A DNA stretch of 64,000 nucleotides from contig ML977031.1 in assembly GCA_010015675.1 (NCBI GenBank), positions 65,039 through 129,038 on the forward strand, read 5' to 3'. Of the stretch, positions 1 through 64,000 are shown in pieces (position 1 is the first letter of the stretch; every line of letters begins with the position of its first letter). The notes under the pieces were generated by a model that ran no database searches, had not been told where the DNA came from, and was given only the letters and a program-made list of their open reading frames with translations. The position numbers and the translations under genes were made by a program. Origin of the DNA: Byssothecium circinans (taxonomy: Eukaryota; Ascomycota; Dothideomycetes; Pleosporales; Massarinaceae).

Positions 1-545
1 ATTTTTATAAAAACCTATACTTCCTAAGCTAGATCTTTTAGTTTTAGAGGTAATTACTTACTTTAAACTTATATATAGCTTTATTTAGTATATACTATTC
101 TCCTCCTAAGAAGGAAGTAAAGATATCTAATATATATAACTTTATTTAGAAGGTTTTTTAATTTTTCTAACCCCCTCCCTTACACCTACTATTATAGCGT
201 TAAACCTAGGCTGTATACTATAATAACTTAATAGCTACTAACTAATATACTAATAAGTAAGTCCTTAAAGTTATATAGTATATTACTAACGTTTAGGTAT
301 TAATCTATAGTAAAAGGTAGATTTTTAGTACTAATGCTTTATAGGTTAATAACTATTTTATTACGTAAGTTAAGGCTATTGAAATTTAATAGCTATGAGA
401 TTATATATATATCTATCTAGGTTTAAAATTTCAAAAGAAAATATTAAAGTTTAGCTTTATTATTAAGATAATACTCTTTAGTTTTTACTACTAAGCAAAA
501 GTGGCTGTCTTAGTAGTGTAGCCGTCTTAGTAGTACTTTACGTTA
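1..545. repeat. RIP-decayed repeat, copy A (inverted relative to 722-1265)
   Basis: This AT-rich stretch has no usable reading frame. Read on the opposite strand it matches about 722-1265 almost end to end, with differences that are mostly C/T and G/A. Its right end (about 490-545) contains a decayed form of the tandem end motif seen at 724-765: where copy B has the GAGACGG core, copy A has the transition-mutated equivalent on both strands. This is the signature of RIP. The copy is cut by the window start, so its far end is not seen. Confidence 0.75.
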
Positions 546-723
546 TAGTAACTATAAGAAGGCTAGGTATAATATAAAAACTTATTAAGCTAATAAAGAG
601 GGTTCTTCTAAGTTAGAGGCTAGTACTTAGTATATATTTTTATATAGTAATATAGATAATAATAAGGATAAAGTTAAGTAAGTTAGTATTACTGAGTAAT
701 TTTACGTAGTTTAATAGTTTATA

Positions 724-1778
724 ACGTATTCCACCACCGAGACGGCTAAACCACCGAGACGGCCACTTTTGCTTAGCAGCGAAAACCAAAGAGTATTATC
801 TTAATAACAAAGCCAAACCTTAATATTTTCTTTTAAAATTATAAACCTAGATAGATATATATATATACTAATAGCTATTAAATTTTTATAGCCTTAGCAT
901 ACGTAATAAAAAGATTATTAACCTAAAAGGTACTAGTAGCTAAAACCTACCTTATACTATAGATTAATACCTAAACGTTAGTAATATACTATATAACTTC
1001 AAGGAATTACTTATTAGTATATTAGTTAGTAGCTATTAAGTTATTATAGCATGCAGCCTAGGCTTAATGCTATAATAGTAAGTATAAGGTAAGGGGTAAG
1101 AAAAACTAGAAAACCTTTTAAATAAAGTTATATATATTAGATATCTCTACTCTCTTCTTACGAGGAAGATAATATATACTAAATAAAGCTATATATAGGC
1201 TTAAAGTAAGTAAATATCTCTAAAACTAAAAGATCTAGCTTAATAAGTATAGGTTTTTATAAAAATCTTAACACTACCTTAAAATATAGCTTATATAAGC
1301 TATTTTCTAGTAGTTAACTATTTATATTATCTATATATATCTATATAAAGTTTATTAAAAGAAAAGAAGTAAGAATATCTAGCTAGATAAAATATTTAAT
1401 TATATTTTTCTAATTTTAGGAATTTCTATCCTCCCTGCGCTAATTCTCTAATAGGTCTAGGCTGCACGCTATAATTTTAGTGCTAATAGGTGTATTATAT
1501 ATATATAAACTAGCTCTAAAGTTATTATAACTTATTTAGCTAGTTTAGTAGGTATTTATACGCTATATACTAAAAGTAGCCTAGAATTCTCTATACCTAT
1601 ATTGCTTACTAAGCTATTAGAAATCCTAGAATATTTTTTCATAATCTTTTTTATCTATATTATCTATATCTGTATTTAAAATTTCAGCTTAATAGCTCTA
1701 GTATTTAAATTGTTATTAAAGGTTGAATCTTTGATTTTCAGTCAAGCAAAAAGTGGCCGTCTCGGTGGTGGAATACGT
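724..1778. mobile_element. TA-flanked, TIR-bearing element (Tc1/mariner-type, non-coding, RIP-decayed), copy B
   Basis: The two ends are perfect inverted repeats of 23 bp: 724-746 begins ACGTATTCCACCACC and 1756-1778 ends with its reverse complement. Similarity between the ends continues inward (GGCCACTTTTTGCTT) for about 60 bp, except that the left end carries a second tandem copy of the CCACCGAGACGG block. Both ends are bordered by TA (722-723 and 1779-1780), the target duplication expected of Tc1/mariner/pogo elements. The 1,055-bp interior is very AT-rich with no coding potential, so this is either a RIP-ruined autonomous copy or a non-autonomous derivative. Family assignment rests only on the TA and the TIRs. 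Confidence 0.7.
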
Positions 1779-2177
1779 TAACTAAGTAAAGCTTTAAAAA
1801 TAATATACTATAAGCTAATACTAAAAAAGTATTACAAGATTAGGTGTAGAGGGGGAGGGAAAAATTATCTTATAAGGCTAGAGTAGCCGCTTAGTAAGCC
1901 CCCTGTGCTATTTTAGTAGAGAACGCTTATAAACGTTACGAATTTAATACCCTACAAAAAACAACGCTTGGCATCTATGGTTGAGACACGCCGACTGAAT
2001 ATGCCCTTCCACAACTAACCAAGCACAAAACACATATCCACTCCACATCCTTTCATCAACTTCTATTTTTGCCAGCGTGTCAAACGCTGGTCTCTCCCTC
2101 CGCGGAACCGGCACTCCACATCCTCGCGCTCGGCGCTGTGGAACCTCTGAGAACGAAACACTGAAAAAAGCCTCAGG

Positions 2178-5100
2178 ATGCCAGTCGTCGCGCCTGAGAA
2201 GCTGGTGTCGCTGCAGCAGGCCGCCGAAGGCATAAGAAACGTACGTGACGCCCCGCAGCCTCACATTGTAGGAAGAAACTGACAGTGCGCAGATTTGCAT
2301 TCTTGCCCACGTCGTATGCACCCTCGCGCCCTCCCCTCGAATATCTGCTAAAACCACCCCAGGACCATGGCAAAACCTCGCTCACCGACGCCCTCATTGC
2401 CACCAATGGCATCATATCGCCCAAGATGGCGGGCAAGGTCCGCTACCTCGACTCACGACCAGACGAGCAGCTGCGCGGCATCACCATGGAGTCGTCCGCC
2501 ATATCTCTATACTTCTCCATCCTCCGCCGGTCTTCTCCCGATGCGCCACCCGAACAAAAGGAACACCTGATCAACCTGATAGATTCACCCGGACACATCG
2601 ACTTCAGCTACGAAGTTTCGACCGCCTCGCGGCTGTGCGACGGCGCTGTAGTGCTTGTAGATGCCGTGGAAGGCGTGTGCAGTCAGACCGTCACGGTTCT
2701 CCGCCAGACATGGATAGAAAAGCTCAAGCCTTTGCTCGTCATTAACAAAATGGACAGACTAATCACAGAACTCAAGATGACCCCCAGCGAAGCATACACA
2801 CATCTGAGCAAGCTGCTCGAACAGGTGAACGCCGTCATGGGAAGTTTCTACCAAGGTGAGCGTATGGAAGAGGATCTGCGATGGCGCGAGAAGATCGAGG
2901 AGAGGCTGAATGCTGCTGCCGAGGAAAAGGAAAGCGCGACCGCTTCATCCGTGTCTGAGAATGGCGACAGCATTGACACCATAAACACACCCGCCGAATA
3001 CGAGGAAAAGGACGACGAGGACATTTACTTTGCGCCTGAGAAGAACAACGTCATCTTCGGTAGTGCCATCGACGGATGGGCATTTACCGTAAAGCAGTTT
3101 GCCGGCCTATATGAGCGCAAGCTCGGCATCAAGCGCTCCATTCTAGAAAAGGTACTATGGGGCGACTTCTACCTCGACCCCAAGACCAAGCGGGTCCTCT
3201 CGTCCAAGCATCTCAAGGGCCGCCATCTAAAGCCAATGTTCGTCCAGCTTGTCCTCGACAACATATGGGCCGTCTATGAGGCGACCACAGGAGGTAACAA
3301 TGGGAAGGGGTGCGTGGATATCCTTCCCGTCTTTGTATATACTTTAGCAATATACTCATACATTCTACCGCAGAGATCCCACAATGGTGGAGAAAATCAT
3401 CAAGTCACTCAACCTGACCATCCCAACGCACGTCCTCCGATCGCGCGACCCTCGAGCCCTACTAACTACACTCTTTGCATCATGGCTCCCGCTATCCACA
3501 GCTCTGCTTGTATCAGTCATCGAGTACCTGCCATCCCCGCGTAAAGCGCAAGCCGAACGCATACCGGAACTGATAGACAACTCTCCAGGCGCCGATGATG
3601 TCAGTCCGGAAATCCGATCAGCCATGACAGAATTCAAGACATCCAAAGATGCGCCTGTCGTCGCCTACGTTAGCAAAATGGTTGCCGTTCTAGAAAGCGA
3701 ACTGCCTCAGAACAAGCGGAGGGGTGGAGCATTAAGTGCTGAGGAAGCACGAGAGCTCGGCCGGAAGAAGCGCGCAGAAATAGGGCGACAGCAGGCCCTC
3801 AGCAATACCGATGCGGATATCAATGATATGACTTCAACACTCGACTCAGCGGCCATCGGCGAAACGGAGACCCCTGAACAAGTGGAAGAGACGAAAGAGG
3901 AAGAGGAACATCTTGTCGGCTTTGCGCGAATATACTCAGGCACGCTCAGCGTTGGTGATGAGGTGTATGTTCTTGGTCCCAAGTTCACGCCTTCGCGGCC
4001 GCATGCTGCTCCGGAACCGCAAAAGGTGAAGATCACCGCCTTGTACCTGATGATGGGTCGGTCATTGCAGCCTCTGAATTCTGCGCCAGCTGGTGTTGTG
4101 TTTGGAATTGGTGGACTTGCGGGACATGTGTTGAAATCAGGAACCCTGTGCTCGCAACTACCTGGTTCAGTCAACTTGGCGGGAATAAACATGGGTACGC
4201 ATCCGATTGTTCGAGTTGCATTGGAGCCTGAGAATCCGTACGACCTAGAGAAGATGATCAATGGCCTCAAGCTGCTCGTCCAGAGCGATGCCTGCGCTGA
4301 GTACGAAGTGCTGTCGAGTGGAGAGCACGTTATCTCGACGGCTGGTGAGCTCCATCTCGAGAGGTGCTTGAAGGATCTGAGAGAGCGGTTTGCAAAGTGC
4401 GAGATTCAAGCCGGCGAACCTATTGTACCATACCGAGAGTCAATCGTCGCCGCAGAGGAGATGAACCCTCCCAAGGATCCTGATCTGCCTAGAGGTACCG
4501 TCATCGGCACCACCGCAAACAAGCAAGTCTCTGTACGACTTCGTGTGCGACCGCTTCCAGCAAGTGTTACCGACTTCCTGTCGAAGAACTCGGGAGCTAT
4601 CAAGCGACTATATGCGGAGAAGAGCGCCGAGGAGGAACGACAGAGACAAGGTGACGAAAGCCACGCAGAAGATGGCATGGAGGAAGCAGAGCAACAAGAG
4701 ACGGGCCACGCCTTGAGCCTAGCCGATTTCAAGCAGCAATTGGAAGCCGCATTCAAGGAAGCCAAGGGTCAGCGCGAGATCTGGACAGATGTCATTGAGA
4801 AGATCACTGCGTTTGGTCCTCGACGGATAGGTCCCAACATCCTGGTCGACGCCACAAAAGATGGTATATGCGGGAGAGTGTAAGTCACACAATACCCTCC
4901 ACCTCTTCATGAACTAACATACTACACAGCCTTCGCGAAACCGCAGCACCCGAGCCCGAATCGACTAAGCTAACCTCGCACACGATAACGGCGCACACAT
5001 TCACCGACAAGATAACCTACGCCTTCCAGCTCGCCACGGCCCAAGGACCCTGCTGCGCCGAGCCCGTACAAGGAATCGCCGTCTTCCTCGAAGACATCAG

Positions 5101-5659
5101 CGTCTCCATCCCCTCCACGGAAGAATCCGCACCCGACCGCATGGGCCGCCTAACCGGCGAAGTAATAAAAACGGTCCGCTCCTCCATCCACCAAGGTTTC
5201 CTCGACTGGTCCCCGCGCATCCTCCTCGCAATGTACACGTGCGAAATCCAAGCGTCCACCGACGTCCTCGGCCGCGTGTACGCGGTGCTCACGCGCCGAC
5301 GCGGGCACATCCTCTCCGAAACGCTGTCGTCGACATCCTCGGCGTCGACAACGGGGAACCAAACCTTCACCATCACGGCGCTGCTGCCCGTCGCCGAATC
5401 CTTCGGCTTCTCCGACGAGATCCGCAAACGCTCCAGCGGCAGCGCGTCGCCGCAGCTGCGCTTCGCGGGCTTCGAGATGCTGCATCAGGACCCGTTCTGG
5501 GTGCCATTTACCGAGGATGAACTCGAGGATCTGGGCGAGCTGGCGGATAGGGAGAATGTGGCGAGGAGGTATATGGATAGGGTGAGGAGGCGGAAGGGGT
5601 TGCTTGTTAGGGAGGTGCTAGTTAGGGATGCGGAGAAGCAGAAGAATTTGAAACGGTAG
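2178..5659 (+). CDS. EFL1: EFL1/Ria1, elongation-factor-2-like GTPase of 60S ribosome maturation
   Basis: This cytoplasmic GTPase works with Sdo1/SBDS to release the anti-association factor Tif6/eIF6 from pre-60S subunits. Five exons: 2178-2240, 2293-2313, 2363-3293, 3376-4879, 4930-5659, giving 1,082 aa, close to the usual ~1,100. All junctions keep frame; introns are 49-82 nt. The P-loop (AHVDHGKT, residues 26-33) is formed only when the seven-codon exon 2 is spliced to exon 3. Switch II (DSPGH) and the NKMD specificity motif follow, then a long acidic EFL1-type insertion (about residues 195-240), domain II, and EF2-like domains III-V up to the C-terminus. The start was chosen because MPVVAPEKLV fits the family N-terminus. 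The acceptor at 3374-3375 (CAGAG) gives TGDPTMVEK, which suits the family better than the CAG two bases earlier. EF2 itself is excluded by the insertion and length. Confidence 0.93.
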
Positions 5660-6793
5660 GTGGGGGGCGTGTGGTGGGAAGGGAGAGAGGGAAAGGGCGG
5701 AGCGGTGGGGGGAGGGGGGACGCTGGTTTGGTGGATATTGTGGAGAACAAGAACGAGAACGAGAACATTGCGGAGACTGCACATGTGGGGTTAGATGGAT
5801 AGATACAAAAAAGATTTGGGTAGTTAAGCAATCTCAATTTTATACCTAGGTCGCTTCTTCACTCAGTGTAACGGGAATCATGCTTAACTTATTAATCAAT
5901 TTCAAAGGTCAGGGGAAAGGAAAATTAAGGACTTGGTTGGAATTGAGATTGTTGGGTTCTCGCTTGCTGGTCTGGCTTAAGTCTTTCTTCTCTATACTCT
6001 GCATACTTTGTATATTAGACGTGTATCTTTGATTTAAATGCAACACGTAAACGCAAATGTAGATGTAGACGTACATAGAGTTTATTAAGTATTTAAGATT
6101 TAGGGTCTTTTATAGTATTAGGGTGGTAGTAGTAGGAAGAGTTTTTTATACTTTGTAATAACTTAATCTTCTATTTCTTATCTCTTATATCATATCTCCT
6201 GGTCTTTTGTAGGTAAGCAAGCAAGAAAGCATGTATATTTGATATCTATAGACAAAGTTAACATATACGACAGGAGGGTTCGCTTGCCTGATTAGTTTGT
6301 CTGTGTGATTGTTTTATAAGTTGAGTAGCGTGTCTCTGCACTGTGTAGCTATATTGTGACTTCAACGGTTCTAATGTCTGAATTTGACTTCGAATTTCAC
6401 TGGTGTATTTCTGAAGGCGTTCAGTTATTATTTTTATTAGTTAAGGGGGGGCGACATACTATGGTAGGCTCAGTGTTTGCATATTATTTCTTTCAACTAT
6501 ATAGCACATCGTACTTTTGGATGTAGACGTACCTGAGACCTGGGTCTTGGTGTAAGGAAACGAATAGAGAACGTTGCGGTAGTCCGCCCGGCGTACCGCT
6601 AATCTCGATGCGGTTAGGCTCGATAAGACTGGCTTCCGCGAGTCGACTGATTCAGTGTCGGCAGCATTTCCATCAAACTGACAATTGCATGCGCGCAGAT
6701 TCAGAAACGGATTGTACAGACGCTTAAACCAAACCAAACCACTGATAGAATTGTCTTCTTCCATTTACCGTTCCTGCGCACGGTATTTCAATA
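5660..6793. other. Intergenic, no gene seen
   Basis: This holds the presumed 3' UTR of EFL1 followed by AT-rich sequence. Short open frames here lack codon bias and splice partners. I see no RNA gene. Confidence 0.6.
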
Positions 6794-9700
6794 ACACTAT
6801 CCAGCGTGTCCAACAGTCCGTAGTATCAGCCGTAGTTTACGGCCCGTAGTCCCCCTCGGGGCGTACGTAAGTAGCCCTTTTGTGAGTCGTAAAGTAGCCG
6901 TACAGTAGCCATGTTTCGTGTATTTTACGTCGTAATTACGGCTATACGGGAGGGGGGGGTCAGTTTTGTAGTGTTTTATCGCCTAAAAAGGCTTAGATTC
7001 AGCGGAATTTGCTGTCTTTTTCGCGTACGTCTCGCGTACTACTACTGATAGTATATTATTAGTTTTATAACTACTCTTATTAATAGTATATTATTAATGG
7101 CCTTACGAAGCTTTTTACGCCCGTCGCAGGGCACCCAGAGTACCCAGGACTCGTCGCCGTCGCCGTCAGAGAGCTCCTATCACGCCGCTGCGTCCAGAAG
7201 GCTTGAGAAAGCTGCAGCTGCCCTCAACTCTCCGTCAGCCTCCTCCTCGCATGACAGCACCCCGGGGGCGTTCTCCTCTCACGAGTATCCTGCCGACGAG
7301 CGTCAGGTCGCTGGCCTAGAGTTTGACGTTGACTGGGACAATATTTGGCGGCAAAATAAGCAGCTGGTGCCTGACCAGGTGGGATATCAAGTCCAGCACA
7401 AGAGCGCCTTAAAGGGCGGCCGGAAGCTAGCTTCAATATGGAAATACGGCGTCGAGTTGCAATATCTAGAGGACGACAGAAGTAAGGCAAGGCTCTGGCT
7501 CTGCAGGGCCTGCCACTTAAGTAAGGACCGAGGAGCTTGTAAAAGCGTTAATGGGACTGCTCATATCGTCAGTCATCTCAAAACTGCCCATCAAATTAAC
7601 CTAGAGAGAGGTCTTATGCCCTTACCAGTTGACGCCCACCCAACCAACCCTTTCAACGCTGCGCGAGTAGCAGGGAGTAATACTTTTATCGCCCATCAGC
7701 CCTGGCAGGAGAATCAGCTCCAGGAGGCCTTTGTCGACTGGGTTATACTCAAGGACCTATCCTTCAGCGTCGCCTATTCAGCGTCTACGCGGGGCGTCAT
7801 GACATGGAACCGTCACGACCTTTTGCGCGCCCTGCCGTCGTCGGCGACTACGCTCTCGAAGTACGTAGATACGGCGCTGGGGGAGCGAAAGGAGGAGGTT
7901 AAGAAGCTCCTACTATTAGCGCAGAGCAAAATAAGCCTGAGTATGGATATATGGACGTTAGGTAATAATTTGTCGTTCCTTAGGGTTGTTGCGCACTTTA
8001 TAGGTAGGTCTTAGCGTCTCCTAATAGGAAATCGGCGATAGGGGATGAAGTTAACAAACTTAGGACCTTTATATAAACAGTACGACGTTCTTATTGCCTT
8101 CCACAACCTCTTCGGCGACTATACAGCGGCGTATCAAGCTCAGGTCATCCTCAGCGTTATCAGCGACTACGATTTCAGTCAGCAATTTAACTGCTTCGTC
8201 AGCGACAACGCCAGCAGCAACGACACAAAGTTTATCCGGTGCGTAGCCAGGTCTAGAGACCTCTATCTTAGGCCTCAGCACTAAATACGCTGCGCAGGCC
8301 ACATCATTAACCTAGTTGTCAAGTCCGTCATCTATGGTAGTGGAGTGAGTAAGTGGGAGGCTGAGCTAGCTCAGGCAGCTCCTCAGGACCAATTTCAGCT
8401 CTTTCGAAGGCATGGAGTCGTCGGCAAGCTACACAACTTCGTCAACGCTGTCTGCGCATCTTACAAGCGCTGAGAGCTATTCCTAACTGTCTAGAAGGAG
8501 CTTAGTGAGACTGACGCCCTCTGGGCCTTTAGCACCCTTAACCTCCGCCAGGACGGCGGCGTGAGGTGGCACTCAGTATATTTAATGCTTCTTCGTTGCA
8601 GAGAGCTTAAAGAGCCTATCTGACGCTTTATCCGCAAGCTCCGGGACGCCACTGATCTAGACAACGACGAGTCTGACGACGATAATGAGATAGCGACTGC
8701 GCCTCTCGCCCGCGACTACGACCCACCGCTCAACTCGCTCTCAGAGGATGAATAGGACGAGGTGGATACAATAATTAACCTCTTACAAGAGTTCTATAAG
8801 ATGTGCCGGCGTCTTAAGGGCTCCATCAGCGTCTCTGGGTTCAGGTCTCTCTGGCAGACTATTGTTAACTTGCAGGAGCTCTACGACTCGCTCTTGGAGC
8901 GTCGCGACGCCCTGGCGGGTGAGTCAGACAGCTCCTTTGTCAAGAACGGCGTCAAGTTTGGGCTTGAGAAGCTCATATCATATTAGACCTAGATAGTAAT
9001 AGACCCAGAGCCGTCCTACTATTGTATCGCGACGATTTTACACCCAAAGCTCCGTCTCACATGGTTCAAGGACCACTGGGCAAGGCACCCGTCGTGGCAC
9101 AAGAAGGCCAAGCAGTCAGCGCGTAAGGTCTTCAAGCAATACCTTGAGGCTGAGAGCGATCCTGAGGAGCTAGCTGTCTCTCAGCCATCCCGGCGGAAGC
9201 TTCCTGAGGGTATTTTAGGCTCCCGTTACTCCAAAACAATAAGCGTTAATCCTATGCTACTTACTAGGTCAAGGTCTCACAAGCGTCAAAAACGCCCGTC
9301 TCAACTTAACAAGTATTTCGACGACCTAAGAGAGGACCTTGACAACCCAAGTGAGGCCTATCAAGGGCTCCTTGATAACCCACAAGCTTGGTGGCTCTCC
9401 GTGGGCCGTACCAAGTATCCCATCGTCTTTAAGATGTCCCTCGATTTCCTCTCAATACCTGCCACCTCATGTGAGTGTGAGAGGGCCTTTTCAACTGCAA
9501 AACGCACAATTACAGACGACCGAAACCGCCTCTCTCCAACGACTATTAAGGCCTTACAACTCCAGAAAAACTGGCTCCGGAGAGGCGTCGTTAAGAGCTA
9601 CGTACTTGAGCTTCAAGAGTGGATATTACAGCGAGATTTACGTCAATTTCCAGCTCCCTAGGGGCCTAAGGACCTTCTCCCAGAGTGATGACAGGTATCA

Positions 9701-9848
9701 CGTGTTTACGGGCCGTAGCTACGCCTACGGCCCGTAATCAGCTTTTTTTAAGCCCTCCGTACGTAAGTAGCTCTAATTTGACCCGTAACGTACACCTCAT
9801 GAGCTCATACGTAGCGTAGTACGGACTGTTGGACACGCTGACACTATC
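6794..9848 (+). mobile_element. Complete hAT-superfamily transposon with 8-bp target site duplication
   Basis: The element spans 6802-9840. Its ends are perfect 21-bp inverted repeats (6802-6822 starting CAGCGTGTCCAACAG; 9820-9840 is the exact reverse complement). It is flanked by identical 8-bp direct repeats ACACTATC at 6794-6801 and 9841-9848, the exact TSD length of hAT elements. Subterminal regions are rich in short CCGTA/TACGG motifs of the type that can bind hAT transposases. The single long frame inside encodes a hAT transposase (separate entry). Intact ends and TSD show that it inserted as a unit and has not been rearranged. It lies 95 bp upstream of the next gene's ATG. Confidence 0.95.
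7097..9661 (+). pseudogene. hAT transposase, inactivated by in-frame nonsense codons
   Basis: One reading frame runs for 855 codons without any frameshift but with nine internal stops (first bases 8012, 8039, 8282, 8471, 8492, 8621, 8753, 8984, 8990). Residues about 135-170 form a BED-type zinc finger (CRAC...H...H). The segment ending SMDIWT marks the start of the RNase-H-like core. The C-terminus (about 750-835) is the hAT dimerisation domain with SIPATSCECERAFSTAKR. Most stops are TAG or TGA where Trp is expected (for example in LISY-stop-T-stop-IVIDPEP), so they fit single G-to-A changes of TGG; the TAA at 8282 fits CAA. This is a RIP-like pattern. No intron is needed. Confidence 0.9.
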
Positions 9849-9934
9849 TTCGTAATTCCGACCATAGATCGGCTTTCCCAAACACCATCTCACACCGCAT
9901 CATCCTCAAAACATCCTACGTCCACAATCACACC

Positions 9935-11146
9935 ATGTCTTCGTCCCAACCCAACGAAATCCCGAAATCCCTCCCCTCCCACGACTCCCCAAACCTCACA
10001 CTCTCGCACCCCACACCACCAGAATGCATAAAGATCTGGACAAGCACCGCCACCACATGGTCCGACGGGCTACCACTCTCCGTCCACCTCAAAGAGTCCG
10101 AGCACATGACCATGGTCCCACTCGCACGAGACAACCAAATGACGCTCTGGATCCTCGTCGACAAGGGCCGTTCAACCGCTCAACGGCCGCGGCGCATCTA
10201 CAGCTCGTGCGAAACCTTTCGAAAGCGCGCGCTAATGGCTGACACGGACGGCGCTATCACCGAAGGCCTTATGCACGGTATCGCCAGCGTGTTTTGTCCT
10301 GTTGAATTCAGGGGGGATGGGTTCGCGAGGCGCTTGATGCGCGATTTGGCGGAGCATTTGAGGATTTGGCAGGCGCATGGGGAGAGGGTTTTTGGATCAG
10401 TGTTGTTTTCTGATATTGGGAGGGAGTATTACGGGAAGTTGGGGTGGGAACTGGGTGGGGGGAATTTGCATGTTGAGATTAGGGCGAGAGAGGTGGGAAC
10501 GTCGATGGTGGTGAAGGATGTGCTTGTGGAGGATGTAGAGGGGCTATGTAAACGGGATGAAGAAATGCTGCGTAAAGTGATGGGGGTTCCGTATAAGGAG
10601 AGACGGGTGACGGTGATCCCGGATCAAGAACATATGGGCTGGCATTGGGGAAAAGAGGCATACGCATGTTACTATCTCTTCGGCAAGGAACCGCATGCTA
10701 AAGGTGCTATTGCAGGGCGTGTAATAGGCCATCGGGTTTGGGCGCTGTGGACACATCGATATTATAAACAACAGCTTGACGCTGATCCTACCGACAACGT
10801 GCTCTACATCCTCCGTTTGGTAGTGGAACAAGATGAAACCGCATCGCGCCTGCCACTAGACGCGGACAAATCACCACCCGACGAGATATACGGACAGCAG
10901 TTGGTATACTTGAAAGCCGTTCTTCAGGCCGCGCAGAATGAAGCGTATAAATGGCAACTTGGTACGGTCCAGTTGTGGGATCCCACGCCGCTGGTCATGC
11001 GGATGCTCAAGAAGATGGATTTCGGATCTGAGGTGGTGGAGAGAAAAGAAGATGGTCTTGCGTGTTTGATGTGGTATGGTGACAAGGGCGGTAAGGCTGC
11101 ATCATCGCCGTTGTGGATGAATAACGAGCACTATGCTTGGGTATAA
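9935..11146 (+). CDS. LYC1-like GNAT-family N-acetyltransferase
   Basis: Single-exon gene of 403 aa. Residues about 50-190 resemble a GNAT fold: FCPVEFRGDGFARRLMRDLAEH has the R/Q-x-x-G-x-A/G acetyl-CoA pyrophosphate loop (RGDGFA), followed by SDIGREYYGKLGWEL, the usual beta5-alpha4 region. The ~200-residue C-terminal half, with WHWGKEAYACYYLFG and a closing MWYGDKGG segment, matches the arrangement of fungal LYC1, the lysine N6-acetyltransferase of yeast lysine catabolism; the substrate here is not proven. No targeting signal is seen, so it is probably cytosolic. The start at 9935 has a good CACC context. The hAT element ends only 86 bp upstream of it (TSD to 9848), so the native promoter may be displaced. 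Confidence 0.8.
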   Translation: MSSSQPNEIPKSLPSHDSPNLTLSHPTPPECIKIWTSTATTWSDGLPLSVHLKESEHMTMVPLARDNQMTLWILVDKGRSTAQRPRRIYSSCETFRKRALMADTDGAITEGLMHGIASVFCPVEFRGDGFARRLMRDLAEHLRIWQAHGERVFGSVLFSDIGREYYGKLGWELGGGNLHVEIRAREVGTSMVVKDVLVEDVEGLCKRDEEMLRKVMGVPYKERRVTVIPDQEHMGWHWGKEAYACYYLFGKEPHAKGAIAGRVIGHRVWALWTHRYYKQQLDADPTDNVLYILRLVVEQDETASRLPLDADKSPPDEIYGQQLVYLKAVLQAAQNEAYKWQLGTVQLWDPTPLVMRMLKKMDFGSEVVERKEDGLACLMWYGDKGGKAASSPLWMNNEHYAWV

Positions 11147-11840
11147 CGATTCCCGAACGCAGGTTGGATTAAAAAATAGTGTACATAAATTCAATTATAC
11201 ATACATACATAACATCAAAGCTCTGGCTAGACGCCCACACACCGAGCTTGCCCAAAAGTAAGACTTCGCCCCAAACGCCAATCTCCAGTGCTACATGTGT
11301 TCTAGTACCTTTTCTTATAAACGCCCCGTTTTAATTCCTTTGAAGATTCGCGAAACGTAAGGCTCGGTTCTGCGGGGCCAAGGGGAAATTGTGTGGGGAA
11401 AGCTGATTGGTGCAGTGTTTAAACCGCGGTGTCTCTCGCGCGACACCAGAGCAAGCTTTACTCGGACTTTGCAAGGCCATTGAACTTGAATTTCCGCTGG
11501 CCGCAGGCCGACTGGGTGTTCTGGAAGGGCAGACCGGGTAGGTAGTTGGATATGGATTTTCTGAAGCGAAGTTGTTCTGAAGGGCCGATCGAACTTGGTC
11601 TCTAGTCTACCTAAGTCGAGTAGAAAAGTCCGTCGGGTTGGTATAAAGGGCATCGACTGCCGTTCGAGAGTGAAACATAATTCATCAAACAGTTCTATCT
11701 TTTCTCTCCTCTAGTAGGGAAGCCATTCATTTTTTTACTCTTTCAGTCATTCTTCAGACCACTGTCGTTACTTTTACACTTTCTTCACGAGATCTTTTCC
11801 CCGTCGTCATCTTCTCTTCATTGAATAACCAACCGGAATC
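11147..11840. other. Intergenic between LYC1-like and aerolysin-fold genes
   Basis: This contains the 3' UTR of the left gene and the promoter/5' UTR of the right one. CT-rich sequence at about 11695-11770 is typical of fungal transcription start regions. No other feature is supported. Confidence 0.5.
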
Positions 11841-13070
11841 ATGAAGTTCCTCAACATCCTTTTGGGTGTGTCCACTGCGTTCGTCGCTGGAGTTTCCGCC
11901 ATCGGTGACTGCGACAGCGGTCCCTTCGCTCCCCTCCAGCCTGTCGGCGATAAGAAGGATGCCAGCAAGTCCGACGTCGACATCTGCGAAACACAATACA
12001 AATCCGGCTCCGTCGTCCGCGGCATCGAGGTCTGGGGCTCCAAGGACCGCATCTCGGGGATCCAGCTCACCTACTCCAACCAAGAAAAGTCCCACATGAT
12101 TGGTGCCCGTCAGGGCGACAAGAACACAAAACTCGATTGGGACCCGTTCCTCACCTCGGTCTCGCGCGTGGTCCTCTGGTCAGACAAGGATGCGAAGCAG
12201 TTGGGCGGCTTGAGGGTCGAACTGAGCAATGGGCAGAACTTGGAGATGAAGCAGGACAAGGTCAGCGGTGTTACTTTCAGCCCGGATATCGGTGCCGGTA
12301 TCCTGCTGGGAGGATATGGCAGGGCGGATGACCATATCACGGCTTGGGGATGGATGTTCCTTCAGGACAAGGTTGGCAAGATCGAAGTTGGTGATATCAA
12401 GTGGGATCAAAGCCAGGATGAGTTTGTCAAGTCGCAAAAGTATGCAACTAACCCCTACCCCTAACTCTTGTATGTTTGTACAGCATTGCTAACTAGTCGC
12501 AACAGGGGCATCAAGCAGACTACAATGGCTTCCAACAAGCACTACAACACCGCCAGCAATGCAACCACCCTTGCCCTCGACGTCACCAAGACAGTCACAA
12601 AGTCCACGTCGTACTCCCAGAGCTCGCACTTCAACTTCGGCATGGGCTACAGCCTTGAGATCAGCGGGCAAGTCGCCGGCGCGGGCCCCAAGTTCTCCAC
12701 CGAAGCGAAGTGGGAGATTGGAACTGAGAGCAGGAAAGAGTGGTCTGAGACTGAGTCTGTGGCTCTCAAGTTCGTCATCACGCAGCCCGCTTTGCCCGGA
12801 AAGACGACCATGTGCGCGGGCTTTGTCACCACGGGAGAGTTTGATATGGGCTATGATTCTAAGGTTACGCTTGTGCTGAAGAACGGGAAGAAGTTTGAGT
12901 TCAGGGAGAGGGGTACCAGGAAGCAGACCGTGTTCGGTAACTCGCAGACTGAGTGCGCGGATGCGGACGGTGACCATTTGAGCGAGGAGCCGTATGACTT
13001 TGTCAAGAAGAACAAGAAGGGAAAGAGGGAGGAGCAGGGCAGGTTCATCTCTATGCCTTTCAACGCTTAA
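11841..13070 (+). CDS. Secreted protein with jacalin-like and aerolysin-like domains
   Basis: Two exons (11841-12439, 12506-13070; 66-nt intron with GTATGC/CAG) give 387 aa in frame. Residues 1-20 are a signal peptide (positive start, hydrophobic core, AxA-type end), so the product is secreted. Residues about 35-195 look like a jacalin-type beta-prism with repeated Gly-rich strands. The second exon encodes a long Ser/Thr-rich, alternating polar beta region that resembles the membrane-insertion module of aerolysin/natterin-type beta-pore-forming proteins. Several Cys residues are spread through the protein (signal-adjacent and C-terminal). Known relatives bind glycans and oligomerise on membranes; whether this one forms pores is inference. 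No partner gene is adjacent; the NLR gene downstream converges on it. Confidence 0.75.
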
Positions 13071-13567
13071 GGGATTGTCTTGAATTTTTTTGCATTCATG
13101 TTCATTTCTAGACGGTTGGGTGGGTGTTGTTTTATAGATCTTATAACTTTATGCTATACATTTACCACGCGCGAAAACTGGTCCTCAGCCCATGGGTCTC
13201 TCATTTCATCCACAACTCTGGCCCATGGGTCGCCTCATGCCTATCAACTGCGGAAAGGCGACAAAAGCTGGGAGGGATAATTGGTGAGGTCGGTGACGAC
13301 TTGGCCTAAACGAAGAAGAGAAGATTTTTGCCACTGATCGAAGATACCTTCGGTAGGTCTATGGTTTGATGTTCCCGGACTGGGAAGATTGGTGACAAGT
13401 GGACACCTTGGGGATGAAGGAGGGAGGTACGCGTGTCAGTTATGCGACGAAATTGCGGAAAGAACCATCGATCATCACTATGTTAGGAGGATGTGATGAT
13501 GGAGCGTGCTGTCGAGGGATATGGACGATAGTATGGCAGTGATGGACAAAGGCGAATCTGGCCTCTG
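13071..13567. other. Convergent intergenic region
   Basis: The 3' ends of the aerolysin-fold gene (+) and the NLR gene (-) face each other here. Nothing else is seen. Confidence 0.5.
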
Positions 13568-16500
13568 TCAATATACCCCATCATCGCATTTCCCTTTTCG
13601 TCTTTTCGACTTCTTGACCTTACCAGAACCGACTTGATCCTGCTTTCGACCCTTTGATTTCCTTTTCTTGCATGCGACACGCGTATGCCCCGCCATCCGA
13701 CAATTGCTGCAACACCGCTTACCATACAGACGGTCGTCCACGGCCAAAGACAATCGAGTACCTAGGCTTTGATTATCCGTGTCGTAGTCTCTTTGCAGGC
13801 GAGCGACCAGGTCTCGCAATTCTGCGACGGTGAGTTTGTTTGCCCAGGATGCTGAAGGCATAGCGACGATGAAGCAGGTGATGAAAACATCGAGTTCTCG
13901 TCTATCGCTTGAGGTATATCCCTCTGCAAAATCGAGGATTTCGGCTTTTGCAGTATCATCACTACCTTCGTCGAGCTTTGGAAGGAGGAAGAGGAGCGTA
14001 TCCATGCGATCGTTGAGAGGGGGCCGTGTATCGTCGTTGTGGATCCAAGAGTCGAAAGCGAAGTGAATAAGGGCGCCGGGATTGAAAACAGATGTAGGAG
14101 CTTTCTGTTTGAGATATTGTGCGAAGCCTAAGCGTGCAGCTAGCGTGAGCATATCTGGTTCGCGAACTGTTGTGATATCAAAGGCAAAGATATCAGTTTC
14201 TTCTACCGGTACCCGGGCGCGGGAAAGTTCAACTTCCGGTGGTCGTTCATAGAAGTATCTTCCATAGGATCCAAGGATTGTCGTTTGAGCTGCGCTGGCT
14301 GCTGTCCAGTGGGATCTCCCCTTGAAGGAAGTTCCTTCACCCCTCTCGTTTCTAGAATTGAACGTGTTGTTGTACTTTGTCATGCACTCGTCCATGGATG
14401 TGATAAACTCCTCCAGCCGATCTCTTGTCTCAGGCTGTGCGTCGCGATAGAGTCGGAGAATTGACTCGACATACTCAGTCATGATACGTTCCGTGAACTC
14501 TGCGCCAGAGATTTTTATAATAGACAGACACGCAGCCGCTAGATGCCTGTGAAATTCCAAGTCCGGATGAACAAAGTCTTTCATTTCGGATTTGACATCG
14601 TCAGCTTGGAGGAACTCTGCGACAGTGCGATGCAAATATTCCACCTTCGAAAGCATCATATCCTCAAGGCTCAAACCTACTTCTCTGTGCGACACCTCTA
14701 TCCACGTCACTCCGAGAAGGCCGGAACAGCGGCTCTGCACTCGCGCTGTAGTTTGCTGTGTGTACCAAGCCAAAGTGCGGGAACTCAAGGGCTGGAGTCC
14801 TTGACTGAGACTTTCCTGCGGTGGTCGCAATGCGTAATGTAGCAGCAGTGTGCAAAGTTCATACTTCGCGAATGATCGCCAAGTCTGCAGTAGCTGCAAG
14901 ATTTGAACTGCTTGCGTCCGATATTCGTGAGGTATTTGGAAGAGCATCCGCCGGTAGAGAGCTTTCAGGTCGTCCGGAAGATCGTGAAGCTTGGCTTGCA
15001 GTTCCTCTATGTTATCGCCTGCTTCGAGACCGTCCAGGAGCAGCTTCACCACAAGCCTGACCCACAGAAATACACCCTTTGCCTTCTCTTTGATCTCAGT
15101 TATGATTTGGCGGCTGATATCTGGATAAATGCTTGCCAGTGATTGCATGATAGCATGTGATGCTAGCTTTCCTTGGACATAGGTCTCGATATCTCTTTTG
15201 GTCAAATCTTCCAGTTTCAATGAAGGGCAGCCGCGGAAAGCATGCAGTGAGGATGTAATGGGCCGACTGGAAACCACAAACTTGACTCGTGTTGAACACA
15301 AGCTGGTGATGAAATCTATGAGATCGGAGTGTTCTTCCTCAAACTCATCAATGCCATCGATGAAAATCGCCATCTTCAAAAAATTTCGAGATTTCTCAAG
15401 TAGGACATTCCAAGCCCTTCTCAATTCGTTGCACGTGATGTCTCCAACGTCAGATTCCCACTCCCTACTCTGGTACAGATCGGGGAAAACAGCAGGGGTG
15501 AGTTCCGGATGCTCTCTGAGAACACTCCATAGCAGGGATCTTAGGAGGCCTGCGGTGGTCTTCTGCAATGGCGTGCCAAGGTTCCAGAAAAAGAAGCTCG
15601 TCACGACAAGTTCCATGTCGTCGATAGAGGCCCATTCGAGAAGCGAATTTTTAGTGCTCGGGTGATCCAAAATGTACTTCATCAGTGTAGACTTTCCACT
15701 TCCTGCCTTTCCGTTGATGTAATAAGGCTTGGATACCTCTCGTGATAGGTGCTTTGTGAGACAGCTCCATGCACGGTCTGTTGTTGATTCTTCGAAAAAC
15801 CACGAAAAAGTTTCCTGATAGGCGAGAGGAACTTCTTCGTATCGTAACGTGATCTGGCGGAACGACAACCAATTCAGGATTTTGCTCTCCCTAATCTGCA
15901 ATGACCCTTTTCGTTTCCCCTCGAGGTCTTTGAGGCATTTTTGTACTTCGTCGTTGAGGGCATACAGCTGTGGCTCCTGCTGGACTTCTAAAACGTTTGT
16001 GAGAAGCTGGGCGGCATCGCGCGATGTCGCATTGTCGCCAGCTTTTGTTTTGCGCAACTCTTGTAGATGCGTGAGAACCTCCTCATGGTTCTGTCGTGCA
16101 CCGGTCCGCAGGGCAAGTAGCGTCGCCAGTGTTAGTGCGCTTCGCAAACGATCGATCTCCTCAACATAGTTGTTGATCTTGTAATGAGAGAAGTGAATTT
16201 TAATCGCTGTTCCAACACTTTGAAGACTTCTCGTAGAAGTCCTGGGTACCAAAGAATCTAAGTACTTCAGGAACTCGGAACTGGACTTTCGACAATCGGC
16301 GGTGACATCGACGAGATGCTGAATATTACCACAGTAAGCAATATGCAAATTAAAACATGTAGTAGTTATGTCTCACCTGGTCTTCGTGAGATAAGTGTTG
16401 AGTACGCGCTTGTGCTGTGAGACGTTCATGTACAACCTCTGCTTGCGTCGACAGGCTGTTGACAAGATCTCGCAAAGAAGAAAACGAGCGGGGCCATCCC

Positions 16501-16598
16501 GTTTCGCGAATGGAGTTTGCTTCTGAAACAAGCTTGCTAGCAAACTCTACAAACTGAACGACGTTTCCAGCGAGGCCCACCGCGACCAAAGCTTCCAT
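13568..16598 (-). CDS. NACHT-domain NLR (STAND ATPase) with C-terminal zinc knuckle
   Basis: Two exons (16598-16377, 16318-13568; 58-nt intron, phase 0) encode 990 aa. The N-terminus MEALVAVGLAGNVVQFVEF is the fungal STAND N-terminal helical domain found on many NLRs (about 1-130). The NACHT core has a Walker A GKAGSGKST (about 277-285) and Walker B MAIFIDGIDEFEE (about 390-402), with the LVVTSFFFW segment between them. A winged-helix/helical region follows. No ankyrin, WD40 or TPR repeats are seen, so there is no obvious repeat sensor. The last 50 residues carry CSNC-x4-H-x4-C (about C944, C947, H952, C957), a CCHC zinc knuckle, then a strongly basic Lys/Arg tail. Fungal NLRs of this type control heterokaryon incompatibility and cell death. 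The gene lies on the same strand as, and 322 bp after, the nucleotide kinase. Confidence 0.88.
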
Positions 16599-16920
16599 AC
16601 CGACAGATGACAGCGACGCGCTGGACGAAATGCGCTTTCAGCTGAGCTGAACTTAAACAGGGGGGAAGGAAAGCTCATTGAATAATAGTAACGATGAGGA
16701 GATTCTTGGAATAATTAGTAGAAGAAGGGATACGGGGCACGGGATCCGGTGAACGCGGCCACGTAGCCTTGCATGCATAATAATACATGTTATGATTCGT
16801 CAGGTTGGGGCAGGCTGACCCAGGCTGACCCAGGCTGCAAAGCAAACACACCTTAAAGCATATAAGTGTGGTATTGACAGGTCGTTTTATCTGGCCTATC
16901 AGCTGCGATCCAAGACTTTC
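16599..16920. other. Spacer between NLR start and kinase stop
   Basis: This is the promoter region of the NLR gene. It contains a short triple repeat of CAGGCTGACC (about 16810-16840). No coding signal is seen. Confidence 0.5.
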
Positions 16921-17653
16921 CTAGGCTGCAGACGTTCCCTTAGCGATGATCCGCTGCCACAGATCACTTTCGTTCAGATTTTTCATCAGCACTTCTAAAT
17001 TCTCCTCTTTGGTCCCATTCGCATCGACCTATACTTCTATTAGCTTCATGGCAGTATTAGAGTTTGTAGAACTGTTACCTCCATCAATATCCCGGCGTCC
17101 ACATACAGCTTCTCTACCGGTGGACTCTCCCTTTCGTACTCAGCGAATCTTTTCTCGAACTTCTCTGCACTATCATTGCTATCTCTTCCGCGCGACAGGT
17201 ACCTGAAAAGCGCCAGCTATTAGATCGTTGTACGTTTCAATAAGCTTGCGGGAATTCTCACCTCATCTTCGCCTTCTCCTTCTCCACCACAACCTTCAGC
17301 ACAGCATCCGGCCTATATCCCGACTTCTCATCGAATGACTCAGCCTGCTCTTTGCATCGTGGGAACCCGTCTATTAGGATGCCATTTGCGGTCGTCCCTG
17401 CGTCTTTGATTGCCTGGTCAAGGAAAGGTCCTAATTCCGATGAGGTGAGGAAGCCTTGGTTCTCGAGTTTGTTTTCGATGATAGCAGCGAGAGGCGTGTC
17501 AGGATTCGCTTTCCTGTAGGCGCGCAGAGTGTCGCCAACAGAGAAATGCACCAAGTTATGGATGCGGGCGAGATGAGTGCAGAGAGTTCCCTTACCGGCG
17601 CCGGGAGCTCCTAGGACGAAGATGATAGAGAAGGTACTCGCTGAGACGGGCAT
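16921..17653 (-). CDS. UMP/CMP-kinase-like nucleoside monophosphate kinase, paired with viperin
   Basis: Three exons (17653-17262, 17202-17079, 17028-16921; introns 59 and 50 nt) give 207 aa, the normal size for this family. The P-loop GAPGAGKGT spans residues 15-23, the NMP-binding helix FSVGDTLR 37-44, and IDGFPR 94-99. The exon 2 segment SRGRDSNDSAEKFEKRF carries the LID arginines and the D-x-x-E-x-x-x-x-R-x pattern of UMP-CMP kinases rather than the long LID of adenylate kinase. It should phosphorylate a pyrimidine or other NMP to the diphosphate in the cytosol. The gene is divergent from viperin with 406 bp between the start codons, an arrangement that recalls vertebrate CMPK2-RSAD2, although CMPK2 belongs to a different (thymidylate-kinase-like) family. 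Exact substrate is not shown by sequence. Confidence 0.87.
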
Positions 17654-18059
17654 GGTATGGAGTTGCTATGGTAGAACTTTTCCGAAGCAAAGAAGAAATT
17701 ATACAAAAGCTTTTAAATGCTCAGGGAGATTGGTGTAGAGGCATGTGACCGCGTGCATGCTATTCATTGTTGTTACACAGTAGAAACCCGAGAGCAAGCG
17801 GTGACAAAGTGATGAATTGTGTGTGGAGCGGTGAAGCTCAGGAGAAGTGACTATATAGGCGGGAGCCGACGCTAGGCCGGAATAGTTAAGTACTCAACAA
17901 TTGTGATCGCGTTTTATCACGCGTCCGGAGTCATCCATCAAACTGCCCTGATTGGTCTCCGCAACGCGACTTAAAAGCTCCCCACATCCCCACATCGCGC
18001 ACCCCAACCCCGTTCGTTACACGATATCACCCTCGTATTCCCATCTTTCTGCTTGCAAG
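17654..18059. promoter_or_regulatory. Shared divergent promoter of the kinase and viperin genes
   Basis: The 406 bp between the two start codons must contain both promoters. A TATA-like CTATATAGG lies at about 17851 on the viperin side, and an AT-rich TATACAAAAGC lies near the kinase start. Co-expression is inferred from the divergent layout. Confidence 0.6.
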
Positions 18060-19133
18060 ATGGCGTTCCTTTCACTCCTACTCTTAGCGTGTAGTTCAAT
18101 CTTCGCTGTCGTCTTCTTGTTCTACGTTACAAAGCCTTCCATATCACCTAAAGCTGGCGTGCAACGGCCATTGCCCAAAGAGAAGCTAGTGCCCAACGAC
18201 CCAGACGCCCCCGTATCCGTCAATTACTTCCCCTCACGACAATGTAACTACGCTTGCGGTTTCTGTTTCCACACAGATACCTCGTCCTATATGCTGCCGA
18301 TCGACGAGGCGAAAAAAGGTCTACGATTGCTGCGAGAAGCTGGAATGAAGAAACTTAATATCGCTGGTGGAGAACCTTTCCTACACCCGAAGTTCCTTAG
18401 TAAGATTCTACAGTACTGCAAGGAGGATCTTTATGTCGAAAGTATCAGTATCGTGAGCAATGGAAGCAAGATCAGAGAGGACTTCTTGGAAAAACACGCC
18501 CAATGGCTCGATATTCTCGCCATCTCATGCGACTCATTCGACGCCGAAACGAACCACAAGATTGGCCGAGGTGAAGATAACGGAAAAGGGAAAGTGAACA
18601 CTCATGTCGAGTACCTATTCCGCGTTGCTGAATGGTGTCGCAAATACAACATTAAGTTCAAGTTGAACACGGTCGTTAATACCTACAACTGGGATGAGGA
18701 TATGGTCGAACACATCGAGAGGCTGGCTCCTTTTCGCTGGAAAGTGTTCCAATGTCTGATTGTGGAAGGAGAAAACGAGGACGAGACACGCAAACGCGAC
18801 GCGAGGAAGTTTTTAGTAACAGAAGAACAGTGGCGGACGTTCTGCGATAAACATAAACACTTGGACTGCTACATACCTGAGGATAACAACACAATGGCAA
18901 GCAGCTATCTGCTACTAGACGAGAACATGTGCTTTTTGGATAAGGGCGAAGGGGAGATGAAGAAGAGTAGAAGCATTTTGAAAGTCGGAGTGAAGCAGGC
19001 TATGAAGGAGGTTGTCTGGGATAAGGAATCGTTCCTTGATCGGGGTGGTATCTATGAGTGGACGAGAGATGGTCTTGGACAGCAGCAACGTGGTGGGTGT
19101 GGTAATGGAGATAAGAAGGAACTGGAGTGGTAG
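18060..19133 (+). CDS. RSAD2: Viperin (radical SAM ddhNTP synthase)
   Basis: Single exon, 357 aa (human viperin has 361). Residues 2-24 form a hydrophobic/amphipathic N-terminal helix that would hold it on ER or lipid-droplet membrane. The 4Fe-4S motif is C62-NYA-C66-GF-C69, then FCFHT, GGEPF (103-107, SAM binding), SIVSNGS (about 130-136) and LAISCDSFD (153-161), nearly identical in layout to animal viperin. RWKVFQCL and the VEGEN segment, which help bind nucleotide in known viperins, are present. The last residue is Trp, as in animal viperins, where it recruits the CIA iron-sulfur machinery. Viperins convert CTP (or other NTPs) to 3'-deoxy-3',4'-didehydro-NTP, a chain terminator of viral polymerases. 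An in-frame ATG at 17952 would add 36 residues of non-family sequence before the helix, so 18060 is preferred. Confidence 0.95.
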   Translation: MAFLSLLLLACSSIFAVVFLFYVTKPSISPKAGVQRPLPKEKLVPNDPDAPVSVNYFPSRQCNYACGFCFHTDTSSYMLPIDEAKKGLRLLREAGMKKLNIAGGEPFLHPKFLSKILQYCKEDLYVESISIVSNGSKIREDFLEKHAQWLDILAISCDSFDAETNHKIGRGEDNGKGKVNTHVEYLFRVAEWCRKYNIKFKLNTVVNTYNWDEDMVEHIERLAPFRWKVFQCLIVEGENEDETRKRDARKFLVTEEQWRTFCDKHKHLDCYIPEDNNTMASSYLLLDENMCFLDKGEGEMKKSRSILKVGVKQAMKEVVWDKESFLDRGGIYEWTRDGLGQQQRGGCGNGDKKELEW

Positions 19134-20874
19134 GCCGGAGTTTTGAGATGTTTCATGGATAATGGTAGGCTTTTAAGATATTGTAAAGGGGATTAATTTC
19201 GATGCAATGTGCTCAATAGAAATTATGTGAATCATATTCCTACTCTAACGAGTGCTTAGATTCATCTCTTCAAACTCCTTTCGCGTCCTATTCGCCGATA
19301 TGTACTTCGCCTCGCCTCAAATGCCGCCATCGGAAGGACTCCGTCGCGGCGGCAACGCCAGCCGAATAGCTGGCGTCACCTTCCTGCTTGCATCCGACAG
19401 CATCCGAATAACACCGTATCTCTACGAAACTCTTGACGTGTGGCGACAGACCATAACGCTCATAAGAAGGCAAGGGATCTGAATTGTGGAACATTGCAAT
19501 GCGTATTACCCAATTCATCTTCCTACTCCTCTCCCCTCCTCCCTTGCATTATCCTTGTTCACATATATCGATCACAAGGTTACCATGTACTGTTCTACTA
19601 CTGACAGTATCAACATGGACCACTATATTGACCAGACCCGTTCAGATATCACAGGACGCCTTGGAATTCACTACATGGGATACGTCGGCGCACCGTCACA
19701 ATGGCATATTGGTGCGGTCGAATGCGCACAATCTGTGTCCAGATTGGGGGCAATGGGTTAGTGGAGTAGTAAGAAGGCATTTGTGTAAGGGAAGTATAGG
19801 TCGAAGCTTGATCATTTCAGAAATCTTCGGAAGAAGGTGAGTCGAAGAAGGCTCGAACTAGTCCTGCAACGTATTGAGGGTCTTGGCAGATCAAAGAGGC
19901 CGAGCGGTGGAGTTGCGGCCATTGCGAGTTAAATGTAGGGCCATAAGGGCCAAGTTCGTAGCGGTTATTACTAATATCTGGCTTCACACGGGTTGATCGA
20001 GCGGTGGAAATTGTCAAATGGGCATGGGGCAACCGTTTAGCTATGCATTCCTTGAGTTTGGCAATGTAGTGTCGTGCGGCAATCCCTGACTTAGCGATCT
20101 TACCTGTGTCCTTTATTGATCACGGCCCGCCGTTGATGAGCACCAGTGTGCATCTTCTGGAAATCTAAAATAGGAAATAGGTGTGGATGAATCACTAGGC
20201 TGCATGGATGCAAGCAATCTCTGCAGCTGTGACCTTTGTAAAATCGTTGGGTGAATAGCTATGTCCCGTGTATGGCACCACTGTGGCTTTACCTGTGGCG
20301 CAGCAGTCTCAGCTTTCATATCTAACTTTCTCTTCCAAAACCAGCACAAGTGCCTCATCTCGGATATAGATATCCGTAGAAGGGTTTTACTTTTCTGCGA
20401 AGCGCCTTGATTTCTTTTGAGTTTCGAGTCGCCTATCCCGACTCGTTTGATGATGAGCTGGCAACTATTCGGCCAATCTCGGTCCTACCTTAATTGATCT
20501 GGATTGTTTCTTGTTTCTGTTCCAGCGGTGACGTTCACTTAGCGGACACGGATATAAAGCCTAAAAATGCTCCAGCAATATCTCATCTTCAACCTCTAGT
20601 GTCAGATTTGCGATACTTGGCAACATATCGCTTGCTATTATACCGACAAAGCTGACGAACATTTTCACCCGAGTGTTCACCGACAGGATTATCCCAGCAT
20701 CGCAGATTGGGCCTCCCTGCATCAAAAAACATACGATTATTCGGAGGTAATAACGAAAAGAACCCGCACTAAGGCGGAAGAAAAAATTTCAACGGGCGAA
20801 ACAAATAAACGTGGCCGACTTCTTGACAGCTGCACGATTTCATCGGATCGAACTTCAGAAACGCGACGAACAAA
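19134..20874. other. Gene-free 1.7 kb
   Basis: Only short frames without homology are seen. A small perfect hairpin, CGCCAGC-6 nt-GCTGGCG, lies at about 19355-19374; no RNA gene can be assigned to it. The right end (about 20800-20874) is the 5' region of the next gene. Confidence 0.5.
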
Positions 20875-21159
20875 ATGGCATCTACTAGCGGCACCGCCAC
20901 CGAATCCCAAGAGAAAATACCCTATGTTACACTACCACCTGGTGCCAATCTTTTGGAGTACCTTTCGAGACCTTACAACTGCTCTGCGCCGAAATGCCCG
21001 CACCGATACCTGACAAGATCTGACCTCTCAAAACATGAGAGGGATGCGCATCCACGCCTACGCCAGCCTTCGGCAGAGGCGCATTCGGACTACTTTTCTG
21101 ATGAAGATCCTATCGGATCGTCTGGAGCTGCGTCTTCACACGCAGACTCTTCCTCGTAA
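20875..21159 (+). CDS. Small single C2H2 zinc-finger protein
   Basis: A 94-aa frame with start ACAAAATGGC. Residues about 34-58 hold one C2H2 finger: YNCSAPKCPHRYLTRSDLSK followed by HERDAH (C-x4-C-x12-H-x4-H). The tail is acidic/Ser-rich (SDYFSDEDPIGSSGAASSH). It may be a complete small protein, or exon 1 of a longer or decayed gene, since 21160-22776 has no clean continuation. The function is unknown; it could bind DNA or RNA through its finger. Confidence 0.5.
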   Translation: MASTSGTATESQEKIPYVTLPPGANLLEYLSRPYNCSAPKCPHRYLTRSDLSKHERDAHPRLRQPSAEAHSDYFSDEDPIGSSGAASSHADSSS

Positions 21160-22776
21160 TTTGACACGGAAGCAATGCTGGTACGTCGCCACCGACTGCA
21201 AAAGGTTCGCCAATAATAGGATCCAGGCATCCCGGAAGCTCTCACGAGTTCAACGGCGAAATCGCTCAAGTTAGATCGAGTCAATCTCAGGGTTAAGCGG
21301 ATATGTTTGATTTATCGAAGGCAAGGGAAAATAATGGCAAGCTTAAGGTGGTGTGCGAGAAGAGCAGAGCAGCCTCGATTTCGGATTCGGGCCTACTTAC
21401 TTAATAATGAAACACGGGAAACTTATAACCACACACACGTTCGAGGTCCCAAATACACATCCAGATTTTATAGTTACGATTACGCAGAAATTCAAAATAT
21501 TCTCTCAGGGTCCTCGCCTTTTTTTCTAGCTTCGATTGCCACAATGTTATTAACCGTACAGCCAGAGATCATCTTCTCTACGAAGCTTGGGTCTGTCCAA
21601 CATGTTCCGCTCGTTGGGAAGAAATAATAATACTACACTGACTTAATCGCCAAACCAGTATGATTACGTCGAAGAGCGACAAAAGAGACGCATCGGGAAA
21701 TATAAGTTCGAAGCTATAGTTACTGGCGAAGTCCTAAAGTTCCAGTGTTTTCAGCCAACACAATTAACTTGGGAAAGTAAAGATTATTAGGATAACTATG
21801 TCGAGGTAAACCAGCAAACAATAGAGCACTCCTTTCCTCTATCCACGAGGCCTCTGATCCAAATTATTAGGTCGGTACCACAGTCCAAACATTCGGTCAA
21901 GCTGCGAATAGTTACTCCTCTGGATCCAGAACGACTTGGCTTTCATCAATCCCAGTAAGCCCTCCACGACTGTGTTAATAACTTCTCCAATGTCCAATCC
22001 AGGCTAGCTATCGCTTCGCCAACGCCCTTCCTCTTCACATTTTCCTATTGATATAGCTCAACGTGCAGTCGCCCATGTCAATGCGACTCGTCGTTCCCAT
22101 CCAATACCAACCTTCGATGAGCTCATATTGCGATCGGGTCACAGCCGCCTCTATCCGGCTGGGATTTACCGAAGGGTATAGTAATATAGCAATATACGCG
22201 GCTGGAGAGAAGAATGATAGAACTGAGTAACCCAGAGTGGTGGAACTCCAAAATTTTATACAGATGAATGGTCTGCTAATAGTGTCAACTAGCTAGCATA
22301 CAATCTCGTTCAGCAAAAAGGTTTCGGGCTATCGACATAGCTCATGACATCACAAGGCTGGTGCTCAAGTGTGCCTCATCAGAAACGTCCACACCGGAAA
22401 ACTATGCACAGCATAAGGTAGGGTTGCGCGCGATCGTGAGTGGTTGTGCTGCCGAGAACAATTACGGGCAGGGGTATCATTGGTCGGAATCCTCAGCACA
22501 GTGACCTGTGCATTTTAACAGCGCACTGCGCCCCTCACCAGGCCATGACTTGATAAAACGGCAGTCTCGTTGGGCGGATATCGCCTCAAATATGGTCATT
22601 CTTGTTCAGCGAAGTTTAACGAACACTTCCAACTCAATCTTCACCAACTGGATCGAATATTACTTTGTACGTACAGACTTGGGCACGACCGGACGGATAA
22701 ATCCGACATCACTGTAGACTCGCAGCGCCAACCGCATTTTAGTCCTGTCCTTACAGAGGCTGGGGAAGGTTTGAGG
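21160..22776. other. Region without a supported gene
   Basis: AT-rich with many stops in all frames. Short open frames (for example 22508-22717) could be 5' exons of the next gene, but I could not join them in phase with confidence. It may also be decayed coding sequence. Confidence 0.4.
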
Positions 22777-25700
22777 ATGGAAACTAAGTGGATAGGATAT
22801 GAGTTGGTACCTATGGTAGCCTCATCTACAGGCTATGTTTGCCCATTTTGTACAGATAGAGTGCATAGCTACCGATGTTCGGACGATTTAGAAAGGTATG
22901 CCTCCATTGAAAGATATTATGGAAGCCCTATTATACCTCAAGGTACACACTACTTCGTTGCGCTGACCGCATTTTATATTTCAGACACGTTCATTTCTAC
23001 CACGGAAACACGAAAAAAGACGATCCATTGCTGCGTGAAGCTCTCGCCCAAGGGACAGAGGGAGAATCATCTTCACCACACCAACACGGAAAGACACTAC
23101 CTGATTATATCCCTGAATTTGCGACTGGTAACCCAGAATCGCAAGGATCTAGGATATCATTCTTGCACGACATTGTCAATCCTATGGGAGCCTCACAGAG
23201 GCCGTCACAGGTAGAACCGGAAGTAAGTACTCATTTCAATGAGTCTGTTTCCACTCCTGTTCGTCTTTCCAAGAACCTGAAGATCCAGCTTTCTGACGAA
23301 AACGACCTTACACAGGGTCGGGAGGGTGATTACGGAACAACAAGCTCACCTCCTACTTCTCATCCGCGTGCTATGGGTGCAGTCCCTCGTTGGGGCTTAC
23401 CGGAGATCTTATCGCCTTTGATGATGGAGGATTGTTTCCTTGAAGAGCTATCTGAGGAGGTTCAAAGGGCGGAAGGTGTTGATAATGCTGCAGGCCAATA
23501 CGTACAAACGGATTCTGGATATGGATCGGCACAGTACGGCGGGAGCCACAATGCCTCCAAAAGCAAAGTGGACGAGGAAGAAGACAGGGAAACAGTGTAT
23601 ACTCAGGATACGGTGTTGAATCCCAAAACCGCGGATATTTACGTCGAAGAATGCGCTAAGCTCATCTTCGAAAGCTTAGACCGAGATCTGAGGGATAGTG
23701 AGCGCATGGAATTCTTGTTAATCAAATTAGAAGAAATCCTGAAGTCTTTCAGTGTACGGCTTGGCTATGAAAGCTCGTCACCAGAAGGAGCGCGACTCGC
23801 AAAGTTTATCCACCAGAGCCGAAGGTAAGTATCACCTTTCGAAATCGCTTCTCCCTAGATCGTCAAACTAATTCCTCACTCAGACATATTGCCCAGGTGC
23901 TGAGAGGGCTACTTTTGGAAATACCTGATAGTCCAAAGTCCTCTTCGTCAGCAGCTGACGGTATGGATTTTCAGGAGAAGGTTGGTCTATGGAATTTCCA
24001 AAGCGAAGATAAAGTATACGACAAATTGGACGAGGTATTAGATGACGGAAACGTACAACGAGATGTGCATATTTCTGAAGACAACAATCTCGACAATCTC
24101 GACAATCTCGAGAGTTTAGATGACGACGATGAGCTACTGCCACATACAGCCCTCTATCGCAGGCTTATTGAAGAGAGTGGCGCTTTCAAGTGGCTACTTG
24201 CTCAACTCCAGAACGCAGTCCACCTTTTCACACCATGGCCAAGAAATATCAAGCAAGAGATACGGAAAGGAATCCAAAGCCAGTTACCCAGTCAGTTCAA
24301 GTTCAGCAGATCAGACCTTACGCAGGTGATAAAAGCAGAATACAACGTTGTCTTGGATCTTGTCGGCTTCCTAGTCGAACAAGAATATACTGGAGATCTC
24401 GGAGATGCCTTTGGGAACGTGATAACGATCACCGGGAATGATAAATATGCTCAAACTGAGACTTGCATGAACTATCTCTGTCAAACCTGGCCACTGTTAG
24501 GTCAGTGTTTGGTACATGTTCTCAAATGTGCAGTCCGGTCGACAAAAGGGTTACTACATACATGTAAGACCTCCAATCGCATTGCTCTTTGATCGTTCTG
24601 ATGATTGGCTACAGGTAATTCAGAAGATGGGACCGTCTTGACCGCATGCATACAGACGGGAATGCTCAAAGTCGCTGCTGTGGGCAGCAGGGACTCGATA
24701 GCAGATGTCGGAGAACAGCTTGCTTGGCTGGGATCTTCTCTACAACAGCCACCTACTCCTGATGGCACCTCATGTTCCTTGGTGTTCGCAAATTTGCGTC
24801 CTATTCCCCACAACAAATTTCAACCACTCGGAGTAGCGGTCCCTCAAGTAGAAGTGGAATATACTATCACCTTCGATCTTCAGACATTCGAAGGTCCCTA
24901 CAGAAAATCGAAAAAGAACGGCACTTGTTGGCATAATCTGTTTCTACACCCTGTCATAGCGATGGGGTTCCCTATCCCAGCCAGGGATGTGTCAAAGTAC
25001 GGTCTGGAAATACCGCTTCACATAATGGCTACACTTGCGCAAGCAAAGCGTGTGACATTGTATGATGGGAAAATGTACGCCAAAGGATTCTCCACAGTAC
25101 TTTTCCCAACCCAAAAGTCTGAAGACATAATCTCCTGGCATTTATTGTACAACGAAGACCGGAAACGTCTATCATACAATGACTCTCGTATCGAGGACAC
25201 TTCAATCGGGGATCTTACATTCAAAGACTTGGAAACATCTCGCCATATAGTAGGGTGGACGTCTTCTGCCAAGACATTTGCTGGTATGTATTCCCTACAG
25301 TTCTAACTGAGTAATTTTTGGTCTTAGCTAACTTCGAGACCATAGGTGCACCCGAAGCAAATCATAGCATACAAAGGTCAGGACTCTCCAGCCGAGATGC
25401 TGGATGTGTACTGGAGAAAGTATCTTTGTCAGTGGGAAAAATTGTGAACGGCGGCGCGAGTGTTGCAGTTGGTATTAAAGACGTCCCTCTGCACCTGAAA
25501 AGAGAAGGATCATATGTTGATCAGATCCAAGACGCATACAACAACTACGTGATCTTCTACGACGTCGATGACAAACGGTCATGGCTTGTCAATAGTGCGA
25601 CGGCATTACTCCATATCGTGAGAGTCTCGCTGCACGAGAACATGACTGGTCCATTCCGATCTCATTATTTGTTTGACCCTACACTGTTGACAGAAGCAAC

Positions 25701-26649
25701 GACCACGCATACTCCACAATCAGCGATCGAGGTTTTGACCAATCAGTCAAATATGGAACTCAAGATATTGCGCGGAGCAGCTGAAATCTGGACCGAGACG
25801 ACTAACGAAGAAGATGGCAAAATCAAGGTTATCGAGAAGAGAAAAGATAAGTTTGTTCACTTCCAAGACCGTGTGGATGAGAAATGGCATATACTCGAAC
25901 AAATACTGGATCAGCAGTCCAAATCTAGCTCAGGCGGAGTTAGGCTATCGATGCCCGGCCGGCAATATCTCGAAGGTTTTGACTTCGTCGACGTGGCTTC
26001 ACGCATCTCGGATCTTCGACCAAGAGTTACCCAACTGCAAGCACGAGGGAAAGCTTGGGTTGACTTCATCAGGTCTATTCGCGCCGTGACGTTGTTTGGA
26101 CGCGGCTTCGGCGAACTTATCCAACCAAGCGAGAACAGCAACGAGCTTTGCCATCATTGGCTCAAAGTACCTGCACAAAAAGACTATCTCGTCGTCTCCG
26201 TCTCCGATCTTGAGGGTATAGCCAGGCGAAGAGGGGATCCCGATGCTACACCAATGATCCTAGTAGACGACATCTGCTGGCACAAGCCCGACAAGCTCTT
26301 TGAAACCTGTAGCTGTAAATCTCCTCAACTGAAAAGAAAGTATAGCGGACTGAAGTCACTGAGCGATGGTTGCGAGAGAGTGCAAGTACTGCTTCCTGCG
26401 AAGGCCGGCTTAGGCCGTCTTGTTTCTCCGGGACCAATCGACCGTATGCGGAATGGCGCAGTCATCTTTGGATATACTAAGGCTTTCTCGCTGCGTTGGG
26501 CAGATCACGGTGTTCCTAAACGAGAAGAGTTGAGCCCTGAGCCCGAGGAACTGCAGCTCAGTCCGTACGACAGTGGCTTAGGCTCCAGCCTACAGTCATC
26601 GACGTCTGAGAGGGAGGCTTCACCTAAGCGTCAGCGAAGTCGTCAGTGA
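22777..26649 (+). CDS. Large fungal-specific C2H2-finger protein of unknown function
   Basis: Five exons (22777-22895, 22985-23824, 23884-24563, 24615-25283, 25328-26649) join in phase to 1,209 aa. The first splice creates a C2H2 finger: CPFCTDRVHSYRC...LERHVHFYH. A low-complexity acidic linker follows (including LDN repeats near 24090). The middle (KYGLEIPLHIMATLA, TVLFPTQKSEDIISWHLLYN) and the C-terminus (CERVQVLLPAKAGLGRLVS, NGAVIFGYTKAFSLRW) are blocks I recognise from a widespread family of large fungal proteins of unknown role, members of which often sit near NLR or incompatibility genes. The start is uncertain; the frame is open upstream to 22570 and earlier exons are possible. No transmembrane segment or NTPase motif is seen. 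Confidence 0.75.
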
Positions 26650-26899
26650 GATGAGCCGAGGGGAGGAGTAGTACTGAACCTGGAATATGACCGAGAAAAT
26701 GGACATTCCTTTAATGTTAGAATCAGGTCACAAATACAGAGATGAGATGAGTGATACCAGTACAGTATTGGTCACACCATCACCTTACACATTAGCACTA
26801 TTACAGCAATATATTGACTATTACTGCGGACCCCTACAATTGACTCAGCGGGGCAGCCATCGATTGGTGGTTGCGCCGTGCCAAGCGCCAAACCAGCAG

Positions 26900-27035
26900 C
26901 ACCGCCAAACCCCCAGCACCGCCAAATCCCCAGCACCGCCAAATCCCCAGCACCGCCAAATCCCCAGCACCGCCAAATCCCCAGCACCGCCAAATCCCCA
27001 GCACCGCCAAATCCCCAGCACCGCCAAATCCCCAG
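26900..27035. repeat. 17-bp minisatellite, 8 copies
   Basis: Eight head-to-tail copies of CACCGCCAAATCCCCAG start at 26900, 26917, 26934, 26951, 26968, 26985, 27002 and 27019. The first copy has one change (T to C). Because 17 is not a multiple of 3, every frame reads the same 17-residue peptide repeat with no stop on either strand, which creates several artificial open frames. Confidence 0.95.
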
Positions 27036-27353
27036 GCACTACGCACGCCGCACCTTCGTAACCCCGTAATGCCTCGAACTTCACAGCCGCATGCGAAACC
27101 TCGAACGAAACATGACAAAGACCACCTGCTAAATTGCGAAATGTGTGGGAAGAAGCCGGGGCGGGATTCTGTTAAGCTTGGGTGTAACGATTGCCGAGAT
27201 TTACTTTGCTCCTCCGTACTACGCGAGCACCATATAGCATCACTGTCCGCCATCGTTAATTTCTTTCCTCCATCACTTCCACCTCTTTTTCACAAACAAC
27301 TGTCCATCTTTCCCCAACAGTCTCGTCTTTCGTCTCATGTTTGTCGTTTGAAA

Positions 27354-29180
27354 ATGCCTTTCGCCCTCGAGCATGACATCTCTGAAGAGATCCTCGACAA
27401 CATCATTTCAGAATGCACAACAGGAGTCCTGGCATCTCTATGCAGGTGTTCGAAGAAACTGAATCGGATCGCGATACCACATCTCTACACAGCCGTATCA
27501 TTCAATGACAGAGCCCGCGCGAATTATATCCTTCCATTCGCATATCTGATCTTCACGTCACCCATCCACGCCTCATACGTACGTTCATTCACACTGCGCC
27601 AAGAAGGGGAGGACAACGCTTTTTCAGCAGAAATAGAAGAGGAGGTCGGACCGAAACCTGCGGAAAAACAACCCTGGCCCAAATTCGGGGGCGAAGATTT
27701 GGAAAAAGCATTGCGAAGAGCATGTGCGAAATCAGCCGATGATGAAAATGAGGTTGGTGAGCTTTACGAAAAGATCAGGACTGGAGAGAACGAGAATTAT
27801 GTACTGGCTTTGCTATTCGCCAACTTTCCGAATCTGCAGAAACTAGATTTTTGCATTGGCTACTCATTCGGCGAGTATACAATGGTACCGTTCGAGCGTG
27901 TAATGCGACACGGTCGGGAGAGGAACGCAATAGGTGGCATAGCGAACAATAAGCCAACGCAGCTCAACACGACGCCATTTTCTGTTCCGTTGGACGTTCT
28001 GATTACAGGAGCAGACTACGACTACCCCGGCGATCCTCTGGCTCTGGCTGCCTTCCTGAATCTACCGAATCTGCGGCGGCTATACGGATGGAAGATAGGC
28101 GATAAAGAAGAACCAGACGAGGAGCGCGACGATCAGTTTTCGAGACTGACACCACGGTCTTGCCCTGTCGAATACATCGAATGTCGAAGCTCGAAGTTGC
28201 ACGAAGATAACTTTGCGCTACTCATAAACGCCACAGTGCCCGGCAGGCTTAAAACATTCCTGTATGAGATAGGTTGTATACAGGCAACTATCTTTATTGA
28301 CCATGAAAAAATCATGGAGAGTCTACAGCCTCATTACGAAACACTTGAATGCCTAGGCCTCACCCATGAGGTACACTTTCCTTACCCATACGACGACGAA
28401 ACGGGAGACCCCGCACCGCTTTCATTCCGCTGCTTCAAGATGCTCAAACAACTCAAGCTTGCGCCTACATCTATATGGGGTGGGGATGGGTTCGGCATCA
28501 TGCAAAACCTCTGGCATCCGGCGACCAAAGAATTTCTATGGAAAGCACTTCCCGAGACTTTACAGGAGCTCTGGATTACAAGAGCAAATGGTCAGGGAGA
28601 GTACAAAAAGGCCACCACGAAGTTCGTACCTGACTGCCTAATTCCGGCACTCTACCTTTTGGTTCAAAATCGCGCATCTTATCCTCTGCTAGATCAGCTC
28701 CGCATCGATTTTCCAATCTCGAAATGGGAAGCCGACTGGCTCGACCAACTCGACACTTTCACTCAATTCGCAGAAAACAATGGTATCCACTGCACCGTCA
28801 TCGTTCCTTCACTGACGACACGACCTGCAGAGATGGTCGAGCGTAGGTGGGGCTGGGATGAAGATGTGGAGTGGGCACCGTGTAGTGATAATAGAGAAGC
28901 TCCTAGTGAGTGGTTCGTCGTTGCTAAAGAGCCCAACATGGGAGAAAAATTGAGAGTACTCAGGCATCAGTATGATGAACTGATGCGCGAATGGGAGGAG
29001 CAGAAGGACCCGACTTTGAGGGAGTATCAGCGGGACTTTGAAAATTCTGTACAGAGAGAAGGAATTCTAGAAGATGACGACATGCATATGAGCAATCAGG
29101 ACGACGATGATGTAGAAATGGGGGACGAGGATGAGTCCAATCATTTGGAGGACCTAGATGGGCCGGATGTCGAGGAGTGA
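27354..29180 (+). CDS. F-box protein with acidic C-terminal tail
   Basis: Single exon, 608 aa from ATG 27354. Residues about 4-50 fit a divergent F-box (HDISEEILDNIISEC...LCRCSKKLNRIAIPHLY), the Skp1-binding module of SCF ubiquitin ligases. The rest is a fungal LRR-like variable region with repeated leucine patterns (ANFPNLQKLDF, LNLPNLRRLYGWKIG). The C-terminus is highly acidic (DDDDVEMGDEDES). The frame is open upstream to 26871 through the minisatellite and a cysteine cluster (CEMCGKKPGRDSVKLGCNDC), but the F-box is expected near the N-terminus and 27354 is preceded by pyrimidine-rich 5'-UTR-like sequence, so the shorter start is chosen. Confidence 0.75.
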   Translation: MPFALEHDISEEILDNIISECTTGVLASLCRCSKKLNRIAIPHLYTAVSFNDRARANYILPFAYLIFTSPIHASYVRSFTLRQEGEDNAFSAEIEEEVGPKPAEKQPWPKFGGEDLEKALRRACAKSADDENEVGELYEKIRTGENENYVLALLFANFPNLQKLDFCIGYSFGEYTMVPFERVMRHGRERNAIGGIANNKPTQLNTTPFSVPLDVLITGADYDYPGDPLALAAFLNLPNLRRLYGWKIGDKEEPDEERDDQFSRLTPRSCPVEYIECRSSKLHEDNFALLINATVPGRLKTFLYEIGCIQATIFIDHEKIMESLQPHYETLECLGLTHEVHFPYPYDDETGDPAPLSFRCFKMLKQLKLAPTSIWGGDGFGIMQNLWHPATKEFLWKALPETLQELWITRANGQGEYKKATTKFVPDCLIPALYLLVQNRASYPLLDQLRIDFPISKWEADWLDQLDTFTQFAENNGIHCTVIVPSLTTRPAEMVERRWGWDEDVEWAPCSDNREAPSEWFVVAKEPNMGEKLRVLRHQYDELMREWEEQKDPTLREYQRDFENSVQREGILEDDDMHMSNQDDDDVEMGDEDESNHLEDLDGPDVEE

Positions 29181-29846
29181 AAAGTGCCACACGGCAGAAC
29201 ACTCGGAAATGTCCGGAATACAGATTAGCCCAATCGCAATATAATCCAGCATCTCTTACCCACCACTCCCCCCTCATTATCCCCCTAACACAAAACAACC
29301 CCCAAGTCACAATCCACACCAACCAACCCCTCGGCCAAACCACCACCCTCCGCGGTCTCCCAACCTACATAACAGGCACCTCAAACACCGCAAAAGTAAC
29401 GGAATGAGAGGCAGGCGATAGAGTGGTTGGGTAACTACGTTGGGTAAGGACAGTAGGAACTGGAGATGGTTGGAGAAGTACGGGAGTGAGGGTGTGTAGG
29501 CCCTAGGGTAGAAGTCATTTTCTCGGAAGTACTCTTAGATTCAACATCCAAGTTAGGCGCTTTACCTCCTTTCCCGTTGGCCGAGCTTTTGGGAGCTTGT
29601 ACTTGGGAACCCAATCTCCTTCCGTTACAACATCGATCGATCAGCCTACATACAAACAACACATGGACACTTGCAACCCAACCAAAGAAATCTCCCTAAT
29701 TTAATCTAGCCTCTCCCACGCTAACACCATAACCACACTTTTGGAAATTCAGGAAAAATAACCCCATCATCTGTCAAATACGCCGAAGCAGACTACGCAT
29801 CATTCATCAAGAGCGCCCAAAACCTAAACCCATCTAACCCCCCCCC
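29181..29846. other. Intergenic with possible gene fragment
   Basis: A + strand stretch at about 29300-29400 reads PLGQTTTLRGLPTYITGTSN, which resembles the N-terminal region of fungal dienelactone hydrolase family proteins, but a stop follows at 29405 and no continuation is found. A later fragment near 29755-29840 (SSVKYAEADYASFIKSAQN) runs into the assembly gap. This may be a broken gene; support is weak. Confidence 0.25.
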
Positions 29847-29856
29847 NNNNNNNNNN
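29847..29856. other. Assembly gap (10 N) between poly-C and poly-A
   Basis: Ten Ns follow a run of about nine C and precede about 20 A. The gap length is a placeholder and the true distance is unknown. Confidence 0.98.
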
Positions 29857-29890
29857 AAAAAAAAAAAAAAAAAAACCAAGCCCTCTAAAT

Positions 29891-32800
29891 CTAATTATCC
29901 AGCCCATCCCTCTCAACCAACTCCCCCACCAAAGCCACAACCTCCCTCTCCCACTCCCTAAACCCCCTGCCTGGCTCCTTCACCATCCCCTCGAGCACGC
30001 GATCCAGCATCTCCCTCAACCTCGACACCAAAACCCCAATCCTCGCCCAACCTCTTAATCGAATCCACTCATCAACTACCAGTCCCCTCCCCAACGTATC
30101 AACCCGGATCTCCCCCGCAAACATCAACAAACTAAACGCATTAAACGGCGTCAAATCCCTGATAAAGATCTTGCTCGTCGCCATCTTATTGAAGTAAGAG
30201 ATGAACGTCGCGTTCGAGCCGAATATTTGCGAGGAGAACAGCGTGGATGAGGGATGCACGAAGACACGGCCGTTGGTTTGGTTGAAGTACTTTATTTCTC
30301 GTGCGGATGGGTCGAGTTCGACGGCGCCGGCGATGCCGGCGGCGAATTTCTTGTCGGGGAGTTGGATGCGTGCGATTTGGGGGTTGAAAGAACCAGCGAT
30401 TAGGGCGCGGAGGAGGGCGTTATTGGCGTTTTGCGCGTTGTATTGGCCGTGGGTTGCGGGGTTGGTGGAGGAGTAGGAGGTTGGTATGAAGGAGATTTCT
30501 TTGAGGGAGGAGAGGTACTGTGAGCGGTTGGATGCGATGTCGAAGAGCGTCTGTGGGGAGAGACGGTTCTGAGAGCACCATTGCCTGAGGTCGCGTTGTG
30601 GGGCTCCTTTAGTCCGAAGCGCAGACCAAGCTTCGAAAGCACGGAGGTCGACGAGGAGATCGCCATTGTTGTTTGAGAAGGAAGTGCGGAGACGGTCGAA
30701 CTCGGCGCGCGTCTCAGCGTCACGATCACGAGGCGAAAGAAAAGGACTGCGTGCCGTGAGGACGGAAGCAATCGTCAAGGCCGCTTCGAGACAACCAAAT
30801 GTGGCGCCGTAAACGAGGAGTTTTCCGCAACGCAAGTCTGCTGGAATCATGGAGAGATGGCGACCAAGTGCAGAGAGTTCGTTGTCGGTAATAGCGCCCA
30901 TTTGGCCCAGTAATTGGATAGCACCTTCAACTGATGTGCTATCAGGTGGTGTGAGTGCTGAAGCGAGGAATCCTGGTACGTCTTGTACACCCATGGCTTT
31001 GATTGACAGGCAGAGTTGCTCTAGAGGCACGCGTCGGATTTCAGGATCTGGACGCTCGTTCATCTTTGCCTCCGCATTTCGTGTGTACATCTTGTAACAG
31101 TCACCTGCTCGGACACGGCCGGCACGGCCACGGCGCTGCTTGCATGCGGCTCGGGACGCCCATGTCTCTGCAAGTCGGACCATGTTGTTTTGCGGATCAT
31201 AGCTGGTCTCTTTGACGCGACCTGTGTCAATGACTGCGACGATGTCTTCGATAGTGATTGAGGTCTCTGCAACATTCGTCGCAGCAATGACTTTGCGCTT
31301 GCCAAAAGGCGCTGGAGGGAACACACGTTTCTGCTCCGCTGGAAGAAGGGAAGCGTGCAGTGGCAGAGCATGGAAGTGCGAGCTCTGTCCAATAGTCTGG
31401 ATGGTACGATCAATCTCCATTGCACCAGGAAGAAAAATCAGGATTCCACCTTCTTTGGAACCAAGCTGCTGATCGATGTAGTAGACAGTCTCGGCGAGGA
31501 GATCATAATTTATACCGAAACCCACACTTCGCAGATTAGCAGACAGTGACTTTTCTGTCGCCTCCTCTTCAAACTCCCCACTTCTACCTGCAAACCCGGT
31601 GGCGTGCAGAACATCGTCAATGTAATAGTCAGTGACCGGGTGCGTTCTACCCTCGATCTCGACGCGTCCAACTGGACCGACATCGACAAAATAGCGCTCG
31701 AACACTTCGGCATCAAGAGTAGCGCTCATCAAAATGACTTTAAGGTCCTTGCGACGTCGTAAGATATCGCGAAGCAAGACCAGGAGGAAGTCGGTGTCGA
31801 GACTGCGTTCGTGAACTTCGTCAACAACGACATGGCTGACATCGGTTAGCGCAGCTACCACATCTTCAGTGCTGCCGCCGGAAGTCTGGAGTCGTCTCAA
31901 GAGCACACCCGTTGTGACGAACGTGATCTTAGTTGTTCCTGGCTTCTGTTTAGATTCCCCTCGTATGGCGTATCCAATTTCGTCGCCAACTGTTGAGCAT
32001 CGCTCGTCTGAGACACGATCTGCCAGCCCCAGCGCGGAGATCCTGCGAGGTTGCGTGCATATGATATTGGCAGCACCGCCCAGTCCACGTTGAATGAAGT
32101 CATCTAGAACAAACTGAATTGCTTGGGTGGACTTTCCGGAACCAGTCTCTCCAGAAATTATGGTGACTTTACAGGAGTTGACTGTGCGCACGATCTCACC
32201 GCGGAGCTTCCATGCTGGTAGGGATTGGCGAACGGCCATCATCCTCTGTTGGGCCGGAGACATTTGTTTCGCTTGCCAGTCGGAAAGCATCTTCTGGCTC
32301 TGTGGCGTCGAAGGAGTCCAGTCAATCGGTTTGCGAAGCTTAGATTTGCTTTTGGTATACACCGATTGCTTTGAAGCCTGAGAGGCGGCGGACAGACCCG
32401 ACGATACTTCGGTAAGGCGACCGGGGTTCTTAAAGATGGTGCCAGCATTCATTTGAAGCCAGTCAACAATCTCGTAAACCATGGGCATTCCGAGACAATT
32501 CTCTTCAGCGTGAAGTAGCGCTCTCTTGATAATACTGAGGCGGATATATGCGGGAATGTCGGCCTCGAACGCAATAATAGGAGTCACGGCTGGGTAGGGG
32601 CCAAATGGACGATGGACTCGGAGCACAAGACGCTTTCCATGCTGCTTGGCGTCAAGCTCAATGCGACACGAGCTAGGAGAAGGTCGAGTGAAGAGTTTGT
32701 CATAAATGGCTTCCAGCGAAGACATCTCTTCTTCCCACTGATCATACTCGGAGTCTTCGTTTTCCGGAGCATCTGCAAGCTGAAGATTCTCGATGTCTTC

Positions 32801-34057
32801 GGCAAGTTCGTCTTCGCTCTCATCAAGACGGAGCAAACGATACTGAAGAAGAGCCGCAGCCTTTCGTTCGTCTCCACCCTTGAGGTCGTAGGCTTCCTCA
32901 CAAAGTTCAGTGGCATACCCAGCAGCCGCAAGACGCTTGACCGCAGCCTCACGCTTGAGATCAGTGTTGGCGACACTGACACCGGCGATATAATTCTCGG
33001 GAAGACTCCATGGCGGCAGATCATCTTCTGGAACGTGGATAAGCAGCCATTCGATGACCTCTTCGCGATCCTTGCAGATGTCTGCAGCTTCTTCAACATG
33101 CTTTCGTCGAAATCCCAATTCCGTAACTTCGTCCTCAATCCGAACGCGGGTCTCGACGTCCATAATGATACCATGCGGGTTCCACACAGTGTCGCGTCGA
33201 ATAGCATGCTCCATCTTCCGTCTCGTCCTCTTTCCGAGCTCAACCTTGGGCACATTTTCCCATCCCTTAAGCAGATTCCGGCCAGATGACTGCCCTCCGG
33301 CTTTAGCTTTCGCCATGGCCAATCCCGGCATCGCATTCTGCGCCTTTTCCGTCTCCTGCTTCTCCTTCTCTTTCTTTGCGCGCTGCTTCTGCGCAAGTTC
33401 CCTCGCCTTCTCGCGCTCCAAGTAGCCAAAGAACGGATCAGCTTCGTACATCCACGCCTTACCAGATGCAACATCTTGCTTCTTCAACTCCGCAAATTCG
33501 CCTTTCCAGAGGTCTTTGTATGCGGGCGGCAGCATCATCTGCATATTCTTTGCACTAGCAACGCGGAATAGCGTGTACACAGCAGCAAAGCTGCGCGCCT
33601 CGACGGCAGAAGGTTGGCGTGCCTTCTGAACCAGCTCCGAGGGGATGGTGATCGGAGGAAGCGTGGTCGTTTCCCTCGTCTTCGGATGCATTTTTGACAT
33701 GACCACATGGCAGATGTATGTGTCTCCATCCCGATGCATACGATAGTCAGGCTTGTTCCATTGCTGCTTCTGAAAGTACTCGTTCAAGATGTTGACTGGG
33801 AGTTTGCCGGTCCAAGACGCTCCTCCAATCAAAGTCCGAGTATCAGGCTTCTTCGGGCCATCTTCCGGTTGAGTTGCGGGAACTTTGCCTTTGCCTTTAC
33901 CACCATCGGTCTGGTTGGGAGGTTGGGTAGTATTGGCGTTTCCGCCCTTTTTCTTTTTGCTCTTTCCATCACCGAAGACGATGAAGCTCGTATCATCTTC
34001 GGGCGGAACAGATTTCTTCGCAGGGCCGGCGCGTGGCGCATGGGGTTTGTTCGGCAT
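29891..34057 (-). CDS. DExH-box RNA helicase, DHX57/YLR419W type
   Basis: Single exon, 1,388 aa. Order: a basic/low-complexity N-terminus, a UBA-like region (about 370-410, AAGYATELCEEAYDLKGGDE), an RWD domain (about 440-560, EEEMSSLEAIYDKLF), then the helicase core with GETGSGKST (about 635), DEVH box DEVHERSLDTDF (about 745), SATLDAEVF, and QRRGRAGRVRAGDCYKMY (motif VI), followed by the winged-helix/ratchet (HA2) and OB-fold domains. UBA plus RWD before the core is the DHX57 and yeast YLR419W layout. It should be an ATP-dependent 3'-5' RNA helicase; family members are linked to ribosomes and RNA metabolism. The stop lies 34 bp from the assembly gap, but the OB-fold is complete. Confidence 0.92.
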   Translation of the reverse strand: MPNKPHAPRAGPAKKSVPPEDDTSFIVFGDGKSKKKKGGNANTTQPPNQTDGGKGKGKVPATQPEDGPKKPDTRTLIGGASWTGKLPVNILNEYFQKQQWNKPDYRMHRDGDTYICHVVMSKMHPKTRETTTLPPITIPSELVQKARQPSAVEARSFAAVYTLFRVASAKNMQMMLPPAYKDLWKGEFAELKKQDVASGKAWMYEADPFFGYLEREKARELAQKQRAKKEKEKQETEKAQNAMPGLAMAKAKAGGQSSGRNLLKGWENVPKVELGKRTRRKMEHAIRRDTVWNPHGIIMDVETRVRIEDEVTELGFRRKHVEEAADICKDREEVIEWLLIHVPEDDLPPWSLPENYIAGVSVANTDLKREAAVKRLAAAGYATELCEEAYDLKGGDERKAAALLQYRLLRLDESEDELAEDIENLQLADAPENEDSEYDQWEEEMSSLEAIYDKLFTRPSPSSCRIELDAKQHGKRLVLRVHRPFGPYPAVTPIIAFEADIPAYIRLSIIKRALLHAEENCLGMPMVYEIVDWLQMNAGTIFKNPGRLTEVSSGLSAASQASKQSVYTKSKSKLRKPIDWTPSTPQSQKMLSDWQAKQMSPAQQRMMAVRQSLPAWKLRGEIVRTVNSCKVTIISGETGSGKSTQAIQFVLDDFIQRGLGGAANIICTQPRRISALGLADRVSDERCSTVGDEIGYAIRGESKQKPGTTKITFVTTGVLLRRLQTSGGSTEDVVAALTDVSHVVVDEVHERSLDTDFLLVLLRDILRRRKDLKVILMSATLDAEVFERYFVDVGPVGRVEIEGRTHPVTDYYIDDVLHATGFAGRSGEFEEEATEKSLSANLRSVGFGINYDLLAETVYYIDQQLGSKEGGILIFLPGAMEIDRTIQTIGQSSHFHALPLHASLLPAEQKRVFPPAPFGKRKVIAATNVAETSITIEDIVAVIDTGRVKETSYDPQNNMVRLAETWASRAACKQRRGRAGRVRAGDCYKMYTRNAEAKMNERPDPEIRRVPLEQLCLSIKAMGVQDVPGFLASALTPPDSTSVEGAIQLLGQMGAITDNELSALGRHLSMIPADLRCGKLLVYGATFGCLEAALTIASVLTARSPFLSPRDRDAETRAEFDRLRTSFSNNNGDLLVDLRAFEAWSALRTKGAPQRDLRQWCSQNRLSPQTLFDIASNRSQYLSSLKEISFIPTSYSSTNPATHGQYNAQNANNALLRALIAGSFNPQIARIQLPDKKFAAGIAGAVELDPSAREIKYFNQTNGRVFVHPSSTLFSSQIFGSNATFISYFNKMATSKIFIRDLTPFNAFSLLMFAGEIRVDTLGRGLVVDEWIRLRGWARIGVLVSRLREMLDRVLEGMVKEPGRGFREWEREVVALVGELVERDGLDN

Positions 34058-34540
34058 GATGGCTGATCAAGGTATGCAGTTGCGTTGGTGGTTAGTGTAC
34101 AGTTGAGTATGGGGATTATCCATCGAGAGCAAAAATTATACTGTCGAAAATAGCCAAAGAAGCCAAGTGGTGAATGGTGATTGTGGGCGATAAAGGGCGC
34201 AGCTCGCTAGCGGAAGGGCTCAGTCACGACAGGGCGTTGTCCCGCAACGCAACAAGCAAGCGCGCCAGATAGAACGGAAGTTACTCGCTGGTATAGTAGC
34301 ATTGTGATGCATGGTGAGTGAGGTGTGAAAAGCTCCGATTTGGCCACACGTGCATCGGCTATTTCTCGGCCCCGAACTCTATCGATAAGTGTGCCATCAA
34401 TTCACCCCGTCACTAACTCATCCGCATCAACTTCAAGTCGCGAAGAATATTTGCCAATTCGAATACTCAGCAAAGCGAGTTACCACTCACCCACCTTATC
34501 AACCAACATCCACTCGTGCGCTCCTTTGTATCCACCCAGC
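34058..34540. promoter_or_regulatory. Divergent promoter of helicase and HNT3 genes
   Basis: This is the 483 bp between the two start codons. No conserved motif was recognised with confidence. Confidence 0.45.
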
Positions 34541-35651
34541 ATGGCTTCTCCAGACCTCCCTCGCGCACCTTCACCTAACGCAGACCCTCTAACCAGCGAA
34601 GAACTCAGAGGCACAGCAGCATCTAACAAACCCCAACCTGCAAACGACGCTTCGAGCATAAAGCGACCAAACGCATGTACGCGATTCCATTCAACAACAC
34701 TGAACTCTAAAGACATACTTAACTAACCCTCCAGTTACAGAACTCATGTCTTCCGCAAAGAAACAGAAGCCCACTAGCGCGCCCATAACCGCCGAAGACG
34801 CGCCCAAACCTTCAAAGAAGGAACAGCAGGAGGAAGGCGCCTGGAAGACTTATGTCGGAAGATACGGTCTCGGCGCCTGGAAGACTCATGTCGGAAGATA
34901 CGGTCTCGGCGCCTACATTGAGCATCCCGAGCGCAACCCGGATGGCAGGGTCATCGACTACGACGATGAGTTCGTAGTAATCAACGACAAGTACCCCAAA
35001 GCCAGGTAAACTCCCCAAACGATATACCTTACCGTGCGGTCCCTTCGTATCACATGAACTAACGCATATAACACCAGCGTCCATCTCCTCCTCCTCCCCC
35101 GCTCCCCAGAATACTACAAACAGCACCCCCTCCACCTCCTCTCCACAGACCCCACCTTCCTCTCAAAAGTCCGCTCACGCGTGGCCCACATAAAAACCCT
35201 CGCCGCGTCAGAACTCCGCCGCCAATACTCCGCCCACAGCACCTCCGACGCCCCCCGTCGCGCCGCCATCGAGCAAATAATGTCCTCCCCCGACGCCCCC
35301 TCCTCACCCTCTGAAATCACAGCCCCGCTCCCCGCAGGCCGCGACTGGGAAGCCGAGCTCATAGCCGGCGTGCACACACATCCGTCCATGAACCATCTCC
35401 ATATACATGTCATGTCGCGAGAGATGGCGAGCCCGTGGGTCAAGCACAAGAAGCATTATCTGAGCTTCCAGACTAGCTTTATGGTCCAGTTGGAGGAATT
35501 TCCGCTGGAGGAGGGGAGCGCGAGGTTTCATCCGGGGAACTGGCCCGACTGGGATATGGTGTGTTGGAGGTGTGGGAGGAATTTTAGGCAGAAATTTGCG
35601 GAGTTGAAGAGGCATTTAGGGGAAGAGTTTGAGGTGTGGAAGAGGGAGTAG
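34541..35651 (+). CDS. HNT3: Aprataxin-like DNA 5'-adenylate hydrolase (Hnt3)
   Basis: Three exons (34541-34676, 34735-35005, 35078-35651) give 326 aa. Splicing 1 to 2 restores NAFTELMSSAKKQK, and 2 to 3 restores KASVHLLLLPRS, both natural for the family. The HIT active site is HPSMNHLHIHVMS (H-x-H-x-H), and the C-terminal C2HE zinc finger is CWRCGRNFRQKFAELKRHLGEEF in part (C, C, H, E). Aprataxin removes AMP from abortive DNA ligation ends in the nucleus. A 36-bp near-perfect tandem duplication (34836-34871 and 34872-34907, one difference) repeats 12 residues (GAWKTYVGRYGL) just before the HIT core; it is in frame. The duplicated segment lies where relatives have a short linker leading to GLGAYIE. 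Confidence 0.92.
34836..34907 (+). repeat. 36-bp in-frame tandem duplication within HNT3
   Basis: Two units, 34836-34871 and 34872-34907, differ at one base (TAT/CAT). Each begins GGCGCCTGGAAGAC. It adds exactly 12 codons. Confidence 0.95.
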
Positions 35652-36176
35652 GAGTAGGAGTGGGCGGTTGAAGGTTTCCATGGCGTGAAGTTCGGAAACC
35701 GCCTAGACTGTAGAAGCCCCAAAGTTACATGTACCATTTGACTCCAAAATGCGCGGATGACCGCTTGTTGTCAGCCAAACAAATACGAACTATGAGTAGT
35801 CACCAAAAACTCCACCCAATTTTAATCATGAACGGATGAAGCGCTTTTATTCTCCCCGTACTTTTACAAGCCGGCACACTTGGGGTAGTGATAGAATACA
35901 TTTTGCCAAAGTCAAGATGCTTCCTTTCCAGACCAAGCCCACAACAACTATCCAAGACGCCGCAGATGCAAATGCGAGAAATAAAACGATGGTTTTATCC
36001 AATCCCTCGCCATGTCCTGCAGCCGTACCATATGACCCAACATTCGGTCTCTTAACAACCCACTAATCCGGCCCAAACATTCCTATTCCTCATAAATGCC
36101 AGACCCTCCCTCGTCCCTTCACAGACACGACCTCGTTACCGGATCCGAGGTCATGGCCTAGAATGCGCTTCTAAGC
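35652..36176. other. Convergent intergenic region
   Basis: 3' flanks of HNT3 (+) and IRC22 (-). No other feature is supported. Confidence 0.5.
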
Positions 36177-37120
36177 CTTAGGCTTTGCCTTCGGGGTGCC
36201 GCTGCTCTTGACACGACGTGCCTCGGGACGGTTGAGGTGGTTGGCAGGGATCCAGCTCTCGTCGTAGGCCTTGGAGCCGCTGGTGACAGCCGGACCATCA
36301 GCGCCAACGACGGCGACTTGTTCAGCCGGATCGACCTTCTTAGAGCCGCCGGACGACTTTTTTGCGCGCTCGCCACCCTTGCCGCCGCGGCGCTTCTGGG
36401 GGAAGAAGGTCTGGATCCAGGTGGTGTAGATGAAGTAGACGGTTCCGGCGAAGGCACCGGCGAGGACGAGGTAGAGGAAGATGCTAGTAACAAGTCAGTG
36501 TTTGTGTGGGATTGATGGTGGGAGGGGAGAAGGGAAGGCGCATACATCTGCGGGTCGAAGATGGAAGTCGGCGCCTCCACAATCGTAACCGTCTCGTTAT
36601 ACGCGGAGACAGTATAGAAAGCCTTCGCATTGTCCTGGATCACGGCGACGAGCTTCAGACGCACATCCTGGGGGTGCATCTCGGTGCTGAAGCTGTAGGT
36701 CACGGTCTGCTCTTCGCCGGCGGGGATCTCGATGCTGTAGCGCTGGGCTGTCAGGTTGCGCAGGATGCGCGATTCGTCGCCGGCATCGTCCAGCAGCGAG
36801 CCACCGACAATGGAGACGCTGACAGGCTGCGGCTCTTCGTTGTTGATGGAAAGGCGCGCTTGTGTGGCGTGGCCGTTGATGAGCTTGACGCCGAAGATCT
36901 CGGACTGCGGGAAACTGGTCGAGACGGAGACTTTGAGGTCTGGCGTGATGGGCTCCTCGGTCACCTCCTCAACCTTTTCGACCTTTTCAATTGTTAGAGA
37001 GCGCAGTGCAAGTGCGACTGATGTCATGCATCGTCAGCGAGAGCTCACCTTGATCTCGGCCCAGGCATTGAGGGCCTGCAGCGAGAGCAGCAGCAGCGAC
37101 GAGAGTTTCCAATGGACCAT
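36177..37120 (-). CDS. IRC22: IRC22 / TRAP-alpha-like ER membrane protein
   Basis: Three exons (37120-37049, 36982-36546, 36483-36177) give 271 aa, in phase. Residues 1-22 are a signal peptide (WKLSSLLLLSLQALNAWA). The lumenal domain (about 30-165) has the translocon-associated-protein alpha pattern (PQSEIFGVKLINGHATQARLS; NYETVTIVE-like strands; one N-glycosylation site NET). A transmembrane helix (FLYLVLAGAFAGTVYFIYTTW) starts right after the exon 2-3 junction, and a basic cytosolic tail follows. In yeast IRC22 is an ER membrane protein; animal TRAP-alpha helps protein translocation at Sec61. It is divergent from the CCCH gene. Confidence 0.9.
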
Positions 37121-37856
37121 GATGACAAACAGAGGTACGGATAGATGCGCGAGGGAGGATGGACAAGACGGCGGTGAGAGAGTAGGGACAAATGATGATG
37201 TTTGAACGTGGCTTTTAGATGGGGGACCGCCGGTGTGGCTGCAGGGGAGACGGGCGTCTAAAACGGCATGCAGAAGCGCCCGCCAATCGCCGGCCAATCG
37301 CCGACGTCGCATATAACTTCTAACATGCTTGCATCGCCATTACACAACACCGCACTGCTGCACTCCCGCTTTACCGTAGACGACAGGACCGCACAAGGCG
37401 AGTTATACCCGCTTCCTGCTCGAAGCCGCCCGTCTGCGCGTCTGGCACTGATTGGCTGTGTTTGTCCTGCACCCCTGGGCGCTTGCTTGCATTGCCATTA
37501 CAATTGCAGGCTTGACGTCGCACGCTGCTCTGGTCTGGGGCTCGATATTGCCCGTTCCATGTCTTTCGTTTGGTAACCCACTAACTGACAAAAAGTACAA
37601 AAGCCTTAGACATCCCCTTTTCTTTTCATTCGCCGAGTCTCTGCTGCTGCCTCTCTAGCGTGTGTGCGTGCCTCTTTCCCTCTCTACGGTTCCGCGCCAG
37701 TGTCTTTGCTCAACAGTCCTTCTACTCTCCTTCACTCTGAACCTGCCCCCACATACAAATTTCACCCGTCAACGTCACTCTCTCTCTCTTCTCCTCCACA
37801 CTGACACCCACTTTCTCCAACCGCAATACGCCATTCTCGACCACACGGCGCCCACA
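37121..37856. promoter_or_regulatory. Divergent promoter region of IRC22 and the CCCH gene
   Basis: 736 bp between start codons. The right half (about 37610-37850) is CT-rich, as is usual for fungal 5' UTRs. Short open frames inside have no homology. Confidence 0.5.
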
Positions 37857-39812
37857 ATGGCGCCCGGGCAGTCTCTCTACTCCAACTCTTCCCCCCTCCC
37901 GCCTATTGGCACCCCAGCGCGAGCGCCAACCGTCACGACCGCCACGACCGCCAATTTGGTGGATGGTGGAGACGGCAGCGACACGGCTACCTTCTGTGCA
38001 CGTTATGAGGCTTTCCAGCAGGTCGAGCAGGCCAAGGCGAGCTTCATTGAAGTACGTGCAACCCAGCAAGAGTGACTCGTACCCCACCGAGCAGTCCAGC
38101 TAACAGCGTCCAGGAAATTATCCAGCGATATAACATCCTGAGCCAAGAGTATCAGCATCTGGCCGCTGCGCGAGGCCCCGAGCAGGACTTGGTTCGTGCC
38201 TGGCAGTGCGAGAAGCTAGAGCTACAGAACCAGGTGATCGCGATGAAGAATGCCATGCATCGGGATCCGATCGCTGTGGTCCTCATCGACGGTGACGGTG
38301 CGTAGCACCCAGTGTCAACTCTTGGGGGCAATTCGACTTCGACAACTTGACACATGGCTGTATCATTGGGACTATTGCTGACTTTTCTTTTACTAGGAAT
38401 GATCTTCAAAGATGAGTATATCCGAGATGGCGAGTTGGGCGGCCGCAGGGCTGCCGCTCAACTCTACAAAGAGATTGAGCCTCGCGTTCCGCCAAACTGT
38501 CGCATCATTTGCCGTGTTTACGCCAACGTCCGAGGCCTCGCTGACGTCCTCGTCCGGATTGGCGCCGTCGAAGAACTCGCCGTCTTTGAAGATTTCGTGC
38601 GGGGCTTTACTCGCGGCAGGAGCTTGTTTGACTTCGTGGACGTGGGCGCCGGCAAAGACCGTGCCGACTCCAAAATCATTGAGATGCTCAAGGTACATTT
38701 GTACAACGTCCACTGCCGTCAAATCTTCTTTGGCTGCTCGCACGATAACGGCTTCGCCCGAATCCTTGAGGAGCACATGTCCGACCCGATCGTTCTGAGC
38801 AGGGTTACACTGCTCGAGGGCGTCCCTTTCGAGAAGGAGCTTCTGGCTTTGCCATATAACACGACAAAGTTTCCAGATCTCTTCCGGGATGCAAAGATCA
38901 ACCTTTTCTCGCCAAATGGAGGAAATGCTACACCCGGTAAGTCCAACATGCAGTGTAATCGAACAGCTGGCGGTAGCATAACATCGTTCCTTTATTAACC
39001 CTTCCCGTAGACGGAATCAAGAACTACAACATACTGACTGGATTACCATCTCGCCTCCCTGCTCCTCTTCGACCGAGTAGCCATGTTGGTAACGCCGCAA
39101 TTTTGGACAGTAAGTACAACCTGTGCCCGTTAGTTTTCTGTATACCCTTTCTACACTTTGCAATGCCGGGAATGTCGCCCAACCATTGTTCTAGTCTTGT
39201 GGCCACCTCTGGCTGAACCTTGCTAACCTCGTACGTGTAGGCCCAGCTCTTCCCAAGATTATCCCAGTCCTACCTCGAACGCCGTCGTCTTCTTCCCTTG
39301 CGTCAGACGGCCTGCCCGCAGCGATTAAGCCCGCTATGAACTGGGCCGCCAAGGCTGCCGCACCTCCTCCTCCACAAACCCAATCCCCGAAGTACGAACC
39401 ACCAAACCGTGAAGAGGTTATCGCTCGTAATCGCGCAGGTCAACGCGTCGACCCACAGACTCGCGACTACGATAAAACTGAGGTCGACCGAGTAAAGAAG
39501 ATCAAGATGTGCAACGTGCATTTCATCCGCCAGGAATGCCCCTACGGCAATGCTTGCACACATCTTCATAACTACAAACCGACGCCGAGCGAAATTTCTA
39601 CCCTTCGTCTCGTTGCCCGCATGGCCCCTTGCCAGAACGGAAGCAGTTGCCAAGACATCAAATGTATATACGGCCATCGATGCCCGGCGCCACGCTCGAA
39701 GAGCAACCCGCCTAAGGGTACGAAGTCGTGCATTTTTGGCGACAACTGCAAATTTCCGCCCGAGCTCCATGACCTCGATTGCAACGTCGTTAAGACGCTT
39801 GTAATCCGTTAA
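37857..39812 (+). CDS. CCCH zinc-finger protein with N-terminal fungal domain
   Basis: Five exons (37857-38051, 38114-38297, 38397-38936, 39011-39109, 39241-39812) join in phase to 529 aa. After a coiled region (about 65-120) comes a conserved globular part starting VVLIDGDGMIFKDEYI, which looks NYN/PIN-nuclease-like: IDGDG, DVGAGKDRADSKIIEM and FGCSHDNGFARIL place acidic residues as in such folds. Near the C-terminus, MCNVHFIRQECPYGNACTH and the following H form a canonical C-x8-C-x5-C-x3-H finger, and two more Cys/His clusters follow. RNA binding or processing is likely, but the nuclease idea is inference. The stop codon lies in the first unit of a degenerate tandem repeat (next entry). Confidence 0.85.
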
Positions 39813-40050
39813 AAAATAAGAGGGTCGCTTTTTTTCCCCTGTGGATACGTTCATCCTTTCGTTTATCTGCACCGGGAGGACGCTCGTAATCCGCCTAAGG
39901 ACAAGAGGGTCGCTTTTGCATGTGGGGCACGTTTTTCCTTCCATTTTTCTGCGACAGGAGGACGCTTGCAATTCAGCCGCAGGATCTGAGGGTCGGTTTT
40001 CCAGGTGATACACGTTCCTCCTGTCGCTTTTTTTCTCTGCAACGGATGTG
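39794..40050. repeat. Three degenerate 82-85-bp tandem repeats overlapping the CCCH gene 3' end
   Basis: Units start at 39794, 39879 and 39961, each opening GACGCT(T/C)G(T/C)AAT followed by AGGGTCG(C/G)TTTT and ACGTTC(A/C)TCC-like blocks. The first unit contains the last codons and the stop of the upstream gene, so coding sequence has been duplicated into the 3' UTR and has since diverged. Confidence 0.75.
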
Positions 40051-40484
40051 GTATATCGCGCTGTCTGATGGGGGTTCCCCCTCGACGTTAAAGTCACGCC
40101 CTCATGGTAGGTAGTCTCGTCAAGTCAGTGGAAGATAGCAGGTAACTAAGTATGAGTTCCAAATGAGGCTGCAAGCCTCAATTCCAAATGTAGCTTTCAA
40201 TGTATACTTCTGTGAATTATATAAAGTAAAGTGATATGGATCCAAGGGAGTAGAGGTCCACTAGTACCACGGCGGAAAGTTCGTGGTACTGTCCACTAAA
40301 TAAGAAGGTAGAAGAAAACAGAAGTAAAGCAAGTTTTCTTTACACTCTCAGACGATTAGTTGGCACCGCTACACATATTGTAATTTGTCTTCTCCCTCGC
40401 CGGCCCAATCTCCAACGTCAAAGCCCTGCATCCTCGGTCCCCACACGTCCTCAATACATTAGCAACAAAGCGCCATCAACCAAA
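40051..40484. other. Intergenic
   Basis: No gene is supported. Contains the 3' flank of the membrane-protein gene on the minus strand. Confidence 0.4.
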
Positions 40485-41259
40485 CTACTTCCCCTTCTTC
40501 CCGCCCTCCATCCCCCCCAACGCCCCATCGGCATCCTCGTCGCCCTCCTTCTCTACACTGAGACTGTTCCACTCACGCGCCAGGGCGAGGAAGTACCATG
40601 ATGTTCCGGCGAAGATTGCGAGGACGGCACTGCATCCGGCGAGGAATTTGGCGGTGGCGTAGACGGTGAGGTTAGCGAGGCGGCGGAGGGGGGGTGTGAT
40701 TAGGAGTTGGCGCTCGTGCTGGGGGTGTGGGTTGTTAGTGTTGGTTGTGGGTATGGGGAGCGGGCGAGGGAGAGAGGGAGGGAAGAGAGAGGAAGGAAGG
40801 TGGCATGTAAAAGAGAGGAGTAGGACGGGATAGAAACGGAGACGGGAAATAGAAATGGGAACGCGGAACGGGAACAAGAAGCAGCAACAGGCAAGTACAT
40901 AAAACCCGCATGAGTCTCTATCTGCGACCAATGGCAAGAAAAAAAAAAGTAATAAAGCATCAACAACCAAAAAAGACAAACCAACACAATACATATCGGA
41001 AACGAGAAAAAAAAACCGACAGAAAGGAAAAAGAAAAGAATGCACGGCCAGAACATACCTCCAGATCCGGATTAACACAGTACATAATCGCCACCAACGC
41101 GACCAAAATCAGCCCCAGGATGAAGACGGTGAGGACTTGTATCACGGCGAGGAGGATGGAGATGTTCCTTGTGGTTTTGAGGACTCTGAAGCCCGCGGCG
41201 ACGAGGGGCGTGACTTGACCGAAGGCGGCGTCGATTTCGCGGGAGTAGGGGATTCCCAT
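40485..41259 (-). CDS. Small two-transmembrane membrane protein, unknown function
   Basis: Two exons (41259-41059 and 40718-40485) give 144 aa in phase (NPDLE joined to HERQLL). TM1 is about residues 33-62 (ISILLAVIQVLTVFILGLIL) and TM2 about 90-115 (FLAGCSAVLAIFAGTSWYF), with a short loop between and an acidic/Gly-Lys tail. I do not recognise the family. The intron is 340 nt, unusually long for this genome; its ends (GTATGT, CCCCAG) are good. The gene is divergent from prohibitin. Confidence 0.65.
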
Positions 41260-42066
41260 TTTGGAATTCTTTTTTTTTCCGCAGGGGGGGTGTTAGGGTG
41301 GGGTTTGGGAGGGGGTGTATTATTATCGGATACTAAAATGGAAGAAACGAGGTAGGTGGATTAGATACTGGGGAGGAGATGATCGGTCGTGGGTGACGTC
41401 ATAGTTGCCGCGTTGAGGGTGTGAGGTGAAAGGATATGGTAAGCGAAGGGTTACTTGTAGGGTACATGTGGGATGGATTCTTCTATGCATGTGCTTTTTT
41501 GAAAAGATGGTGGACGATCAGGGTTTCGAAGTGTCTGGGATCCTACTTTTAAAGGTTCTTGGAGAAGGTGATCCTTAATTTTTGTAGTATTGTGAAAAGG
41601 GAATAGGGTGTTTGCGAGGTGTTGTGTCGAACTGATGTGTATGGTACTGTGTGGGTTGTAACAAGAATCTATTGGTCGATACTTGGAGACGATACCGGAC
41701 TGGTTGTATGCTCGCTCTTATGCACTTCTTCTCAATGAGTTGCGAAAGGGCGTTGACGCGGAAGGCTTCTTTTATCAATTGTAGCCACCGAAAGCTGCAA
41801 GCGCTCAAATTCCTCGATGGCCTTTCAGATTGAGGGCGATGTGGACGATTTTTTCCTGGTATCGATATCAATAGTGTCCCCAGTTAATGAGATGGCGATG
41901 GAAGAGCAAGTCGCATCGATTCATAGATGATGTTTAGACCCATGACTAAGCACGCAAGCACCTCGGAGCTATGAACATTTCCTCATCTCGAGCTCACCAC
42001 CTCCGCCTCCATCACCAACACCACCGTCCCCCGTCCATCACCCTACGGCCTCGTCCTCCATCCGCC
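41260..42066. promoter_or_regulatory. Divergent promoter region of the membrane-protein gene and PHB1
   Basis: 807 bp without a supported gene. Short poly-T and poly-G tracts lie near 41270-41320. Confidence 0.4.
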
Positions 42067-42977
42067 ATGGCCTTTCCCCAATCCATCTTCCGGTTCGCCG
42101 TTCCGAGCGCGCTTGCCCTGGGCCTCGCCCAAGCCTCCATCTACGACGTCAAAGGTGGAACCCGCGCCGTCATCTTCGACAGATTATCCGGAGTCAAAGA
42201 GGACGTGATTAGCGAGGGTACACATTTCCTGGTGCCGTGGCTGCAGAAGGCAATTGTGTTTGATGTGCGGACGCGACCGCGGAATATCTCGACGACGACG
42301 GGGAGCAAGGATTTGCAGATGGTGACGCTTACGTTGAGGGTGTTGCATCGACCGGAGGTTAAGCTGCTGCCGAAGATTTATCAGGTATGATTTTACATTG
42401 CACAGCACAGAGACGCTGGACCACATGTTGGAGTTAGCTAATTCCACATTGTTAGAATCTCGGCCTCGACTACGACGAGCGAGTCCTCCCCTCCATCGGA
42501 AATGAAGTCCTCAAAGCCATCGTCGCTCAATTCGACGCCGCGGAACTAATCACCCAGCGTGAAGCTGTCTCGAACCGCATCCGCAACGACCTCCTCAAGC
42601 GCGCCAACGAGTTCAATATCCAGCTCGAGGACGTCTCCATCACGCACATGACGTTTGGCAAGGAGTTTACCCGTGCTGTTGAAGAGAAGCAGATTGCACA
42701 GCAGGAGGCTGAGCGCGCGCGTTTCATCGTGGAGAAGGCGGAGCAGGAACGTCAGGCGAATGTCATCAGGGCAGAGGGTGAGGCAGAGGCGGCGGATACG
42801 ATTTCAAAGGCCGTTGCTAAGAGTGGCGATGGGTTGGTTTTGATCAGGCGGATTGAGACGCAGAAGGATATCGCGCAGCTGTTGGCGCGGAATCCGAATG
42901 TTTCGTATCTGCCCGGTGGGACTGGGGCTGAGGGCGGGAAGAGCGGTGGAAACTTCTTGCTTGGCCTGAGGAGTTAG
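42067..42977 (+). CDS. PHB1: Prohibitin 1
   Basis: Two exons (42067-42384, 42456-42977; 71-nt intron) give 279 aa, the normal length. An N-terminal hydrophobic segment ([19 protein letters not shown]) anchors it in the mitochondrial inner membrane. The SPFH/band-7 domain runs about 25-185 ([39 protein letters not shown]), followed by the coiled coil rich in Ala/Glu ([20 protein letters not shown]). It forms a ring with Phb2 that supports m-AAA protease and cristae. The frame is open further upstream to 41971, but the family starts near 42067. Confidence 0.95.
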
Positions 42978-43365
42978 AGATGGAACGAAAGAGGACGGAG
43001 AAAGAATACAATGAGGTGGTTCGGGGATGAAAAAGGGCATGGTGGGCGTGTTCGGATTGGCCGCATGCTGTATAATATTGTGAGCATGAATTACTTCTCT
43101 GTAGCGTAGGGTAACTAGTCTCCTCTTCCCGTCTCACTTCATGAGTCTTTGCTTCTTAACCCGGTCCTCAGTCTCTGAATCATCGAATCCTCCTAGAGAA
43201 CACTGCCCGAAAGTCTACAAAATTCAAACACTTCCCATATGAGACAAGTACAGCACGTTCTATCTATATATCGAAATCTGAAAAGTAGACATATCTTTCA
43301 ACATTCCGATTCTACCTCTGTACTCAGTACCCATCCATACCCAATCCCCAACACACCACCACGGC
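42978..43365. other. Convergent intergenic region
   Basis: 3' flanks of PHB1 and the MFS carrier gene; nothing else is seen. Confidence 0.5.
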
Positions 43366-44844
43366 CTAAATCTTCGCCCTCCAATCCCACCCCACCAACG
43401 CCCACCTGGTCGCAACCAACAACAACCCGCCCACAATAAAACTGGATCCCGCCCAAACATTCGCCCCCGTATAACTGCCCCCCGCACTCTGTATCAACGC
43501 GCCCGCAAGCGGCGGCCCCGTAAAGCTCGAAACACTCACAATGGAAAACGCCATCCCCATCCTCACCCCCGCCATCTTCAAATCCGGCTGCCTCGAACAC
43601 TTCCCAATAACCGCAGGCCAGAGGGCCTGCACGACCGCACTCGCACTCCCATAGACAACGGCGAAAACATACAGCGCGGCGATAGAATGAATGCCGATCC
43701 ACGCAAACATCATGACGCCGGCGACAAACGCAAACGGAATCAGCATATTCAGCGCGCCGATTTTATCCGCGTAGTACGTAGGCAGCAGACGGAAGAAGAA
43801 GCCCATGCACACGGTGACCAGGAGGAGGTTGATGGATTGCTGGTAGCTAGCGCCCAGGACGTTGCGGCCGTAGGAGCCGATGTAGAAGAAGGCAAAGTAC
43901 AAGCCCCAGAAGTTGAAGAACATGGCGGCGCAGTACAGCGTGTAGGGTAACTCGCGGAAGGACGCCCAGTCGACCAGGGGTCCGCTTTTTCGCGGCGGGA
44001 GGCGCGTGCGGAAGAGTAAGATGCTGATTATGTTGAGCACGAGCATGATGAAGCCGATGATGCGGATCGTCCAGGCGAAACCTAGCGTGGGGAGACATTG
44101 CTGCACGATGACGGGGAAGACGACGCCGCCGGTGCAACTCCCCAGCGCCGTGATACCCAGAGCGAAAGCCCGGCGTTTGACGAAGTAGGTTGATACGAGC
44201 GCCATGGACGGGCAGAATTGGAGGCCATTGGCTATGCCGAGACACACGGCTTGCGAGAGGAAGAGTTGCCAGAGCTTGGTGCTTTGCGCCATGGTGAAGA
44301 TGCCGACGAGTTGGAAAACGGTGCCCGTGATGTAGACGGGACGGAAGAGGCCTGCGTCTGTGGCACGCCCGGTGAGCGTGCCGATGCCGAAGAGGAGGAA
44401 GACTTGGATGGAGCCGATCCAGGATATCGTTGAGGGGGCGATGTGGAGTGTCGTTTGGTAGTAGGTTTGGTACACGCCGAAGGAGGTGAAGAAGCCGAAG
44501 GTGTTGAAGATTGTGAGGTGTGTGCAGAAGACTTGGATCCAGGCCGTGGTGCCGCCGTCGGGGGCGGGCCCGGGGTCTTTCCAAGATGAGGCTACGGAGC
44601 GGCGGGAGAGGACTTTGGTGAGGGTGCTGCGTTGGGGTTGGTCGGCTGGAGAGGCTTCTTTTGGTGGTGTGGCGACCGCTTCTGCTTCTTTTTCTCCTCT
44701 TGACACTCCCTCTGCTGTTGATTCCATTGCTTGCTCAATTTCGTCGTCGCGGGTCGAGGGCCAGGAGTGCAGTCCGTGTTCGAGATCGACGTCTCTGTCT
44801 CCTCCCCCCATGACGTCTTTTTCCGGATCGTTCTTTCTCACCAT
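43366..44844 (-). CDS. MFS transporter, monocarboxylate-transporter-like
   Basis: Single exon, 492 aa. A ~95-residue acidic/polar cytosolic N-terminus precedes APDGGTTAWIQVFCTHL, the start of TM1 with the D-G-G-x-x-W motif typical of MCT-family carriers. About 12 hydrophobic helices follow, with FVKRRAFALGI (the conserved loop region after TM4) and a central cytosolic loop (FRTRLPPRKSG). Fungal MCT-like proteins sit in the plasma or organelle membrane; many have unknown substrates, and classical monocarboxylate transport is not assured. No pathway genes adjoin it. Confidence 0.87.
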   Translation of the reverse strand: MVRKNDPEKDVMGGGDRDVDLEHGLHSWPSTRDDEIEQAMESTAEGVSRGEKEAEAVATPPKEASPADQPQRSTLTKVLSRRSVASSWKDPGPAPDGGTTAWIQVFCTHLTIFNTFGFFTSFGVYQTYYQTTLHIAPSTISWIGSIQVFLLFGIGTLTGRATDAGLFRPVYITGTVFQLVGIFTMAQSTKLWQLFLSQAVCLGIANGLQFCPSMALVSTYFVKRRAFALGITALGSCTGGVVFPVIVQQCLPTLGFAWTIRIIGFIMLVLNIISILLFRTRLPPRKSGPLVDWASFRELPYTLYCAAMFFNFWGLYFAFFYIGSYGRNVLGASYQQSINLLLVTVCMGFFFRLLPTYYADKIGALNMLIPFAFVAGVMMFAWIGIHSIAALYVFAVVYGSASAVVQALWPAVIGKCSRQPDLKMAGVRMGMAFSIVSVSSFTGPPLAGALIQSAGGSYTGANVWAGSSFIVGGLLLVATRWALVGWDWRAKI

Positions 44845-47647
44845 TATACCCCCCCAAACTTCGGCCTTGTATCCTTCTGCTATCTCTACTCACGTGCCTC
44901 AGTACAGTACATACATCAATAACAGCATAGAATATCCAAATGCGGCTCTCAAGGTACCTGAACGAAGGAAGAGGAACGGTCGTTATTACGGAGGAAAAAA
45001 ATTGTAGACGGCAGTCCCATGGTTAGTCATGAACGCAGTTTCCATAATTACCAAGACTGCATGCATGTAGATCCTCCATATCATCCAATGGTAGCACCTT
45101 CTGGGGACCTGTGGAGGCTTTTAGTGGGAGCAAAACGGGTTAGCTATTGGGTGTTTATCCGACGAAGGGTTTATTTCCGGGTGGTATCTAGGTCGGGCTA
45201 AAGCTCACGCGAGAGGTGGATAATGTAAGCGTCATTTCCTATTGCAATCATGAGTTGCTTCGGTTATGGTGCAAACAAGGGGGATAAACATTGTTAGATA
45301 GTCGGGACGAAATATCGGTCGACGCCCGTACCACTTGCATAATCTAGTAAAGCTTGAGTTGCATGGGAAGTTGGTTGGGTCACGTGAGCATGGCTTCACC
45401 TGGGCACCTTACGGGGATCGTGCCTTCTCAAAACACACAGTTAATAAGTCGTCCCTCCCTCAAGCTCAATTCCTCCACGTGTACCTCTTATAAAAAAGCA
45501 ATAAACGCGCTGTAGATGGGTTTGAATTGAGAAATACCTGTTAATGAATTGTTCTGAGAAGGTAGGATCCCGCTAAGGCACCCAGACACTGGGCAACGGC
45601 TCGGGTAACCAGTCTGTCTAGTACCGTATAAGGCGCGATATGAGGCTCACTCTTCCATCCTTTTTCTCCTTCGAAACCCTTGATCACTTTTCTCTACCCT
45701 CGTCTCCCCCTAGGTACCATCAAGTTTTCTACGTTCATCGCCACACTAGGCATCAACAAATCTCGCGTTCAACGACTCCGCCCCCAACCGAAAAATCAGA
45801 CAGATCTGATCGATCGCCAACAAGCATCATACTCGTCTCGGAAAGTCGGAGCCCAGGCATCCACGCCATCACTCGCCAACCCCTGTCAATATCACCAGCA
45901 CCGCCACAATTTAAATCACACGTCGTTTTTTTTCGACTCGTCCACACCATCTAGACCACCCTACTTTCTCATCTCTCTTCCGAGGCACCTTTTGGTCTTT
46001 TCTATGCAGAGTAGCATATCATGTTGTATAGTCAACCCTGCTGCAGCCATCGGAGGCCGCCCAATGGCCAGGCAGTAACACTATGTAACACTACCTCTCC
46101 TCCACAGACACGCCGTCACGCCGTCACATGCTCTCGTACGCGGCTAACGAGTACGCACGGTACGTGGTGACATGGTACTTGCGACACAAAGTATGACTCC
46201 GACATCCTCGCCACTGGGTACGTAAGCGTAAACGCGGCTTTTCCGGCTTCTCGAACAGTTCGATGCGGAGATTTCTCGTTGTTGGATATATCCGCCGGGG
46301 CTTGCGGATGCATTGAAGGGCGGCTTACAATACAGTCCACGACGCATGACTGGGGACCGGGAGGGGTGCTTAGAAACTAGAACGGAAGACTGAATACCGG
46401 TATCTATGAGTCGATGGATTACTCTCGCGGCGAAGCGGAGCGCAGCGGATAGGGATGAAGGAAGGAATAGATAGTAATACACTTGAGTAAGCGCGGAGGT
46501 CGCGGAATCCCTATCAGAGTGGAATTAAGGAACACGGAAATGAAAACGCGCGTCTGTTTTTTTGATGTATACATGTGACTATGTTTATATATATTTAGTG
46601 TTAAACTATCTTTCACCCATTACCCTGACCCTGTTCAAGACTCCCCGAAAATTAACGACGACGTGAAAGGTGGAACAGCTAACCAACTACCCATCCATTA
46701 TGTATGTCTCTGCACTAGGGGACGCCCTTCCCGCTATATCGTGATTCGTCATCGTGATCTTGTAGGTTAAAAAAAAGGATTTGGTGGTATGACTTGTTGG
46801 TTTTTCGGTTTCATGGTTTGGTCCGTCTAGTACATTCAGCCTTACAGGCAACCATCCCGCAAGGCGAATACGAAAGATGGATAGTTGTTGGACTCTATGT
46901 TTCAGTTCGCAGGTATGCCGCGGGATCCTTCGAGGCGCCAAAAGGGCGGTGCGTGATGGATACGAGATTGTCGTAGGCACCAAGCGGTACGATATCTCAC
47001 ATCGACCGAAGCTATCACAGACGCGGAAGTTGGAAGGGTTGTTTGCATGTGCAACTTTTCTTTTCTTTTCATATCTTGATCATTGAAGTAGCGAATGGCT
47101 AACGTACACATTAAGAGTACAGTAAGAACAGTATAATGTAATGCAGTAAGGAAATATCGTGTTTCTCGTCTAATGTGTCCCGGTCCGAAGTGAGTGAGCG
47201 AAGTCTTGCATACCCAAGCCAATCTATGATCCCGCCGTCGTAAAGTGTAGGTGTCGTCAAAATGCGTGAATCCAGCACGCCAGTAGTTACCGTATCCGCC
47301 CACCTCGGCCCCATATATACAACTGTCGCCCGACCGCAATCAAACCTATCCAAAACAACAGCAAAAGATAGAGAAGCAAAAGAATGAACAAAGGCAATAT
47401 AGACATGGAGATGAATCAAGACGCTCAAGAAAAATATATACAAAAGAGCGTCTTTCTGCTAGAGAAAGCAAGTTGGATATCGTGCTGTGCGCATTATAGA
47501 TTGAGAGATTATGTGATACATGTATAAGAAACGAAGGCAAGAGAGTAAAGAAACTAATCAGGTGTGGGTCATGCCATCGTGAGACCGAAGTCGGTCGCGC
47601 TCTAATCGGCTTCCGCAGAGCGGAATAGAAAAGCGGGAGGAAATCGT
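44845..47647. other. Gene-poor 2.8 kb
   Basis: No coding region, tRNA or repeat can be supported. The right end would include the 3' UTR of the zinc-finger gene, and several short frames appear by chance. Confidence 0.5.
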
Positions 47648-50051
47648 TCATCGTCGACTTTGCTGCAGGGCCATGACTGCCGCCTCGAGCTGTCGCAAAC
47701 GTGCGTCTTTCTCTTCTGTCTCTCGTCGCAGCCGCTTGAGCTCAGCGCGAAGGTCAGATGCATCGCCGTCCTCAGACATGCCCGCATCTGACATGCGCTT
47801 TCGCTTCAGAGGGTTGTGTGCGTCTTCTTCTGCTGGTACTTCGGGGATGCGAGGGAAGAGCGACTCGGAAGGCATGCGCATGTCGTTCAAGGAGTTCTCG
47901 TCGATGCTATCTGCCCGACGGATGATGAGGTGACCGAGATCCGCAGACATGCTGGTCCTACGGTGCACGCGGCGGATGTGTTCTGCGAGATTTTCCTTGC
48001 GCGTGAAGCCGGAGCCGGAGCTGCGCTTGCAGTCGGCGAAGGGGCAGAAGAGTGACTTCTTAGTGCCGCCGTGCATCTTGTGGACTTCGCGCTCATGGCG
48101 AAGGAGACCGCCGCTGTAGGTGAAGCCTTGGAGCTTCTCGCAGCCCTTGGCAGCGCACTTGTAGGGACGGTCGTGCTTGTCCATGTGTTTGCTGAAAGTT
48201 TGTCAGTGATAGTTCCTTGAGAATGAAGTATGGGCTCACCTCCACTCGCACTTGCGGTCGAATGCGAGACCGGTGCACTCTCCGTGCTTGCACACCATCT
48301 TGCCCTCATGGTTCCTCGGAGGCTCTTCAGAACGCTTGTAGGCGTGGTTCCTTCGTGGGGAGTCGTGATCATCGCCATCTTGTGATACTGATGAACGATC
48401 CTCGGAGACGTGCCTCATGGGGCCCAAAGAGCTGGCAGTCGAATGTCTTCGATCACCGACGGGAGAGAGAAGTGGTGAATGGCTGCCTCCAATACTAACG
48501 GGGGTAGGAAAGTTGGAAATAGAATGGATAGATGAGGTGCGTTCATGTCCTCGGGCACTCTGGACAGAGAGGATAGGCGACGTTTCGTTTCCCATGGCGA
48601 ACGGGTGGTTGATAAGCTCAGAATATGCGTTGTCGAGGTTAGATGTGTTAAGGTTGAGTGGCGGCGCCTGAGGCTCTTGGGCTGCTGCTTGATATAAAGT
48701 GTGTTCAAAGGACGCGAAGTCTGGATGTGGCGCAGCGCTATCCGCGCTCCCGGTGATTCGAATGCTTGGGGCTTGTGCACTCGTCAGATGACGCGCAGGT
48801 TGTTGTGGCAAAGAAGAAGGTGGAATGCGTTGCCAAGCAGAGTTGAAGTTGCTGTCATCCAGTTGCTGAGGAAAAACGGTCAGATCGGTGGCGTTGCCTG
48901 GGATATTGGGCAGAAAATTAGTAGGGTCGGAATTAAATGACCCCAAGGCTGCTGGGAAAGGCGAGGAATAAGTACTCAGGCCTGGCCGGCGTCAGTATCT
49001 AACCATCTTCCGGAAGCACAGGCTGAAACGCAACCGTATAGGTGTGAAGCAGGCAGAAGGGTGGAGTGAGTCAACGGCTAGCTTACCATTGCCTTGTGAT
49101 CCCTGCCGGTTTGTTCCCATTTGTGTTGCATCACGTGTGAGAACCGAGCCTTGGCGCTGTGGCGCATATTCCAAATCGCACGGAACCGATGGATCCGGGG
49201 TGTTTCGCAACCTCAGGTGGTGCCCGAGGCCTCTGTTTCCAGCTCCGCCGACAAGCTGTTGCGCTTCAGGTTGCGAAGATGTGCCAACTAGCTCGAGGCC
49301 AAAGTTGAGGTCTGCATGTAGCGATCAGCATTTGAAACACGTGCAAAAATCTATGTTTAGTGCTCAACTCACAGTCCATGGAGCTTGGCGGGTTCCAACT
49401 CGGTAGTTCTACATTCTGCAAGACAGCATCAAGAGGCACGCGTGGATTGCTTCTTTGCGCATTCTGGCGGTTGTCGCCGTTGTAAAACATCCAGCACACG
49501 CCCCAGAGGACCGCCAGCGAGGGCTTGATGGTCCAGGGAAACGTCGAGAGCGGGCGCGGCTTCTCCGCGAACTCTGTGAACCAGCTCAGGAGCCGGTGTT
49601 GTTTCTTGTCATGGCCTCCAAGCAGCAGCGAGTCCAAAACTTTGCGCTCAAGAGCGCCGACGAGCTGCGATTGGAGGCGGAAAAGCAGATGCTCATAGTT
49701 TGCTAGGAAGGTCCCGTCGAACACTAGACCTGCGTCTAAACCTTGGGCAATGAGCCACTCATCATCGTGCTGCGAGCGGCAAGCACCGAGCACGCTGATG
49801 GCATCGTGCACTCGAATGAGAGCCTTGGCGATGTCGTTCAGTGAGAGGCCGTCTACGTTCATCGCAGACTGTCGGAGGAACATCTCGTTGCTTCTGGCCA
49901 CAGCGGATAGGGCACTTCCCGAAGGACTGAGTTTTTCGACAGAATCAAGCACACTGTGGCGAAGCTTAGCTCTGGTAAACAGCATGATTGTGTTGTTTGT
50001 GAACGTACTGTTGCATCTCTCCACCAGATATGTTTTGAATCGCGGCATCAT
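47648..50051 (-). CDS. C2H2 zinc-finger transcription factor, three fingers
   Basis: Exons 50051-49373, 49311-49087, 48981-48240 and 48191-47648 join in phase to 729 aa. The helical N-terminal part (KLRHSVLDSVEKLSPSGSA, ...SWFTEFAEKPRPLSTFPWTIKPS) is a conserved fungal domain. A Ser/Pro/Gln-rich linker follows, then three C2H2 fingers: one rebuilt across the last intron (CKHGEC...HMDKH), CAAKGC...HEREVH and CPFADC...HIRRVH. The C-terminus has a leucine-rich coiled coil (LRAELKRLRRETEEKDARLRQL in part). Nuclear DNA-binding regulator by inference. The 5' end is uncertain: sequence upstream to about 50358 reads naturally in another frame (AAIQNISGGEMQQYVHKQH) and may be joined by a 55-nt intron (50008-49954) or by a frameshift. 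Confidence 0.78.
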
Positions 50052-53000
50052 CCTGGCCCGTGGTCCGTAGTTTCAAACGTGGCCTGGATACGTTCTGCTT
50101 GGTGTTCCGACTCTCGCAAACGCCATCTGAGGCATGATTTGAGTGATTGGGCTTGTGCTGAAGTCCTGCGCGTGGCAGGCCCTTTGCGAAGCTCCTGATG
50201 GCCTTGGATCCCCGACCGAGGCATACCTCTGAGCCAGAAATAGATGGGCAAGCAAAGCGAGGCTTGACTCGACGACGGAGCTGATGCACGAACTGGAGGA
50301 TCTTGAGGGTGAGAAAGATGTTCGTTTGCGAACGGCGCTTCTGCACAGCGATAGCCATTGCGTCCTGAAAACCGGGGAGTTGTAGGCGGGCGTAAGGGAG
50401 GCCGATAGAAGGCCTTCCCTTGCGTGCGCGCGAGGTTGTATATACATGTTTGATCAGGTTGCTGATGGTAAGGCTGTGGGTGCCTGAGAAGAGTGGTTCA
50501 CCGCTATAGAGGCAAGCGTTGATTCGCCGAGGAACCCCTCCTGCACCGCCGCGGTGGCGCAGACGCGTTAGTCCTTCACCACCTTCCACCCTCCTCATCC
50601 TATCACGAACCCCCAACACAGCAGGAGAAGGCGCAGTCATCGGATTCTCAAATACGGCTGTCGTACAGGCGCACTGCGAAGCATTTCTGACCGCCGCACT
50701 TCTCTCGCTGCCTGCCGACTCTGCCTCTCTTCCTCTCCTCGTCTCCCCTCGGCTGGCATCGTCATGCGTTTTCCGTCCATCGCATTATTCTCTCGGTCAT
50801 CTGGAGTTTGGTTGGTCCCTCCATCGCCTCAGCCTTGAGGTGGCAGAGAGGGCAAACACTGAGACTGCCTGACTGGCGAAACAATGTGGAACACGACCCA
50901 GGCAGTAACGTCTCATCGCAGCCCCCATCTCTGACCTCACCACCACTTGGATTTGACTGGCGGAACCATTTTGCCAAAGCTGTGCCTGTTTTGGCGTCGC
51001 TGTCGGGCGGAAAGGGGGGAAGAGAGTTACTATGGAGACAGTCGCGTTTCTCCTGCTCGTCCATCCTTCTGTCTTCACCATTCGACGTCCACTCACAACC
51101 ACCGCCAGGTGGATTTTCACTTTCTGTGCGCACTCGTCTAGGCGCAGTGCATTGTTGCTAGAACACACCGTCGAGCAGAACGGAAGTCTCAGTTTCCTGT
51201 CGACGTGCTGTTTTTCGCATGTTTTGTGGTCAGCCACACCCACATCCTCACCACAACTCCATCTTACTGTACGCGTTGGAGAACGAATCTTATCCAAAAT
51301 CATCTCGCACCCTGTCCTCCCCGGTCGGGCTGTCGACTTCGTTTGGAACCTCAATTTAGCAACCGCCAGGATCCGAGAACCAGGTCACAATCAAACGGTC
51401 ACCCACTCTCAAAACGGCATTTTCCACAAGCATGACAGTTCGAACCATCTTGTTCCGATTCAAACATTCCAGCTACCTTCGCAGTCACAGCAGTAGCCTC
51501 GGAAGTTTCTAGCCTCATAGGAAACCTGTCTCAGGCCTTGTTGAGCCTATGGGTCTTGTTCCATTGATTCCAAAGACTTTTGGCGGGAGCCAAGCTTTCT
51601 CAGCTATATTTCCATCTTCTTGAGGATTTGAATGTGACAGATCTCTGGTCCGCTCGGACGGGCAGTTCCCGTGAAGCTTAGCTGCACAAGGTGACTTCCA
51701 AATTTCGGGGTTCAGTCGGTCAAGCAAAACCCCGAAAGTCTCGAGGAAACGGCGAATTGCCTGAGGCATCTCTGCATGCAAGGCATTTACTGGTTTCCGC
51801 ATAGCCGTACTCGCGTTCGATGTTTGCAACACCATATCTGTTTCCACGCTGCTCGCCCGCACGGAGAGACTGTACGTCGCGCAATCATCGTCCCCTCTTC
51901 GAACCCAGGCAATTCCAATGTCTTGGTAAAGAAGAGTGCCATTACAAATTCAGCCGAGCGGGTGTTGACAGATCCGGCCCATCGATTCATCGCTAGCTGT
52001 AAGGCTTCCCCAACGAGACTTCCGCTCTGGGTGTAGTCCTCCCTGGTTGTAGTCCTGCCTGGTTGTAGTCCTGCCTGGTTGTAGTCCTGCCTGGTTGTAG
52101 TCCTGCCTGGTTGTAGTCCTGCCTGGTTGTACCGAACCTAAGACCGATTGTACAATAAATGCGGTCACCGATAGCACTTTTTGGCTCGACATAGGGACGG
52201 CTACTGCTGTAGTTGACTGCAAAGGCGCTTCTGAGCACTACCGATACAGGTGAGGACCCACTAGTCTTCTCCTCCAACTCAGAATGACCGCACATGCGAC
52301 TGTGGATGCAACTAGCTCGAAGAAGTCGGCATTCCGGTGACCGATTTACTGACTTGGCTCTGAAATTCCCCGTCAGGTATGGTTAGCTTACCACAGCGAT
52401 TATCATATCAACATCTAAATATCAAGGACTGCAATTGCTGGAGTAAATGGCAATCGTAGCGTTCCGTCCTCATCTCATCCAAGTGACAAGCCTAAAGCTT
52501 ACAAAGACACAGTGCTCAGAGTGCTCGTGAACTCAGCCGCATATTCCGATTTCGAAACAAGATAAGTAACACTGGACCCACAAAGAAGCATACAATAGAT
52601 GGTTCACTATCCAAGTACCGTATGAGAAGTGTTGGTTGCCGGCATGACAGCGTGTCTGGTAGTTTGTTGTGTGGACTCGGCTCTCCTCGGTCCTCGGGAA
52701 CGCCCCGAAGAAAGCGGCGGGACATAACCGCAGGACCTCTACCCTTGCCTTCATATGAAGAAGATTGCTGAACTACCTTCAAAGTTAGCCCTCGTGACCG
52801 ACCACTAAAAGAAAGCGGCACAGTAGTTGTGCATGTCCTGCCACTGTCATGCATACTACATGTTTGCCAAGCGGACAACTGACGTAAAGGCGCATTAAAT
52901 GGGCGTGTAAACACTATTTTCAGATGAAGTTCAGAGATCATGGCTTGCTAAGATTCTAGTTGTCGTGTACCTACGCAAGGCAGCTTTAGTTGCCCAGATA

Positions 53001-53075
53001 TATGTATCGTTCCAGTCGACTCGTTTCAATTTCTCATTCGACGCAATCTCTTTCGTTCAAGATTCAAATCTTTCC
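50052..53075. other. Gene-poor region upstream of the zinc-finger gene
   Basis: 50052-50640 probably holds 5' exons or UTR of the zinc-finger gene on the minus strand. From 50640 to 53075 I find no supported gene; it includes the 16-bp minisatellite described separately. Confidence 0.45.
52033..52132. repeat. 16-bp minisatellite, 6 copies
   Basis: GTAGTCCTGCCTGGTT units begin at 52033, 52049, 52065, 52081, 52097 and 52113, with a partial seventh. The first unit has one difference (CCC for GCC). Confidence 0.93.
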
Positions 53076-54865
53076 TAAGCTAGCCGTAATAGCTTTCGGC
53101 CACCTAGACCTTTCGGCCACAACACCAAATCGGCCACCCCTTAGAAAATCACGCGTTTTCTCTCCACGCAACGCATTAAAATGGATAACCGTGAAATCGC
53201 AATTCAATTAGCTATTAATGATCTCAATGCTGGCATTTATAAAAGCCAGAGAGCGGCTGCAAAGGCCTACGCAATCCCTCGAACTACGTTACAGCACTGA
53301 TTGCAGGGCGGTACCAATATGCGCCGCAGCCTTTAACACCTGCAGCGATTAACCCCCTTACAAGAGGAATTTCTTACAAATTGGATTCTCGAAGAGGACG
53401 CACGCGCCTACCCTCCCTCCCACGCTCGCGCACGAGAAATGGCGAATCAAATCCTGCAATTAAACGGCGATAATAAGCTAGTGAGCAAACTATAGATATC
53501 CTTCTTTATCAAACGCAACCTACGCGTTGCCTCTATTGTGGGTAGGAAGATTAAGGCTGCGAGAGCTAAAGGAGCAACTTAGGAGGTAATACGCAAGTTT
53601 CTTAAGCTCTATAAGTAGGTCCGCGTTAAGCTAAATATACGTAATAAGGATACGTAGAATATAGACGAGACTGGCAAGGCCCTAGGTGTATGTGCAAACA
53701 CTAGAGTACTCACTAGTAGTTAGAAGACGAAGGCTTACTATTAGTCTCTAGAGAATCGCGAGTAGGCGTTAATAATTAAGTGCGTTTCTGCAATAGGGAG
53801 AAAGCTGCGGCTAGGGATTATTTTTAAAGGTAAAAACCTGTAGAGCACCTAGTTTCCATTAACTATACCTAACTAGCTATACGCAACTTCAGAGAATGGC
53901 TGGACATCTAATGCGATTAGCGCTAAGTGGCTGCAACGCGTATTTCTGCTAGAAACTGCACCCTTAGAGGATTGCTGGCGGATGCTGATCTTAGATAGTC
54001 ATGGCAGCCATGTAGACCTAGATTTCCTATAGATCTATAAGTAGAATAAGGTTAGGCTTCTATTTCTCCCTACGTACTCCTCGCACGTTCTGCAGCCCCT
54101 AGATCTCTTAATTTTCTTATTAGTAAAACGATTCTATCGCCAGCAGATCTAGGAGTTATCCTACCTAGATGATGCTGCCCTAGTTAAAAAGGAATGATTT
54201 ATTACTGCCTACAACGCTGCCAGAGAGGCTGCAATTACTAAGAGAGTGATTCATAGTAGGTGGGCCACTGCAGGCATCTGCCTATTAAATATTAAGCGCG
54301 TAGTTAACTCATCTCAAGTTACTTAAAGGCCTGTTACGCCCCCTTGCCAGGATTAAGCTTATCTCGCTGAGAGCCATCTCTCTACCCCTCACGGCCCTTA
54401 GGATCTGTTTATAGCTCAAAGGCAGCTCCACAGCGCTAAGAAATTAAGCCGTAAGGTTTACTAACTATTTAAGAAAGCTAGCAAGGCAATTGTAGTAGTA
54501 AATACACGCTTAGCAGCACTAAAAGTAGAGAATAAAAGACTCTAGAGCTAACTTAAGGCCCTTAAGCCTTAACAACTATGGAAAAGGGTTCGTATAGACC
54601 TAAATTAACGCTTTGCCAGCATAGATTAAATCATGATAGCCAAGCAGGCTTCTGCCCTTATGGAGCAACAAAACAAAAGTCCTGACAAAGAAAAAGAGGC
54701 AGAAAAACTGGCAGCAGAAGTGGTAGCAAAAACTCTGCAATCTATGTGTATTAAGTAGCAATTGTAACTAGGCTGGCTGAATTATTACGTTGATTTCTGA
54801 GGGGTGGCCGATTTGGTGTTGTGGCCGAAAGGTCTAGGTGGCCGAAAGCTATTACGGCTAGCTTA
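53076..54865 (+). mobile_element. pogo/Fot1-like (Tc1/mariner) transposon with 60-65-bp TIRs
   Basis: The element spans about 53078-54863 (1,786 bp) between two TA dinucleotides (53076-53077, 54864-54865). The left TIR (53078 to about 53141) starts AGCTAGCCGTAATAGC and contains two TTTCGGCCAC blocks; the right end is its reverse complement with at most one mismatch over more than 60 bp. Inside is a decayed transposase frame (separate entry). The near-perfect TIRs show a fairly young insertion. It ends about 30 bp before the ATG of the MFS gene. Confidence 0.92.
53180..54766 (+). pseudogene. pogo/Fot1-type transposase with many stops
   Basis: The frame opens with MDNREIAIQLAINDLNAGIY and KSQRAAAKAYAIPRTTLQ, a psq-type helix-turn-helix, followed by a CENP-B-type second helix region (about 53360-53540). 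DDE catalytic landmarks remain: NIDETGKALG (first Asp), LILDSHGSHVDLDFL (second Asp) and LQPLDLLIF near 54100. A coiled Lys/Glu-rich C-terminus (EKEAEKLAAEVV) follows. Many in-frame TAG/TAA codons stand where Gln or Trp are expected, as RIP would produce; a small indel may also be present. It cannot encode a working transposase. Confidence 0.87.
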
Positions 54866-54892
54866 TCCCCATTGTCAAACCGTCAAGCAGCT

Positions 54893-56718
54893 ATGGAAAA
54901 GCCATGCCTCGAGACCTTGCAGGAAAAGCCAGCCATCGAGCTCCAGCGAGACCGATCGACCAAATCGCAACGCTCCGCGGTACCAGTCTTATCTCCCGCT
55001 GAAAAAGATATATGTGGCCCTTCAATAGACATAGAGCACCAAAAAGAGCGCCGACGCTCTCTGACGAGGAGTGAAAAGGCTGCTCGTCACATCTCCCCCC
55101 AGTCTCTGGTGGACTCGATAGCTGACGAAGAAGGCATGTACTCAGCCGACGGGCGGGCACTACCTATGCCGCCTATCCACACAGCTAACTGGAACAGATG
55201 GTCGAGTCTCTCCATGCAAAGGGGGCTGCTGGATTCGACCCATGATTCGAACAGTACCAGAACCCTCCAAATGCATCACCACCGGCACCAGCCTCAACGC
55301 CATCGAAACTCGTTGAGATGAGCGTCACTCAAAAAATCCTCTTCGTCGGTGTCTGCGCCGTCTCCCATCTCATGACACAAGCAGCCCTCGGTCAAGCTCT
55401 TATCCCCATCGACGTCATCGCCTCTGAGTTCGGAAACGTCTCTCCTGGCGAACTCTCCTGGTTCATCGCCGGCTACAGTCTCACAGTCGGCACCTTCATC
55501 ATGATATCCGGACGTCTAGGCGACATCTTCGGCCACAAGCGCGTCTTCGCCTTTGGCTACGCCTGGCTCGGTCTCTGGAGCGTCCTCACCGGATTCTCCG
55601 CCTACGTGCGCCATCAAATCTTCTTCGACATCTGCCGCGCCATGCAAGGCATTGGTCCCGCTCTTCTGATGCCCAACGCCCTCGCGCTCTTCGGCCGCGC
55701 CTACGCCCCCAACAGTATCAGAAAGAACATCGTCTTCAGCATCTTCGGCGCCCTCGCGCCCGCAGGCTTCGTCATCGGGGGCACCTTCGGCAGTCTCTTC
55801 GCGCAACTCGCCTGGTGGCCATGGGGATTCTGGTCCTACGGCCTCACAGCCTTCGGCCTCTCCGCCTTCTCCCTCCTCGCGATCCCACGCGCGCTCTCCG
55901 CCCGACCAACCCACAAGCCGAAATTCGACTGGACCGGCGCGCTCCTCATCGTCGCCGGCCTCGTCCTCGTAAACATAGCCTTCAACAACGGACCCCTCTA
56001 CGGCTGGGGCGTACCGCACGTCTACTTCATCCTAATCATCGGCCTCCTCTGCATCGGCTTCTTCATCTGGGTCGAGCTCCGGGCCACGAACCCTCTCCTC
56101 CCCGTACGCGCCCTGTCCAGCACCGTAGGCTACGTGCTCGCGCTCGTAGGACTCGGCTGGGGCGCCTTCGGCATCTGGGTCTTCTACACAGTGCGTTTCC
56201 TCCAGCACATCCGGCACGAGACGCCGCTCACCATCTCGGCGCACTTCTCGCCCGCCGTGCCCGCGGGCCTCATCGCAGCGGGTCTAATGGGCATCCTGCT
56301 AACGCACACACCCGTCTCCTTCGTCATGATGGCCTCGATGCTCGCCTTCCTCGCCGGCATCCTCATCTCCGCTTTCTAGCCCTAACACCAGACCTACTGG
56401 GCGCAAACTTTCGTCTCCATCGTCGTCATGCCCTTCGGCATGGACATGTCCTTTCCCGCCGCCACGCTCATCTTGTCGAACCATATGCCGCGGGAGCATC
56501 AGGGCTTGGCGGCTAGTTTGGTGAATACCGTGGCTAATTACTCGATTTCTATCGCTTTGGGCGTTGCGGGGACTGTCGAGGTGTATGCGCCTGGCAGTGC
56601 GGATGGGCGGATGGCGAATCGGAATGCGCAGTTTACGGTGTTGGGGTTGGCGGGGGTGGGGGTGCTGTTTGGGGTGGTGTTTTTTGGGAGGGAGGGGTGG
56701 AGGGTTATGGGGCATTGA
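54893..56718 (+). pseudogene. Decayed 14-TM MFS drug:H+ antiporter (DHA2-like)
   Basis: The N-terminal tail starts MEKPCLETLQEKPAIELQ at 54893 in one frame, and the membrane part (from about 55198; MSVTQKILFVGVCAVSH at 55318) is in another, so a frameshift or an unrecognised intron lies around 55110-55198. The core shows MFS features: GYSLTVGTFIMISGRLGDIFGHKR in part (motif A), RAMQGIGPALLMPNAL (motif C-like region), and helices to ILISAF. The frame then meets TAG (56377) and TAA (56383) and resumes as HQTYWAQTFVSIVVMPFGMD, the normal continuation, ending at 56718. A TGA at 55240 and a TAA at 55186 interrupt the upstream part in the core frame. All four stops could come from CAA, CAG or CGA by one C-to-T change. 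A pogo element lies directly upstream. Confidence 0.75.
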
Positions 56719-57224
56719 GAATGTGGTGGAGCTCTTGGGATTGGTTGGGGGGGTCCTGGGAAGGTGGGGAGGTGGCATGCGGAGCGGAGCGGAGCGGAGA
56801 TGGCGGCGCACAGGAGTATCGTATTGATTATGTTTGACGGTTGAGGGAAAGGCGCTGGAAGAAGGTGGTTTTTCTTCGGTCTTCTGTTCGGTTGTTATGC
56901 TTGGTTCTCTGCCTAGACTTCTACGAGCCCCGAGTTTTTATGGGACCTTCTCGTTCTTGTATATGTCGTTTAGGTTCTTGTACAGTACATAGATATATAT
57001 CCCTTCTGAGGTTCGCTTGCACGCGTCTGCTCAGCGCGATACCACTGTTGAAATGTATCATTGTGTTAGAACTATATCTTGTCATGGAACTTGTCTCCCA
57101 GGAACTCATTGTATGTGTATTAACGGATAGAAGAGAGATAGTGCACAGAAAAATGTCCGTAATATATTGAGTGGAGTGTCGTTCAATCATCAAATACACA
57201 GTGAAAACCGTACGCCCCATTCTC
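56719..57224. other. Convergent intergenic region
   Basis: 3' flanks only. A short GGAGC repeat lies near 56778-56795. Confidence 0.5.
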
Positions 57225-58112
57225 CTACGCCTTCCCCTTCTTCCACGTCCAATCCGCATTCCCCTCTAAAACCGGCTCCTCGATATACCCCCTACTCTCC
57301 GCCTTCCTCTTCCAATCACTTCCAAAGCGCTTATCCCTATCACCCACCCTCTCCTCAAAATCCGGCATCTGCGCCTTCTCCGTGAAGCTCGTCATCAGCT
57401 TGGGTTCACCCAGGGGCAGGGCATCCCCGCGATCCGTCTGCCAGAGATGATAGACCTTGCCGTACAATTGCACCACCTGTTCCATCTCTTTGTTCTCAGC
57501 AATTTCCCAAGCAGCGTCAGGGACAACGGTAGGCTTGGGCATGATGAGCATTCCGGATTTCACCTCGAAGACGTGCGTGTGCCAGAGCTTCTGCTCTTCG
57601 GCGTCGAGGGTTTTGAAGAGGCGGGGGGTTATCATGTATTCTGGAATGAGGGGTCAGCATACCGCTAGCTCTCTCGGAAGATAAATAACTGTAGTATGAG
57701 GTTTGGTGAAGAAGAAGTGTGGTGCTCGATGAGTAATCAGGCGTAAGGATGGATAGACTGATAGAGAGACCATACCAATCCCAATGATTTTAGCCGGCGG
57801 CTCAGGCGAATCGTACAAAATGCACTGTCGCACTTCGTCGTTCAAGTGCGAGCAGTAGTGGTTCGCTTCGACATTGCGCTTGGGGTCGTCGGCGTAGACG
57901 TGGAAGGCATTGAGGTGGGCGCAGATACGTTGGACGGGGGCGATGTTCTAGTCTCGATGAGCATGGTACTTGACCATGCAATGATACATAGGGAAGGGAT
58001 AGGAGAGGGAAAGGAGGCGTACTTGAACTGCCGCAGCACCGGTCTCGAGCGTCTTGTTGGTGGCGGACTCGGGGGCGCCAGCGGTTTTGTTGGATGTCGG
58101 GATGGCATCCAT
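57225..58112 (-). CDS. Oil body-associated protein family (OBAP, DUF1264)
   Basis: Three exons (58112-58023, 57947-57776, 57640-57225; introns 75 and 135 nt) give 225 aa, the usual family size. Joining exons yields TLETGAAAVQNIAPVQRICA, HLNAFHVYADDPKRNVEANH and YCSHLNDEVRQCILYDSPEP, then IGIEYMITPRLFKTL, all hallmark blocks of the family. LWHTHVFEVKSGMLIMPKP follows. Plant relatives associate with lipid bodies; the fungal role is not known. No membrane helix or signal is visible. Conserved His/Cys (HYCSH, HTH) could bind metal, which is inference. Confidence 0.9.
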
Positions 58113-58838
58113 GGTGGTGGAAGTTTCAATGGAATGGCAGGGGAGAGTTGAACAGTGCTGCTGTTTGAGTTATGAGACTTGTCGTCGTGGGTCTCTGATA
58201 TAGTAGTCCCCGGTATTCTGCGGGTTCGGATTGGGGAGGCCCGAGCTCGGCGAGGTAATACGACAGGGTAGCTTGTTTCTGAACGTCGCCGACGTTGAAA
58301 TGTCTTCGAGTGTATAGTGAGTGCAGGGTTGGGTCGTCTTCAGTCGGCGATGAGAAGGGATAAGGTTATGAAAAGTCGCCGTGACACGTGTTGGGAAGAC
58401 GTTGACGTCATTGTGATACTGCATGAGCTGGGAATGAGGAGGAGCTCCGGGATGTTGGGGGGACGATTAGTGAATTAGTGATATCGACGGTCTAGAGGGC
58501 GTGTGTGGTGTGAAAAAGACGCTGGATTAGTACAGAAGCACATTGGGATCATCTAGCTTTCGTGGGATGAGATGTCGTCAGCAGGGGAGGAGTGAGATAT
58601 TGTGACGGAGAATATGAGCCATTATATGCGACTCTGGGGGTATCAAATTAGGAAATGGACTATTGTACGGTCTAGGTAGTATCAGTCACAGGCGGTAATG
58701 TTGGAATGGTGACTGACTGCAGGCCTTGATGAAAAAGTGTAGAAAGGAGGACCTCCGAGGACCATCAATGCTACGCTTCCTTCAGTTCCTCCTCCTCAAG
58801 CCAATCAATGCTGAAAAATCCTCCACAGCTTTAAGCCT
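58113..58838. other. Intergenic
   Basis: 5' flank of the OBAP gene and 3' flank of the NOPCHAP1-like gene. No other gene is supported. Confidence 0.5.
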
Positions 58839-59645
58839 TCACGATCCTTGCGCTTCGTCTACCACCTGTATGCTCGTCACAGCTTCCGCCTTCTCCCGAC
58901 CCATCAGCTTGCCCAACCTGTCCGTCTCCGCTGTCCCATCGCCGACCTCCTCGCCGTTCTCGCTATCTGACGCATCACTCGCATCCGCATCTTTCGCTTC
59001 AAGCACGCCGAGACCGAGGTTCTGCGATGTCAGCATCTACGGCTGAAGAGCGGAATGAAGGCGACGTGCGCCTCTCGCGCCTAGTGTAGATACCAAAGGA
59101 AGCCATGAACTTACCAGTTCAATGTACTGCTCCTCATCGTCCCCTTGACCCTCGGCGTCCTTTTCGTCTGTGATTTCAGAGGTTTGAAGGGTGCCCGCTG
59201 CTCTTTGCGCTTCCAGCTCCTCATTCGCAGCTTTGAGTTTTGGCAGGAAATCCTTCAGAAATTGCCGTATGTCGTCTCCCTTTTCTTCCTCGGCGAGCTT
59301 CATGACTGGTTTCTTCCCCTTATTCGCACGCAGATTCACCACCGCCTCTTCTGCGGGTGTTGCATCCTCGTCCTCCTCCTGGCTGTCCTCTGAACTCTCG
59401 TCGCTGGGCTCCTCGCTCGATTCGGATACCTCGCTCGACATATCGCTGTCGTAATCGCTCGCATCGGTGGATTCCTCAGGCACGCTCGTCGGGACCAGGG
59501 CGGAGTCTTCAGACACATTCGAGGGTTCCGGCGAGCTGTCATGGTGAAGCTTTGGGCGTTTTGCGCGGTTTGCGGCCCGATCGTATGCGGCGATGAATTT
59601 TTGATTGCGCTGATTCACGTTTTCGGAGGGTTGAATGGGCTTCAT
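58839..59645 (-). CDS. Acidic NOPCHAP1-like (DUF4598) protein
   Basis: Two exons (59645-59115, 59036-58839; 78-nt intron, phase 0) give 242 aa. The N-terminal half has a basic patch (NRAKRPKLHHD) then long Ser/Glu/Asp runs. The conserved part includes DDIRQFLKDFLPKLKAANEELE and, across the splice, QYIELMLTSQNLGLGVLE, which matches the core of NOPCHAP1-type proteins that link box C/D snoRNP proteins to the R2TP chaperone. Nuclear by inference. It was rebuilt by splicing; without the intron the reading ends in unrelated sequence. Other acidic nuclear proteins remain possible. Confidence 0.68.
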
Positions 59646-60803
59646 GGTGGGTGGGGTCGTGGATATGGAATGTTCGTGTTTGTGTTGGTGGAGGACAAAA
59701 GTTTGAACCCCGGGCGTAAAGTGGTGGTGACTCTGGTGAGTGGTCGGTTGGCGGGGCGGATGGGGCCTCAACTGGTAAGCCTCCGCGCCAACATTGCAGC
59801 TATGGTTCCATACAGCCACCAGCAATGATCAATGTCTCACAGAAGATGCGATGGCGTGCAAATCATGTCCCCCACGAGGACGTCACTGCCAAGATACCGG
59901 GCATCTGTTGGCCTGAGGCGCCCATTCGCGCGCTTGGGTGTCAGCCGGGGCCAGTGAAACGGCTTCTTGAAACGCAAGCGGGCGGCTGCAGATGAGACTC
60001 CAGCTCATGTGCTGACTTGACCGCAACTAGCATGGTGAGCTGTTTAAAGCCCGTGGGCCCCCAAGCTCCAAGTCTTTTACTCCCACTCGACACCTGGACA
60101 CTTACCACGTCGTCTGTCAATTTGAACAGCATTCGAGCCTTTCCGAGCTGAGCTGTGAGTCCACGCACGGCTTTTGAGACCAGGAACTGTGATCGTTCTG
60201 CACACATATCGGGAGCGTAGTGTCGAAGCACTCTGAATATCGACATAGACAGGTATGTCCATATCGTTCATATCTCTGTTCTTGTAGCTTCCGCCTCTCT
60301 TCAATCATCCTATCCGTCTCTTACTGTTCTACTCCGCTTGATCATTGCTTCTCAGCCCCTCCCTGCATCAGCCTCGTCTTCACCAGCACAGCAGTCCTCT
60401 CTTCCCCTTTCTCAGTCTATTCAAACTTCAATCGTATTGTCTGCAACATGGAACCCCCCATCCGCTCCGTCACTTTCCTATTGTTCGTTCTATTCTGCAG
60501 CAGGTCTTCATCGCGCACGGACCCACATTCACGTCACCGCCGCTCCCCGACTCCCGTGAACGACCCTTTGGGCCGTTTCGTGAATGGGTTTACCGTTTGC
60601 GAAGACTACAATAGGAATTATCTATTCCATTGTTCTCCGAATAGGCGGGTCGGGAGGCTTGCTGCTATAAAATCTACCCTCAGCTTCCTACTTCATCTTC
60701 TCTCTCCCAAACTTGCAATCTCTCGATTTCAGTTCAACATCAGACTCTCGATTCTTCCTTTTCACGCTTTACTTCTGCTTCTAGCACGTCAATCTCCTTC
60801 ATC
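59646..60803. promoter_or_regulatory. Divergent promoter and long CT-rich leader of the eIF4E-like gene
   Basis: 1.16 kb between start codons. The stretch from about 60240 to 60800 is strongly pyrimidine-rich, as is typical of a long fungal 5' leader, and contains upstream ATG frames that could act as uORFs. Confidence 0.5.
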
Positions 60804-62077
60804 ATGGCCGAGGCAGCTCGTCTGATCAACCTTCTCCAGACCTCAGCCCCCCACCCCTACACGGATCCCTACGCCGAGAATCCCGTTACTGGCCGTGACC
60901 TCACCGCCTTTGCGAACTCTGCGTCCTTCAAGGCCAACGCTGCTATCAAACCCAACCACGACTTCTCCGCCAAACCGCAGCCGATCCCTTGTTCACTCGT
61001 CGACGCGCTTGAGAAAGTCACCCTGGGCAAAATCCAGCTCCAGCAGCCTTCGGAGCCCATCCCTGCGAACGTCATCTTTGGCGTCAACGCCATTCTCTCT
61101 CGCCTCAACAAGGTCTTCCCCAGCAATCCTGCTCGCGAGCCTGCCACTCCCTTCAAAGATACCTTCGTCGACATCGCGAACGACCTCGCCATCGCCAACT
61201 GTCAGCGCATTTTCGCGACCGAAGACCCTCTCAAACTCGCTACCATAGCCTCTGAGCTGAACGTTCCCCTCTCTCCCGTCAAAGAACCCCAGATTGGCAT
61301 CATGGCTGGCCGCCTCCCCTCACTCACAACCTCGGACCTGCCCGCCGCCAGCGCGCAAGAGACCTCCGCAACCGCCTCCCCTGCCCGCGGCTCTGCAATG
61401 CTCAACTCCATCTTCAAATCCGTCCGCGTGCCAGAATTCCGGTTCCGCTGGCAGTTCTGGGCTGAGAAAGGCCAAGCATCCGCTCCCCCCTCGTCCAAAT
61501 CCACGACAGCCGGCGCCGAAGAGTATGCCTCCCGTCCGAAGCCGCTCGGCGAGCAGATCATCTCCGTCAAGGACTTCTACCAGCATTTCAACAACATCCC
61601 GGTAGATAGCCTGAAGCTGCGCGACTCCATCCACCTGTTCCACCAAGGAGTCAAGCCGCTCTGGGAGGATCCGCGGAACACGCGCGGTGGCGCCTGGTAC
61701 TTCAAGGTACCGAAGGACATCGCACCGGACTTTTGGCACGAGATCTGCCTCCTGGCTGTCGGCGACGTCTTGCAGGCTGCCGTTGAGACGAAGCGAGACT
61801 GTAAGTGGCCCTTTACTGCCCTCCTTCTGGTTAGCTGTACAGTACTGACCAAGAATTTCTAGCCTTCAACGACGACATCTGCGGCGTGTCGTACAGCGTC
61901 CGCTGGAACGCGGTCCAGATCGCCATCTGGACGCGCGACGCCAGCAACGAGGCTGGCAAGGAGAAGCTGCTCCAGACGGTGCTCGAGAAGCTGAGTGAGA
62001 AGTTGGTGCCGAAGAAGGATAGCTACTACTATCGTGTGCACAAGGACCACAAGGCGTTTGCGGCGCCTTCGCAGTAG
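60804..62077 (+). CDS. eIF4E-like cap-binding protein with long N-terminal extension
   Basis: Two exons (60804-61800, 61863-62077; 62-nt intron) give 403 aa, about twice canonical eIF4E (~210), owing to a ~220-residue N-terminal part. The C-terminal half carries the eIF4E pattern: RWQFWAEKGQ, ISVKDFYQHFNNIP, HLFHQGVKPLWEDPRNTRGG (second cap Trp in PLWEDP), AWYFKVPK, then FWHEICLLAVGD and, after the splice, DDICGVSYSVRWNAVQIAIW (third region with W). This supports m7G-cap binding. The extended form suggests a regulatory eIF4E class rather than the housekeeping one; that is inference. Confidence 0.87.
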
Positions 62078-62547
62078 GCGCTTGGTGGTTCTTGGGCGCT
62101 CGGTGGTAGTGGTTATGAATAAGTGGTGCTTTACATAGATATGGTTTTGCCGGCTTTCAATGCATGGTTTCGATACTGAGATGTTCTTTTCTTTAAATTT
62201 GGTTTCAGTATTGCGTACATGTGCGGTGCTGTGGTTCTGTGTATGTGCATCGACGTGAGTGAGTAGTTGTATCATCCCATCTTTAACCATGCTTGTGGTA
62301 ATGTACAAGGGCACATGTATAGCCTGAATACCCTATACACAATGTTCTTTCAATCGAATCTCACAATCTCCTCGCCTAGAACTTACCTCTAGATGCCCAC
62401 CTCTCCTTCGGTGTTGCATGCCTAGGTATTCCCACACCCACAGAATCGGCAACTTTAGGCGAGCCCCATCACCCCCGAACCTCTCTTCCTCAAAACTTCC
62501 ATCCACCACATCGTCCACAACACCAACCCACCATCGCCTCTCCACCC
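62078..62547. other. Intergenic between tandem genes
   Basis: 3' UTR of the eIF4E-like gene and 5' region of the metaxin-like gene. Nothing else is seen. Confidence 0.5.
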
Positions 62548-63688
62548 ATGCCCTCTCGCATCTCAATGGCCGCGAAATCCCCCTCAATCACTCGCGCGCC
62601 CGCCGAAAACGAAGCCGAACAAAATGCGCCTAGCCCAAACACAAACCCAAACCCACGACAACGCCGCCAACAGCAACAACCCCCATCAAAAACCCTCTTC
62701 GCAATCCCAACACCCGTAAAACAGCTCTTCGACCGCTTCCCCCTCCTCACATACCCCTCAAACCCGCTCCCCTTGCGCGCGCCACCCATCTCGTCGCGCA
62801 ATACGCACGTCCTCTATATTTTCGCGACCGAAGCAGCATCAGCTGGAGGAGGAGGGCGGCAAGCCGAATTGAGCTTCAATCCCGCGTGTTTGAAATGGCA
62901 GGCATATCTCACATTCTGCGGTATAGATTTCCGGATCGAGAGGTCGAATAACCACGCCAGTCCCAGTGGGGCTTTGCCGTTTCTGCTGCCGAGGAAGGAG
63001 GGTGGGACGGGCGGGTGGGGCAGGCCTGTTGTAGCGGGGAAGCTGCAGAGGTGGTGTAGGGAGGAGTGTGAGAGGGGCGATGCAAAGGGTGAGAAGGGGA
63101 GAGTGGTGGAGGAACCGGGGGATTTGAGGTATGAGGCGTATCTTTCTCTGGTGGATTTGAGGATACGTAGGGCTTGGGTATGTCTTCGATTCTTTTGTCT
63201 TTCTCTCTCTCTATCTCTCTCTCTCTGCCTCAAATTGAGCACGCGATGGGAAAGATGCCTTGGCTGACTGATGAAATGAACAATAGCTCTACACAATCTA
63301 CCTAACCAACCCCCCCACCCCCTCGGAACCCCTCTACATCCTCCCTCCATCTACAAACCCCCTCGTCCGCCTCAGCACAGCCCGCTCCCTGCGCGCCGCC
63401 GCCGAAGCCGAGCTGCTCAAACACTCCGCCACCATCGACGCGGACGAATTGTACAAAGGCGTAGAGGAAGCCTTCGCGGCGCTGGAAATGCTGCTCGGGG
63501 ACCACGAGTGGTTTTTCGGCGCAAATGGGCCTGGCTTGTTCGATGCGAGTGTGTTTTCGTACATGCATTTATTGCTGGATGAGAATTTTGCGGGGGTGGG
63601 GTGGCGGGATGGGAGGTTGAGGGATGCGGTAAAGGGACGGGGGAGTTTAGTGGCGCATCGGAATAGGGTGTTGGGGAGGTACCTTTAG
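62548..63688 (+). CDS. Metaxin/Tom37-like mitochondrial outer-membrane protein
   Basis: Two exons (62548-63177, 63287-63688; 109-nt intron containing a CT microsatellite) give 343 aa. After a low-complexity N-terminus, LSFNPACLKWQAYLTFCGIDF and RSNNHASPSGALPFLLP form the metaxin-type GST-like N-domain. The second exon, beginning LYTIYLTNP, holds the C-terminal GST-like helices (ALEMLLGDHEWFFGANGPG, LFDASVFSYMHLLLDENF). Relatives (Sam37/metaxin) help insert beta-barrel proteins in the outer mitochondrial membrane. No clear C-terminal anchor is seen. A second in-frame ATG at 62566 is an alternative start. Confidence 0.85.
63190..63235. repeat. CT microsatellite in the metaxin-like gene intron
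   Basis: An imperfect CT/TCTC run inside the intron; it explains nothing further. Confidence 0.75.
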
Positions 63689-64000
63689 GTGCGTGGGCGT
63701 GGAGGGATGGAGGGGACGAGGGCGGTTTGTCTAAAATACTGGTAGCATGTATAGTAACAGGGTGGGAAGTATCGGGACGCCAGCTCGCAACAGTTAGATT
63801 ATTAGAAAGGAAACGGGAACGGGAGATATGCATGTCGTGGGATGTTGGAATCGACGGCTTGGTTCCAGGGACAGTCGTGGAAGAACCAAGGACCGGCGGT
63901 GTGGGTGTGGGATATTGTGTATTGTATCGAAGGTATATTTTAGCAAAGACTGGGACCTAGACCGCTCGCTTGAGGGGAATTCATCTCGCTCGATGACGGG
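63689..64000. other. 3' flank to window end
   Basis: 3' flank of the metaxin-like gene; no further gene is seen before the window ends. Confidence 0.5.

Follow-up and report, generated by a model that had tools for sequence, protein, structure and literature searches.

Are a viperin, a nucleotide kinase and a NACHT protein that are encoded side by side in a filamentous fungus parts of one functional unit, or have they become neighbors by chance? Viperins synthesize ddhNTPs, and kinase neighbors are a known habit of these enzymes; divergent close gene pairs are frequent in compact fungal genomes. The window (the whole stretch of 64,000 nucleotides from Byssothecium circinans that was analyzed) was described in an earlier note as harboring a viperin gene at 18060-19133, a kinase gene at 16921-17653 and a NACHT gene at 13568-16598. 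Gene models and profile matches confirm a viperin, an ADK-family kinase and a NACHT STAND protein at these places; the outer coordinates agree with the models, to which introns were added.

The viperin and its Phe57

The viperin gene and the positions discussed below are the following:

18060..19133, + strand: radical SAM viperin of 357 aa, encoded in one exon (ORF 17952-19133 with its first ATG at 18060)
18228..18230, + strand: codon of Phe57 of the viperin (NYF), from alignment A2
18243..18266, + strand: radical SAM cysteines C62, C66 and C69 of the viperin (CX3CX2C cluster), invariant in 16/16 rows

The protein passes the NF038283 profile (viperin_w_prok) with 254.8 bits against a cut-off of 180 and does not reach TIGR04278, an exception-type model (393.1 bits, cut-off 450). 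Judged by these profiles, it is a member of the viperin family, not filed under the narrower TIGR04278 name. The GGE motif (G103, G104, E105) is invariant in 16/16 aligned rows. Eukaryotic viperins possess an N-terminal membrane-associating helix and a C-terminal Trp. The window viperin ends in ELEW, i.e. with the Trp present, and a hydrophobic helix is predicted for residues 2-24 (peak 19-residue hydropathy 2.66; pLDDT about 82 over residues 1-20). The AlphaFold model, made without an alignment, is poor (mean pLDDT 49.5) and was used for the N-terminal helix and the PDB titles.

The best PDB match is T. virens viperin 2 (PDB 9dfn; F40H variant 9dfu; 379.9 bits), with which the window viperin shares the C-terminal Trp and a Phe replacing His in the NYx motif. 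T. virens viperin 2 (55.7% identity) is no nearer than the Nematostella viperin (55.9%); the other solved T. virens viperin is 52.4% identical. In alignment A2, all 14 natural viperins besides the window viperin have His at the site of Phe57; the wild type of T. virens viperin 2 carries Phe. According to the title of 9dfn, the latter was solved with CTP and SAM bound, and Phe at this site is therefore compatible with nucleotide binding. T. virens has another viperin, which carries His (PDB 6b4c). Since the two T. virens viperins cluster together in the tree with moderate support (83/91), the Phe common to the window viperin and T. virens viperin 2 may be convergent.

The kinase gene and the shared intergenic region

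The kinase gene lies on the opposite strand, and the region between the two genes contains a dispersed element:

17262..17653, - strand: nucleotide kinase exon 1 (P-loop, NMP-binding part, DGFPR), from gene model and Pfam
17079..17202, - strand: nucleotide kinase exon 2 (shortened LID), from gene model and alignment
16921..17028, - strand: nucleotide kinase exon 3, stop at 16921-16923, from gene model
17654..18059, no strand: intergenic region between kinase and viperin, 406 bp, presumed bidirectional promoter
17766..17770, no strand: target-site duplication ATTGT, left of the LTR-like element
17771..17899, + strand: LTR-like dispersed element, 129 nt, from pairwise boundary comparison
17900..17904, no strand: target-site duplication ATTGT, right of the LTR-like element

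The kinase comprises 207 aa, its gene being interrupted by two GT..AG introns (59 and 50 nt). It passes Pfam ADK PF00406 (88.4 bits, cut-off 26.8); Thymidylate_kin and dNK are absent among 14 Pfam families searched up to E 1, BLASTP against the Nostoc kinase gives no similarity (E 6.4), and zero PADLOC models match. The label "UMP/CMP-kinase-like" in the earlier note holds for the ADK family and fails for the subfamily: the score for the UMP-CMP model TIGR01359 is 98.3 bits against a cut-off of 207.6, the AK1 subfamily cut-off is likewise failed, and AK1 and UMP-CMP kinase score alike. With the yeast URA6-type UMP kinase (PDB 1uky) and AK1 (3adk) the window kinase shares the superfamily, the NMP-binding part, and an intact P-loop and DGFPR motif. 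Unlike both, it has a short LID that lacks the SGR segment in the alignment. In UMP-CMP kinase a catalytic arginine lies in this segment, so that for the window kinase activity itself is only putative. Its kin elsewhere in the genome are found at loci C47 (URA6-like, 279 bits to 1uky) and C8; no close copy was found in the genome. Since these kin are only 31% and 33% identical, respectively, the sequence marks the window kinase as a diverged extra copy.

Viperin (+) and kinase (-) are divergent immediate neighbors with their start codons 406 bp apart, as proposed earlier. The LTR-like element between them has at least 39 other copies in the genome, and ten fuller copies measure 157-162 nt, mostly with TG...CA ends. 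A TATATAGG box at 17852-17859 within the element is oriented towards the viperin gene. Among 40 copies, including the window's own, 1, 2 and 3 lie within 3, 6 and 10 kb of NPHP3_N loci versus 0.5, 1.0 and 1.7 expected, i.e. no clear enrichment. The DNA fold of 17765-17935 is no better than that of shuffles (z 0.02), no motif common to the promoters of the window viperin and the genome's second viperin rises above shuffles, and Rfam gives no match up to E 0.1 across 13000-24000.

The neighboring NACHT gene

The third gene is encoded on the same strand as the kinase:

16377..16598, - strand: NACHT protein exon 1 (N-terminal part), from gene model
13568..16318, - strand: NACHT protein exon 2 (NPHP3_N/NACHT NTPase, DUF7791, C-terminal knuckle), from gene model and Pfam
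13670..13711, - strand: CX2CX4HX4C knuckle (CCHC-type), aa 944-957, followed by a Lys/Arg-rich tail, from the protein sequence

The gene encodes 990 aa (intron 16376-16319), and Pfam scores computed on the frame of exon 2 exceed the cut-offs for NPHP3_N (77.7 bits, cut-off 24.8), NACHT (29.3, cut-off 26.7) and DUF7791 (59.4, cut-off 28.1). Because ANK, TPR and WD40 repeats were not found among 15 Pfam families searched up to E 1, the protein is, by its domains, filed merely as a NACHT STAND protein and not as an NLR with C-terminal sensor repeats. By eye, its N-terminus resembles those of the related loci L034 and L036.

The earlier note had assigned this gene the role of sensor or cell-death arm, for which support past position was not obtained. 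A three-gene immune module, in which the NACHT protein would sense viral (perhaps RNA) cues via its CCHC knuckle and basic tail, with viperin and kinase as the nucleotide-based effector arm, appears rather improbable. It would fit the adjacency and gene order, the P-loop GKAGSGKST and the FIDGIDEF motif read in the sequence, and the rarity of the knuckle, which arises in 3/20,000 shuffles of the protein and is absent from six related DUF7791 loci, out of 11 others, whose two longest frames were inspected. The knuckle stays below the PF00098 cut-off, however, and neither sensor repeats nor an N-terminal effector or death domain exceed a Pfam cut-off. Moreover, the genome harbors about 102 NPHP3_N loci, and the second viperin's contig has none. 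A random point has a chance of about 1.1% of falling within 2.5 kb of such a locus, and an NPHP3_N gene is expected among the four nearest genes with odds of 2.2-3.3% (100 such genes assumed); these figures count as weak evidence, because the locus was chosen for looking interesting. The NACHT protein is linked to the viperin-kinase pair by position alone and may be a neighbor by chance.

Viperin-kinase pairing and its possible meaning

For the viperin and the kinase, chance is an improbable source of the pairing. Assuming 12,000-18,000 genes in the genome and with five ADK-family loci found, the odds of an ADK gene as immediate neighbor are 0.06-0.08%, and those of any nucleotide kinase 0.17-0.25% (15 such genes assumed). 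In vertebrates, RSAD2 (viperin) and CMPK2 are genomic neighbors as well; CMPK2, in contrast to the window kinase, belongs to the thymidylate-kinase family. An annotated kinase likewise adjoins the viperin at 5/12 plasmid-borne loci opened (Nostoc, Sphaerospermopsis, Anabaena and Pseudoalteromonas plasmids; PADLOC pVip). These five loci are not independent, since four of them are cyanobacterial. All five kinases match Thymidylate_kin PF02223 / dNK PF01712 by Pfam and are co-directional with and upstream of the viperin, whereas the window kinase is divergent and of the ADK family. The earlier proposal of a different kinase family thus stands, and because of this difference from the plasmid-borne loci, an independent origin of the pairing with an ADK kinase is plausible. 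The fungal pair appears to be a novel form of an enzyme partnership known already; it is seen here in one fungal genome only, two scans each of a genome-contig and a viral-contig collection having matched 12, 6, 119 and 102 stretches with no relative confirmed.

The preferred reading, given about an even chance, is a two-gene module of a ddhNTP synthase and an NMP kinase that supplies substrate or re-phosphorylates product. The viperin would most likely be a membrane-anchored 3'-deoxy-3',4'-didehydro-nucleotide (ddhNTP) synthase, and its divergently encoded neighbor an atypical nucleoside monophosphate kinase of the adenylate-kinase family. The latter most likely would maintain the viperin's pyrimidine triphosphate substrate supply (NMP to NDP) or, alternatively, re-phosphorylate ddh-nucleotides. 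One common promoter would turn on both genes, with the NACHT protein regarded as a neighbor whose role is putative. For the pair, we infer catalytic activities, shared regulation, an antiviral purpose and membrane location.

That a genuine fungal viperin acts alone beside a diverged duplicate kinase, as the second viperin of the genome may do, is less likely. The 196-kb contig C64 with this second copy shows neither an ADK nor an NPHP3_N match, and no kinase neighbor was seen there by eye. The kinase is very divergent: in a small tree with one fork at 87/93 and four unresolved, it is unplaced with an end branch of 9.3. At 7/12 plasmid viperin loci, no annotated kinase lies within 3 kb (annotated genes only). 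PADLOC, which models kinase-linked and kinase-fused viperins separately, scores the window viperin highest as "not associated with kinases" (232.3 bits; "associated with kinases" 220.1, fusion 194.8). Against accidental neighborhood stand the low odds given above, albeit with assumed gene counts, and the known kinase habit of viperins. A non-antiviral role of the pair, e.g. nucleotide-pool control or nucleoside analogue production, seems doubtful. The data hold no virus-related evidence, and Phe57 departs from the His of the other aligned viperins, both of which would suit such a role; the same Phe, however, occurs naturally in T. virens viperin 2, whose solved structure has CTP and SAM bound, and ten frames scanned at 7-29 kb show no biosynthetic cluster, Pfam recognizing nothing in them beyond a hAT dimerisation region, a LYC1-like acetyltransferase and a jacalin-like lectin.

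New at this locus are Phe57, the 129-nt LTR-like insertion with its target duplication in the promoter, and the CCHC-type knuckle and basic tail of the NACHT protein. A far-reaching reading, very improbable as a whole, would join them into an antiviral cassette of an RNA-sensing NACHT protein (CCHC knuckle, basic tail), a His-to-Phe viperin whose nucleotide preference has shifted and an ADK-family kinase devoted to it, of separate origin from the CMPK2-type partner, with an LTR-supplied TATA box in the common promoter. The TATA box from the inserted LTR might be likened to the LTRs of endogenous retroviruses, which wire interferon genes in vertebrates.

A Phe57 viperin and a His viperin in one genome provide, alongside the T. 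virens pair, a natural comparison for the role of this residue. If the viperin-kinase pair is conserved, viperins would have acquired nucleotide kinase partners from different kinase families on at least two occasions. One could then argue that viperin immunity fundamentally depends on substrate supply (or ddh-nucleotide salvage), and fungal virology would gain an enzyme pair testable in vitro.

Gene models and the region between kinase and viperin

The window corresponds to positions 65039-129038 of contig C55, in a genome of 48.4 Mb and 109 contigs. The viperin, the nucleotide kinase and the NLR that an earlier note had reported side by side (the latter here called the NACHT protein) are all present, at the coordinates it gave:

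13568-16598, minus strand: NACHT protein, 990 aa, one intron
16921-17653, minus strand: kinase, 207 aa, two introns
18060-19133, plus strand: viperin, 357 aa, intronless

Every intron is GT..AG-ended, and the introns measured span 50-72 nt. Introns this short, together with the many NPHP3_N loci and the occurrence of DUF7791, suggest a filamentous fungus. The presumed shared promoter, 406 bp from the start codon of the kinase to that of the viperin, contains an insertion (17771-17899) with TG...CA ends and ATTGT on each side, i.e. a 5-bp target duplication; minus this element, the spacing is about 272 bp. At least 39 other copies were found (40 of 119 candidates scored), seven of them lying no more than about 1 kb from the end of a contig. 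Similarity between copies ends near 157-166 nt in most pairs compared, two copies at contig ends (L071 and L072) have 346 nt in common, and a 5-base flank duplication was seen by eye in all ten copies printed. These features are typical of an LTR or a similar short element. The element holds TATATAGG (17852-17859), facing the viperin. Downstream of the viperin, a second dispersed repeat of about 88 nt (19908-19996) has at least 39 other copies.

Elsewhere in the window, 11841-13067 encodes a jacalin-like lectin domain (PF01419, 30.2 bits) with a signal-like start, followed by an in-frame stop, which may be intronic, and a frame without Pfam match. Decayed-looking remnants of a hAT transposase occupy separate frames in 7052-9661 (PF05699 in 8993-9658), and a run of long open frames at 22911-26649, comprising one or more genes, has no Pfam match up to E 0.01. 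Positions 1-2000 are AT-rich (GC 0.26-0.27; elsewhere in the first 34 kb, 1-kb steps have 0.41-0.56), resembling the aftermath of repeat-induced mutation.

Two viperins in one genome

Against NF038283, the model of the viperin family, the window viperin reaches 254.8 bits (cut-off 180); against the narrower TIGR04278 it reaches 393.1 bits, short of the cut-off of 450. A PDB search returned nine distinct sequences with E <1e-90, all viperins by molecule name or entry title. The three cluster cysteines and the GGE motif do not vary in the 16 rows of the viperin alignment; the N-terminus is predicted to form a hydrophobic helix and the last residue is Trp. Studied viperins use SAM chemistry to abstract a hydrogen from a nucleoside triphosphate, yielding a chain-terminating ddhNTP, and the window viperin is predicted to generate a ddhNTP chain terminator by the same SAM-dependent abstraction.

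Residue 57 of the window viperin is Phe. The 15 other rows show His at this site, one of them (9dfu) being an engineered F40H variant, whose wild type (9dfn) carries Phe; 14 natural sequences of the alignment thus have His, and the window viperin and wild-type T. virens viperin 2 have Phe. By its title, PDB entry 9dfn is the second viperin-like enzyme of Trichoderma virens, with CTP and SAM bound. T. virens viperin 1 (PDB 6b4c) has His.

A second viperin of the same genome is encoded on contig C64 (76843-75962 plus an exon from 75889, to about 75671, minus strand; loci L011/L012). This protein of 369 aa, encoded with a single 72-nt intron, passes NF038283 with 247.9 bits, is 51.8% identical to the window viperin and ends in DLEF, the final Trp being absent. 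It has His at the site of Phe57, so that this genome, like T. virens, possesses one His and one Phe viperin. In the viperin tree the T. virens pair clusters with moderate support (83/91), by which the shared Phe would be convergent, but the tree leaves three of its six inner forks open.

The 196-kb contig C64 yielded neither an ADK-family nor an NPHP3_N match (E 0.001), and inspection by eye of the frames listed for the surrounding 40 kb (C64:56001-96000) revealed no kinase and no NACHT protein. This counts against the idea that fungal viperins in general need neighbours of this kind.

The kinase and the NACHT protein

The kinase belongs to the ADK family. The UMP/CMP-kinase-like label proposed earlier is not supported at subfamily level: the protein stays below the cut-offs of adenylate kinase, UMP-CMP kinase and AK1, and its best PDB matches are AK1 and UMP-CMP kinase equally (E about 1e-20). 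The P-loop GAPGAGKGT is retained, as are DTLR and DGFPR; in the LID, the later KR persists and the alignment shows no SGR segment. Because of its ADK membership, the missed cut-offs and four other ADK-family loci in the genome (on C47, C5, C9, and C8; the C47 locus is URA6-like), it is, judged by sequence, an additional, diverged NMP kinase. It would maintain the NMP-NDP step or recycle ddhNMP. The C8 paralogue (C8:565423-565977, locus L040), another UMP-CMP-like kinase with a likewise shortened LID, is 33% identical to it.

The NACHT protein combines NPHP3_N/NACHT with DUF7791. The genome harbors 12 DUF7791 loci, its own included. Merging 110 match rows within 3 kb gives about 102 NPHP3_N loci, fragments and stop-containing ones among them; about 1% of random points lie equally near an NPHP3_N locus. 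Unusually, a CCHC-type knuckle, CX2CX4HX4C (aa 944-957, window 13670-13711), precedes a Lys/Arg-rich C-terminal tail. The motif arises in 3 of 20,000 shuffles of the protein, does not attain the PF00098 threshold, and was found in none of six related DUF7791 loci examined (of 11 others; two longest frames each). Binding of RNA or DNA by this tail is possible. The protein may or may not trigger viperin and kinase, and its membership in their system appears improbable.

Viperin with a kinase neighbour

Thirty plasmid records matched the viperin, 14 of them viperin-like (13 annotated as such, plus H17), and all but H26 and H28 were opened. At five of these 12 loci, an annotated nucleotide kinase lies immediately upstream of the viperin, in the same orientation; since four of the five are cyanobacterial, they are not independent. 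The window locus shares the kinase neighbour with these prokaryotic loci but differs in the kinase family: all five plasmid kinases match Thymidylate_kin and dNK in Pfam, bearing out the earlier claim of a different family, and the one compared with the window kinase showed no similarity to it. PADLOC has three viperin models, for proteins with a kinase, without one, and fused to one. All three models match the window viperin, the one without kinases best (232.3 bits; 220.1 for the one with kinases and 194.8 for the fusion), and none is matched by the window kinase. Both results argue against the locus being a mere copy of the prokaryotic layout.

The chance odds of a viperin-kinase adjacency are low (0.06-0.25%, with gene numbers assumed and for one locus), and the case for a functional pair is evenly balanced. 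If the pair is real, convergent recruitment of the kinase is the natural reading. Viperins beside kinases are a known kind of arrangement, represented here with another kinase family.
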